A DNA stretch of 64,000 bases from Thermothelomyces thermophilus ATCC 42464 (lineage: Eukaryota > Ascomycota > Sordariomycetes > Sordariales > Chaetomiaceae): the NCBI RefSeq assembly GCF_000226095.1, contig NC_016472.1:7812001-7876000 (forward strand), given 5' to 3'. Below are positions 1-64,000 of the stretch, piece after piece. The notes below the pieces were generated by a model, which was given only the letters and a program-made list of their open reading frames with translations, did no database searches and was not told the origin of the DNA. Each line of letters opens with the position of its first letter. Positions within the stretch are counted from its first letter, which is position 1. Made by a program: the position numbers and the translations under genes.

Positions 1-2
1 GT

Positions 3-1472
3 CGAATGAACGGAACCACGGTTAAGGCCAACGACAAGAAAAAGCGAGCGTACGTTAGTACCTCGTACGGGACGCACCCCGGAGCCATGGATGTGGACGC
101 AGCGCAGAAGCAGGACCAGAAGAAGGCGACCAAAGACAAGTCCAATGTTACCTGCTACAACTGCGGAAAGAAAGGGCACTACAAGCGAGAATGCCGGAGC
201 CCGAAGAAAGAATGGAAACCAACCCCCGGAAAGGAAATTGCGGCCATCGACGAAACCACCAAGAACGTCACCGAAGTAGCAGCCACGAGCTACGAAGACA
301 AGGACAGTGACACGGACAGTCTCGGACACGACGGCAACGGTGAAGACGAACAAGCACCGTACTCCGAACTGGTCACTGTGGACCCAGAGACAGGTCTTGC
401 CGAATGGGACATGGCAGGAGAGTATGCGCCGCCAATTTCGATTCTCCCAATCTTGAGGCAGTGGGGTTTCACAGTCACGCAGAGGCGGGATGGATCGTGG
501 ACAACCGACACCCAAGGAATCGAAAGACCCGGACCCAATGCTCTATTCCTCCAGGAACGAATCGAATGGTACCGCAACGAAGTTTTCCGACTCAACACGG
601 AACTGCGCGAACGGGATGGGCGCTTGACTCGACTCGCCCAGCAGAGCGATGAGATGAAGGACGAAATGAGGGAACTCCGACGTATCGTGGAAACCATCAA
701 AGGGGAACAGCCTGTGACATATGATGGGCCCGATAGCTACGCCGAGCACTTTGACGATCAGCAACTCAGCCACGACGTACGGAACCCCGAGTACCAGTTC
801 ATGCGCGCGAACCGCGGAAAAGATGAGCGTACGTGGGAAAGCTACTGGAAGAAACACTCCTATGTCAGCACTGGAGTACCTACGGTCCACGTACAGTGGG
901 AAGGATTCGGGAAAGAGTTCCAATACCTTCCAGGCGACGCCACGCGACTGCACCCTCGACACGAGGCACATGCGCAAGTGCCCTGGTTCCAGTGTGTGGC
1001 ACACGAATGCCGATACCACTTCCGCGACAAATTCGAAAACAACCACTGGCCGACCCGACAGGAGAACGGGGACGGAGGCTTGTGCCCTGTGGAATGGGTC
1101 TACGATGCAGGAAACAGAGCGGCCGAATTGCTTTGGAAGATCGAAGCCCGCGATCTAGAAAGCATCACGATAGTTCCAAGACGAGCCTGGCCTAGGCACT
1201 GCGGAACCGGACGAGACACATGGGACTCGTGCTGGAGCAACGATTGCCTCTATCACGCGGACGAAAAGAAATTGCGAATTCGGGAGCTTCAGATGAAGCT
1301 ATGGCACGCACGACGGAAAGCAGAACGGACCCAATGGTGGGAAGCCGCAAGCACTCAATGGCTCACGGAAATGAGCACGATCGACGAAGCCGCTATCAGC
1401 CGAACAACCGAAGAGGTCAGCACTGACCTGGGAAACGGGTCAGGGCCCTTCGAGGGGCCCGGAAACCATTAA
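3..1472 (+). CDS. Gag polyprotein of element A (5' partial)
   Basis: This is the nucleocapsid part of gag, which packages element RNA into virus-like particles. The visible 489 codons hold a CCHC zinc knuckle (C50, C53, H58, C63, counting from the first ATG at 6), an acidic linker (about 97-115) and a probable coiled coil (about 181-233). A C-terminal region with further Cys/His residues follows (C330, C335, H338, H347, C360, C399, C409, C414, H417). The frame is open to the window edge, so the ATG at 6 is not the true start. In the RIPped copy C the homologous gag begins at an ATA (17,486) that was probably ATG before RIP, giving a full length near 750 aa. The frame ends at TAA 1470-1472, about 45 nt after the pol frame opens. 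Confidence 0.9.
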   Translation, partial: RMNGTTVKANDKKKRAYVSTSYGTHPGAMDVDAAQKQDQKKATKDKSNVTCYNCGKKGHYKRECRSPKKEWKPTPGKEIAAIDETTKNVTEVAATSYEDKDSDTDSLGHDGNGEDEQAPYSELVTVDPETGLAEWDMAGEYAPPISILPILRQWGFTVTQRRDGSWTTDTQGIERPGPNALFLQERIEWYRNEVFRLNTELRERDGRLTRLAQQSDEMKDEMRELRRIVETIKGEQPVTYDGPDSYAEHFDDQQLSHDVRNPEYQFMRANRGKDERTWESYWKKHSYVSTGVPTVHVQWEGFGKEFQYLPGDATRLHPRHEAHAQVPWFQCVAHECRYHFRDKFENNHWPTRQENGDGGLCPVEWVYDAGNRAAELLWKIEARDLESITIVPRRAWPRHCGTGRDTWDSCWSNDCLYHADEKKLRIRELQMKLWHARRKAERTQWWEAASTQWLTEMSTIDEAAISRTTEEVSTDLGNGSGPFEGPGNH

Positions 1473-4400
1473 CGCCCGCGCAGCGGCGAGTGGTAGCGCA
1501 GTACAGGAGGAACTGGCGCAAGAGACCACTATACCGAGACCTCCCGGCAGAAACATGGGAAATCGCCGCAATCTTTGGACGACGGCGGCAAGACAAGCGG
1601 CTGTGGATAACAGCACAGTGGAAACAGCACGAAATGCTCGCACTAGTGGACAGTGGAGCAGAGATGAATCTGATTTCGCCGACACTTGTGAATCAGCTGC
1701 GGATACCCTGGAGAATGAAGCGGAAGCATGGCATAGTCAAAGGGCCATTTCCGACGCAATGGGTACGCAGGGAGACCGAACCGATCGACATCACTGTGGC
1801 AGGGAAGACCACAGCAGTCGTATTCAGCATCGTGGACATGGGCAACGACAAAGACATGATATTGGGGTTACCATGGCATGAAGATTACGACCCGGACATC
1901 AGCTGGAAGAACGGTGGCCACCTGCGACCCCGAATGGAGTCGTATTCGACCAGCGAGATGGGGAGCGCGCAAGGATCGCGAGCGGACGATGCTCAGAGAA
2001 AGGCATGTCCTACGGATCCACCGCAAGAGACGGACAGTGGCAGGCAGACCACTACGGACTCTGGAAGAAGCGGCATAACGATACCGACGTTGCGACAGGA
2101 GGAACGAGCTGAATCGCCGATAGCTGTTCTCTCCGTTGACGAATGCGGAGCACTGCAATGGGAGCAGTGGGTTGAGACAGGAGAAATCGCCAGTATCGCC
2201 ATGGACGGAACCAAGTTCGCATACTACCAGAAAACCGAGAGACGGGACAAGACTGGGGAAGTACCGAAGGAATACGAAGGGCACCCAGCATTCGAACCGA
2301 AACATCTGGAAGGACTACCAGAACACGGCCCATGGGATCACGAGATCAAGCTCAAGGAAGGAGCACGACTGAAGTTCTTCAAGATTTACCACACGAGCCA
2401 GACACAGAACGAAGAACTTAAGCGATATTTGGAGGAGAACCTTCGAAGAGGACATATCCGCCCGTCGACATCGCCAGCAGGCTACCCAATCCTGTTTGTG
2501 CCCAAGAAAGACGGAAAGCTACGGTTATGTGTCGACTATCGGCAACTCAACGAACAGACCGTGAAAAACCGATACCCGTTACCGCTGATCTCACGGCTCC
2601 GAGATCAGTTGGCAGGAGCCCAATATTTCACGCGTCTTGACTTGCCATCGGCCTACAACCACATACGGATCAAAGAAGGCGACGAGTGGAAAACGGCCTT
2701 TAGGACACCCTATGGCCACTACGAGTACCTCGTCATGCCATTTGGACTTACGAACGCGCCGGCAACGTTCCAAGCCCTGATTGATCAAGCTATCCGACCC
2801 TTTCTCGACAAATTTGCGGTATGTTATCTCGACGATATACTCATCTTCTCCAAGACGATGGACGAACACCGGAAGCACGTAAAAGCAGTGCTGGACGCGC
2901 TGCACGCGTACAAGCTATCAGTCAACAAGGGAAAGAGCGAATTCCACGTCAGGAAAACGGTGTTTCTGGGATACGAGATATCCCCAGGACAAATCCGGAT
3001 GGAACCTTCAAAGGTTGAAGCTATCAAGAATTGGCCACGACCGACGTCAGTCACGGAAGTACGAAGCTTCATCGGATTTGCAAACTTCTACCGGATGTTC
3101 CTCAGGAACTTTGGAGCGATCGCACGACCTTTGCACGAACTTACCAAGAAGAACGCTGAATTCCAATGGGAAGAGCAACACGAGCAGGCATTTACGCAGA
3201 TTCGCGACGCCATCACCGAGGATCCAGTACTGGTACTGCCAGACCCCAAGAAGCCATTCGAGGTAGAAACGGACGCTTCAGACTACGCCATCGGAGGACA
3301 ATTGGGACAACGAGACGAACAAGGGAAGCTACATCCTGTAGCCTTCTTTTCAAAGAAGCTCGATGGACCACGTCTCAATTATCCGATCCACGACAAGGAA
3401 CTACTTGCGATTGTCGAAGCTTTCAAGGAATGGCGACCATACCTCAGCGGCACGATTGAACCGGTACAAGTATATACGGATCACAAGAATTTGCGATACT
3501 TCACGACGACGAAGGAACTCAACGGACGACAAATACGATGGGCAGAATTCCTCGCGGAATTCAACTTTGAGATCCGCTACAAGAAGGGCAAAGAGAACGC
3601 ACGAGCGGACATCTTAAGTCGACGAACGGATCACACGGAAGGACGAACGGGAACGACACCACCGTTGTTCAAGGAACGGACAGACGGAACGCTGCATCAC
3701 GAGACGCAGACACCCGTGGAAGATGATCCACTTGACTCGTTCCTCGAATGCTGCGCAATCTTTCGAGAAGAAAGGATCAACGAGGCACAGTATCAAGCAG
3801 CACCCGGACCAGTGGTACCTGACGGAGTAGAAGAGAAAGATGGGAAACTCTGGTACCGAGGCAAAGCGTACATCCACGACAAAGGTCAACAGCTGCGGAT
3901 GATTCGAGAACTCCACGAGTCGAAACTCGGAGGACACAAAGGAGTTACGAAGACTGTCGCACAAGTCAAGAAACACTACGACTTTCCACAGTTGACGACA
4001 CGAGTTAAGGAAGTCGTACGGAACTGCGACATCTGCAATCGGAGCAAAACGGCACGACACAAGCCGTACGGGCTACTTCAGCCACTACCAACAGCTGACA
4101 AACCATGGAGTTCAGTTACGATGGACTTCATTACGAAGCTGCCAGAATCCAAGGACACGGCCACAGGAGTGACCTACGACAGTATTCTTACTGTAGTAGA
4201 TCGCCTGACTAAGTGGGCATACTTCTTTCCCTACAAGGAGTCCTGGACAGCGGAACAGTTGGCAGACGTGATCTATCGGCAAGTTGCATCAGTGCATGCT
4301 TGGCCGCAAGAATGGATCACCGACAGAGACACCAAGTTCGCATCGAAGTTCTGGCAAGCGTTAATGCAACGATTGGGCGTTAACAGCAAGCTGTCAACGG

Positions 4401-5290
4401 CATATCACCCACAGACTGACGGACAAACGGAGCGACTAAACCAAGTTGTTGAGCAGTACCTCCGCTCTTACGTCAACTACCAGCAAAACGACTGGGTCAT
4501 GCTGTTACCAACAGCACAACTCGCCTACAACACGACGCCGACAGAAACGACCAAAGTCACACCGTTCTTCGCGAACTACGGATATGAAGCAGACCTTAGG
4601 CAAGGACCAGAGGTCACAGTGCCAAGAGCAGCAGTCAAAGCAGAACAGATGCACGCACTGCACGAGAAGCTCAAGAAGGAACTCGAGTTTGTCAAGACCA
4701 GAATGAAGAACTACTACGACAAACACAGGCTCGAGGGACCTCGCCTAGAGAGGGGAGATAAAGTCTACCTGATCGCACGAAACTTACGAACCAAACGACC
4801 AAGCACGAAGCTGGACTTCAAGAAGGTCGGACCCTTCGTTATCAAAGAACGAATTTCGACATCCAACTACCGACTATCGTTACCGTCATCTATGCGACTA
4901 CGGACGGATGTTTTTCATATTTCACTTCTCGAACCAGCACCGAAGAACGCCAAAATCGCCACGAACACCGAAGCGGAAGACGAAGAAGAAGAATGGGACG
5001 TCGAAGAAATTCTGGATTCACGCATCATCAACGGAGAACTGCAGTACCTGGTCAAATGGCTTGATTTTGGGCCAGAAGACAACTCATGGGAACCAGTTAA
5101 GAACCTGAGTTGCCCCGAGAAACTTCAGCAGTTCCACCAGAGGAACCCTGACCGACCGAAAGCGACGAACCCGAAACCAACCCGAAATCGGCCAGCAAGG
5201 ACGGATCCAAAGGAACTTCAGGATACACGGCATCCCAAAGCTGTCCGAAATCGGCGGACAGGCGAGATGGGGTCGAAGAAGACGCAGTAA
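1427..5290 (+). CDS. Pol polyprotein of element A: protease, reverse transcriptase, RNase H, integrase, chromodomain
   Basis: The frame opens after the TGA at 1424-1426 and has no good ATG, so it is probably expressed from gag by -1 frameshifting. Counting from codon 1490, aspartic protease DSGA is at 54-57. The RT has YLDD at 446-449, preceded by LRLCVDYRQLN. RNase H begins near VETDAS (592 on). The integrase has an HHCC zinc region and the catalytic triad D879, D945, E981, with exactly 35 residues between the last two. A chromodomain lies at about 1168-1221 (WDVEEILDSR, LQYLVKW, SWEP). All catalytic residues seen are intact, so this copy may be active. The 3' end overlaps the antisense gene by about 190 bp. 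Confidence 0.95.
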   Translation, partial: PGKRVRALRGARKPLTPAQRRVVAQYRRNWRKRPLYRDLPAETWEIAAIFGRRRQDKRLWITAQWKQHEMLALVDSGAEMNLISPTLVNQLRIPWRMKRKHGIVKGPFPTQWVRRETEPIDITVAGKTTAVVFSIVDMGNDKDMILGLPWHEDYDPDISWKNGGHLRPRMESYSTSEMGSAQGSRADDAQRKACPTDPPQETDSGRQTTTDSGRSGITIPTLRQEERAESPIAVLSVDECGALQWEQWVETGEIASIAMDGTKFAYYQKTERRDKTGEVPKEYEGHPAFEPKHLEGLPEHGPWDHEIKLKEGARLKFFKIYHTSQTQNEELKRYLEENLRRGHIRPSTSPAGYPILFVPKKDGKLRLCVDYRQLNEQTVKNRYPLPLISRLRDQLAGAQYFTRLDLPSAYNHIRIKEGDEWKTAFRTPYGHYEYLVMPFGLTNAPATFQALIDQAIRPFLDKFAVCYLDDILIFSKTMDEHRKHVKAVLDALHAYKLSVNKGKSEFHVRKTVFLGYEISPGQIRMEPSKVEAIKNWPRPTSVTEVRSFIGFANFYRMFLRNFGAIARPLHELTKKNAEFQWEEQHEQAFTQIRDAITEDPVLVLPDPKKPFEVETDASDYAIGGQLGQRDEQGKLHPVAFFSKKLDGPRLNYPIHDKELLAIVEAFKEWRPYLSGTIEPVQVYTDHKNLRYFTTTKELNGRQIRWAEFLAEFNFEIRYKKGKENARADILSRRTDHTEGRTGTTPPLFKERTDGTLHHETQTPVEDDPLDSFLECCAIFREERINEAQYQAAPGPVVPDGVEEKDGKLWYRGKAYIHDKGQQLRMIRELHESKLGGHKGVTKTVAQVKKHYDFPQLTTRVKEVVRNCDICNRSKTARHKPYGLLQPLPTADKPWSSVTMDFITKLPESKDTATGVTYDSILTVVDRLTKWAYFFPYKESWTAEQLADVIYRQVASVHAWPQEWITDRDTKFASKFWQALMQRLGVNSKLSTAYHPQTDGQTERLNQVVEQYLRSYVNYQQNDWVMLLPTAQLAYNTTPTETTKVTPFFANYGYEADLRQGPEVTVPRAAVKAEQMHALHEKLKKELEFVKTRMKNYYDKHRLEGPRLERGDKVYLIARNLRTKRPSTKLDFKKVGPFVIKERISTSNYRLSLPSSMRLRTDVFHISLLEPAPKNAKIATNTEAEDEEEEWDVEEILDSRIINGELQYLVKWLDFGPEDNSWEPVKNLSCPEKLQQFHQRNPDRPKATNPKPTRNRPARTDPKELQDTRHPKAVRNRRTGEMGSKKTQ
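1443..1460 (+). promoter_or_regulatory. GC-rich hairpin in the gag/pol overlap, candidate recoding element
   Basis: GGGCCCTTCGAGGGGCCC can fold into six G-C pairs plus one T-G wobble around a TCGA loop. It lies inside the short region (1427-1472) where gag (stop 1470) and pol (-1 frame) overlap, which is where a -1 frameshift has to occur. The same sequence is present unchanged in D (14,300-14,317, minus strand) and with one terminal change in C (19,718-19,735). No classical slippery heptamer was found in the gag phase. A recoding role is inference. Confidence 0.5.
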
Positions 5291-5735
5291 CCCCAGAAGC
5301 TTCCGCTGCCACCGCCGCCGCAGCCTCCTCACGTTCCACTCGCTCCAACTCCTCCACACTGTCGATACCCCGAGCGATAGCCCTCATCATCTTCTCAAAC
5401 CACATTCGCTTCTGTTTCCGGAGACGAAGGACCCGCTCCTCAGCAGCCATAAGCTCATCCTCAAGTTTTTGATGCTGAGCCGCAATAGACCGAAGCTGAG
5501 CAGGAGAAACGCCAAGAACGTCACAATTCGAACGCTTGTTGCGAACGCACTCTGCGCATCGAGAAGAATCGCTTTTCGAAACCTCGCACGAACTAAGGCC
5601 TTTGGACTCGCACGGCGTACAAGGACGCATCGTTAAAAGATTATCCGAGGAGAGAATCGCGGCCAGGAGATGGTTGGCACGAAGAGTCGACGCAGCAGGT
5701 TTAGATTTCGACTTCTTTCTCACACGATCAGCCAT
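5097..5735 (-). CDS. Antisense accessory protein of element A: Cys6 zinc-cluster-like plus coiled coil
   Basis: This is a 212-aa ORF opposite the end of pol and the 3' untranslated region. I chose the ATG at 5735; the frame also runs upstream without an ATG. The N-terminus is basic (RVRKKSKSK). Six cysteines follow at 39, 42, 50, 60, 63 and 71, a C-X2-C-X7-C-X9-C-X2-C-X7-C array close to the fungal Gal4-type Zn2Cys6 pattern (CX2CX6CX5-12CX2CX6-8C). Next come a likely coiled coil (about 80-137, with VLRLRKQK), an alanine-rich hinge, an acidic/hydrophobic stretch (163-186) and a Ser/Gly-rich tail. RIPped homologues sit at the same place in D (9999) and C (23,569), which argues that it is a real gene. 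Family resemblance is seen in the motif only; a DNA-binding or regulatory role is inference. Confidence 0.7.
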   Translation of the reverse strand: MADRVRKKSKSKPAASTLRANHLLAAILSSDNLLTMRPCTPCESKGLSSCEVSKSDSSRCAECVRNKRSNCDVLGVSPAQLRSIAAQHQKLEDELMAAEERVLRLRKQKRMWFEKMMRAIARGIDSVEELERVEREEAAAAVAAEASGVTASSSTPSRLSADFGQLWDAVYPEVPLDPSLLADFGLVSGSSLSVGQGSSGGTAEVSRGNSGS

Positions 5736-5852
5736 CTCGACAACATCGTGGGAAGGCAAAGGAAGGAAGAAACTGGGAAACGCAATTACGTACAGACAGG
5801 GGATGATGGCGCTATTTGAAACGGACCGGAGTCTTTCGAGGACGAAAGACCT

Positions 5853-5862
5853 GAAGGAGGGG
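5853..5862 (+). other. Polypurine tract of element A
   Basis: GAAGGAGGGG lies five bases before the LTR start, the expected site for plus-strand priming. The equivalent tract, reverse-complemented, sits next to D's LTR at about 9876-9888. Confidence 0.75.
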
Positions 5863-5952
5863 CATCGTGTCACGATTTGGCTGCATAAGGCGACCCGGCA
5901 AGGCGCACAGAACCAATCAGGAACCACAAGACCTAAGGACCAATCAGGAAGT

Positions 5953-6022
5953 GATCGCAGTGATCGCACTTCGATCAAGACGAGCACTTGGGTAACGATC
6001 GCAGGATCGCAGCAGCGATCGC
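5953..6022 (+). repeat. Cluster of five GATCGC repeats in LTR U3
   Basis: GATCGC occurs at 5953, 5962, 5997, 6005 and 6017, in places within CGATCG palindromes. It lies in U3 about 40-105 bp upstream of the TATA box, where an enhancer would be expected. I did not find it in the other LTR copies. Confidence 0.5.
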
Positions 6023-6058
6023 ACGATCAAGACTCAAGGGGGAAAGGACAAGGAAATT

Positions 6059-6109
6059 GTATATAGTCACTCGTTCTGGCGAACTCTGGGAGTTCACCAG
6101 TGGTAACAA
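6059..6109 (+). promoter_or_regulatory. LTR promoter (TATA) and predicted start of R, self-priming sequence
   Basis: TATATA lies at about 6060. About 38 nt downstream, AGTGGTAACAA (6099-6109) is complementary over 11 nt to the RIP-corrected sequence beside the LTR in D (16,564-16,576). This is the arrangement of Tf1-type self-primed elements, where the RNA 5' end anneals to the primer-binding site. The exact transcription start is not shown by the sequence. Confidence 0.55.
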
Positions 6110-6281
6110 TCACAATCACAGTACTCATACCAAGCATTGCTGATTACTGTGAGAGACAACTCTAAGTGTTGTTGTGAACCCTTTGGCTTCACCGAATCCC
6201 TCAGACGACCTGCCTGCTTGTCCCGCTTCACCCACCTCCGTCTGGACCCTTTCAGAAGCAGTCTGAGTTGGGTTCGTCACA

Positions 6282-8270
6282 CGACGCTATTACTAAGGAC
6301 CTAGTATTAGTACTACCGGACCCTAAGAAGCTATTCGAGGTAGAAACGGACGCTTTAGACTATGCTATTAGAGGACAATTAGGATAACGAGACGAATAAG
6401 GGAAGCTATATCCTATAGCCTTCTTTTCAAAGAAGCTCGATAGACTATGTCTTAATTATCCGATCTATAATAAGGAACTACTTGCGATTGTCAAAGCCTT
6501 TAAGGAATAGCAACTATACCTTAGTAGTACAATTAAACTAGTATAAGTATATATAGATTATAAGAACCTATAATACTTTACAATGATAAAGGAACTTAAT
6601 AGATAATAAATATAATAGGTAGAATTCCTTACGGAATTTAACTTCAAGATCTGCTATAAGAAGGGCAAAGAAAACGTATAAGCAGATATCTTAAGCTGAC
6701 GAACGAATCATATAGAAGGACGAACGGAAACAACACTACCGTTGTTTAAGGAACAAATAGATAGGACGCTACATTATGAAACACAGACACCCGTAGAAGA
6801 TGATCTACTTAACTCGTTCCTAGAATGCTACGTAATCTTTCGAGAAGAAAGGATTAACGAGGCATAGTATCAAGTAGCACCCGGACTAGTGGTACCTGAC
6901 GGAGTAGAAGAAAAAGATGGGAAACTCTAGTACCAAGGCAAAGTATATATCTACGACAAAGATTAATAGCTACGGATGATTTGAGAACTCTACGAGTCGA
7001 AACTTAGAGGATATAAAGGAGTTACGAAGACTGTCGTACAAGTCAAGAAACACTATAACTTTCTATAGTTAACGGCACGAGTTAAAGAAGTCGTATAGAG
7101 CTACGATATCTGCAATCGGAGCAAAATGGCATAATATAAGCTATATAGGCTACTTTAGCTACTACTAATAGCTGACAAACTATAGAGTTTAGTTACGATA
7201 GACTTTATTATAAAGCTACTAGAATCTAAGGATATAGCTATAGGAGTGACCTATAATGGTATTCTTACTATAGTAGATCGCTTAACTAAGTAAGTATATT
7301 TCTTTCCCTATAAGGAGTCCTAGATAGTAGAATAGTTAGTAGACGTAATCTATTAGTAAGTTACATTAGTACATGCTTAGCTATAAGAATAGATTACTAA
7401 TAGAGATACCAAGTTTATATTAAAGTTCTAGCAAGCGTTAATGTAACAATTAGGCATTAATAGTAAGCTATTAACGGCATATTACCTATAGACTAACAGA
7501 TAGATAGAGCGATTAAACCAAGTTATTAAGTAGTATCTCCGTTCTTACATTAACTACTAGCAAGACGACTAGGTCATACTATTGCTAATAGTATAACTCG
7601 CTTATAATATAACGCTAACGGAAACAACCAAAGTTATACTGTTCTTCGCAAACTACAGATATAAAGCAGACCTTAGGCAAGGACTAGAGGTCATAGTACC
7701 AAGAGTAGTAGTCAAAGTAGAACAGATATACGCACTATATAAGAAGCTTAAAGAGGAACTCGAGTTTGTCAAGACTAGAATGAAGAACTACTATAACAAA
7801 CACAGGCTCGAGGGATCTTGCCTAGAAAGGGGAGACAAAGTCTACCTAATCGCACGAAACTTGCAAACCAAACGACTAAGCACGAAGCTAGACTTTAAGA
7901 AGGTCAGACCCTTCGTTATCAAAGAACGAATTTCGACATCTAACTACCGACTATCGTTACCGTCATCTATATGACTATAGATAGATGTTTTTCATATTTT
8001 ACTCCTCGAACTAGTACCAAAAAATGCCAAGGTTGCTACGTATATCGAAGTAGAAGACAAGGAAGAAGAATAGGACGTCGAAGAAATTCTGGATTTATAT
8101 ATTATTAACGGGGAACTGTAGTACCTGGTTAAATGGCTTGATTTTGGACTAGAAGATAACTTATAGGAACTAGTTAAGAACTTGAACTACCCTAAGAAAC
8201 TGGAATAGTTCTACCGGCAGAACCCGGATTGACTGTAGGCACTAGCTTAGACAAAACGGCCAAGTCGGCC
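6282..8270 (+). pseudogene. Element B: RIPped 3' half of a gypsy pol (RNase H, integrase, chromodomain)
   Basis: The sequence begins at the point matching about 3210 of element A's pol and runs collinearly with it through RNase H, integrase and chromodomain. It carries many TAG and TAA codons where A has CAG, CAA or TGG, plus CpA-to-TpA changes, the signature of RIP. The missing 5' half should lie upstream of A's 5' LTR, outside the window. After the chromodomain the tail (8270-8460) differs from A, is only about 200 bp long, and has no room for the antisense gene. Confidence 0.88.
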
Positions 8271-8472
8271 TCTAACAAATCTAGGCCTAAAGAAGACTAG
8301 TCAAACGGGACATTAGCACCTTAGGACTATATATCACTAATAACGCGTGCTTCGGACTCCCGCACCCTCCGTTCTTCCGCCTCTTTATGAGGCATACGTG
8401 GAAAGGATGTTAGCGCTATTTGAAACGGCCTAAAAGAGGGCTTTCGGGTCGAAAGCCTTAGAGGGAGGGCAT

Positions 8473-8901
8473 TGTATCACGGAAATATGCATGCAGATAC
8501 CGCCTGAGCCACTGGCACGAACGGGCCAATCAAGCCGAAGAAATGATAGACCAATTAGGACAGGATCACGCTTAGCAAGAAATGATCCTAATAGAGGATT
8601 ACTAGCTTACAATATAAGCTAGGTAAGCTAGTATAAATGATTATTACGACTGCTAGTGATCCTAGGAGTATATATACATGTAAATAGTCACTTGTTATAG
8701 TGGACTCTAGAGTTCACCAGTGGTAATAATCATAATTACAGTACTTATACTAAGTATTGCTGATTACTGTGAGAGGTAACTCTAAGTGTTGTTATGAACC
8801 CTTTGGCTTTACCGAATCCCTTAGACGACCTGTACGCTTGTCCCGTTTAATCTACCTTTGTCTGAACCCTTTTAGAAGAAGTCTGAGTTAGGTTTGTCAC
8901 A
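8473..8901 (+). repeat. 3' LTR of element B (RIPped)
   Basis: It starts TGTATCAC and ends TTGTCACA. Its 3' half aligns with the LTR of A, including AGTGGTAATAATC at about 8719. A polypurine tract (GAGGGAGGG) precedes it. Confidence 0.8.
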
Positions 8902-8943
8902 CAGCTCTTATAATGCTTATACTGACTATAATAGTAGTCCTAT

Positions 8944-9129
8944 TATTATAAGCTAACTATATACCGCGACCTGGTAGGGTATAAGAGGCTAAATGAGCTA
9001 CTAATTAAGAAGGGCACGAAGCGAGGCTAATATAGGATCGCTAGGGAGCGCGGGCTACTACAGGCAAACGATTGCCAAAAAGGGAAAGATAGCAGAGGAT
9101 AGCTAGCTACTAAAGGCAATCCAAGGACA
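8944..9129 (+). repeat. Left part of C's 5' LTR
   Basis: It matches the first 186 bp of C's 3' LTR (from 24,165) and ends with GGACA, the target site duplicated by the next insertion (repeated at 17,187-17,191). Confidence 0.85.
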
Positions 9130-9425
9130 TGTGACGAACCTAGCTCAGACTTCTTCTGAAAGGGTTTAGACGGAGGTGAATTAAGCGGGACAGGCGTACA
9201 GGTCGTCTAAGGGATTCGGTAAAGCCAAAAGGTTTATAACAACACTAGAGTTGTCTCCTACAATAGTTAGTAATGCTTGGTATAGGTACTTGTAATTGTA
9301 GGTTAGGTTGCTATCACTGGTAAACTCTTAGAGTCTACTATAACAAGTGACTAGCTAGCTATATATATATAATTATCTGTCCCTCTTCAATAGTTATTAC
9401 TAGTACCATTTCTCCTTTTACTCTG
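9130..9425 (-). repeat. Solo LTR inserted in C's 5' LTR (first part)
   Basis: It begins TGTGACGAACC, which is the LTR end read in reverse. It is broken at 9425 by element D and resumes at 17,024. The flanking duplication is GGACA on both outer sides. No internal sequence belongs to it, so it is probably a recombinational solo LTR. Confidence 0.8.
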
Positions 9426-9872
9426 TATGACGAACCCTACTTAGACTTCTTCTAAAAGGGTCTAGACAGAGGTAGATTAGGCAGGATAGTAGGCAGGTCG
9501 TCTAAGGGATTCGGTAAAGCCAAAGGGTTTACAATAACACTTAGAGTTATCTCTTACAGTAATCAGCAATGCCTAGTATAAGTACTATAATTGTAATTAT
9601 TACTACTAGTAAACTCCCAGAGTCTACCATAACGAATGACTAGCTAGCTATATATATACAATTGTCTGTCCCTCTTCAATAGTTATCACTAGTACCATTT
9701 CTCCTTTCACTCCATGACTCCGCGTCGTCAACGGTAACATGTTATTATCACCAGTAAAGACCTTGGTCTTGGCGGTGATAATCTTCTAATTGGTCCGTCA
9801 AGTGATTGGCTGTCGGAATGTCCCGCGTCCTGGCTATAGCCTGCTAGGCCGTCTATATACTTATCCGTAACA
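9426..9872 (-). repeat. 3' LTR of element D
   Basis: It runs from TATGACGAACCC to CCGTAACA, that is RIPped TGTGACGA and TCGT(C/G)ACA termini in reverse. A polypurine tract follows internally at about 9876-9888 (reverse complement). Confidence 0.85.
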
Positions 9873-9998
9873 TAATGCCCCTCCTTTAAGGCTTTCGACC
9901 CGAAAGCCCTCTTAGGCCATTTCAAATAGTGCTAATACCCTTTGCTTGTAAGTACTACATTCTTCCTGTTTCTACGTTATAGTTGCTATATTGACAAA

Positions 9999-10663
9999 AT
10001 GCTAGTAGAGAAACGGAAGTCGCATTCTACACGTTACCGTGCTTCCCTTGCTTAGAACATCGCCAAGAACGGTTTTATCGTTATACCTTGTTCTTGGTGC
10101 ACGTCTTAAGGCCTTATCTGCAAAATAATCGTACACACAAAGCGTTATAAGGCCTATATTTGTCAAGGTCGTTCTTACGATAGCTTTAGCATCCTGCTTT
10201 CTTCCTATAAGCTTATCTCCCTCTCTTTTTTTTTTTTTTTTTTTAAGTGTGATTTCTAATATTCTTTCTAATAGATCACATTCTCTAGGAGCAGCATCAT
10301 ATCAAGGATGCTAAATGTCGTGCCGAACTTAAGCTAGATAAATCCTAACGCCGTCTAGAAGAAGCCTAGCACGAGTTGTCTGAAAAGCTTACACGGCTCC
10401 GGCGTCTTCGTCAGTAGAAGGAGTTTTTAGTAGAGAAAGGTGCCGATATGGTGGCACGTAGTCTGTCGACCTTAGACGAGTTAGAGGCAGTTAAGCGGTA
10501 AGAGCAGCAAGAGGCGCCTACTATACCCTCATCAGAGATTAATGATACTGCCGATGCTATCGACTGGGGCGTCGTCTTTAGTTCTATCCTAGGTTTTCCT
10601 TTAGTCGATCTAGATTCTACCGGTAGAACTGTTCTAGTTTCTTAGGGCAATTTAGGTTCTTAA
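9999..10663 (+). pseudogene. RIPped antisense accessory gene of element D
   Basis: On the strand opposite to D's gag-pol, an ATG at 9999 opens a frame whose stops are almost all TAG/TAA of RIP type. It encodes a basic N-terminus, then cysteines at TGT, TGC and TGC codons with spacing C-X2-C-X6-C. Three further positions at the zinc-cluster spacing are TAT, TAT and TAC (Tyr), as expected from TGT or TGC after RIP. Downstream LTRLRRLRQ and LSTLDELEAVKR match the coiled-coil part of A's protein (VLRLRKQK; IDSVEELERVE). A run of about 19 T with flanking splice-like signals (10,210-10,290) may mark an intron. Confidence 0.65.
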
Positions 10664-10689
10664 CTAGTTCCTATAAGTTATCTTCTAGA

Positions 10690-13600
10690 TTAAAATCAAG
10701 CCATTTGACTAGGTACTATAGTTCTCTATTAATAATATATAAATCTAGAATTTCTTTGACGTCCTATTCTTCTTCCTTGTCTTCTGCTTTGATATATATA
10801 GCAACCTTAGCGTTTTTCGGTACTAGTTTAAGGAGTGAAATATAAAAAACATCTATCTGTAGTCGTATAGATAATAGTAACAATAGTCAGTAGTTAGATG
10901 TCGAAATTTGTTCTTTGATAACGAAGGGTCTGACCTTCTTAAAGTCTAGCTTCGTGTTTAGTTATTTAGTTCGCAGGTTTCGTACAATTAGGTAGACTTT
11001 ATCTCCCCTCTCTAGGCAAGGTCCCTCGAGCTTGTATTTATCGTAGTAGTTCTTCATTCTGGTCCTAATAAACTCGAGTTCCTTTTTAAGCTTCTTATAT
11101 AGTGTATATATCTGTTCTACTTTGATTGCTGCTCTTAGCACTATAACCTCTAGTCCTTGCCTAAGGTCTACTTTATATCTATAGTTTACAAAGAACGGTA
11201 TAACTTTAGTCGTTTCTATCGGCGTCGTGTTATAAGCGAGTTATACTGTTAGTAATAGTATAACCTAGTCGTCTTGCTAGTAGTTAATATAAGAGCGGAG
11301 GTATTACTTAATAACTTGGTTTAGTTACTCTATTTGTCTATCGGTCTACGGGTAATATGCTATTAACAGCTTGCTATTAACGTCTAATCGTCGTATTAAC
11401 GCTTGCCAGAACTTCGATACAAACTTGGTGTCTCTATCGGTGATCCATTCTTGCGGCCAAGCATATACTAATATAACTTGCCGATAGATTACATCTACTA
11501 GCTATTTAGCTATCTAGGACTCCTTATAGGGAAAGAAGTATACCTATTTAGTTAGGCGATCTACTATAGTAAGAATACTATCGTAGGTTACTCCTATAGC
11601 TATATCCTTAGATTCTAGCAGCTTTGTAATAAAGTCTATTATAACTAAACTCTATAGTTTGTTAGCTATTAGTAGTAGCTAAAGTAGCCTATACGGCTTA
11701 TATCGTACTGTCTTGCTTCAATTGCAAATGTCGTAGTTCTATATAACTTCCTTAACTCGTGCCATTAACTATAGAAAGTCGTAGTATTTCTTAACTTATA
11801 CGACAGTCTTCGTAACTCCTTTGTATCCTCCGAGTTTCGACTTGTAGAGTTCTCGAATCATTCGTAGCTATTGATCCCTATCGTAGATATATGCTTTGCC
11901 TCGGTACTAGAGTTTCCTATCTTTTTCTTCCACTTCGTTAGGTACCACTAGTCTAGGTGCTGCTTGATACTATACCTCGTTAATCCTTTCCTCTCGAAAG
12001 ATTGCGTAGCATTCTAGGAACAAGTCAAGTAAATCATCTTCCACAGGTATCTACGTTTCGTAATGTAGCGTTCTGTCTGTTTGTTCCTTGAACAATAGTA
12101 ATATTATTCCTATTCGTCCTTCTGTATGATCTGTTTATTGGCTTAAGATATCTGCTTGTACGTTCTCTTTGCCCTTTTTATAGCGGATCTCAAAGTCGAA
12201 TTCTATAAGGAATTCTGCCTATCGTATTTGTCATCTATTAAGTTCTTTCGTCGTTATAAAGTATTGCAGGTTCTTGTAATCTATATATACTTGTACTAGT
12301 TTAATCGTACCACTAAGGTATAGTCACTATTCCTTAAAAGCTTTAATAATCGTAAGTAGTTCCTTGTTATAGATCAGATAATTAAGACATAGTCTATCGA
12401 GCTTCTTTAAAAAGAAGGCTATAGGATATAGCTTCCCTTGTTCGTCTTATTATCCCAATTGTCCTCTAATAGCGTAGTCTAAAGCGTCCGTTTCTACCTC
12501 GAATGGCTTCTTAGGGTCTAGTAGTACTAGTACTAGATCTTTAGTAATGGCATTACGGATCTTCGTAAATGCTTACTCGTATCGTTCTTCCTATTGGAAT
12601 TTAGCGTTCTTCTTGGTAAATTCGTATAAAGGTCGTACGATCGCTCTAAAGTTCCTAATAAATATTTGGTAGAAGTTTGCAAATCTGATGAAACTTTGTA
12701 CTTCCGTGACTGACATCGGTTATAGCCAATTCTTAATAGCTTTAACCTTTAAAGGTTCTATCTAGATTTATCCTAGGGATATCTCGTATCCTAAAAAGAC
12801 TATCTTCCTAATATAGAATTCGCTCTTTTCCTTGTTAACTAATAGCTTATACGCGTATAGCACGTCTAGTACTACTTCTACGTACTTCCGGTGTTCGTCT
12901 ATCGTCTTAGAGAAGATGAGTATGTCGTCAAGATAATATACCGTAAATTTGTCAAGAAAGGGTTAGATAGCTTGATCAATTAGGGCTTAGAACGTTGCTA
13001 GCGTGTTTGTAAGTCCGAATGGCATGACGAGGTACTTGTAATGGCTATAGGGTGTCCTAAAGGCCGTTTTCTACTCGTCGCCTTCTTTAATCTATATATA
13101 GTTATAGGCCAATAGCAAGTCAAGATACATGAAATATTAGGCTCCTACTAACTGATCTTAGAGCTATAAGATTAGCGGTAACAGGTATCGATTTTTCATG
13201 GTCTATTTGTTAAGTTACTAATAGTCGACATATAACTATAGCTTTTCGTCTTTCTTAGGTATAAACAAGATTAGGTAGCCTACTAGCGATATCGACAGGC
13301 AAATATGTCCTCTTCGAAGGTTCTCCTCTAAATATCGCTTAAGTTCTTCGTTCTATATCTAGCTTATATAGTAGATCTTAAAGAACTTTAGTTATACTCC
13401 TTCCTTAAGCTTAATCTTATAATCCTATAGGCCGTGTTCTGGTAATCCTTCTAAATGCTTCGGTTCGAATGCTAGGTGTCCTTTATATTCTTTTAGTACT
13501 TCCCTAGTCTTATCTCGTCTCTCGGTTTTCTAATAGTATATAAACTTGGTTCTATCTATAGCGATACTAGCGATTTCTCCTATCTTAACCTACCGCTCTA

Positions 13601-14310
13601 ATTATAGTGCTCTGCATTCGTTAACAGAGAGAACAGCTATTAGCGATTTAGCTCGTTCCTCCTATCGCGATATCGATGTTGTTATGCTACCTCTTCTAGA
13701 GTCTATAGTGGTCTGCCTACTACTATCCGTCTCTTGTGGTAGATCCGTAGGATATGCCTTCCCTTAAGCATCGTCTGCTCGCGATCCTTATACGCTCCCC
13801 ATCTTGCTAGTCAAATACGACTCCATTCGGGGTTATAGGTGGCTACCATTCTTCTAGCTAATGTCCGGGTCGTAATCTTCATACTATGGTAACCCTAATA
13901 TTATGTCTTTGTCGTTACCTATGTCTATAATACTAAATATAACTACTATAGTCTTCCCTGCTATAGTAATATCGATTAGTTCGGTCTCCCTATGTACCTA
14001 TTACGTTAGAAATGGCCCTTTGACTATACTATGCTTCTACTTCATTCTCTAGGGTATCCGTAGCTAATTTATAAGCATTAGCAAAATCAGGTTTATCTCT
14101 GCTCTACTATCTACTAGTACGAGCATTTCGTGCTGTTTCTATTATGCTATTATCTATAGTCGTTTGTCTTACCGCTGTCATCTAAAGATTACGGCGATTT
14201 CCTATATTTCTGCTAGGAGGTCTTGGTATAGTAGTCTCTTATGCTAGTTCTTCCTATACTACACTACCACTTGCCGCTATATAGGCGTTAATGTTTTCCG
14301 GGCCCCTCGA
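10690..14310 (-). pseudogene. RIPped pol of element D
   Basis: Read on the minus strand it is collinear with A's pol: chromodomain near 10,690-10,790, integrase, RNase H, RT (the YLDD region near 12,930) and protease near 14,100. Stops are TAG/TAA from Gln and Trp codons. No large deletion is apparent. Confidence 0.85.
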
Positions 14311-16549
14311 AGGGCCCTGACCCATTTCCTAGGTTAGTGCTAACCTCTTTGATTATTTGGCTAATAGCGGCTTTATCGATCGTGCTCATTTCTGTAAGCT
14401 ATTAAGTACTTATGGCTTCCTATTATTAGGTCCGTTCCGCTTTCTGTCGTACGTGCTATAGCTTTATCTAGAGCTCCTAAATTCGCAATTTCTTTTCGTC
14501 TATATGATAGAGGTAATCGTTGCTCTAGCACAAGTCCTATGTGTCTCGTCCTATTCCGTAGTGCTTAGGCTAGGCTTGTCTTAGAACTATTATAATACTT
14601 TCTAGATCACAGGTTTCGATTTTCTAGAGCAATTCGGCCATTCTATTTCTTACATCGTAGACCTATTCTATAGGGCATAAGCCTCTGTCCCCGTTTTCCT
14701 ATCGGGTCGGCTAGTAATTATTTTCGAATTTGTCACGGAAGTGATATCGACATTTATATACCATACACTAGAACTAGGGCACTTACGTATGTGCCTCGTG
14801 TCAAGGGTATAGTCACATAGCGTCACCTAGGAGGTATTAGAATTCTTTCCCAAATCCTTCCTACTATACGTAGGCTATAGGTACTCTAATGCTAAGATAA
14901 GAGTATTTCTTCTAATAGCTTTCCTATATACACTCGTCTTTCCCGCGGTTCGCTCGTATAAACTAGTATTCTAGGTTCCGCACGTCGTTACTAAGTTGCT
15001 AATTGTCAAGGTACTCGGCATAGCTATCAGGCCTATCATATATTACAGGCTGTTCTCCTTTAATAGCTTCTACAATACGTTAGAGTTCCCTCATTTCGTC
15101 CTTCATCTTATTACTCTAGTAGGCGAGTCAAGTCAAGCGCCTATCCCGTTTATATAGTTCCGTGTTAAGTTAGAAAACTTCGTTATAGTACTATTCGATT
15201 TGTTCCTAGAGGAATAGAGCATTAGGTCTAGGTCTTTCGATTCCTTAGGTATCGGTTGTCTACGATCCGTCCTACCTCTATATAACTATAAAACCCTACT
15301 ACCTCAAGGCTAGGAGAATCGAAATTGGCGGTATATACTCTCCTACTATATCTCATTTGGCGAGACCTGTCTCTAGGTCTATAGTGACTAGTTCGGAGTA
15401 CGGTGCTTGTTCGTCTTTACTGTTACTATCGTGTCTAAGACTATCCGTGTTACTAACCCTGTCTTTATAGCTTGTAGCCGCTACTTCGATAATGTCCTTA
15501 GTAGTTTTGTCGATAGCTATAATTTCCTTTCTAGGGGCTAGTTTCTATTCTTTCTTTAGGCTTTAGCATTCTTGCTTATAGTGCCCTTTCTTTCTATAGT
15601 TATAGTAGGTAACACTAGACTTATCTTTGGTCGTCTTCTTCTAGTCCTGCTTTTACGTTATATCTATATCTATAGCTCTAGGGTATATCCTATATAAGGT
15701 ACTAACGTATACTCGCTTTTTCTTGTCATTAGCCTTAACCGTAGTTCTATTCATTTAACCTCGTTTCTGCTACTCTTGTATATAGAGTCGATTATCGATC
15801 TTAATAGCCTATACGATATATTTATCTAGAGTCTTAGGCTGATTATACTTATATAGCTTGTCCTTGACCTTTTCCTTTAAGCTATTATAAAACAATTACA
15901 TTAACGCCTCGTCATTAAGCTAAGACTTGAGTATATCCTATCTAAATTATACGGTATAAGAGGCTGTTAACTTGGTCTATTAGAGATTGGCAAGTCTTTC
16001 TTATATATAAATCTTCTTGTCTTTGTCACTAAAAACTTTCCGAAGCTCTTCTTCGAAACGGTCGTAAGATCGGAAGACTACCTATATAAACGCGTCTTAG
16101 TCGTCTTCGTCTTCCTCTATAAGATAGTCCTTCTATATAGGCTTAAACTATCTAAGTACCTTACCCTCTAGTCTTATAGCTATATAGAGGACTTTAGCTT
16201 TGTCGTCTAGAAACTTGTCGTTATTAAGCTAGAAGTAGGATCAGAGGTTTGTTAGGAATCCTACGAGATCCTCCTTGGTTCCTCCGTATTTGCCAGGTAG
16301 TTCGATCTTAATACGCTTCGCTTTAGCACCCTTAAGTGCCTCGATTTTAGTATAGGCCTCGTTAACTAACTTCTACAAGTACTTTTCGCGGTTCTCGAGT
16401 TCCTTGATTCGAGCTTAAGTAGCCTTATCTCTCTGGTCTAACTCCTAGATCCGCTGCTAGAGTTAACTAAGCTAAGCGAGCAGCTATTCGGCCGTGACAT
16501 TAGTAGCTATGTCGATATCAAGGTCGAAGTTACCTCTGTTCTGAACTAT
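14288..16549 (-). pseudogene. RIPped gag of element D
   Basis: The stop (TTA on the plus strand, 14,288-14,290) and the gag/pol hairpin (14,300-14,317) match A. The probable start is ATA at 16,549 (ATG before RIP), read as M-V-Q-N-R-G. The zinc knuckle region lies near 15,580. It supplies the gag N-terminus missing from A. Confidence 0.8.
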
Positions 16550-16563
16550 AATAGAACAAAGGG

Positions 16564-16576
16564 AGTGGTAATAACG
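16564..16576 (-). other. Primer-binding site of element D, complementary to its own R region
   Basis: The bases next to the 5' LTR read CGTTATTACCACT on the minus strand. They lack the TGG expected for tRNA priming. Their complement AGTGGTAATAACG matches AGTGGTAACAA(TC) of the LTR in A, and AGTAGTAACAATC in D's own LTR (16,746-16,758), allowing for RIP. Confidence 0.6.
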
Positions 16577-17023
16577 TATAACGAACCCTACTTAGACTTC
16601 TTCTAAAAGGGTCTAGACGGAGGTAGATTAGGCAGGATAGTAGGCAGGTCGTCTAAGGGATTTGGTAAAGCCAAAGGGTTTATAACAACACTTAGAGTTA
16701 TCTCTTATAGTAATTAGCAATGCCTAGTATAAGTACTGTAATTGTGATTGTTACTACTAGTAAACTCCTAGAGTCTATTATAATAAATAACTGGCTAGCT
16801 ATATATATATAATTGTCTGTCCCTCTTTAATAGTTATCATTAGTACCATTTCTCCTTTCACTCCGTGACTCTGTGTCGTCGATAGTAACATGTTATTATT
16901 ACTAGTGAAGACCTTGGTCTTAGCGGTGATAATCTTCTAATTGGTCCGTCAAGTAATTGGCTGTCGGAATGTCCCGCGTCCTGGCTGCAGCCTGCTAGGC
17001 CGTCTATGTGCTTATCCGTGACA
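16577..17023 (-). repeat. 5' LTR of element D
   Basis: It begins TATAACGAACCC and ends CCGTGACA, is 447 bp like its partner, and differs from it mainly by RIP-type transitions. Confidence 0.85.
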
Positions 17024-17186
17024 CTCCGTGATTCCGCGTTGTCGACGGTGACATGTTATTATCACCAGTGAAGACCTTAGTCTTGGCAGTGATAATCTTC
17101 TAATTAGTCCGTCAAGTGATTAGCTATCGGAATGTCCCGCGTCCTGGCTACAGCCTGCCAGGCCGTCCATGTGCTTATCCGTGACA
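17024..17186 (-). repeat. Solo LTR in C's 5' LTR (second part)
   Basis: It continues the solo LTR interrupted at 9425 (the CTCCG duplication is shared) and ends GTGACA, followed by the outer target duplication GGACA (17,187-17,191). Confidence 0.8.
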
Positions 17187-17458
17187 GGACAGGATAGAAG
17201 GGGACTATAAACGATTAGCAGAAGTATATATACATACAAATAGTCACTCGTTATAGTGGACTCTAGGAGTTTACTAGTAATAGTAACTTATAATTATAGT
17301 ACTTATACTAAGCATCGTTAACTACTATAAGAGACAACCCTAGTGTTATTATAAACCCTTTAGCTTTACCAAATCCCTTAGATAACCTATATACTTGTCT
17401 TACTTAATTTACCTTTATCTAAACCCTTTTAGAAGAAGTCTAAGCTAGGTTTGTTACA
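17187..17458 (+). repeat. Right part of C's 5' LTR
   Basis: It resumes with GGACAGGATAG, matching 24,352 onward in C's 3' LTR, and ends TTGTTACA (RIPped TCGTCACA). AGTAATAGTAAC at 17,276-17,287 is the self-priming segment. Confidence 0.85.
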
Positions 17459-17471
17459 CGTTGCTATTACT
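17459..17471 (+). other. Primer-binding site of element C, complementary to its own R region
   Basis: CGTTGCTATTACT follows the LTR directly. Its complement AGTAATAGCAACG matches AGTGATAGTAAC in C's 3' LTR (24,435-24,446) apart from RIP-type differences. Two positions differ from the A/D version in both partners. Confidence 0.6.
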
Positions 17472-17485
17472 CCCTTTGTTCTATT

Positions 17486-19747
17486 ATAGTTTAGGATGAA
17501 AGTAATTTTGACCTTGATATTGATATAGCTACTAACGTTACGGCTGAATAGCTGCTTGCCTAGCTTAGTTAACTTTATTAGCGAATCTAGAAGTTAGACT
17601 AGAGAGATAAGGCTGCTTAAGCTCGGATCAAGGAACTCGAGAACGGCAAAAAGTACTCGTAAAAGCTAGTTAACGAGGCCTATACTAAAATCAAGGCACT
17701 TGAAGACGCTAAAGTAAGCTATATCAAGATCGAACTACCTAGTAAATATAGAGAAACTAAGGAGGATCTTATAGGATTCCTAATAAACCTCTGATCTTAC
17801 TTTTGGCTTAATAATAACAAGTTTCTAGACGATAAAGCTAAAGTCCTCTATATACCTATAAGACTAGAGGGTAAGGTACTTAGATAGTTTAAGCCTATAT
17901 AGAATGACTATCTTACTAAGGAAGATAAAGACGACCAAGACACGTTTATATAGGTAGTCTTTCGATCCTATGACTATTTTAAAGAAGAGCTTTAGAAGGT
18001 TTTTAGTAATAAAGATAAGAAGATTTATATATAAGAAAGACTTACTAGTCTCTAATAGACTAAGTTAGTAGCCTCCTATGCTATATAGTTTAGATAGGAT
18101 ATACTTAAGTCTTAGCTTAATAATAAGGCATTAATATAACTATTCTATAATAGCTTAAAGGAAAAGATTAAAGACAAGCTATATAAGTATAACCGGCCTA
18201 AGACCCTAGATAAATATATTATATAGGCTATTAAAATCGATAATCAACTCTATATATAAGAGTAATAGAAACAAGGTTAAATAAATAGAACTATAATTAA
18301 GGCTAATAATAAGAAAAAACGAATATATATTAGCACCTTATATAGGACGTATCCTAGAGCTATAGATATAGATATAATATAGAAGTAAGACTAAAAGAAG
18401 ATAACTAAAGATAAGTCTAACATTACCTACTATAACTATAGAAAGAAAGGGCACTATAAATAAGAATATCAAAGCCCAAAGAAAGACTAGAAACTAGTCC
18501 TTAGAAAGGAAATTATAGCTATCGACAAAACCACTAAGAATATTATCAAAGTAATAGCTATAAGCTATAAAGACAGGGATAGCGATATAGACAGTCTTAG
18601 ACACGACGGCGACGGTAAAGACGAACAAGCATCGTACTCTAAACTAGTCACTATAGACCTAAAGACAGGTCTTGCCAAATAGGACATGGCAGGAGAGTAT
18701 ACACCACTAATTTCGATTCTCTTAGCCTTGAGGTAGTAGGGCTTTATAGTTATATAGAGGCAGGATAGATCGTAGACGACCGATACCTAAGGAATCGAAA
18801 GACCTAGACCTAATGTTCTATTCCTCTAGGAACAAATCGAATAGTACTGTAATGAAGTTTTCTAGCTTAATATAGAACTACGTAAACGGGATAGACACTT
18901 GATTTGACTTGCCTAGTAAAGCGATAAGATAAGAGATAAGATAAGGGAACTCTAATATATTATAGAAACTATTAAAGGGGAATAGCCTATAATATACGAT
19001 AGGCCTAATAGTTACGCCGAGTATTTTAACGATTAGTAACTTAGCTATAATATATGGAACCTAGAGTACTAGTTTATATATATGAACTATAGAAAAGATA
19101 AACATATATAGGAAAACTACTAGAAGAAATACTCCTACCTTAGCATTAGAGTACTTATAGTCTATATATAGTAAGAAGGATTTAGAAAGGAATTCTAATA
19201 CCTTCTAGGTAACACTATATAACTATACCTATAATACAAGGTATATATATAAGTGCCCTAGTTCTAGTATATATTATATAAATGCTAATACTACTTTCGT
19301 GACAAATTCGAAAACAATTACTAGCTAACCTAACAAGGAAATAAGGACGGAAGCTTCTACCCCATAAAATAGGTCTATAATGTAGGAAATAGAGCAGCTA
19401 AATTGCTCTAGAAGATCGAAGCCTACAATCTAGAAGGCATTATAGTAGTACTAAAACGAGCCTAGCCTAGGTACTATAGAATAGGATAAGACATATAGGA
19501 CTCATGCCGGAGTAACGATTACCTCTACCACGCGGACAAAAAGAAATCGCAAATTCGGAAACTTTAGATAAAGCTATAATATATACGATGGAAAGTAGAA
19601 CAGACCTAATGGTAGGAAGCTATAAGCACTTAATGGCTTATAGAAATAGGTACGATTAATAAAGCTACTATTAGCTAAATAACTAAAGAGGTTAGCACTG
19701 ACCCAGGAAACAGGTTAGGGCCCTTCGAGGGGCCTAAAAATCATTAA
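17486..19747 (+). pseudogene. RIPped gag of element C
   Basis: The likely start is ATA (17,486), RIPped ATG. The zinc knuckle region near 18,420-18,470 reads Y-Y-N-Y with Cys changed to Tyr (TGC or TGT to TAC or TAT). It ends CAT-TAA like A. The hairpin of the gag/pol overlap is kept at 19,718-19,735. Confidence 0.85.
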
Positions 19748-22700
19748 CGCCTGTATAGCAGAGAGTAGTAGCGCAATATAGAAGAAACTAGCATAAGAGA
19801 CCATTATATCGAGACCTCTTAGCAGAAATATAGGAAATCGCCGTAATCTTTAGATAACGGTAGTAAGATAAGCGATTATAGATAATAATATAATGGAGAT
19901 AGCATGAAATGCTCGTACTAATAGATAGTAAAGCAGAGATAAACCTGATTTTGCCGACGCTTATAAATTAGCTACGGATACCCTAGAGAATAAAGCGGAA
20001 GCATAGCATGGTCAAAGGGCCATTTCCGACGTAATAGGTATATAGGGAGACTAAACCAATCGATATCACTATGGTAAGGAAGACTATAGTAGTTATATTT
20101 AGTATTATGGATATAGGTAATAATAAAAATATAATATTAGGGTTACTATAGTATAAAGATTATAACCTAGACATTAGCTAGAAGAATAGTAGCTACCTAT
20201 AACCCTAAATAGAGTTGTATTTGACTAGCGAGATAGGGAGTATATAAGGATCGCAAGTAGACGATGCTTAAAGGAAGGCATATCCTATAGATCTACTGTA
20301 AGAGATAGATAGTAGTAGGCAGACTACTATAGACTCTAAAAGAAGTGGTATAATGATACTAACATTACAATAGGAGGAATAAGCTAAACCGCTAATAGCT
20401 ATTCTCTCTATTGATAAATACGGAACACTATAACTAGAGTAATAGGTTAAGATAGGAGAAATCGCTAGTATTACTATAGATAGAACTAAGTTCGTATATT
20501 ATTAGAAAGCCGAGAGACGAGACAAGATTAGGGAAGTACTAAAGGAATACAAAGGATACCTAGCATTCGAACCAAAGTATCTAGAAGGATTACCGGAGTA
20601 TAGCCTATAGGATTATAAAATCAAGCTTAAGGAAGGAGTACGACTAAAGTTCTTTAAGATTTACTATACGAGCTAGATATAGAACGAAGAACTTAAGTGA
20701 TATTTAGAGGAGAACCTTCGAAGAGGATATATCTACCTATCGATATTACTAGCAGGCTACCTAATTCTGTTTATGCCTAAGAAAGACGGAAAGCTACGGT
20801 TATACGTTAACTATTGGCAACTTAACGAACAGACCGTAAAAAACTGATACCTGTTACTACTAATCTTATAGCTCTAAGATTAGTTAGCAAGAGCCTAATA
20901 TTTTACGTGTCTTGACTTACTATCGGCCTACAACTATATATAGATTAAAGAAGGCGACAAGTAGAAAATGGCCTTTAGGACACCCTATAGCTACTATAAG
21001 TACCTTGTCATGCCATTTAGACTTACAAACGCATTAGCAACGTTCTAAGCCCTAATTGATTAAGCTATCTGACCCTTTCTTAATAAATTTACAATATATT
21101 ATCTTGATGATATATTTATCTTCTCTAAGACGATAGACAGACACTAGAAGTATATAAAAGTAGTGCTAGACGTGTTATATATGTATAAGCTATTAGTTAA
21201 CAAGGAAAAGAGCGAATTTTATATTAGGAAAATAGTATTTTTAAGATATAAGATATCCCTAGGACAAATTCGGATAGAACCTTCAAAAGTTAAAGCTATT
21301 AAGAATTAGCTATGACCGACATTAGTTATAGAAATACAAAGTTTTATTGGATTTATAAACTTCTACCAGATATTTATTAGGAACTTTAAAGCGATCGTAT
21401 GACCTTTATATAAACTTACTAAGAAGAATGCTAAATTCCAATGGGAAGAGTAATATAAGTAAGCATTTACGTAGATCTGTAACGCCATTACTAAAGATCT
21501 AGTACTAGTACTACTAGACCCTAAGAAGCTATTTAAGGTGGAAACAGACGCTTTAGACTATACCATCAGAGGATAATTAGGACAACAAGACAAATAAGGG
21601 AAGCTATATCTTATAGCCTTCTTTTTAAAGAAGCTTAATAGACTACGTCTTAATTATCTAATCTATAACAAGGAACTACTTACAATTATCGAAGCTTTTA
21701 AGGAATAGCGACTATACCTTAGTAGTATAATCAAACTAGTACAAGTATATATAGATTATAAGAATTTATAATACTTTATAACGACAAAGGAGCTTAACAG
21801 ACGACAAATACAATAGGTAGAATTCCTTATAGAATTTAATTTTGAGATCCGCTACAAAAAGGGCAAAGAGAACGTACGAGCAGACGCCTTAAGCCGACGA
21901 ACGGATTATATAGAAGGACAAACGGAAATAACGCTACCATTATTCAAGGAACAAATAGATGGAACGCTATATTACGAAACGTAGATACCCGTAGAAGATG
22001 ATCTACTCGACTCGTTCCTAGAATATTATACAATCTTTCGGGAAGAAAGGATTAACGAGACATAGTATTAAGTAGCACCCGGACTAGTAGTACCTAACGG
22101 AGTAGAAGAAAAAGATAGGAAACTCTGGTACTAAGGTAAAGCATATATCTATAATAAAGATCAATAGCTATAAATGATTCGAGAACTCTACAAATCGAAA
22201 CTTAGAGGATACAAAGGAGTTATAAAGACTATCGTATAAGTTAAGAAACACTACGACTTTCTATAGTTAACGGTATAAGTTAAGGAAGTTATATAGAGCT
22301 ACGATATCTATAATCGAAGTAAAATAGTACAATATAAGCTATATAGGCTACTTTAGCTACTGCTAATAGCTAATAAACTATAGAGTTTAGTTATAATAGA
22401 CTTTATTACGAAACTACTAGAATCTAAGGATATAGCTATAGGGGTAATCTATGATAGTATTCTTACTATAGTAGATTGCCTAACTAAATAGGTATACTTT
22501 TTTCCCTATAAGGAGTCCTAGATAGCTAAACAGCTAGCAGACGTAATCTATTAGCAAGTCGCATTAATACACGCTTAGCTATGGGAATAGATCACCGACA
22601 GAGATACTAAGTTCATATCGAAGTTCTAGCAAGCGTTAATACAACGATTAGGCATCAATAGCAAGCTATTAACGGCATATTACCTATAGACTAACAGACA

Positions 22701-23470
22701 AACAGAGCGACTAAACCAAGTTATCAAGTAGTACCTCCGTTCTTATGTTAACTATTAGTAAGACAACTAGTTATACTATTACTAACAGTATAACTTGCCT
22801 ATAATATAATGCCAATAGAAACAACTAAAGTTACACCGTTCTTTACAAACTATAGATATAAAGCAGACCTTAGGCAAGGACTAGAAGTTATAGTGCCAAG
22901 AGCAATAGTCAAAGTAGAACAAATGTATATACTATATAAGAAGCTCAAAAAGGAACTCGAGTTTGTCAGGACTAGAATAAAGAACTACTATGACAAATAT
23001 AGACTCGAGGGACCTTGCCTAGAGAGGGGAGACAAAGTCTACCTGATTATACGAAACTTACGAACCAAACGACTAAGCACGAAGCTAGACTTTAAGAAGG
23101 TCAGACCCTTTATTATCAAAGAACGAATTTCGACATCTAATTATTAACTATCGTTACTATCATCTATACGACTATAGACAGATATTTTTTATATTTCACT
23201 TCTCGAACCAGCGCTAAAGAACGCTAAAATCACTATAAATATCAAAGTAGAGGACAAAGAGGAAGAATAGGACGTCGAAGAAATTCTAGATTTATATATT
23301 ATTAACGGAGAACTATAGTACCTAGTTAAATAGCTTGATTTTAGACTAGAAGACAACTTATAGGAAATAGTTAAAAACCTAAGTTACCCTAAGAAACTAG
23401 AGTAGTTCTACTAGTAGAATTCTAACTGGCTATAAGAACTAGCTCTAAAGCCTATTCCCTAATAGAAAAA
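19702..23470 (+). pseudogene. RIPped pol of element C
   Basis: It is collinear with A's pol, with frequent TAG/TAA codons. A 112-codon open stretch (22,809-23,147) still encodes the integrase C-terminal part (KVYLIIRNLRTKRLSTK). The chromodomain remnant is at about 23,270-23,410. Confidence 0.87.
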
Positions 23471-23568
23471 GAGGAGAACCTACTAGAATTAGGACTAGGA
23501 TCCAACCCGATCGACTCCTAATCGAGCACGTCAAAAGCACCTAACACCTAAGCCTAACCTATAAGGGT

Positions 23569-24060
23569 CTATGTCTCTAATATCGGCAGAGGAGTATCTA
23601 GTTCTTCCTCCTCCTCTAGACGAGCTATACCACGACGAAAAACTTTGGTACTACGATCACGCAGGGATTACTATAAACGACGTAATCGACTTAAACGGCT
23701 TAGCGTCTAAGCAAGTAGTACCTTAGTCTTAGTAATCTCTCTTAAAACCTTCTCTTACTCTGACAAATTCGAAAGGACTAAGATAGTTAGTAACCTAAGA
23801 CTATAAAGAAAAATAATAAGGAACCTATAAGTATCTATGACATTTGGATTACTATACTTCTTACCTATATAAATATAGTTTTAATACTTATTTAAACCTT
23901 CTATCATTATATAACACTTTCACGGCTTTATATTCTAATAATGCTTATAAGGTATAATAACCTTATAACCCTCTTGCTTAATCTTAATTATAATAGTATA
24001 TCGTTCGCGTTTAAGATTATAACGATTCCTAGGAATACAATTAGCTATAACAAAAGAAAA
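23569..24060 (-). pseudogene. RIPped antisense accessory gene of element C
   Basis: On the minus strand a frame ending at TAG (23,569-23,571) reads back to about 24,030 with only RIP-type stops. It has a basic start (NLKRERY), then Cys-to-Tyr positions at the spacing C-X2-C-X7-C-X9-C-X2-C-X6-C, then LSRLSRLRRL and RGIARLEEEEEL. These correspond to VLRLRKQK and ARGIDSVEELERVE of A's protein. The cysteines are inferred from TAT/TAG codons, not seen directly. Confidence 0.55.
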
Positions 24061-24164
24061 TTAGCAAAAAAAGGACGTTACTTACTGGAAAAAAGAGGTA
24101 TTAGTAATATTTAAAACAAGTTATAAGAAGCTTTCAGGTCAAAAGCCCTAAAGAGGGGGCATCG

Positions 24165-24617
24165 TATCACAAGCTAACTATATACCACGACCCGGTGGGG
24201 CACAAGAGGCTAAATGAGCTACCAATCAAGAAGGGCACGAAGCAAGGCTGACATAGGATCGCTAGGGAGCGCGGGCTACCACAGGCGAACAATTACCAAA
24301 AAGGGAAAGATAGCAGAGGATAGCTAGCTACCAAAGGCGATCTAAGGACAGGATAGAAGGGGACTATAAGCAATCGGCAGAAGTATATATATATATAGAT
24401 AGTCACTCGTTATAATAGACTCTAGGAGTTTACTAGTGATAGTAACTCACAATTATAGTACTTATACTAAGTATCGTTGACTACTGTAAGAGACAACCCT
24501 AGTGTTGTTATAAACCCTTTAGCTTTACCGAATCCCTTAGACGACCTGTACGCTTGTCCCGCTTGATTTACCTTTGTCTGAACCCTTTTAGAAGAAGTCT
24601 GAGCTGGGTTCGTCATA
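24165..24617 (+). repeat. 3' LTR of element C
   Basis: It runs from TATCACAAGC to TCGTCATA (RIPped TGTCAC and TCGTCACA), 453 bp, preceded by a polypurine tract (AAAGAGGGGGC) and followed by target duplication CCTAC. Confidence 0.87.
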
Positions 24618-24639
24618 CCTACTTCTTATATTAGGTTGG

Positions 24640-25050
24640 TAAAGGATTTGATAAAGGCTCTACTAGATAGAGCTAAGGCTTTTATAAGTCCCTAGATCCT
24701 AAACCTCTACCCTTGACGTATAGGCGAATTGCTAATAATTATATATAGGATCTTAAGAAGTTATATATAGTTCTTTAGAATGACCTTAAATACGTTAGTA
24801 TAGATAATATAGAGGAGTACGAGCTTGATAAGGCTAAACTTATATGTTTTACGAAAATCGCCTGCTCTATATACGACATCTTCTACTAGTTAGGTAAGAT
24901 TAAGGAGGCTTATAATGCTTACGTTAGCATATCTAATGATATATTAAGCGCTACGTTATCGCCTGGCTAGGATAAAGGTAAGGGTAAGGCTATTAATCCT
25001 AGCGATAGCTAATAGTAGTAGATAAGGAGTATTAGGCGGTATTTTGTTTG
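24640..25050 (+). pseudogene. Unidentified RIPped reading frame beside the copia 3' end
   Basis: On the plus strand a frame with only TAG/TAA stops can be read through about 24,705-25,020 (for example YELDKAKLICFTKIAC and KIKEAYNAYVSISND, ending GKGKAINPSDS). It lies downstream of, and antisense to, the end of the copia pol gene. Upstream of 24,700 another frame is more open, so there may be a frameshift or intron. I do not recognise the protein. The 42 bp at 8902-8943 belong to the same sequence, split off by insertion of C. Confidence 0.35.
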
Positions 25051-25074
25051 GCGAATTTGACTTATTTTCTACCC

Positions 25075-28000
25075 CCTAGTTATATAAGCCTATAATTAAT
25101 ATCTTGAAGATTAAAGGAGAGCCCTCTAGCGCTTAAAGGCTTATTAGCTAAGTCGCTTAGTAAGCCTATCCACTAGTATCTAATTAGTTAGTAAATGTAT
25201 AGCTTTAAACGTTTCTTTTGCTACTTCCTAGTATAACTATATATTATAGATATTTATATACTATAGGCAAGTATTGATATGTTCATTCTTAGCCATTACT
25301 AGTCTTATCGTTTGCTAATTGTTATAGTAGATATTCTAGGGTTCCCTAAGCTTAAGATCGATGTCTATAAATAGCCTTTTAAGTGCTATAGCCTCTCTTA
25401 CTATAAAAGAGAGCGTTAGAAGCTCTACTTTGGTGCTTAATATTATAATAGTATCCTAGTATAACGCCTTCTATATAATAGGACCTCTAAATAAGAAGAA
25501 GATATATCCCCATAATAAATATCGTATATTTAGATTATCTATATACGAAGCGTCCCTAGTGATTATAAGCGTTAGACTTTCTAGCGCTTGCTTACCTCTA
25601 TATTGAATTAATAGGCAAGAGTTCCTAAATAGATATCTTACTACTCGTTATACCTCTAATAAGTAGTCTAGTCCTAGGTTAGTTAGGTATCGAGAGAGTA
25701 CTAAATAGGCATATATAATATCTAGATATAATATAACTATATAGTATAAGATTGATCTAATAAGCTCCTAATACTCTTTAATCTATATATTAGTAGTACT
25801 CCCTTCGAACTTTTTAAGTTCTTTATAGCTTAAGGGAGTTAGCTTATACGTACTAGGTACGTCTAACCTATATCTTCTTACTACCTTTCTAATATATTGG
25901 TCGTAGACTAACTATATCTTATATATAGGTCGGTCTTGAATTACCTTAATACCAAGGAACTAACCGATATTACCCTGCTTATAGATATTATATCAAGCTT
26001 TAATTCCTTCCATTACCTACTCGGCCGTTATAGTGTTACTTTTATGGAAGAAGACTAGGAAATCGTTAATATAGAAGATTAGGATAACTTGTTTATCGTA
26101 GCTTAAGAAGAGGTATTTCTCTTTGCCTAATAGTTCTATACCTAGATCTAATAGCGTTTTATAGAACTCCTTATATTACAAGAGTAGTAAGTCTCTTAAG
26201 CCATATAGAGCTCTTTATAACTCTATATATTTCCCTAGCTACTTAAATCCTTCTAGTAGTTCATGGACGATAGAATCGTCTTCCGGTCGTTCGGCATTAA
26301 GAAATGCTTATACTATATTAAATTACTTGACTTCTAAGTTAAAGTATATAGCGATCGCTATTATTATATAGAATGACTATACCGCTAGAGTAGCTATATA
26401 TATACTTTCTACTAAGCTAATATCTTATAGATCTCTTCATATATAGATCCTTGCCTTATACTTCTCTAAGAAACCGTCTTTATTAAACTTATATATAAAG
26501 ACCTATTTTAATAGGATAGGTTACGCTTTTGCCTACTTATACGGTACGATCTTCTATATTCCCCTACTCTCTAAGTTACGTATCTCTTCGTAAGCCGTAT
26601 CTTTGAACTATTATCTTAATAGGTAGTTATATAGGTCTCGCTAGTTAATAGGAATATAAGTAAGATTGTTAATATACTAATACGGCTTATTCGGGGCTAC
26701 TCTAAGGTATATAGTATTCTTCTATTATATAGTAGTAGCGAACATTATATATATCGTTTTTATACTCTAGTCTTCTAGGTAAGCTTCCTATTAATTAGGT
26801 AGGTAGGTCTTATAGAACTATTACTAGAGTTCCTTAGTTATATAGATAAAGGAGTAGTAGTAATTGACCCTCTCTTTATTTTATAGCCGTTCGCTTGACT
26901 AGATAAGGTCCTTAGGCTTATAAGCCCTCCTCCTACCTCTACCTTTCCTTATAAGAGGTTGCTAAGTAGCTTTTCTTTCGCCTCTACCTTCTAAAGGATA
27001 TATTAGCTGATCCAGACTTCGCTTAACGCTCTACTCCTCTAGCCTAGCTAGGTACGATATATTGGTAGTACTATCTCTAGCTCCTAGCTCTTCCGTCTAC
27101 TTATTACGTACGCTAGATTCTTCTATAGAAGGTATTCCTCTGTTAGATTTAACGGCTCCCTTGCTCTCCCTAGTGTCCAGTTAGCTAGCTAGTGACTAGG
27201 AAGGCCCTAATTTAAACCCTCTTACTTCCTAGTAGATATCCCTTTTACTAGCTAGTATAGGGCAAGCTACCGAGGGCTTAGGTATATATTTAGGGGTTAA
27301 GAGTCCTTTAAAGCTCTCTATCTATTTGGTAAGTTTGTCTATTACTTACGTCTCTACTATAAGAGTCTCTAGAACTAATTACTTACTTATAGGCTATATA
27401 TTAGAGAGCTCCCTTACCCTTAAGTCTTAACCTTATTAGAGAGGTTAGTCTACCGCTAGACTCTCTTACGATAGAGGTAGCTAAGCTACTATAATAGAGT
27501 CTTCCACTGGTTGTCAGGTCTATTATAATGCTTCCTAGAGAAAGTCGGTATCCTAGGAATCTTTACTAAGATTGAATTGATTAACTTCCTAGCTCCCTAC
27601 CACTAGTGACGACTCTGTCGGCTACTCTTTACCTAGATAGTAGAAAGTCTTCTTATTAAAGCGAATATTATAGGTTATAATGACCCTATCGAGCTTAGAT
27701 ATCTAAATATAATAGATATTAGATACGTAATATCCTATAAGATACTCTATTAGCCTATATAATAGTACCTTAAAGTCCTTTATACGCTGCTTAGCTTCCC
27801 CATCCTTATAGAGAATATATACCTAGTACCTATATATGAAGATACTATTCTAATCTGGGTATAAGTCGCTAATTAACGAAATTATTAAGCTAGGTTTATA
27901 TTAGTAAAAATACTATTTAAACTAGCTATAAAGTACTTTGTTAGGAGTTCTAAACAAGTAAATATAGCTTAGGCTTATCGTATATAAGTACGCTACCACT

Positions 28001-28750
28001 TATATACTTTCTAATTAGAGCTTTATGGATAGATTTATACTATTAAGTATCTTAATTAAGTATAAGATTAGCTCTTGCCTTACTTGCTCTACTAATCTAT
28101 TAGGCTTATAGGTATATAAAGATAAGAGTTTAAGATTAATACCACTTTCTATAGCCTAAGTCTAGTAATATATCGGTATACGCCCTATTAAACTAATTAT
28201 TATAGTATCGTTATCTTACTTGATCTTATAGATAGTAAGCCTATATTAGTGTCTTACCTAGCTCTTGAAGTTCTAGATAACTCCTATGATCTAGTCTAGT
28301 GACTTTATTATCAAGAGGAAAGGGAAGAGCTTCCTACTATACTTATTAATAATTACAAGTAGCTATTATAATCCATCAATCGCTTTAGGATAATCAAATA
28401 GATTCTAGGCTACTTGCTAGAACAGGCGTATAGACTTCTACTTAGGTAGTATTCTCCAAGAGATAACCTTACTTATATAAGTATAAGTATAGCTCTCGTA
28501 CTTAATGTGTACTATCCTCTTAATATAGACGTTTCTAGCGTTATTAATAAGCGCTTTTAATGCTTCTAGTCCGAGGTAGCTAGCTCTTAAGTATTAAAGA
28601 TTCTTGGTATCCTCTCTTATAGTAGGTAACGCTTATATCTAGGACCTTCTACTATACGTAGTAAACATGTTTTATAAGGATATATAAATGTTTATAATAC
28701 CTACTTTACTAATTAAGACATAGTCTAGGAAGCTCGAGTAGTAGGAAAGT
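25075..28750 (-). pseudogene. Element E: RIPped Ty1/copia polyprotein
   Basis: Read on the minus strand, the pre-integrase region (NARNVYIKRI, near 28,500), integrase (NKYSRKLFPFLL near 28,330; TYKPNRLVEQ near 28,100) and reverse transcriptase (YKFNKDGFLEKYKARI near 26,480; RALYGLRD near 26,200; ILIFYINDFLVFF near 26,080) follow in order. RNase H ends in ILVDRLTKRLS near 25,150. Integrase before RT is diagnostic of Ty1/copia. Every stop is TAG, TAA or (rarely) TGA at positions explained by RIP. The copy is dead. Confidence 0.85.
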
Positions 28751-30420
28751 AGCTTATATTTAAGGAAGGTAAGATTATACTTATATTCTAACTTACAAAG
28801 AATAATATTATTTTCCCAGTGTTCCGAAATATAGTAAGCAATCTAAGCTATAGTACTAAGCGCCTACCTTAAGTAATAGAGCTTCTAAGATAATATTAAT
28901 ATAGAATCCTTTAACAATAGTAATATCCTTAAGCGTTAGGCTCTTAGTACGTAGTCTATATAGTCTATTTAGAACGTCCTTAATTACCTAAGTGCCCTTC
29001 CTACTAATAGGAAAGGTTATCATACCTACTTTAACGAACTTAAGATCTTCTACCTTGACAAACGTCTTGGGTAAAAAGAACTTCTTATTATTAACTAAGT
29101 AAGTCATACTATATAAGTCTAGTAGAGTGCTTTCTAAAAGAGGATAGCGTTATAGAGCGACTATACTAAATACCTTATAGTAAGTTAAGAGCTTGCTAAG
29201 TAGTTAAGGGCTAATAATTAATGTATTAAAGAAACTAAGGTATCCTACCCCTAACTACCTAAAATAGGATAGCTTCCCCTACTTAGCAATAAGTTAATTT
29301 TTTAGTCTAGCCTACTTCGGCTTGTTAAGCTCCTAGTAAATCCTTTTATACTTCTTATCGGAAAGGTATAAGCATTGCTTGTTACTATAGATAGCTTACT
29401 TAAGTGTATAGTAGTCTATTAGATCCTATAGGTATCTTAAACGTTTATAAGAATATCTTATATTATGTCTCTAACTATTATAAGAGTCTCTATGTAAGTC
29501 TCTACCTCTCTTTTTACCGCTCTTCTAAGCTATAGGAAGTGTTAGTATAAGTTATTAAGAAGATTCTATACTTCTAAGAGACTTTAGGTTATATATCGTT
29601 ATTAATTAGGATCTTAGCTATTATAATAAAGGTACTAAGCTCTAGAAATAGCTATTCCATACTATTAGTAAGCTTAATTTCTATCCTCTTATTCGTTACC
29701 TAGGTTAGTAGGATATATATAGCGATAGTGTTAAGAAAGGTATAAAGTCCTTATATATCTTATACCTCTAAGATATTATATTAGATAGCTTACTAGAAGG
29801 TAATATTAAAGTTACAAATCTAGTACTATAGATTAACTCCTAAATGCTTAGCTATATTAAGACTAGTTATATATTATATAGTAACTATTATATAGAGCGT
29901 TACAACGGATAGTATAAGTATAAAGCAAAGTGCCTAGATAATCCCCTTAATAAGGTTAATATCCTTCTTCCTATATACTTTTATAGCTTTATAGAGTTTA
30001 GGGTCCATAATATATACTAGCTAGTATTATAACTATCCTATCTACTTACTAACGTCTATAATATATATAATGTCTTTATAAAAAGAGTCTTATAGTTATA
30101 TAAATTTAGCTATAATAGTTATATTAGAAAGCATTAAATCTATAGACATTAAAGGCAATAATCCCTCTAAAAGCTACTCCTAAGAAGTTAAGATAAGGTT
30201 ATCTCTAGCTTACTTATAGGTTAGGCGCTATAGAACTTCTTGATCTAGCTTACAATTACTATTAAGGTCGACAAATCCCTATATACTAGCAAACTTAGCC
30301 TATAACTATAGTTTAATATACTATAAGTTCTAGGAACTAGGCCTTATAAGGTATATAGAAGTCTTAACTAAGATCTCGGACATAGTAGACAGATACGTCA
30401 TCAAATACGTATAGAAGCAA
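28750..30420. other. RIPped AT-rich sequence, probably the 5' part of element E
   Basis: It shows the same TpA-rich, stop-riddled composition as the copia pol and lies on its 5' side, where gag, protease and a 5' LTR would be. I could not fix an LTR boundary or a recognisable gag motif. Base composition returns to normal between about 30,420 and 30,560. Confidence 0.5.
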
Positions 30421-31492
30421 GGTAAGAGAGTTCGTAACCAAAGAAAGAAGCTACCACTAATATTAAAGATACATCGGTAGAGGAGCAGTCAAGGCACCAG
30501 GCTTATAACTACCGAACGTAGTAGGAGCTCTGGGAGCGTTGAAAGCAGTCTTTTGTAGGTGGCTGTACGAAGGAGACAGTGCCTTGTTGAACTATCTATA
30601 AAGGAGACAAAACGACTGATATTTATAGACAAAGGAACTGGCCAATGCGTTGGCAACGACGCCTCATACGCTGTGGCATGTATATGGCTAATACTCTTAG
30701 AAGCTCCACAGCTTCTGACATATACGGACTACAGTGTATACCCTCAGGTGGCCAGCTCCTGTCAGTGCGGCTGCTTGTCATTGCCATGGCAACACAATCA
30801 CTGGCATTGGCAGTCAAGCATGACTTTTGCTCCCCAGTGGCATCCCAGACGGTCTGTCAACTTGCGCGTGCCTTTTGGCGCAACGGTCTGATGTGTCAAT
30901 TGCCCCCATTAGTGACCCCTGCGCCCGAACCGTTGCAGATGTCTGCAGTTGTTAGACTTCACCATGAGATGTGCTCTGCGGGCTCGCAAGCTTCTAATCA
31001 AACCGTGATCGCCTAAGGGAGGGGGTTCACAAAACTCGCCATCGTCAAGATACCTCGTAAGGGAATGGGGCTGTTTTGTCATGTTGAGATAATTCAGGCG
31101 GGGTCTCCAATTCACCACGCTTACAAAGTGCGCCTGCCGACTAATCAGCACCCAACATGATCCCCGTCTCACCAATTACACAGCGTTGCTAGCCACACAC
31201 CGCATGGAATCCACGTTCCTTATTCTGGCATTTGGCTCTCGAATATGAGAAGGTACCGGTGGCTTCGGCAGGTGGTGGTGGTGGTGGCGTGGCACATGAC
31301 GCGAGGCCGATATAAAGTAATAGCTCCCATTGTCTCACCGTGGATGAGTTCGGTGGCACTGAGCTTGATTCTATCTAGCATTCAACCCCCAAAAGTGCAT
31401 TGGTGCTATTCCCCCTCTAATTAATACAATACATAGAACAATATCCCCATTCCTATAATTAACATTAAAGCCAACACCAACACCGCCTTACA
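30421..31492. promoter_or_regulatory. Boundary of RIP block and promoter region of the MDR gene
   Basis: No gene recognised. Small ORFs at 30,559-31,016 have no visible domain. TATAAA at about 31,311 and a pyrimidine-rich leader precede the ATG at 31,493. Confidence 0.4.
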
Positions 31493-32518
31493 ATGACCAC
31501 CAACTCCCCCTCTACAATGCAAGCAATCGTCATCTCCGCCTTCGGGGCCCCCTCCAACCTCGTCATCCGCACCGTTCCGCTCCCCACCCCCACCCCCGGC
31601 ACAGCGCGCATCAGAATCCGCGCCTTCGGCATCAACCACGCCGAGATGCACATGCGCCGCGGCGAGTGGGCCGAGTCGGTCCCCATCAGCGGCATCGAGT
31701 GCGTCGGCACCGTCGACGCCTGTCCCGGCGGCGAGTTCGCGCCCGGCACCGCCGTCGCGTCCGTCATGGGCGGGCTGGGGCGCACCATCCCCGGCAGCTA
31801 CGCGCAGTACACGGTCGCGAGGGTCGAGAACATCGTGGCGCTTGCGAAGGCCGGCGAGGAGCCGGCGCTGGGCTGGGCGGAGCTTGCCGCCCTGCCGGAG
31901 TCGTATTGCGTCGCGTGGACCTGTCTGTTTCGGAATCTGGGGTTGGAGAGGGGACAGAGGTTGCTGATCAGGGGTGCGACGTCGGCGCTGGGGAGGGCGG
32001 CGCTGAACTTGGCAGTTAATGCCGGTGCGGTAGTGACGGCGACGACGAGGAGCGAGGGGAAGTTTGCGGAGCTCGAGGCGCTAGGCGCGGCGGATGCCGT
32101 GGTCGAGGGTCCCGGCTTGCCGGAAAGACTGCGAGAGAGCGGGAGGGCGGAAAAGTTTGATAGGGTTTTGGAGTTGGTTGGGAACAGCACGGTGGTCGAG
32201 TCGCTGACGCTGGTGAAGAGGGATGGCCGGCTATGTCTCGCGGGGTGGCTTGGGGGTCTTGACCCCATCAAGGACTTTAACCCATTGTTGCAGATGGCCA
32301 GCGGGGTGCATTTCAGCTTTTTCGGCAGTTTTGTGTTTGGCGCGCCCGAGTTCCCTCTGTCGGACGTTCCGCTGGAGAGCATTACCCGCGCCGTTGCTGA
32401 TGGCAAGTTTGACGCGAAGCCGTTCAAGGTGTTCAAGTTTGGGGAGGTTCAAGAGGCGCATCAGTATATGGAGGATGGCCGGGCAAGTGGGAAGATGGTG
32501 GTTGTTGTGGATGTGTGA
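31493..32518 (+). CDS. Zinc-less medium-chain dehydrogenase/reductase (quinone oxidoreductase-like)
   Basis: This single-exon gene of 341 aa should be a cytosolic NADPH-dependent reductase. Residues 10-125 form a GroES-like domain and 135-260 a Rossmann domain with GATSALGRAALNLA (161-174), the quinone-reductase variant of the nucleotide-binding loop. The cysteines of the structural zinc site are absent, which places it in the QOR/enoyl reductase branch, not among alcohol dehydrogenases. The ATG follows a pyrimidine-rich leader and is the first in the transcript region; TATAAA lies about 180 bp upstream. The substrate cannot be told from the sequence. The gene is the first outside the RIP block and shows no RIP damage. 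Confidence 0.88.
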   Translation: MTTNSPSTMQAIVISAFGAPSNLVIRTVPLPTPTPGTARIRIRAFGINHAEMHMRRGEWAESVPISGIECVGTVDACPGGEFAPGTAVASVMGGLGRTIPGSYAQYTVARVENIVALAKAGEEPALGWAELAALPESYCVAWTCLFRNLGLERGQRLLIRGATSALGRAALNLAVNAGAVVTATTRSEGKFAELEALGAADAVVEGPGLPERLRESGRAEKFDRVLELVGNSTVVESLTLVKRDGRLCLAGWLGGLDPIKDFNPLLQMASGVHFSFFGSFVFGAPEFPLSDVPLESITRAVADGKFDAKPFKVFKFGEVQEAHQYMEDGRASGKMVVVVDV

Positions 32519-33969
32519 GACGGCGGAAGTGAAGCTGGTGTAAAGTAAATAAACTAAAGCGGAAATGAAGGCACTAATTAATGATTCCTTTGGGGAGAGT
32601 AGGAGGACCATTGGGAAACTTGAGGAAACCCGAAGGACAGGCCCGGAAGGACAGCGGCGAGTCGCAGCCCGACTTGGGCAGGACATGGTCAAAGAGAAAC
32701 TGCCCAGCCGACGAACGCAGGAAGAGTCGCGTCGGGGAGAGTAAGACTTGCGGGGTCGCCACCAATAGACGCGTAAATCCAAGGTATTAGGTATTGTTCG
32801 TGATGCGGGTCTGTGGCTTGGTTAGGTAGCTATGGGCCTCCCACTTGCCCATGCTCGATATTTCCACTGCTTCCAGCGGAGGGCTCTCTGCCCGACCGAA
32901 GTGCTCTCGATCGACGGATTGTGTCGTAGCAAGAGCTGACGGGTTCTCCGGCACAGCCGGATTTGCCGTTTTCTCCTAAAACAGACAGCATCAACGTTAA
33001 AGAGTCGAAGAGGCGCCCGTTTTGGAATCCCGAAGCCCCCTGTTTTCTGATCCTTCTTACTAAAAGCATAATTTCCTGGCCTGCCGTACCAGCACTTGAT
33101 TATGTCGATGACGAATGGGGAATCACCGGTGTTGTAATATGTTTTTGCCCTTGTGTCGTTCTTTGGTCATGTCGTTCTTGGTGACTCGCACGCTCTTGAC
33201 CCCTCCAAGCACGAATTCTTCCCCAGCAAAATACGGAAGATACACGAGTGCGTTCTGGCACATCGGATACCTATCAAACGGACCGGAAAAGATCGAGATT
33301 ACAGATCCACGGCACGCTTAATTAGTTGCGAAGTGGGCCTGACCTCTTGTTGTGGTCGGAAACAAAGAGGAGAAAAAAGCAGGATTGGTGGAACTTGAGC
33401 TCCGTACCTCATGTATACTACTACGCCTTCTCCAATCCCGATATGGAGGTAGCACCGAATTCAGGACACCCATGGCCTCGGGACACCGGGACATTGACCT
33501 GCATAGGGAAGTTCCTCGAAAGCACTCCCGCCCGCTAGGCCGCAGATTGAAAGGCCGATCAGATCACCGCACATGACAAGGGCTTTCCGGTAGCGCCTTA
33601 GTCTCTGTTTTTTTCCCAAGTTCGTTGATCACCTATACCGCCCAGGGATAGGACGGAAGGAGGAGGCCGAATGTGACGAATTGTGGAAAAAAATTCTCCG
33701 CCGAAGGAAAAATGTACGAAATATTGACCAGGTGCTCCTCCACATGTACCTGCTTTCGCTCCGGGAATGGGGCGTTAAAAGAAGCTCGGCGGTGTCCCTT
33801 GGAAGCGCTCCCAATATAATCTCGATGAGTCCTGTGAGGAGAGGAGGAATCGAACTAATTAGTCGCTTGGTAGCCTTTGCGCTCGCTTTCTTGATTTCCA
33901 TTCACCCATAGAGAATCCCGTTCCCATAGTACACGGGCGCCTTTTGGCTGATCGCCTTGAATACCTTCG
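32519..33969. other. Intergenic, no gene recognised
   Basis: Only short, overlapping ORFs on both strands without domain or codon bias. The last 200 bp are presumably the promoter of the pectate lyase gene. Confidence 0.5.
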
Positions 33970-35516
33970 ATGATGAAGCTACTTGCTCTTGCTTCGCTCC
34001 TGGCACTGACAGCGGCCTCGCCGACCCCGACTCAGCCCGAGTCCGGAACGCCCCGCCTGGCCAAAAGGGCGGGGATCTCAGATGCTGCCGACATTGGTTA
34101 CGCCACGCTTAACGGGGGGTGAGATTATAAATCCGTTAACCAAGCCAGAGAAACAGCAGTTTGCTAATTAACCGGCCTTTATTATTGGATATTAATAGCA
34201 CGAAGGGAGGTGCAGGCGGCACCGTGACAACGGTATCAACACTGGCCCAGTTCACAGCCGCCGTCAACGAGAAGAACAGCGACCCGGCCATTGTTGTCGT
34301 CAAAGGCATCATTAGCGGAAACGAGAAGGTGCGGGTTGGCAGCAACAAGAGCATCATCGGCCTGCCTGGATCAGGTGAGTCTTGGCACACGCTGGCCCCG
34401 TCTTGCTCGAGGAGAAGGGGCCTGAACTTACCACGAGCGAGTGCCCAGGCTTCAAGGGTGTTGGCCTCCATTTCCGGCGCCAGAGCAACCTGATCTTGCG
34501 CAACATCGTCTCTTCCTTCGTGGAGGCCGACAATGGAGACGGGCTGAAGATTGAGGTAGGTAATTACCTCGCAATTACTAATTACCCGTTCCTTTCCGAA
34601 CTTCGCTTCTCTCTGACATCCTGGATGTGCAGGAAAGCACCAACGTCTGGGTCGACCACTGCGAGTTCTTCTCGACCCTCGACGTCGACAAGGATTACTA
34701 CGACGGCCTGGTGGACTCGTCACACGGCTCCGACTTCATCACCATTTCCCAGTGAGACATGCGCGCCCCCCCCCCCCCTCTCTTTGTGCCGTCTCCGTCT
34801 CCGTCTCCATCCAGAACTTAGGCGAGGTTGACTTAATTACGTCTGCCAGCACGTACTTCCACGACCATTGGAAGGCATCCCTTGCCGGGCACAGCGACAG
34901 CAACGGTAGCCAAGACCGGGGCAAGCTCCATCTGACGTACGCCAACAACTACTGGAAGAACATCAACTCGCGCGGACCGCTGCTCCGCTTCGGGACGGGA
35001 CACATCTACAACTCGTACTTTGAAAAGTGAGTATCCCGCGTCAACAAGAAAAGAGTAGAAAAAAAAAGGCTGACCGGAGACTGTGACTTGACTAATTAGC
35101 ATGAGCACGGCAATCAACACACGGATGGGCGCCCAGGTGCTGGTTCAGAGCAACGTCTTCAGGAACGTGACGGTCCCCGTCACCAGCCGCGACTCGGACG
35201 AAGTTGGGTAAGTAATTATGGCGGGCGTCGCCGCCGTTGCTTTTTTTCTCTCTCTCGAGTCGAGTGGACAACGAATGCATTTGAAAGAGAAGGGGGGAAA
35301 AGAAGGAAATGCTGACATGCTCGTGCCCCCCCCCCCCTTTTCCTTTCGCACCCCAGATACGCGACGGTCATCGACACGGACCTCGGCGGCGGTCTCAACG
35401 ATGCGCCCGAGGGCAACATGGTGCCGGACTCGGTCGGGTACGAGTACTCGCTGCTCGGCTCCGGCGCGGTGGCGGGGAAGGTTCCCGGCGAGGCGGGAGC
35501 CATTCTGACCTTCTGA
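33970..35516 (+). CDS. Secreted pectate lyase (polysaccharide lyase family 1), seven exons
   Basis: The product cleaves de-esterified pectin by Ca2+-dependent beta-elimination outside the cell. Exons by splice signals and frame: 33970-34118, 34199-34374, 34449-34555, 34633-34751, 34850-35026, 35100-35207, 35357-35516. They sum to 996 nt (331 aa) with no internal stop. The N-terminus MMKLLALASLLALTAAS is a signal peptide, followed by a short propeptide ending in KR. Family motifs are intact: GLPGSGFKGVGL, VWVDHCEF, the metal-region DKDYYDGLVD, HTYFHDHWKASL and NINSRGPLLRFGTGHIYNSY, which carries the catalytic arginine region. Introns are 73-149 bp; two contain C-runs (about 34,768 and 35,327). 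Length fits fungal PL1 enzymes. Expression would be expected to respond to pectin, but no site is evident. Confidence 0.93.
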
Positions 35517-36090
35517 GTCGGATCCGGTGTCCCGGGTTGAAGTCGAAGGTTGGGGAAAAGCATGGGCTGGCGCTGTGCCCATTAAACTTCTTGGAATGAA
35601 GGCAATCGTTCAAGAACAGGTCTGCTAATGGTTCCTGTTGTTGTTGTTGTTGCGGTTAATTACCTATCGCTCAGTTTTCTCGGAATCAAGTTGCAATTAT
35701 TGATTATTGCCTTGTCCTTCCTCTTGTCGATTGGGAAGGAACAAAGAGTTATCGTCACAGGGACCCGCTTTATGAAGCATGGAAAGTTGACTCTTTGTAT
35801 CGCACCACAACGTTGTACCGTCATGCCTTGTATCATCATCAGTTTTGTTCCTTCGCGATATTATCCCTTGGTTCCACACCTGTCCCCTCTCCCACTTATA
35901 AAACCCGAACTTCTCAGACAGGTATTGTCCATTCTGATCAGAAACCTTGGAAGGGAAGCTGAGCCCCCTCTGTAATTACATCAGATAATGTTGAAAGAAG
36001 AAAATCGAGGACACGAGCTGGTTGGCTTCCATGTCGGCTGTCAACTTGTTCACAACGCCAAGCTGAGAAGAGAACGACTTCTTTAGTTGT
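35517..36090. other. Intergenic, no gene recognised
   Basis: Contains a TATAAA-like box near 35,897 without a following ORF of note. Confidence 0.5.
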
Positions 36091-37206
36091 TCAGTAGTGC
36101 CTCGTGGAACACCTGGCGCAACGGAGGATATAACCCTCTGCGTCAATTATACAGGAGAACTCAGTGCGACAATGTCTGCACTGCGATGTATTGTTCAGGA
36201 GATTCAGGAGACGTAGAAACCGTTCTTCATGGTCCTTGAACACTTCGATCTGGGCTTTCGAGCCATCCAGCTCACGCTGTGCTGCCCTAAGCTCTGTCGT
36301 CAGCGCGCGAGGTTTCTGGGCGCAGTCTTGAATAACATGGAATGCGAAGTCGGACAGGGCGGAGAGGTTCCTGAATGTGTCCATGTCCACGAGAGCCGAT
36401 ATGTTATCTGCCACCGCGACCGCCAATACTTTGAGCAGCTTCTTATCTCCCGTGGACTGGACCGCTTCTTCGATGGCAGCGGGGAGACTCTCGACCAATG
36501 AACTATCCTTGCTGTGATCGCGGAGGAGCTGATCGATTTTACCGTTTGCTAAGAACACGAGATTTTCCACCTGGTAATAGTCGCCGATAGAATTCATCCG
36601 GATGTGACCGAGAAGTACGGGAATTGCGTCCGCTTTCGGCATGGGCGATGCCAGAGGCGGCGGGTCTGAACACTCTTGGGTCCCGGCCGTCTCTGTGCGT
36701 CCATTTCTCGTAGAAGATACGGCTGTGTAAGCCGGTTTCTCCTGAGTCACCTCTTGGCCGGCGACGGGAACAGATCGGTCACAGTTGTCCTCCAGATCGT
36801 CATATTTGCCAGTGTACAGGAACTGGACCAGCCTCCTCACAATGCTAGGGTGAAAGTGGTCCATGTTGATCGACCCGGTCTCGCCCTCCTAGAACTCGTA
36901 AGCACTCTCGAGTCTTTGAACTATGCGCGGCCGTATGTGATTCCACGGACACACCTTGAATCCCCCCAAAACGGCCGCCTTGATAGGAGCAGACTGTGTA
37001 CAGACGACGGCCTTATGAACTTTGAACGCCTCCCCACGACAGCAGAATGCGAGGTCGCTGAAATCGCCAGAATCCAGTAACTGGGCAAGAAAGTCGAAAT
37101 TCCGAGCCATGGGTGAGCTTTGAGTCCGGTGTCTCGAGTCATCCATCTCTGAGTGAAAGAACTGGTTGGGCGGGAAGATGTTCCCCCTGCTTGATTCGTT
37201 ACGCAA
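36091..37206 (-). CDS. BTB/POZ domain protein
   Basis: Two exons (37206-36955 and 36888-36091) are separated by a 66-bp intron (donor GTGTGT, acceptor TTCTAG); the join is in phase and gives 349 aa. Residues about 40-115 form a BTB/POZ fold: LLDSGDFSDLAF, GEAFKVHKAVVCTQS, AAVLGGFKEGETGSI, then VRRLVQFLYTGKYDD. BTB domains mediate dimerisation and often link substrates to cullin-3 ligases. The C-terminal 230 residues contain a helical region and a final Cys-rich stretch (CRHCRTEFSCIIDAEGYILRCARC, quoted here in part: C-X2-C and C-X2-C pairs) that could bind zinc. Fungi carry many such BTB paralogues of unknown role. The ATG at 37,206 is the longest choice; a second at 37,146 is equally possible. 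Confidence 0.82.
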
Positions 37207-38164
37207 CAGCGAGTTTTGTTAGACAGGGGCAATTAACCCTTACTTTACTATTGAGGAACAGTTTTTGTATCCGGAAGTATCACCCCATAACGGGTATCGG
37301 CGAGAAAAAGTGACGTAAAAACTTCGGTGATGGAAGATGGTTCCAATATTGGAAGAAGGTTGGAGTATTGTAAATAGTTCAAAAGTACGATGTCTCCTTC
37401 CTACGTTTGCTGGCCCTGTGGCTCTATATAAGTAGAGGATAGGAACAAAGAACCCTTCGTTTGCCAGCCCGTTTGCCAGATCCACAGGGCTTATCTCATC
37501 CAACCTTATATGATGGACGCGTCTGTAGACAACGTACTGCATCATTCGGCATTCTACGCGAACCACTTCCGTCACACAACCAGCTACAAGCCCTCTCCTC
37601 TCCTCAGATTCTTCGTACCGGCTAGGTTCATTGTCACAATCGTCGCTCCCTTTCAATATTAGGACCTCCATGTACAAGACAATGATCGTGTTCCGATGTT
37701 TTAAAACTAAGTGTTTCATCTATGATGGCTGGGTGATTTAATAAGTGAGGTAATAGCCCTACCACTTTGCAGTGTGCTACTGGTGATCGCTGGTCTACAG
37801 CAATTGTGATATCAATCTTCGCTGGAGACATTCTTTGGGTAGCATTCTCACGGACCCCTGGGGTTGGTATTCATGGTTGGTGTCAGCGACAGCTCAATGT
37901 GGCCTCGGGGAGCGTTGTTGTAGCCGCTTCGCTTCGCTCGGAAGAAGTACACTAGTCCGTACGCAGTATACACAGCACCGGGATTGGTGTCTTGAAACTT
38001 GGATGTGGGACCAGGCGGCTCGGGGCGATGTGCCTTGCTTCCCCGACGCCTCGTTTGTTGCATCGTTGTGTAAGTCTTTACTCAGCGCCCGACGAATCGT
38101 CCAATCCTTGTGGAACCGCCTCTACTTCGTAGTACAACCACAACCTCTTTTGTGCAACCTATTA
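37207..38164. other. Intergenic, no gene recognised
   Basis: Small ORFs only. A TATATAA box near 37,423 has no convincing gene after it on either strand. Confidence 0.45.
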
Positions 38165-39029
38165 TTAATGGTAGGTTGGGTGCGGTGGTGAGATAGAAGG
38201 ATACTGCTGCCCTTGGCCCTGGAATTATGCGGGACGTCGTCAGTGAATGGTCAAGAGAGTTGCACCGGGCTGTCTTCCACCCATTCTTACTTACCTCCCA
38301 CCCAAGCCGAGAGTTGAGGAAATCCAGCAGCGCGTACGTATCGTCCTCTTCCTCGCCTAGCGCAACCGATGGCCCGTTTCGTTTGTAGAATGGAAATTCG
38401 AAGTGCTCCGGGTAAAACCCAGCATACTCCCAGTCTACGATGGCCGCGATTTTGAGCGTTCTTGGATTGACAATGACGTTGTGCTGTGAGCAGTCGTTAT
38501 GGCAAAACACGTACTCGGCGCGGTCGGACGGGCGGAGTTGCGACCAGTCATCCCTCTCCGTCTCGCACAGGACCCTGTACGGTGGTATCACGATTCCTGA
38601 TGGCCCGCCCATGCGATTGGACTTGAGCGTCTTGAGCCGGGCAAGGTGCTCCTCCAGCTCGGCAATGACTACCTCCTTTTGGTGTTCCGGCAGCTCAGCC
38701 ATGCTGACGCCGTCGATGTACTCCGTAATGACGTAGTAAGCATCATCGTCCTCAAAATCGCAGAATAAGAGGGGTACCGGAATATCGGTGTGGCGGTTCA
38801 GGAAACGCAGTGTGTCGGCTTCGTTCTTGAGGGACTCCTTCCGTAGCCTAGGGATGTGGATTCCTTGTGGTCCATGCAGCAACTCGCGTGTACGGAGACA
38901 ACGCTTGATGAAGGCGTTTCCTCGGCGGTAGTACTTCCTGTCGGTTGTGGTAGCCAAGCAGCCTTCCTCTGAAGTCCAACTCGGTCGTGGGTCAATCATC
39001 GGTGGTGGCAGTAGCCTTCGAGTTAGCAT
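38165..39029 (-). CDS. Aminoglycoside phosphotransferase (APH)-like kinase family protein
   Basis: Two exons (39029-38295 and 38218-38165), joined over a 76-bp intron with donor GTAAGT, a CTGAC branch site and acceptor CAG, give 262 aa. The kinase-like fold shows ITEYIDGVSM (hinge), the catalytic loop CHNDCSQHNVIV (H177, D179, N184) and the metal-binding IVDWEYAGFYPEHFE (D199). These are the Brenner and DFG-equivalent motifs of the APH/choline kinase superfamily. The N-terminal lobe is short and a canonical nucleotide-binding loop is not obvious. Fungi carry many such proteins with unknown substrates, and antibiotic resistance should not be assumed. A frame continues 8 codons upstream to a TTG; the ATG at 39,029 is preferred, with another at 38,999. 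Confidence 0.82.
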
Positions 39030-42000
39030 GCCGTCCTGAAGCTGTCTGGCCAATGTCGAGATCAGAATTGTAGGCTCAGTGTCGAGCGAGGAACTTGTGT
39101 CGGCACACTTTGACCGAACAGATGCGGATTTTCTTCCCGTGATGGAGCATGGAGATGAGGGCGGAAAGAGCGGGCTTGGAAAGCTAAGGTAGGGCAGCTA
39201 TCGGTCGTCTCTGGCTGCCAATCGAGGGAGCTGCATGTCTGATTGCAACAGTTGGGTGGCACGAGCACTGTTCGGGGTCGTTCCACGACGGCAGAGTTGC
39301 AGCGTTGTAAGTAATCCTTCTGCGAACATCCACCCTGAAGCTTGGCTCCCGAGGGGTAGATATCCGGGGAAGCCACAGCAGGCACCGCTTTTTGGCACCT
39401 CGGGCAGGTTGCCAGGTGGGAAGAGGCCCGAAGCGTCCAGTATCCTACGTATCAACGCATGCCACATTACAATCTTTTGCCCAAAATAGAGCCCGCGTAA
39501 CGAGAAAAGAAAAGAAAAAAACGAGAGAAGGTTAGGGTTCAGAGCAACCCACGATTAAGGGGCCAAGGAAGATGATTTGTTATCTTTGCCGTGTGCGTAT
39601 CTCGCGGAGTCGAAGACGGAAACGGGAAGGCCCCAATGATGGAGACTCGGTTGACAAATGCGAATCCATGACGACTAATTATGAGCTAAGTTGGGAAAGA
39701 GCGCGCGCACTGCAAACGTGATTGCAAATGCCTGAGGTGCTACTGATCCGAGCAGAAATCTCATCAAACATACTACTTGCTACGCCTGCTCGTTCACACC
39801 AATAGGTTCGGTTAGCAGCTTTGGAGATCACAACTCGAGCTTATTTCCGGATCTTGTCCCACTGGGAGTTCATGCAGGCGGAATTGCAGTGTTACAACCT
39901 GAGCTGAAGGATGCATCGTAGCCCAACGTGACCCTTAAGGCTCTGAGGAAGCGGGGGCGGGGCAGTTGATATTTTAAATCTCTACCGTGGGCCGGCTGAT
40001 GTGTCCATACCAGATGACACGTTTGTTGTCCGTCGACACAGGCATCATTTGTTGGACTACTGACTTCGTGGATCGGTATCTACCTTCCCTGCCCGAGCTA
40101 CGAGCGATAATAAACATGGAGTGCCGGTGAGGTTGAACGGAGACAGTCGGCGAGTTTCGGCAGACCAGACGTCTGAAATCGTTGTTCTGGCCCAACGCTG
40201 CAACCTCAACCCCCTCCCTCGCGCTTCGAATCTTCGGGAAAGGACTGAAACGCGTTTACCTGCCCAGTAAATTCCAATCCTGTCCTGGTGGACAGGATCT
40301 TTAATATTCAACTTGCCAGAACCTGGGAGGCCAGTTTTGGACAACTCAGCCCGGTACTCGTCAGTCATCGACTCATCGTCAACCCAGCAAATTTTCAGGT
40401 GATAGTCCGCTTGTAGAGCGCATACCTTGAGCGTTCCCAAGGCTGCTCCATTCTTAAACCCACACAAGTTCAGCGAAGAACGCGCGATAACGGACAGATC
40501 GCACACTATGGCTACTGTCGGATCACAGTGATTGGCAGGGACTTGCCAAGAACAGTATTGTTGGCTTGGATGCTTCGGCTCGCTTTCTAAACTTCCTTGC
40601 ATATATTTGTTCTGCTCCGTTCTAGTTGCCTTCACCTGACATCAAGCTGACACATTGATGGCCATTAGCTACGAAAACGCTGACCTAATTACATCGCCCA
40701 TCTAAGTCTTCTACGAACCGCTTAGCATTACCCCTCGGCAGGCCTTCACGCAATGCCACATTGGTCGAATTATTATCAACTTGATCCGTACGGTGAGTAA
40801 TTAATATCAGCTAGAAAAAGCAGTCAAAAGCACTCAAGAAGGACTGGGCCGCAGGACATGTCTAATACATAAGCAACTTTATGATGGAAGTCAGGCTCGC
40901 TCCGTACACTTTTTCTAAAATAACCACGAGTTGCAAACTTGGAGAGGCTTGGAATAGAGGCCAAGGGGGACCATCAGTTGAGAGATCAGCGCCAGCTAAT
41001 TAATAGCGTTCACGTATCAATACGCACAAAAAGATTTAAACCAGTCAGCCTTTAGCATACAGGAATTCGATGTTTCCTATGGAAACTTGCCTATGTGAGG
41101 CTCAAGACACAGTCATTCGACATGATGGAGTTGTGCTGCATGTCACGAGACCCCCCCGGGGGGGGGGGGGGAACTACATTTAGAAGGAGATGTAATTAGT
41201 TTCCAACGATTAACAGATGATCTTGGAAACTGCCTGACAATCATAAGCGACCATCAAGTGAGTGGGATAAAGTAATCTAGACAGGCGAATGGTAAGTGCG
41301 CAAAAAGAGATCAAGGTAAACAACCATAGGAGCGAGGTAAGGAAGGGCCTAGTCCGAAATCAACCTGTCTGTGTGACTGGGACGGCAAAATCATCAGAGG
41401 GAGTAATTCACGGAGTTAGGGATTTCCCAAGCCGCTACCGAACTTATAATAGTCCCAAACCACATATAATGGAACCACGATGGCAAAATGGAAACAGTAA
41501 AAGCATTAAGCCCCGAGTTCTGGAATGTTTACATTAAACGAGAGATGCATCCTTCGATTCAGTTTGTTAATTAATAATAGTGGTAGTACGGCTGTCTCCG
41601 ATATCTCTCGCGTTGAGCTGCATAGGGGATATTCGTTTCACTTGCATTTGATTGCGTCAGTCTTGGCGTTGTTTCGAGGTCCTTCACCCGGCACGCGTAC
41701 ACGTAGGCACTTCAATGCAGAACCTTAGGAGTAGATGCATGCGCACATGGGATTACATCATTTGATAAACGCAGGCATGCGGACAACATCCCCGTTTACA
41801 GACGTGTCTGCTTTTTCTTTAGTGATTGATCTATCAACAATTCGGGGCCAAAATGGGAGAGGGAAGGGTTTGGTTTTGAATATTATTATTATAATCATTA
41901 AGCGTCCATCTTGTCACCTTCAAAAAGCGAAGTATTGGCCCATTAATTATATCTGACCCGGCAAAGATGAAGTTAGCCATGATCTTGGCATAATGACGAA

Positions 42001-42797
42001 TGGTGAGAACAAGTAAGGTAATAATAATAAGGAGACAATGGTAAGCGTAGCTTATTATAACGTGAACGAGGTGCAGATTCGAAGTAGATAAGACAAGAAA
42101 CTCAAGCGTGAAAACACCTAAACAAATAAATAGTAATAATCAAGGTAGGTAGATTTTAGCTTCATTTCTGAGGCAACAATCCTTATTCAGACAACAACTT
42201 GTAAAATTGCTCTTGCTAGAAGTCGTTGTCTGGGTAATGTACAGAAGTCGGGAAGGCAGGCTGACCAATGTTCATAAGTGACCTGATGTACGTAGGTTTC
42301 ACGAGGAAAGAGCATCCCGGGCCAGACAGTGGAAGAAATGCCTATCAAAAGTTTAGGAGTCTTTGGCCGGTTTGTAGCCTCCATCTCGGCACAGAGAATA
42401 ATTAATTAATCCATGCAGCAAGCTGCAAACCTCGGACATGCAAGTGAAGCGTGGCCTGGTGACGGACGCACCGTGGCTGCTGCATTGCAAAGCACTTACG
42501 AGTCCCCTCGGCAGCAACGCAACTCTAATCAATTTCGAACTTTCACATGGTCTGAAGCGACAGGATGACTACGCAGCTCGAACCCTTCCCGCGCAAGTAT
42601 AAGAGGATGCCTACCTTCCCTCGCCAAAGCAGAACTTTGTCAAACTACACACACATACATGCGCATACATCTGGCTCCCTGCCTGGGCTTGTCTTCAATA
42701 AAAGACAAGCAAAAAGAGCGATTTTCATCTACCTTTCTGCGCGATCTCGCCTGGGTCTAAGACGAAAACAAAAGAAATATCGAGAAAGATTTTATCC
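39030..42797. other. Long intergenic region with a low-confidence ORF and promoter
   Basis: No recognisable gene in 3.8 kb. A minus-strand frame at 40,057-40,602 (about 181 codons from its first ATG) has no motif I know and may be chance. A C7/G14 run lies at 41,151-41,171. AT content rises around 40,650-42,200. The final 200 bp hold a TATA-like element (about 42,597) and CA-rich leader of the next gene. Confidence 0.4.
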
Positions 42798-44069
42798 ATG
42801 GCACTAGGCGCCCTCTTCTCGGCCCTAGTAGCCATCTTGGCTATGCTGGCCGGCAAACGGCCGGTCAGCACCTCGGCTGTTGCCGCTCTCGCGGTAGCAT
42901 CGTCCTTCGGCCGCGGGCCCGCCACTCGCAATCGCTCTCGCTCTCGGGCGCCTCTCAGGGCGTCACCCCTCCCCCGCCTTTCTCTCATCCTCCTTCTGGG
43001 CGCCTTTGTTCCCTTGGTTTCGGCCGCACCGTGGAGCCCTGATCTCTGCGTCAGGCCCACGAGCATCGGGGGCGGCAGCGGCGGCGCCCCCTTCACGATT
43101 CTCGGTTCGGCCGGCTCCTCTGTCTCGACGTTGCGCCTGTACCGCAACAACGGGGCCGAGGGTTACCTTCGGGGACTCGTCGCCGTCTTCTCGGACGGCA
43201 ACGAAATGATCGCAGGGGTCCGCAAAGACCAGTACTCGGAGCTTACCCTCGACGAGGGTGAGATCATCACGGGCATGACGCTCTGGGCCCTGACGCCCTC
43301 GGCCAAGGGCAGGAAGGCCAAGACCGCGGCCACTCCGCGGGCCGCCCGCATCGACATCACGACCAACCACCGCTCCTGGGGCTACGGCGTCGATAACACG
43401 GCCAAGCTCTCGAACAAGGCCGTCAACGTGGCCTCGGGCGTGCTGGTCGGTTTCCAGGGCCGGGCCGGCGACGACCTGGATCAGGTTGCCCCGATCTTTC
43501 TCGAGACGCTGTCCGAGTCTGTCGTCGACGACGTCGTCTTCGAGAGGATCCCCGGCAACGACGGCCTGGTCCTGGAGACGCTCAAGGAGGGCACGGCGGT
43601 CTGGAATGGGACCGACTACTCGTACACCTTCTCCGGCAGCACCGCGCGCGACGCCTCGACGACCTTCACGAGCGCCACCAGCAACGGCCTGTCGCTCAAG
43701 ACGACCTTCAAGACATCGCTGCCCCGGGTGCTCGAGTCCGGCCTGGACGCCGGGTGGGACTTTGGCGCCACCCAGACGCAGGAGCGGCACACGGGCCGCT
43801 CCGCCCAGCTCTCCTGGAGCTCCACCGTCCAGATGAGCGCCGACACGCCGGCCGTCTTCTGCTCCGCGATGGTCTGGCGCGGCCAGATCACCCTCCGCTG
43901 GTCCGGCACCCAGACCGTCTCGGCCGGCGACGCCTCCGTCTCCTTCCCCACCTCCGGTCTCCTCAACCACGTGGACTACGGCAAGGTCGAGACGGTCTGC
44001 CGGCCCATGGCTGCTCCCGAGTCATCTTCGTCGGACAACGACACGGTGGCCAAGAGGTGGGTTGCTTAA
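42798..44069 (+). CDS. Secreted or membrane-anchored jacalin-like lectin with aerolysin-like domain
   Basis: Single exon, 423 aa. Two hydrophobic stretches (3-18; 61-77, ending VPLVSAAP) suggest an N-terminal anchor or a late signal peptide after a basic region. Residues about 85-236 look like a jacalin-type beta-prism: GGSGGAPF at the start and VLVGFQGRAGDDLDQVAPIF at the end are the usual closing strands. Residues about 240-403 are rich in Ser/Thr strands with an amphipathic stretch (285-310), as in aerolysin/ETX-MTX2-type pore-forming modules, followed by a short acidic tail. In other organisms such fusions bind glycans and may form membrane pores. Here that is by domain resemblance only; activity and target are not shown. 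A pure lectin role is the alternative. The reading frame is intact. Confidence 0.6.
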   Translation: MALGALFSALVAILAMLAGKRPVSTSAVAALAVASSFGRGPATRNRSRSRAPLRASPLPRLSLILLLGAFVPLVSAAPWSPDLCVRPTSIGGGSGGAPFTILGSAGSSVSTLRLYRNNGAEGYLRGLVAVFSDGNEMIAGVRKDQYSELTLDEGEIITGMTLWALTPSAKGRKAKTAATPRAARIDITTNHRSWGYGVDNTAKLSNKAVNVASGVLVGFQGRAGDDLDQVAPIFLETLSESVVDDVVFERIPGNDGLVLETLKEGTAVWNGTDYSYTFSGSTARDASTTFTSATSNGLSLKTTFKTSLPRVLESGLDAGWDFGATQTQERHTGRSAQLSWSSTVQMSADTPAVFCSAMVWRGQITLRWSGTQTVSAGDASVSFPTSGLLNHVDYGKVETVCRPMAAPESSSSDNDTVAKRWVA

Positions 44070-44968
44070 GCACCCCCTCTTTCTCCGGCCCTGTCTTTTT
44101 TGGGTTCTGGTTATTTTGGGTTTCCGGTGGGTTGAGTTTACACGGCGAACTCCCGCCCCTGGGCATGCATTTGGTTCGGCTGGCCGAGGTCTCTGAGGGA
44201 ACTCTTGGGTATTATGAGTTGAGTTCTGGAGAGGGGGGGGGGGGGTCGGATGGTTGATCGTCAAGTTTGGTGGACTTCGTCTTCTGTTCTCTCTCATGCT
44301 CCTCTGTTTTGGTCGAGTTCGTCCGTTGAACTCTTGAGCGGTGAGAATGATGAAAATAGTAATAAACAACCAAAAATAGAAACAAACAAGTATCCCAGAC
44401 ACTGAGCGAGATTACCCGAGTTCTGGTGGCTTCCATGAGGGTGGCTTCTTTTCGGATATATCCCCCACGTTCACAAGATAATTAGATAATGTCGGAAGAT
44501 TGGGCGCGACATTAGAGATACGAGGGGCGCTGGCTAAAACGTCACTGAGGCTCGCAAGCCCATGATCCCTGAAGAGCGAGATCCTCATCTAAAAAGAGTC
44601 CGAGGCTGAGTCCGAGCAACCGTGCCACATACGACGACATCCTACCAAACGCTCCTTTTCTGGAGTTTTGGTTTGTTACTTTTCCAGCATACTGCTAGGT
44701 ATCTAGCAAGGTTAGAGACGCAGGGGACGGTCGGCATGGTTAATAACTGAGTGAATTTTGAAAGCCACTGAACTCCAGCCAACCGTGATATACACACACA
44801 TCTACTTCGTAACCTAGCAGAACTAGGTGATCAAAATGCGTCCTGATTTTTCCTGATGCAAACAAATTCCCCTCGTCTACTGCCTCTGCGTTCTTTTCCT
44901 TTTCAAATCTAGTCAAATCCAAATGCCGGACAGCAAATGGGCCGGCGTCGCCGGCACGTTGGGTCTGA
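44070..44968. other. Convergent 3' intergenic region
   Basis: No gene recognised. It holds the 3' flanks of the lectin-like gene and of the PRPP synthetase gene, with a G13 run near 44,233. Confidence 0.5.
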
Positions 44969-47041
44969 TTAGACCGGGGCGTGGGTAAACAGATACGAGA
45001 CCGACTCGCCTGCATCGTGAGGTTAGCATAACAAACAGAAAAATGATGGTCAGCAGTGGGTGTCCGTAAATACCATTGTGCGTGCGGCGGATGGCCTGTT
45101 TCACGGGTCAGCAAGCGGTAGACAAACTTGGCTGGGACTAATGGACATTACCTCTGCGATGGTCGGGCTGATGTCAATAACGCGCAGCTTGGGGCACTGG
45201 ACGCGGTTAGCCGAACCCCCCTATAGAACGTCGTTGCCGACATGGCATGGACACCGGAACAACTCACCCGCTCCACCTTGTCTCCGAGCGGCACGGTGTT
45301 GGTGACGACCAGAGACGAGAGGACGCTGGCATTCAGGGTCTCGATGGCATTGCCGGACAGGACACCGTGCGTGACGAGGGCGATGACCGTCTTGGCGCCG
45401 TTCTCCTTCAGCACGGCAGCCGCCTTCACGAGGGTGCCGCAGGTGTCCGCGATGTCGTCTGTAGCCACTCCACGTCAACACTTCACGCACAGTAACCAAC
45501 CAAATGCCGGGAGAAGAGCACGTACCAACCAGGATGGCCACCTTGTCCTGGACGTTGCCCACGAGCACCTGGACCGGCCTTGTCAGCGGCAGCCCTTTTG
45601 CGAATTGTTACCATTCATCCGTCTCCAGCCTTACCATGCGGCCAACCACATTGGGCCTGGGGCGCTCCTTGTGGATCAGTGCGAACGCAGTGTTAAGGTG
45701 ATCGGCAATGGATGTCGCACTTCATACACCGTTAGCCAAAAAACGGGGTTATTTGCATTTTAGGGGTCTAAGACACTGACCGTTTCGCGCCACCGGCATC
45801 GGGAGAGACAATGACCGAGTCTTCCGGGTTGTAGTTCTCTTTGATGTAGCGGAGGAAAGAAGGCTCGGCGTACAGATTGTCCACTTGAGCTAATTAGCCA
45901 TGTTGTGTGCATGACAAGAAGGGTACGGCATCATACCTGGAACGCTAAAGAAGCCTGCCCCGAAATTCAGTCAGCATCATTCGCATTCGTTTATTGGCGC
46001 CCTTGGCTCGAGAACCCTGGACGAGATACTCGGACGCCTGGGAGGCAACAGAGGCTAGAGCGGATGCCGTACCTTGGATCTAGGTTATAATCAGCGAGCT
46101 AGCACACCGACAAAGCCGTACTAGCCTGGCTTACCTGAGAAGCGTGGAGGTCCACCGTGATGATGTCTAAGTGCTGTTAGTCAGCACGACCGCCACAAAA
46201 TATGTTGATGGGAGGGAGGGTTGTGTTGCGGGCGCATACGGTTGGCACCGGCGGTCTGCAGCATGTTCGCGACCAGCCTTGCGCTGATGGGAGCTCGCGA
46301 CTGGCGGTCTCTGGTCAGCAACCGGCCATCTGGAAACATGCAAAAGAGCACGCCGAAAATCGCCGCCGCACCTTATCCTTTTTGTCCTGCCGAGCATAGG
46401 GAAAGTTTGGGCTGCCAGAGTCAGCATCGGCGTGAGCAAACCCACCGACAGGAAGGTCGGGGGAAATCCTCTGCCCGGAGCCGCGACGGGGAGCTCACAT
46501 CACAGCCGTTATTCTCCTGGCACTGCGCGGGGAAAAACAGGTCAGCAACCGCAACGCAGGGGTGCAGTGCATCAGAGCGCCGACGGGTTTAAAAAAAGAA
46601 CCCCTCCCCCCTACCTAGCAGTCCGGCACGCCGAAATCATGATCAACAGCTCCATCAGCCCCTCGTTGACGTCGCCCGTGGCGGTGGATTGCACGATAAA
46701 GACATCCTCGTCGCGGACCGACTCGCCGACCGTGAAGGAGGTCTCCTGGTTCGAGTAGTTGAGGGAGACGGTCCGGGCGACCTCGATGCCGAGCCTGAGA
46801 GCACAACGCGGGCGCGTCAGCGAAGCAGACGAGAATCGCAGGATGCGAAATCACGACAGTGCGTGTCAAATCTCTGCTCCGGTTCCGGGATCTTGCTCCT
46901 TCGATGATGCCCGAAAACGGGAGAGAAAGCATGGGAGGAGGAGGCGGAGAATCGATCATACCGCTTGGCGATCTTCTCGCTGAGGTCGGGGTGGCTGCGG
47001 CCACTGATCAATTTGATCTCGTTTGCCATCTCGGCGGACAT
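44969..47041 (-). CDS. PRS: Ribose-phosphate pyrophosphokinase (PRPP synthetase), 15 exons
   Basis: The enzyme makes PRPP from ribose 5-phosphate and ATP for purine, pyrimidine, His and Trp synthesis. Exons (minus): 47041-46962, 46794-46615, 46522-46499, 46411-46372, 46300-46240, 46166-46135, 46079-46073, 45954-45937, 45883-45781, 45719-45635, 45568-45526, 45458-45268, 45196-45152, 45095-45074, 45009-44969. They total 972 nt, 323 aa, fully in frame, with GT-AG ends throughout. Motifs: [13 protein letters not shown] (start), [28 protein letters not shown] (ATP site), the signature DLHASQIQGFF (spanning exons 6-8), PDAGGAKR, the PRPP loop [10 protein letters not shown] and the C-terminus [10 protein letters not shown], which resembles yeast Prs3 more than Prs1. 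Length is standard. The intron density, with one 7-nt exon, is unusual. Confidence 0.93.
46073..46079 (-). other. Seven-nucleotide microexon of the PRPP synthetase gene
   Basis: ATCCAAG is flanked by an upstream CTAG acceptor and a downstream GTACGG donor. Including it is required to complete the invariant S-Q-I-Q-G-F-F motif in frame between exons 6 and 8. Confidence 0.88.
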
Positions 47042-47896
47042 GGTGAAAGAAGGGGGGGGGACCGGGCGGGCGCCGGGGGACGGGAAACGGCCAAAATGTT
47101 TGCTGCTTGCTTTCTGTTCTGCTTCTTCCTGCAGGTGTTAGCGGGGAACCCTGCTGCGGGGCAGTGACAAGGGCTACTGCACGTACCGGAGACCGACGAG
47201 TTTACCGCGTGTCGGCGCGATAGGCGGGAGTAGGACCGGCGTTCTGGAGGAGATGCGGGCGGTAGGAAACCAATACGCAGTCGGAGAACGCACTGGCGGC
47301 GATCGGGAACGCGGACATGCCCATGCCGGCAAAAAAAGTTGAAAAGAGAGCCGAGTGGAGATGGTCCTGGGCACAACGCCTTAGGTACCTTGTCGGTATA
47401 CCGGCTAGCCTGATTCTCGATGTCAAGCACATGCCGGTGAAGGGTCTTATCGATAAGTTAACTAATGCCGCACGTTTTCTTCAGCGGGGCTCAAGTTTTT
47501 TTTTCTTGGGCTCTTCCGTCATTCACATCTTTTGGTCTGTGATCCGTGCGCCACTTCGGCACCCTGTTCCAACAGCTTGATCCTAAGCTCACGTGTTGTT
47601 ATTTTTTATACTACTTTTTTAATTATACATGTATTCACTTCCTTTCTCTATTTAGACATTTTTACTTTTCACCTTCCAAGACAATAGACTGTTAGGACGG
47701 TCAACTAACAGCAATGGCCATGGCACGGATGACGGAGGACCTGTGTAGAGATGTAATAGATCTACGTCGTCGACACTGAGTAATACAGATGAGTTAGTTC
47801 TAGAGGACCGCAGATGCGTAACTTATAGGCCGGGAATACAGGAATCATTCATATACACTACGTATCGCTCAAAAACCATCCGCTCAGAGAATCGCG
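47042..47896. other. Intergenic, no gene recognised
   Basis: The first 150-300 bp upstream of 47,041 are the likely promoter and leader of the PRS gene; splice-like signals there would allow a leader intron. The rest has no supportable ORF. Confidence 0.45.
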
Positions 47897-50166
47897 TTAT
47901 CGCGCTCCTTGATCTCCCGCAGAAGAAGTCGGCCCCTCACCAGCGGGCGTCTCAGCCAAGACGTCTTCCCCTGCCGGGCCGCTCACCTTGACGCCTTCGA
48001 GGGAGATTTGATCATCATCATCATCACCCGCGTCCTGCCGCTCCCCCCGAGTCGCACCACTCCCACCTCCCCCTGCACCTCCCGGCTCGTCGCTCCTGAC
48101 GCTGCTCGCTTTGCTCACGCTCCGGCTCTCCGGGTCCTCCGCCCTCAGGCCGAGCCGCTTGCCGGCCGCCGGGTCCTCGTCGTTCCCGCCCTTCCAGTCG
48201 GCCGGCCGCAGCTGCGGCACCGGGCTGTCCTTCCCGGGCTCGTTGATGGCCACCCCCGGCAGCGGTGTGGTGACAGCCTTCCCCTCCCCGTTCTCCGGCC
48301 CGGCCTCGCCGCCGGTGGTGCTGCCGGCCACGCGCCAGACGACGGCGAGCCTGTCCAGCGCCCTGGTGCCCCTCCGGCTGGACCCCTTGATGCCGTCCAT
48401 CTTGTCCCAGTCGATCTCGAACACGCCGCTCTCGTCCGCCCGCCCGTCCTGCTCGGGCCCGTTGCCCTCGAAGAAGGCGTTGAACCAGACGTGCGCGACC
48501 GCCGTCACCATGGTCAGCCCCACGCTGGCCGGAGCGCGGTTCCTCCGCTCCACCGAGATGTTGACGTCGCTGTTGGGGATGCGGATCGGTTCCGACGGTC
48601 GGAAGGTGACGACCCGCCCGCCCGGCTCGGAAGGGTCCGCGTAGGCGACCTCGTTCTGCAGGCTGGTCGTCGACTGGGACCGCGGCTCGCCTTGCCCGGC
48701 AGCAGCCGGGGATGACGCGCCCGACGAGGCCTCCGCCGAGTTGCCGGGCGCCGCGAAGGTCTTGCTCTTCCGACTAGCCTCGGCGAAGCCCACGAGGTCC
48801 TTCGAGGAGCCGCGTTTCCGACCCGACAGCTTGCCCATCAGAAGACCCGCAGTCAGTGACGTTTTGAGCTTTTTGGAAGAGCTCCGGGAGGGCACTTCCC
48901 CCTTGTCCTCCCCGTTGCTGCTCGCCGCTCCCTTGGTGATCTCGCGGTAGTCCGCGTCCTCCACCACCTCGCCGGTCTCGTCCACCACCGCTCTGGCGCC
49001 GTACCCGGCCATGTCCTGGACCATGTCGAGGATGCCTTCGCCGCCGGGGGCCCCGGGCTCGATGACGAACCGCTCGGCCGCCTTGAACGTGTGGAACACG
49101 CGGATCTTCCTGCCCTCCTCGGCGAACCCTTCCACGGCGAGCTTGACGCCGTGCCGCAGCCCCCAGACGCGCACCTCGACCACCTCGACGGGCCGGTCGA
49201 CGTACCTCTTGCCGGCCCGGGTCCAGCGGTCCACGTAGCTGACCCACCGCAGCTGGCTGGGGATCGACACGCCCGCGCCGAAGCCGGGCCGCATCCGCCG
49301 CTCGGTGAAGCGCGCCAGCGCGTCCTCGGCCGACCACCCGCACTCGGCGATCAGGTAGCTGCACGCCATGGTGCCCGACCTGCCCTTGCCCGCCTTGCAA
49401 TGCACCACGACGACCCTCTCTCTTTTTCCTTTTCTTTTTCCTTGACCATTTCCTTTCCCATTTCCTTGTCCTCCTCCTATTCCTCCTTCTCCTGCGTTGC
49501 CTTGTTCTTGCCCTTCTTCTTCCCCCTCTCCCGTCTCATTCTTCTTCTTTTCCTCCTCCTCCTCCTTCTTCTTATTCCCGCCACCACCGGCATCATCATC
49601 ATGACCACCATCATCACCATCACGGGCCGGGCCTGCCGACAGCGCGCCGCCGTCCAACCAGCGCCTCATCCCGCCGACGATCCTGGGCACCAGCGCGAAC
49701 GGGGGAGGGTGGTGGTCCGGCCAGGGGAAGTGGCGGATGCGGCCGTGGACCGCCTCGTCCGGGTACCCGGTGCCCTCGGCGCGGAACTCCCAGATGGCCC
49801 AGTCGTCGCCGTGGCGGGCGTCCAGGAAGGCCACGAGGCGGTCGAGAGGGTTGCGGTAGGCCCGCTGCGGGTACGTCTGGGAGGGGCCGGATCTGTTGGC
49901 GTTTCCGACTCGGAGAGAGGGAAATCGATCTTCATTTTAGTCTTGTACAGATCAGAAGCGAGAGTGGCAAGGGCTCGAGATTGTGTGTGTGTGTGCGTGT
50001 GTCTGTCGAAACATAGGAAAAAGCCGGGGGAGGGGTTGTGTTGTGCGGGAGTTGAAGGGAGTACAAACGTTGCGATAATGTTGGAGGTCACATAGCACAG
50101 GTCGAGACCAGTCTCTTGGTGTTTTGCGCGCGGCCCGGCGACGATCTGCCGGAGGATGGAGGCCAT
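47897..50166 (-). CDS. tep1: PTEN-like phosphatidylinositol 3-phosphatase (Tep1)
   Basis: Two exons (50166-50069, 49892-47897) joined over a 176-bp intron give 697 aa. The N-terminus (DLCYVTSNIIATSG, then YRNPLDRLVAFLDARHG) and FPWPDHHPPPF are PTEN-type. The P-loop HCKAGKGRSGT (H197, C198, R204) is complete and includes the two lysines typical of lipid phosphatases, so it should remove the 3-phosphate of PtdIns(3,4,5)P3 at the membrane. A C2-like region follows (GLRHGVKLAVEG ... IRVFHTF; later NISVERR, AHVWFNAFFEG, FEIDWDKMDG). Between the WPD-like loop and the P-loop is a low-complexity Lys/Glu/Gly-rich insert of about 75 residues. The C-terminal 150 residues are disordered. The gene is GC-rich, with large meaningless ORFs on the opposite strand. 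Confidence 0.92.
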
Positions 50167-51121
50167 CTGGTCAGATGGCCTCGGCGTGAAATGATTCTCT
50201 TGAATGAATGCGCTTGGTCGCTGATGAGATGATGGGATCGAATGAGTCAAGGCCAGGCTATATCATTCCTTCCTTTTTCCTCTTGGACTTGGAGTTTCGT
50301 AAATAAATAAACAGGTAAATAAAAAAAATGCTGTGTCCCAAGTCTGGCACCAACCTTCGTGTTGGACGTTGATCAGGTAGGTGCCCTGGGTGCCAAGTAT
50401 GAATGAATGTTGGGCCAAACATAGGACCGGGCCCAGGAACGAGGCACCGAAGAGGGCTCAGCTGCCCCGTTACGACGTCATGGCTGCAGGGAAGTGGGGT
50501 TCTGGGGTAACTACGGATATCCGTACTTGCAGTCGAAGCTTAGCTAACGCAGCAGGGGGTTTCGTGAGGTTGCTGCGCAGCGGCTACATGCCGGGCAGCT
50601 GATTCCCCCATGTCGAAGGCCGACAATGGGCCCCAGGCCTTGCTCTGTACAGCGTAGTGTCTGGTTGGAAAGGGCGTATAGATCAATGTTGACGGTTGTG
50701 AATGCCAAATATGTAAACAAGTCGCAATCGGTCCATTGATACAGGTTAGACATTTTGGTACAGGAATGACGAGACCAATACCAACGAAACCCATCTCCTT
50801 CTCTCCCCCTGAATACTTCCCCGGCCCCTCCCCTATACCAGCAGAAGGGCCGAGGCGAGGCCAACGAAAAGCGCAACTCCGAGCCCTTGCGCATCGACGA
50901 GCCGATCATCCGCCGTCCAATCACTTTCTTCCCTCGGGGCATGCAGTATCCGTCTACCATCTCCTCCTTGAGAATCGAGCCCGCCATCTCCTCGCGCACA
51001 GGCAAACAAATTTCGTCCCCAGGAAGAATCACGGCTGGGTTAGCGTGCTTAAGGTCGCATGAAGCATGGATGCGGAAAGCATTCTTGTCGCGTGCTCGAA
51101 CCGACTTCAAGAAGAGCCCGC
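50167..51121. other. Intergenic, no gene recognised
   Basis: Promoter side of tep1 and 3' side of the Pom33-like gene. Only short ORFs without motif. Confidence 0.45.
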
Positions 51122-52280
51122 TTAAGAGGTCTTCTTGGGGGCGGCAGCACCACTGACGAACTTGTTGACGTCGGTGGCGGCATGGAACTGCCTGGCAGCG
51201 TTCTTCACGCCGTCCCACACCTGGCGAGCCGCCGGGGGAGTACCCTGGGCGCCGACGAGGTTGTCGATTCGGGCCTCGAGCTGGCTGAACGAGTTCTGAA
51301 CGTGGCTGCTCTGGGCATAGCGTGCGCGCAGGAAGGTGGTGTAGACGGCGAACAGGATCCAGGACCGGCGCTGGAAGAAGATAGCGGCCAACAGCAGGCG
51401 GATCCAGAGCGCGATTTCGAGATTCGCCACCACCGACATGGACGAGTCATAGTACCGCTTGACGAACGACTTGATGCTCTCGGAAGCGGGGTGCTGCGTA
51501 TATTGGGGCTTGCCATTGGGCGACGCGCCAGTGGCCGGGGAAATCTGGGTCGGGGGAACGACGGTGGGGATCAGGGTCGCGCCGACGTACGTAGCAACGT
51601 GGAAGACGGAGTAGATGCCGTATGGGAGGAGAGCGAGCGGGTACTGGGGGTTGAAGAGCCAGATCAGGGCCAGAACTTGAGAGCAAAAAGACTGGTTAGC
51701 AAGGAAACTGCAAGGAACCGCAAGCGCCAGAGTTTCGGGGTCAGGCAGGGAGCACATACCGAGATACTGAACGTTCTCATCCGAGAGGTATCCCAGGGCA
51801 CTCGCAGGCGGCTTGGCTCCCGTCTTTTGGCGGGCCCGCAACGTCTTGTAAACCACGATCCCGTAGGTCGCAGCGGCCGAGAGGAAGGCGAAGCGGTAGC
51901 AGAACCGTGCCATGCCCCCGTAGTAGTTCATTCGGAGACATGAGAGGATGTATCGGAAGATGCATAGTAGAGAAAGAGCATGCCTGTGCAAACAGAAATG
52001 TCAGTCGGCAACTTGCGAGGTGCCGTGTGCTTATCGAGGCCAGCTGGGAAAGTGCCTCGGCGTCCTGGTCCTTGGAGCGCCGCACAGGACCTGCCCTAGA
52101 AGTATCTGCAAAATCATGGAACGTACCCAGAAAACCAAGCGACTGATAATTGATCACAGTCAGCCATGCAATGTTCCGTGTCATGACGGCGGATAGAAAT
52201 GCACACATACACTGCAGAGTAACGGCCATCCGTTGCAGCCGCTGGGAGAGCGGGACGTCGGCTGAGGGCGGCGGAGCCAT
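51122..52280 (-). CDS. Pom33/TMEM33 family ER and nuclear-pore membrane protein
   Basis: Four exons (52280-52211, 52142-52127, 51983-51760, 51675-51122) give 287 aa in frame. The second exon is only 16 nt and is needed to read TLQFAWFSGH, a family hallmark. Family features: PLSQRLQ at the N-terminus, FRYILSCLRMNYYGGM, RFAFLSAAATYGIVVYK, ENVQYL, ALIWLFNPQYPLALLPYG and YSVFHVATYVGATLIPT. There are three to four membrane segments with an amphipathic C-terminal region. Yeast Pom33/Per33 and fission yeast Tts1 shape tubular ER and help nuclear pore distribution; the same role is inferred here. The C-terminus APKKTS is lysine-rich. Introns are 68-143 bp. Confidence 0.9.
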
Positions 52281-53568
52281 TGTGCAAGTTAATGAGCTGT
52301 CGAAGGCGATGATCGATCAATCGATGGAATGCAAAGCTGTGTCGAGGGCGCTCTCGTCGCGAACTTTTTGGTGTCGGAGTGAGCTGGCAATGTCGCTCGC
52401 TCGCTCGGGGCTTCGAGTTTGTGGGGAGGAGCAAAAAGGTCGGTTGGCCTTTGAGACTGGGTATTTGGCGATGGTCGGTGCGTCACTGCCAACACCTCGT
52501 AGGAGCTACGCTGGGTGCAGGGCAGGGGTGTGACGTCGCCCTTGTTTGCTCTTTCGGGGTTTGGCGGTAAAGGAAAGTGTGAGATTATGTAGATGAATAC
52601 GGATATAATGTAGATGAATATTAGTTTATATCGATCAGGACACGGCGAAAATGACAAGTTGGCACTTTACAACCTTGCGGCTTCCCGTCAACAATTCGAA
52701 GGTTGCCTTCCGAGCGTTGTTGGCTTTGTCAGGTGCAGTAACTTACTAGCTCACGCCTGAGCTTCCACGTTGTCGTCATCAGCTTCCAGCTCCTCGTGGG
52801 CCCACCACAGGAGCGTCTTGGCAATACCGGACCACGCCTCACGGGATTGCTTCCAAGGGTTGGTCAGCCAGAATCTACTCCGTACTCCGTACTGCGCACT
52901 TCGAATTAGTGCCGTGCATGCTCCACAAAGATCATTGACAATAAAGGGAGCCAACCGGGGTGTAACGCTACAAGTAGCGGGGGGAAATAGGAGGCTAAAC
53001 GGGAAAGTTTTTCCTACCTTGGCTCACCTTTCTGTGTTGCATACATGTATTGTAAGTACACGCATACCAACGTACAAAAGGTAATCCGTACACATACCGA
53101 ATACGCAATCCCGTATGACTTGACACTATTGTGCTGGCACAAGCTGGCAGCCAGCACTAAACTGCTCTCTAGAACTTATTGCTTCTGCCTTTCCATGTCA
53201 CTATCACATCATGAGCTTGCTGGGCTCGCATGATGCTTTCTCGCGTGTCACAGAGCACCTCAGTTTGCGGTTGCCACTTACGTTAGGAAGCACATTGCTA
53301 CATGGGCCGACCTGTCGAAGTGGTGGTTCATTGTCACAAACTTATAACCACCATTTTGAGGAGCCGACTTTTGCCACTTCAGGTACTAGAAGTGGTTGCT
53401 CAACCCGCTTGAGCTTTTCCCCGCTACACAGCATTTCTTCCTGCCGCCATCTTGTATCTACACCAAGCGCCAAACGCCAAAACCTCCATATCAGTAGCCG
53501 GTGTTCCCAAACCCCAAATTGTTGACTTTGACACCAGGCCGCTTTCAGGACCATTGCGAGGATGCCCG
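52281..53568. other. Intergenic, no gene recognised
   Basis: No ORF with a domain. Contains short inverted TTGTCATTGT-type and AT-rich stretches of no clear meaning. Confidence 0.45.
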
Positions 53569-54363
53569 TCATAGCCAACTCCCACCCGGTGGCAGTGGCC
53601 AACCAACGTCGTCCCTAACTGCCGGGACGGGTTCTTGTTCTTGCGGTGAGGGCCGGGGCCTGACGCGCTCCAGCGGACTGGCAAGGATGCAAGCGTATAC
53701 CCGTTCAGCGCTGTCCATGAGATGCGAAGACGCCGTTCGTCTGAGCGGGTTCCCCGCATGTGTCGTGTCCGTTAACGACGTCCCTGTCCTTCGCATTGGC
53801 AGCCTCTGGCCCACGGGAGGAGGCGTTGGAGGCTTCGGCTGTGGCTGGCGTGGCCCGGTCGTATCGGTATTGTCCGCCTTCGCAACTACCGCTGGCGTCA
53901 TTGGGGGCTGCGATCTTGCCTCCGCGCATTGCGTGTCTGCAGACTGAGGTGGCTGCTGCCCTCCTCGTGCTGGCGGGCCTTGCAGCACTGAGCCTTTCCT
54001 CGCGGTGGAACTCGCGACAATCTGCTTTGGGGCGGCGCTCGCTTGCCTTCTTTCTCCATACCCTCGCCTTTTACTTCTCCGTCGACGGAAGAAAAGGTAG
54101 GATCCGAGCACAGTCAACACACATGTTCCTATGGCGGTGGACAAGATGGCTATGATAAAGATTGGCAACCTGACGTAGGCACCTCTATCCTCATTGCCGG
54201 CCTTCTTCCTCTCTCGCCCACGTCAGGTGACTGGTCCGCCGCAGTTCCGACAGTGAAGACTTACGGGAGCAACAGCGGTCGGGTGAGCTGAGGGCAGAGC
54301 ACTCGAGCCCGGGGTCTCGAGTGAAGAGATAGCGTTAGAAGTCGCCGGAATAACAGCCGACAT
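53569..54363 (-). CDS. Single-pass membrane protein, hypothetical
   Basis: Two exons are proposed: 54363-54265 (ATG to a GTAAGT donor) and 54201-53569, joined over a 63-bp intron with a CTGAC branch site and AAG acceptor, giving 243 aa. The first 44 residues are Ser/Thr/Pro-rich (MSAVIPATSNAISSLETPGS) and would be outside. A transmembrane segment follows (PIFIIAILSTAIGTCVLTVLGSYLFF), then a strongly basic stop-transfer FRRRRSKRRGYGERR and a disordered Pro/Arg-rich cytoplasmic tail. The layout resembles small fungal Mid2- or WSC-like sensor tails but no known domain is visible. The first exon rests on splice signals only. Confidence 0.55.
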
Positions 54364-55919
54364 TTTTAACAGGTGCTGAGGCAAATATACTGGCAGTCGT
54401 GTCGCGGATTTCGTACATAGATGCCTTCAGGGCGCTGTCCAATGTGCCCCTGCTTGCACTCTGAGCTTCGACAGTCATCAGAAGGACCCGTTACTCCGTT
54501 AAAGGAATCTAATGTCAGTAGGCTGAAGATATAGCTCCAAGTGAGGAACTGCTAAGTACGACACAAGAATCTTTGGTACATTATTGCTGGTAGGGAGGTA
54601 GGTATATGCAACGGTTGTGGACGGTGATTCTCATGAACATGTGGGCCACCCGAACAACCGTCCGCATCGGCGACGTCAAAGGCGAAAATGAACTCATTTT
54701 GCCGCTCCGAGAACGGCCCATCCAGAACTCGGGAAAACCATGGCCGGCGTCGTCTAAACCAGACGAACTCAGATTGGCAGATATGCTCTCGCCGTTGTCT
54801 GACATTGAGATGGGGCATCTCGTCACCTGACGATGCTCGCGAGCCACTTGAAAGCGGGTGAGAATCGGGGGACTGGGCGCCATCTCAACTTCTCCCACGG
54901 TGCTCGCCTCCGGTAGTGGGTCATCTTGTCTTCAAAGGTGCGCAGATAACACGATCGATCGCGCACCGTCGGGGTCGTGGAGATCGAAGCAAGGCCCAAA
55001 AGAGAATCCTCGGTGTACGCAACAGCCTTGATGGCTGTTATGGCGTAAATGCTCGATGGCTGACCCAGAGTCGCACATTCGGTCAACAAAAGGATTCTGT
55101 TCGTTACCTCGAGTTCAACTGACAGAACACAGGAAATCTTGTAAGCGTCGAAGCGTAGGGAGAGGGAGTCCGCAACTGGGCTCTATAACCGAGCAATGTT
55201 TACTAATATCTCCCATGATCCTTTGATCCTTTCCCGAGTGCCGAGTGGCGGGCCGTCCGACCACTCGACTACTCGGTCAGCAGGCGGCGTATGCGCCGAA
55301 GCGCGTGATGCTGTCAAAGTAAGCAAAAACAAATCGTGATGGCGAAACAAACGGGCCGCACTGGAAGGAAGGCCCCCAGCCATGGACCACCTTGTTAGAA
55401 ACAAAGGGAAGTGCGAACGGCTGGCCAGTGCGCGGTGCTTATCGAGAAGAGTTCGAAAAAAAAATCGCCGAAGCTGAAATCACGGACCCTCTAATTATCC
55501 GTACAGTGTGCCGATGTAAAGCCCTAGAGAGAAGGCTAGTTTCAAGGGAAACTGCAAGCAGACGTTTCGGTAACTGCAGTTGGTCCCGAATTGGTAATAC
55601 TCTTCCTCGCTTCCCCTATCATGAGAACACTGGGCACGTAGGGGTGTAGTCTTATCTTATCAGAGCCCCGCTGCCGCGCATGCACCTCTTGTACTCTGTA
55701 CGCACCAAATTGCTCCGCTCGAGCAGGCTCCCACAGGCCGTGCGTTGGGCTACCAAGGTAAATTTTCCCTGCTACAGTACCAGAAACTTGTCGGCCGGCT
55801 TCGGGACCAGAAACTAAAGGGACATTCGTCTAGCGCGCGTTCAGGCCGCGCTCGCTCTCCTTGACGACTCGGAGCAACCCCACCACACCTCTCAACCGGT
55901 CCTTGGCCCTGGAATCGCA
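54364..55919. other. Intergenic, no gene recognised
   Basis: Small ORFs on both strands without domains. The last 150 bp are the presumed promoter of the rhodanese-like gene. Confidence 0.45.
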
Positions 55920-56556
55920 ATGACCACAATCGGCACTCTCCAACGGCTCTCGGCAGCCTCTCTCTCCAAACTCCTGCTCGCTGCCCAAGAGGCAACAGCA
56001 GCAGGAGACCCCACCATCGCCGTGATCGATGTGCGCGATGACGGTATGTTTAGTTTCGACTTTTCTTCTTCTACCCTGAACCTTGCTCCCCATCCCGTTC
56101 CCTCCCTTCCGGTGGAAAATCAACTTGTAACAAGGCAACTCGCGAGAACGCGATGAACTAACCTGTCCTCCGCTTTTCTCCGCAGACTACATAGGCGGCC
56201 ACATCAAGGGCTCGGTCAACGTGCCCTCGCGCACGCTCGACGCCATGCTGCCCACCCTGGTCCGGCAGCTGCAGGACAAGGAGACGGTCGTGTTCCACTG
56301 CGCCCTGTCGCAACAGCGCGGGCCGGCCGCCGCGCTGCGCTACATCCGGGAGCGCGAGCGCATCCTGTCCGCCAACAAGAAGGCGGCGCGCCCGGAGACT
56401 GACGGCGCTGGTGCTGACCCCGGCGAGGGTGCTGCTGCCAAGGAGCAGAAGGTCTTTGTGCTTGATCGTGGATTCGTCGGTTGGCAGGAGGCGTATGGGA
56501 CGGACGAGCGGCTGACCGAGGACTATCGGAAGGAGTTGTGGGAAGGTGGATATTAG
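55920..56556 (+). CDS. Cdc25/rhodanese-like phosphatase, Ibp1/Ych1/Acr2 type
   Basis: Exons 55920-56043 and 56186-56556, over a 142-bp intron, give 164 aa. A single rhodanese-like domain fills the protein: IAVIDVRDDDYIGGHIKGSVNVPS, then the active-site loop HCALSQQRGP (C80, R86; the CX5R phosphatase form) and the closing VFVLDRGFVGWQEAY. The six-residue CX5R loop separates Cdc25/Acr2 phosphatases and arsenate reductases from sulfurtransferases, which have shorter loops. A small Ala/Glu/Lys-rich insert (about 105-128) precedes the last strand. Fission yeast Ibp1 is the closest characterised type I recall. Arsenate reductase activity is an alternative that the sequence cannot exclude. Confidence 0.87.
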
Positions 56557-58140
56557 GGGTAGGGTTTCGTCGCGTGCCTGGGATCGGATGTCTCCGCTCG
56601 CTTGGATGGCTCGGCGATGGTGCGCGATCCTTGCTTCGTACCCGACCTCGCAATCACGGGGCAGCAAAAACATGCGCCAGTGGTGATTTGGGATGAGAAG
56701 TAACCCGGCTCGTCTGGGTGTGTTTTATTCCTTACGCGCTTTGCAGAGTCGGCGCGGTACGTGCGACTCCTGCCTCTGGCTGCGCGCATAACGTCAGCTA
56801 TCTCTCCACCACTCGCCCCGGCAACTGAGCCAACAACGCTCTCTGGATCATGAACTCCAGAGGGTCGCCATTCTCAACTTTCACTACTGGTAAACCACCA
56901 CCTGCGACGTCTTTGGGTTCATGAAGCTGCCCATACGTCCGACGTTGCCCTCAATCTTCGGCCGCCTTAACACAACGTCATACACGTAAGGCGCCTCGAG
57001 CAGGAACGCCACAGGGCTATCCACCCTCAGAGGGATGTCGCGGAAAACTACGTTCAGATGGCTTCATTGTTCGCACCGTCACATGCCTTGTGGCACTGTA
57101 TTTGGCAGTTGGCATTGTCCGACATTTGATGTTGCGGGCTCTGCTTGTTCAACACTGTCGGCGGCTGCACCGATGTCAAAAAAATGACGCCACGGCTCGA
57201 TTAAATTTGGGTTTTCCCATGCCGATGCAGCAACCTGCGCCAAGCAGTGGACGGCAAAAAAAAAAAAAAAAAAAAAAAAATAAGAAGGATGAGCGGTGCC
57301 TTCATGTGAAGAATATTCAGTCGCAATGAGACACGCCCTGCCTTGGAACCAACAAAGTGAAAAACCAACCTCTGCCGGGGACCGTTTCGCGGAAGTCGAT
57401 TTGACAGACGCAAACTCAACGCGGCATGATATCCAGGACCAGACAGTGCAAACGGACGGAGCCATATGATGGGATTCACTCTGGCGAGTGGCACAAGGCG
57501 TCGGCAGTATCAAACAAATGATTGAACTTCGCCACTTCCTTTCGAGCAATTTCGAGCAATCACCATCACCCTGAGTGCCCTAGTACCGCCATTTATCCTT
57601 AGATTTACACGTCAGAGAGCGTATTCCCGGGGTATAAGGAGACTTGGGTCGTCGTCGTGAAGTTTACAAGTCATCCAGTGAGCCGATTTAGCCAATTCAA
57701 CTCTTTCTGAGCATGCTATCCATGAGCAATCCTTGAATACAGCAGAATTAATTGCCGGGCATCTCCCGACCTACTGATCCCTATCTGGGTAGCTCTAACT
57801 GAAGATTCGAAGAAGACAAAGCAAGGACTGCGTCAAATGACTGCCAGATAAGCGATGGCTTGCATCTCAAGCCTGTGGCTTAAGCCGAGGCTGTCGAGTT
57901 TATTATGTCTCGAGGTACTTTTCAACACGAGCACAAGCCCTTCTGCGACCTTGTCGCTCACAATTGCGTCAATGTTCCCAAGGACACGGTTCCGATGTGA
58001 CGGTCAACTCCCCCCTTATTATAGTCGAAGGATCAGCTTTGGGTTAGCTATTCTTCGCCTTGTTTCTTCAACTTTTCCTTTTCTTTGAACTCCACCATCG
58101 CCGTCCAGTTGTTCATTGAGATTTTGATACTTAACCCAAC
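56557..58140. other. Intergenic with a poly-A run
   Basis: No gene recognised. An A25 run lies at 57,256-57,280. A pyrimidine-rich stretch (58,060-58,090) precedes the next ATG. Confidence 0.45.
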
Positions 58141-59205
58141 ATGGCGGTACAAGGCCACCTCTTCCATTTCGAGCTCCAAAGCCCACCATTTATGCCCTCT
58201 GTCTTCTGCCAGCCAGTCGGCATTGGCGGGCCACAGGGTCCCGGGCTATTAGACTTTCCTGTCTGGCCAATCCTCGTGCCCGCTGCCGACGGCTTCCGGG
58301 TATGCTATACCGACGACGAGGACTTCCGCGACGCCTACCTGGCACGGGGCTTCTGCGGCCTCGATGCCGCGTTCAGGGACCAGTTCGACCACGACTGCCA
58401 CCGGCAAGCTGTTCACGTTGCGCCCACCGTCCGGGAAGAGAAACTGGGCAGGCCGAAGCAAACCAGCCAGGATGGGGGCAGCCAGAAGGGGAAAAGCCGC
58501 TCCTCGCGAAACGATCAGGAGGAGAGCATGCTTCAGACCATGTTCGAGCCCTTTTCCGTCTTTGATTACCTCTCCCTGCCCGTCCCGCGCTTCTTCATGA
58601 ACGCCGTGCGTCTCGTGCGGCCGTACGTGGACAAGCTGACAAGGTGCACCCTCACCTTGTTCGGGGTCATGTGCTACATCAGCTTCCTCGCCATGCCCGT
58701 CATCGCCCTGGCTCTGCTCGCCGTGACGGGCATCGTGGGCGCGGTCATCTTGTCGCTGGAGAACCTCGGGCTGATCAAGCCTGGCACTTTGGACCCCCCG
58801 AATCCGGGCAAGCGCGTTCCGGCGACGGCAAAGATATCAGCAGCAGCAGCAACGACCAGCCCGATTCCGCGCCCCCGCGTCGCCGCCGCCGCCGCCGCCG
58901 ATCCCACCATGGCCACTACGACGCGCCGAGCTGCCACGGCCAACCACAAAGACATTTACAAAGACAACTACGACGACGACGTCGTCGGAAAAGAAGAGCC
59001 GTTCGAGCTGGTACCGAGAATGTCGTCCGCTAAGGCGGCCAGCAGCGAAGCCGACGAGAGCGGCATCGCAACTGTCGAGACGTTGCGTCGGCGGCTGCAG
59101 CAGAGGAAGCTTCAGCAGCAGCAGCAGCAACAGCAGCAACAGCGCAACGTCCGGATCTTCGCGCCGGGCTACTCTCCTCACGGCTGGGACCGGGTGGACT
59201 CGGAT

Positions 59206-59237
<32 letters not shown>

Positions 59238-59298
59238 GGACGGCACTAGTGGCCGTGCCACCCCGCCGTCGTGGAGCTCGTTCGCTGCTGAGGCCTGA
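58141..59298 (+). CDS. Hypothetical protein with membrane segments, polyQ and acidic tail
   Basis: Single open frame of 385 aa; no known family recognised. Residues 1-110 are a compact region with Phe, Tyr and acidic residues (GFRVCYTDDEDFRDAYLARGF). A hydrophobic region at about 160-205 (CTLTLFGVMCYISFLAMPVIALALLAV and on) could be one or two membrane spans. It is followed by an Ala/Pro/Thr-rich linker, a glutamine tract (QQQQ-rich, about 320-332) and a run of Asp/Glu (355-370). The start follows a pyrimidine-rich leader and AACCCAAC. Codon use is GC-rich, like neighbouring real genes. The CAG-repeat and GAC/GAG-repeat stretches are likely length-variable. An intron in the low-complexity part cannot be excluded. 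Confidence 0.65.
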
Positions 59299-59378
59299 TA
59301 AGGCTACGCCGGGTAACTAATAAGGTTTTCATTCAAACTCGGGCTCGGATATGGCGCAGGGTGTACGTGCGTGCGTGC

Positions 59379-59413
<35 letters not shown>

Positions 59414-60210
59414 TCTCGTTAATGCGCTGCTTAACTCACTTGAGTGAGGCGTTAGCTTCAGCCTTTTTTTTTTGTTTGGGAATGGTGAGGGGGGGAAAAA
59501 GGTACGATCGTGTATGCATCGTGGCGGTTGGAGAGAGGGGTAGTTAACAACAGGAGCCCAGGACAGGCGTTCATTGGTGGTTTTCGTCGTTTGTTGATTC
59601 AGGGTCGGTGTTGGCCGGAAGCTGCTGAATAATTCAAGCTCAGGGGGGAATCATGCGATATTACTACACGATGGCAGCACCTGTCAATTTCCTGGGCAGT
59701 TACACTACCTGGTCACCTCTAGAAATTGATTTCTTGGATTCCTAATATAAGTCGTGAAAAGACGACGCCCAAGAATGCTCTTTGAAAGTCTCTGATCCAT
59801 CACCCAAAGAAAATGGCAAGTCTTAATTACTCAATTCAACTTCGCCGCTCCCCCGATTTCTGATCAGTCTCCTAGTTGGCCAATTCAGCCTCAGTGTAGC
59901 CAGGCAAATGTTTGTTTGCCAGTTTCTGCAGGGAATCAAACAAACGGACAGGGAGAGTCCATTTTGACCATGTCCATCAAGTTGATTGAACGCAAGGCCG
60001 GGCTGTGAAATAATACTGATTTCAGAAGACTCGCAGGGTCAAAGGATGAACGCTTGGAAACGCTTTGAATTAACATTAGGTATCTCTGTTCAAACGCGCA
60101 TTGCCCCGACGCTCGTCTCCTTTGACGTCACACCAGGACCACCTTCCACCCGACATGTTTCTCCCATGTCCTTCGCGCCCTCGCCCGGATGATCCTCTTG
60201 CTGGCTGGGC
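59299..60210. repeat. Intergenic with a GT microsatellite
   Basis: A (GTGC)n/(GT)n tract spans about 59,364-59,411, with a T9 run near 59,466. No ORF of note. Confidence 0.7.
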
Positions 60211-60775
60211 TTAGAGGACAGCGACGACTCCGAGGAAGCCGGCGAGGGCGACGGCCATGCCGAGCAGGCCGGTCGGGCGGCTGGCCGCGTTGTCCCTGTC
60301 ACCGCCGCTGGAGCCTTCGCTGTCGTTGTCGTTGTCGTTGTCATCGTTATCGTCATCGTCGTCGCTGTCCGAGCCAGAGCTGCCGGCGGCGTTGGTGCAC
60401 TTAGGCAGGGAAGCCATGGAAGCGGTAACGTCGGAAAGGTCGGGCATCAGGTCGCCGCAGTACTTGGAGGCGGCACTGAAGGCGTCCTTGTTCTCTTCCA
60501 CGATGGAAGAGTACTTGTCCGCGATGCTCGAGTAGGCCGATTGGACGTCGGGCGGGACCGTGACCTGGCAGATGTCGGTGATGGTTGCGCTGGCCAGCTC
60601 CGAGTTCCACGAGGCGATGGCAGGGTCAGTGGCAGTCGGAATCGCCGTCGCCAAAGTCTGGAGTTCCGACAAAGCGGAGACACTGGGGGTCGTAGCTAGC
60701 TTGGGGGGCGCGCAGCTGCAGGAAGTTGGCGCTGGCCACGCCGGCGAGGCTCAGGAGGACGCTCTGGGAGATCAT
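60211..60775 (-). pseudogene. Small GPI-anchored cell-surface protein, frameshifted at a homopolymer
   Basis: ATG at 60,775 starts a signal peptide (MISQSVLLSLAGVASA) and a mature N-terminus FLQLRAP. The protein then continues in another frame: SVSALSELQTLATAIPTATDPAIASWNSEL (shown in parts), two conserved-looking cysteines (TDICQ, SKYCGD), an Asp/Asn-rich repeat linker, and a GPI attachment signal with the hydrophobic end GLLGMAVALAGFLGVVAVL. The switch coincides with a run of six G (60,703-60,708, plus strand); one base fewer would join the two frames into about 187 aa. It is either an assembly error or a real inactivation. The overall layout is that of fungal infection-structure or cell-wall GPI proteins. 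Confidence 0.65.
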
Positions 60776-63700
60776 CTTGTTTGTTGTACGGGCTCCGGTT
60801 CTTGGGGATTCCGGCTTGGTCAGGTGTGGAGAATGTCCTGAAGGAGGGTGGGAGACAACTTGATGGCTGAAGGAATGGCGTTGTGTCAGAGAGAGTTGGG
60901 AACGGGAAAAGGGGCCGGAGGGAGGGGGAGTTTTAAATGCTCTCTCCCCCTTTCCGTCTCTGCCGTTGACATCGCTTTCCTTGACGAGTTTAGCAAGAAC
61001 GGGCATCCTGCCCTCTATCCCGCTTTGGTTACCATGTTTGGGAGCGCAGTTGAGGTCAGCCCTGTGAGGTGCAGACTCGCTACTGGATACTAGGGATGAC
61101 CAAGACGCTACACCAGACGCTAGCTTCATCTAAGTTGGGTCCGTTGATGTCCTTGTGGTTTCGGCACGAATTCTCGCACTTGATAGGCTGAAGAACCCAA
61201 GCCCAAGCCTGGGCCCCAGATCTCTTTTTTCTTCAGCTCGATCTTGGCGCTTCAGCCTAGTGGCTCCTGGGAAATAACGAGTCGACAGACATCTCGCAGT
61301 CGTGTCTCCTTCAGGTTCCGCCAGGTGGGCCGTGACGCTGCCGCATAATTATCCAGCAGATCAGAGGCTGTGGCCGAGACGTCGCGTGCAAACGTGGAAT
61401 CGTTCGATAAGGTTAACAGAGAGGAGTACCGTTGCACATCGGATGACTCAGTCGTTTCTGTGGAGTTTTGTTACACTACCTTTACTTCGAAACCCTTGGG
61501 ATTTTCACCGTCCTGACAGAATCTCAGTCCCTCGACCGTGCGTTGTCGAAGTCTCGCTCTCCTGGACAACTCTGGGGAACTTGACTGCCAAGCCATCCCG
61601 GGCCCGTGGCTGAGCTCTGAGATGCACACAAGCCACACAAACTCCTTCGTCAGGGGAACCCAGACCGCGCGCTTTCTGGGCGTCGATCAGCTTTGTGACG
61701 GACCGCGTTTGGGCTGTCAGACCGGCCTGTTTTAGTCCCGATTCCAGTGATTATCCCACCAATGGACATCAACCGGTCGACGATTGACACTCCCCTCCAT
61801 ACTCGGCGTGCTGTGTGGGAATAGGCACCCAAAGCTTTGTTCTGGGCAAGAGATGGTTTTGGTTCGAAGAAACTTGAGTCGGTTCCTGCGTAACGTTACA
61901 CTACAAGAATGCCATCAGAATTGAGCCCTCGCAGTATGCATGTTTCAGATTATTCGCGGAGCAAGATCCCTTTTGTTAAGATATCGAGACGCGACCACGG
62001 AGGACCGACTAATTACAGTCGTATGGATTCTTTTTTCGCTCCCAGGATGCGAGACACACCTGGGGAAGTCGAGTTTGAAGTTTATTGGTCCTCTATTTAG
62101 GCAGTTTTGCCTCGGGGTTTGTTTCTAAAAGGCAGGTTGCGCACGGTATGGAGTTACAGGACTTCGGCTGCGACCCACTAATTAACGGCATTAACCCACC
62201 AGCTTTGGGAAGGAGGTAGGTACCCTCTGCAAGGAAAACAGCACTTTCCATCCTTCCAGTCGCAACGCGGCAGCTCGAAGCGATAAAGTAAGTTAAAAAC
62301 CAGTAGAATGAATGCGCTCACTGGACATAGGCGGGACATGCATTGCCTTCGGTTTGTGAATGCATGGGCGTACATTACACCTACGGGCTGGGCTTACTGG
62401 GCATCATGTATGTATGTACATATGTACATACATTGTATGTGCAACAACATACAGCAACAGTTAACGGTTCGTCGGTTACCAAACCGGCGCAGGGCAGTCT
62501 CTCTTGAGTGAAGGGCAACCTGCTCCCTCGTTTCACTTTTCCTCCCATTTTTCTTTCGTTTTCGCCTCCTTCAAAGACCCGATTTGCGAAAGTCGATGAC
62601 ACTGCTAACTTTTTGCGGCGTGTCTAGGTCCCATTGTTCACCTCCGTCCATGCCAAAGCATGTTACGTCCCTACCGCTGCGCCGGACTCAACCTGTAATG
62701 GTGGGTTGCGGCCTCTTTCACCAAGCTCCTCCCGGCAGATCTTATCGGGAATGTACCTCAAACGAAAGGACCTGATATAGTTGGAAGTTTCGCCTCAAAA
62801 CTGGCGGAGTGGGAGGGAGAGAGAGAAGGAAAGAGAGGAACTACACGCAGCCTCGCGTCTACGCATGGCCCAATCTAGTGAATATCTCGGGACCTGTGGA
62901 ATCGAAACTAACCCGCGCAGTGGGACAACCCAACTCCATCACTCAGCATTAGAAATAGGGGAGTTAAACTCAACGAGTACCGCAGTGGATGCGAAAGACA
63001 ATACCCGGGGGGAAGGGGAAGGAGGGCGGGGGGGTACGAACCGCCAGTCAAGCACCCAGACGGGCACCAGCTATCGACTTACCCGTCTATCAGTTGAGCA
63101 CCAAGGTCACTTCTGCGGCTCCGCCGAGCTTTCAAAAATACCGATCACGAGACGCATCCACACCAGTGTAGCCGGGTGCTGTTCAGGGTTCTGCTCCCCG
63201 AAAAAGTGGGATCCACAGCCTGGCGGATATGCCTAGTACCGTGAGCCGCCGCCACCCCTTAAAAAGCGTAAGGAGGGGGTATTTCGAATAAGGAATAGGT
63301 GGCGTGATGGTAGCGATCCCGGTGCAGCAAAGCTAATTAGGACTGAGGGAGAGAGGGGAGTTGGGCCGGGGGAGGGAGGGAGGGTTGGGATGGACATGTG
63401 AGATGGTGCTGAATGTGTGGCGACGAAATGTCTGCATCGGGCAGGTCCTGGTCGTTTGCGCACTTTAGTAGGTCAGGTACCTTAGCCATGGAGGTTCGCT
63501 TCCTTTCTTAGGATTAATTATGTGCATCCTTCCGAATCCTCCGCTCTTCGTGATGTTCACGTAATTACTTGCGGCTTACCGGTCACAAAGAGGCGAGACC
63601 CATATCCTTTCCCGGTTAAGGCTCTAAGCCCATAATTATTACTGATGCGAGTTTGACTTGTAGCCGACTTTCACTTGGTGGGTGAAGGTCACCGCTGCTA

Positions 63701-64000
63701 CGAAGGGCATGATTCAATACACTGACATCCGCCGGAGATAAGCTACAGCGTGGACAGCAGATCAATTAGAAGTCATCAGGAAGTAAGTTCAGCACTTTCA
63801 CTCCATGCGCGTCGCTCCGGTGGTTCTGCAAGTCGAACCAACAGTCGAAAACCGCGGCGCAGTAGTCGCAACGGAGGTCAGACTATACATCCGGCATCGA
63901 AAGTTAGTTCAATATCTTGACAGTAGGACCCCCCGTAAAAAGGGGTAAAAGAAGCCTAAGGGAGGGAGGTAAAGGGGGGGGGGGGGGGGGCGAGTTAGTA
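60776..64000. other. Long terminal intergenic region, no gene recognised
   Basis: Over 3.2 kb with only short ORFs on both strands and no motif I can name. The immediate 60,776-60,950 part is the promoter of the GPI protein gene. A G17 run at 63,974-63,990 ends the window. Confidence 0.45.

Follow-up and report, generated by a model that had tools for sequence, protein, structure and literature searches.

An antisense gene at the 3' end of a chromovirus retrotransposon in Thermothelomyces thermophilus encodes a 212-aa protein that, by homology and position, is a member of the large Ascomycete BRTN family, and that is predicted to adopt a divergent Zn2Cys6-type binuclear cluster fold. We propose, with a probability of roughly 0.6, that the protein acts as a self-encoded Zn2Cys6-like dimer that binds the U3 of its own element, probably as an activator or anti-silencer, and that regulator and operator make up an exchangeable cassette. 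An antisense gene of the BRTN kind is already known, from a grey-mould element; new here is that the regulator appears, from comparison of element copies, to have been swapped between elements along with the adjoining promoter region. The gene lies in a window of 64,000 nucleotides, by which we mean the whole stretch of DNA that was analysed.

The host element is a chromovirus (Ty3/gypsy with a chromodomain). According to the ORF list and Pfam, its pol ORF (1490..5290, + strand) encodes protease, RT, RNase H, integrase and a chromodomain (aa 1169-1218), and a gag-side ORF with a CCHC zinc knuckle lies near the window's left edge (6..1472, +). A polypurine-tract-like stretch, recognized by eye (5853..5867, +), directly precedes the 414-bp 3' LTR (5868..6281, +). 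Within this LTR, the U3 part that diverges jointly with the zinc half of the antisense gene in type B copies spans 5868..6050 (+), and a TATA-box-like TATATA (6060..6065, +) belongs to the presumed sense promoter. The 3' LTR does not differ from the 5' LTR, which lies just beyond the window's left edge, and the insertion is therefore recent. The target-site duplication is absent, the five bases left of the 5' LTR (L057 1171) differing from those right of the 3' LTR; given identical LTRs without such a duplication, inter-element recombination is possible. Pol-like, AT-enriched sequence (82-86% to pol) directly follows the 3' LTR (6282-8239), which suggests that the window element inserted into an older relative, now degraded; another degraded copy lies inverted further right in the window (10598-13998).

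An earlier note on this DNA had described the antisense ORF from the letters alone, and translation confirms it: 5097..5735 (- strand) is stop-free and lies opposite the end of pol and the space before the LTR. It overlaps the pol ORF by 194 bp (antisense aa 149-212), and the stretch coding for aa 1-148 is past the pol stop. The parts that the note had named, all on the minus strand, are likewise present. The basic N-terminus (aa 1-16; 5688..5735) has six K/R and is nuclear-localisation-like, possibly in function too. Six cysteines (aa 39-71; 5523..5621) follow in the order C-X2-C-X7-C-X9-C-X2-C-X7-C, with two 7-residue spacings. The coiled coil corresponds to a long helix in the structure prediction (aa 78-121; 5373..5504), presumably used for dimerisation, and the acidic/hydrophobic stretch (aa 155-190; 5166..5273, overlapping the pol tail) has a net charge of -4, with 13 of 36 residues hydrophobic, and may function as an activation domain.

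The note's further assignment of the protein to the Zn2Cys6 architecture gains some support from the predicted fold, with both cluster and coil, and fails against the Pfam model PF00172. Structure prediction yields a Zn2Cys6-like cluster (pLDDT 94-98 across it) with a coiled coil. When the predicted cluster-plus-coil was compared by Foldseek, Zn2Cys6 DNA-binding domains filled 14 of 15 rows, each match being weak, and they filled all 14 rows of the VIA comparison (25 chains compared). The PF00172 HMM gave no row for the window protein (P0001) at E<=10 with filters on, and the Pfam gathering score was not reached; the model matched 6 of 42 aligned family members at E<=1 (best 0.018), and the best of 10 further relatives scored 16.9 bits against a cut-off of 21. 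Zn2Cys6 domains follow the pattern C-X2-C-X6-C-X5-12-C-X2-C-X6-8-C, which the window protein (2-7-9-2-7) misses, its first loop being one residue too long; the 6-residue spacings, which the earlier note had seen replaced by 7 in this protein, do occur in distant family members, the BRTN-labelled P0120 included. Several basic residues between Cys2 and Cys3 have a role in DNA contact in Zn2Cys6 domains. The window protein has one K there, short of several, and the means for this loop are 1.4 (74 members) and 2.7 (23 members) in the family versus 4.5 in 20 host domains.

A single-sequence search with the antisense ORF matched 99 proteins, own-genome copies included; named sources include Colletotrichum, Pyricularia, Cordyceps, Fusarium and Metarhizium, and the rest are mostly metagenome or unnamed. 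Profile search matched 146 proteins, and the best 120 of the 146 add Pseudogymnoascus, Cytospora and a Botryotinia protein annotated 'Putative BRTN' (P0120; profile E 7.5e-34, 30% identity over 93% of the query). The window protein combines homology to BRTN with an antisense gene position, in a gypsy chromovirus, between pol and 3' LTR. Six spaced cysteines are present in 115 of 144 proteins, the antisense ORF counted, 23 of the 115 having 2-6-8/9-2-6 spacing; R122 and L130 are also invariant in 97 aligned members, all of which were selected for the six-Cys pattern. Among the 4656 pairs that these 97 homologues form, 10, falling in six groups, are at least 85% identical in the C-half and at most 65% in the N-half, and 13 show the reverse contrast of close N-halves and distant C-halves. 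Two sets of Cordyceps/Metarhizium and metagenome homologues (P0024/P0060/P0067 and P0030/P0049/P0050) have C-halves 86-97% and zinc halves 42-57% identical, and may record a similar half-swap outside Thermothelomyces thermophilus.

The genome itself holds at least 71 matches to the antisense ORF (150 of 163 candidates scored). Fifteen are intact, at ~100% identity, and stops, mostly TAG, interrupt 55 of the remaining 56. In all 36 copies fetched from these 71, the ORF runs antisense to pol (L056 by coordinates, 35 by fetched sequence). A second type, B, for which six relatives were fetched and five used, resembles the window element (type A) in the 3' part of pol, the antisense C-half and R-U5, and departs from it sharply in its zinc half and its U3. 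Counted as majority transversions between B and the window copy, the differences are 81/319 in the zinc half and 27/178 in U3, versus 5/997 in pol 4100-5096, 1/194 in the overlap, 2/120 in the C-half, 7/132 in the leader and 8/216 in TATA-R-U5. This copy comparison shows, at the level of sequence, that zinc half and U3 diverged jointly in type B, and linkage is a simpler reading of that joint change.

Additional types emerged when the same genome was searched with the C-terminal 266 aa of pol; this gave at least 144 scored matches among 924 candidates. Besides the 15 window-type copies, it returned 18 stop-free ones at 91-92% identity with a different pol tail. All eight 3' ends fetched for types D, E and F, two from these 18 copies and six from other matches, carry a distant relative on the antisense strand and have R-U5 in common at about 92-98%. 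This one genome thus has no fewer than five types of antisense gene (A, B, D, E and F) on a common body, meaning the pol 3' part and R-U5, the comparison for all types but A being confined to the 3' side of the element, short of gag and the earlier pol. The 15 window-type and 18 type D copies are stop-free in the searched parts (one window-type copy has a single TAG in pol), and 12 of the 15 window-type copies have an open pol frame of 1287 codons; stop-free copies beside many with RIP-type stops suggest a recent burst, with RIP weakened or no sexual cycles.

In type D, cluster and coil lie in two frames. Between them is a putative antisense-strand intron, 66-71 bp long, with a GTAAGC donor, 19-24 consecutive T and a CTAG acceptor; its removal would unite them into a two-exon gene, and it lends indirect support to an antisense transcript. 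The intron differs by 5 bp between the two copies; the T-run in the presumed intron is 24 long in one (L078 541-611) and 19 in the other (L079 560-625). Type F may have an antisense intron less surely, as its 51-bp GTAGGT...CTAAC/CTGAC...TTAG stretch is at a similar place but in-frame. Antisense-strand introns would not be spliced out of the sense RNA, and their persistence in a retrotransposon fits with this.

The copies also allow selection on the antisense frame to be assessed. RIP produces C-to-T and G-to-A changes, so we counted only transversions shared by at least two copies. Over 5291-5735, beyond pol, comparison of the window copy with five type B copies gives a transversion-only pN/pS in the ORF frame of 0.43 (Fisher P=5.8e-5, approximate because sites are taken as independent and copies are related). 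The other five frames give 0.57 (P=0.01), 2.01, 1.79, 1.04 and 0.99, and all five contain stops. The ORF's own frame is thus the only one of six both open and under purifying selection. With all 21 copies the ORF-frame value is again 0.43, against 0.13 for a pol control, and two copy groups give 0.25 (P=0.03) and 0.49 (P=0.0005). The frame opposite pol and the 3' untranslated region might be open by chance, or the antisense RNA might matter and the protein not, and the window element does have other antisense ORFs (81-167 aa) facing gag and pol; but the family's presence in many fungi, the frame-specific selection and the two-exon gene of type D leave that explanation hardly credible. By these sequence criteria, the antisense ORF is a real protein gene.

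The U3 of type A contains iterated motifs that we propose as the operator (5953..6033): five GATCGCA, at 5953, 5962, 5997, 6005 and 6017, and two CGATCAAGAC, at 5972 and 6024. A motif search also found two copies of the CCAAT-box-like CCAATCAGGAA at 5913..5950, and each type has one or two CCAAT motifs. GATC occurs 4-8 times in 36 of 36 U3s of A-like and B copies (five with approximate start). Its context is type-specific: GATCGC occurs six times in intact A copies, which lack GATCAT, whereas B copies have five to seven GATCAT/ATGATC and lack GATCGC; RIP-mutated A-like copies are mixed (GATCGC 1-5, GATCAT 0-2). The counts of 7 in A and 8 in B were attained in 0 of 2000 shuffles each. Because GATC was chosen after viewing A and B, only types E (P=0.003 and 0.041 for two copies) and F (P=0.0055) provide near-independent shuffle tests of enrichment. 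No GATC occurs in the type D U3, which has three GGTGATAA (P=0.004 as 8-mer, 0.04 as 7-mer, 0.27 as 6-mer), and neither in F nor in the second E copy was the top k-mer significant against shuffles. Between types, the U3s of A and B align clearly, A-E, B-E and D-E align just over the highest shuffle, and the pairs A-D, A-F, B-D, B-F, D-F and E-F gave no alignment above 100 shuffles.

These motifs bear on whether the protein regulates at all. It could instead be a zinc-binding coiled-coil accessory that serves nuclear import, the choice of integration site or the handling of RNA, and the U3 change would then be a matter of hitchhiking: zinc half and U3 adjoin, basic residues are fewer in the usual DNA-contact loop, and there are weak Pfam matches to coiled-coil and kinetochore proteins (among them HAUS1, Nuf2, CENP-H and CENP-Q). 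We regard such a role as improbable, in that the fold matches, all but one, are Zn2Cys6 DNA-binding domains and iterated GATC is kept in the U3 of A, B, E and F despite sequence turnover.

Under the U3-binding reading that we prefer, we infer that transcription leftward from the 3' LTR or nearby yields an antisense mRNA and from it a small protein, whose divergent Zn2Cys6-type cluster (aa 39-71) would bind zinc, whose coil (aa 78-121) would dimerise, and which ends in an acidic/hydrophobic tail. The homodimer would read the iterated GATC-core motifs in the U3 of its own LTR type, and so control sense transcription from the 5' LTR as well as its own gene. The zinc half and U3 would form an exchangeable cassette on elements alike in R-U5 and in the 3' part of pol. 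The swap would be bounded near the TATA/R region and within the coil, as expected of inter-element strand transfer in reverse transcription. That fungal chromoviruses in general carry such cassettes, the regulator and the U3 iterons it reads being swapped as one unit, by template switching in reverse transcription, between elements otherwise alike in body, is a tentative idea to which we give somewhat less than even odds. If true, each cassette defines a private control group, like phage immunity regions or VANC/target pairs, and decides which copies stay active under RIP and other silencing.

The sign of regulation can be judged in part from the 15 intact copies. Sites that vary among them make up 63/1472 of gag and 114/3607 of pol, versus 2/194 in the overlap, 2/445 in the antisense-only part, 2/132 in the leader and 3/414 in the LTR, or 9 in the 1185 bp of the 3' module against 177 in the 5079 bp of gag and pol. 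Low variability extends to the non-coding leader and LTR, and therefore points to one recent 3' module common to diverse gag-pol backbones rather than to coding constraint. Such a module on diverse gag and pol looks as if a new cassette had escaped, which would suit a repressor that acts at U3 on sense transcription as copies accumulate, giving copy-number control that a cassette swap evades, comparable to the heteroimmunity of temperate phages. The presence of several regulator types among related elements fits this too, and HTLV, as described in parts of two papers, has an antisense-coded regulator at a like place (HBZ, PMC11963269) and an antisense promoter within its 3' LTR (PMC7264820). 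The last 60 residues, however, are net negative in 94 of the 97 aligned family members, which suits activation better, and we consider repression unlikely, if a serious alternative. Since the tail is acidic and a single 3' module has been so successful, the U3-binding protein most likely activates or counters silencing, and is less likely to be a copy-number repressor. If this proposal is correct, fungal retrotransposons encode transcription factors of their own and pass control circuits among themselves in modular form; the Zn2Cys6-like fold and the type-specific iterons in the adjoining U3 make the function of the antisense gene a binding and reporter question.

Among known systems, the nearest relative is brtn of Boty-like retrotransposons in Botrytis cinerea, reportedly described by Zhao et al. 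in 2011 (Virology 417:248). The earlier note had supposed an antisense regulator to be a new trick for a fungal chromovirus, which does not stand: according to passages of three papers, the antisense brtn of Boty was named in 2011 (PMC8365987, PMC7264820, PMC4227169), and the window protein is its relative. Those passages present brtn as an antisense gene (PMC8365987) between pol and the 3' LTR (PMC7264820) of an element whose pol has a chromodomain (PMC4227169), as in the window element, and P0120 falls in the window protein's family; the two proteins differ in having only ~30% identity and in spacing (2-6-9-2-6 in P0120, 2-7-9-2-7 in the window protein). On this gene, part of another paper mentions a Monilinia match (PMC5987419). 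In the relevant passages, a 2020 review states that clear similarities of such antisense products to other proteins had not been described (PMC7264820), and for antisense genes placed between pol and 3' LTR both it and a 2025 paper call the role unknown (PMC7264820, PMC11963269). We found BRTN called a zinc-cluster protein nowhere in the portions of the literature searched, a scope that leaves the original 2011 description outside.

With the fungal Zn2Cys6 DNA-binding domains of Gal4, Hap1, Put3 and Leu3, the window protein shares two C-X2-C-Xn-C halves followed by a coiled coil, and its predicted fold resembles theirs by weak matches; it differs in being element-encoded, in falling below Pfam cut-offs, and in a first loop one residue longer with fewer basic residues. 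HTLV-1 HBZ is a bZIP protein, not a zinc cluster, and VANDALs, unlike the window element, are DNA transposons. HBZ is alike in being encoded by an antisense regulator gene at a retroelement 3' end, as far as the excerpted account goes (PMC11963269). Plant aORF-3R genes (Grande gene23, Retand TRP28) are alike in position, orientation and a suspected nuclear regulatory role, and differ in that other domains are named and the word zinc is absent from both main texts (PMC7264820, PMC11963269). By analogy, the pairing of regulator and iterons may find its best counterpart in VANC anti-silencing of Arabidopsis VANDALs, which, in the part of the account used here, is TE-encoded and sequence-specific, with targets that are often tandem repeats varying between related elements (PMC5735166).
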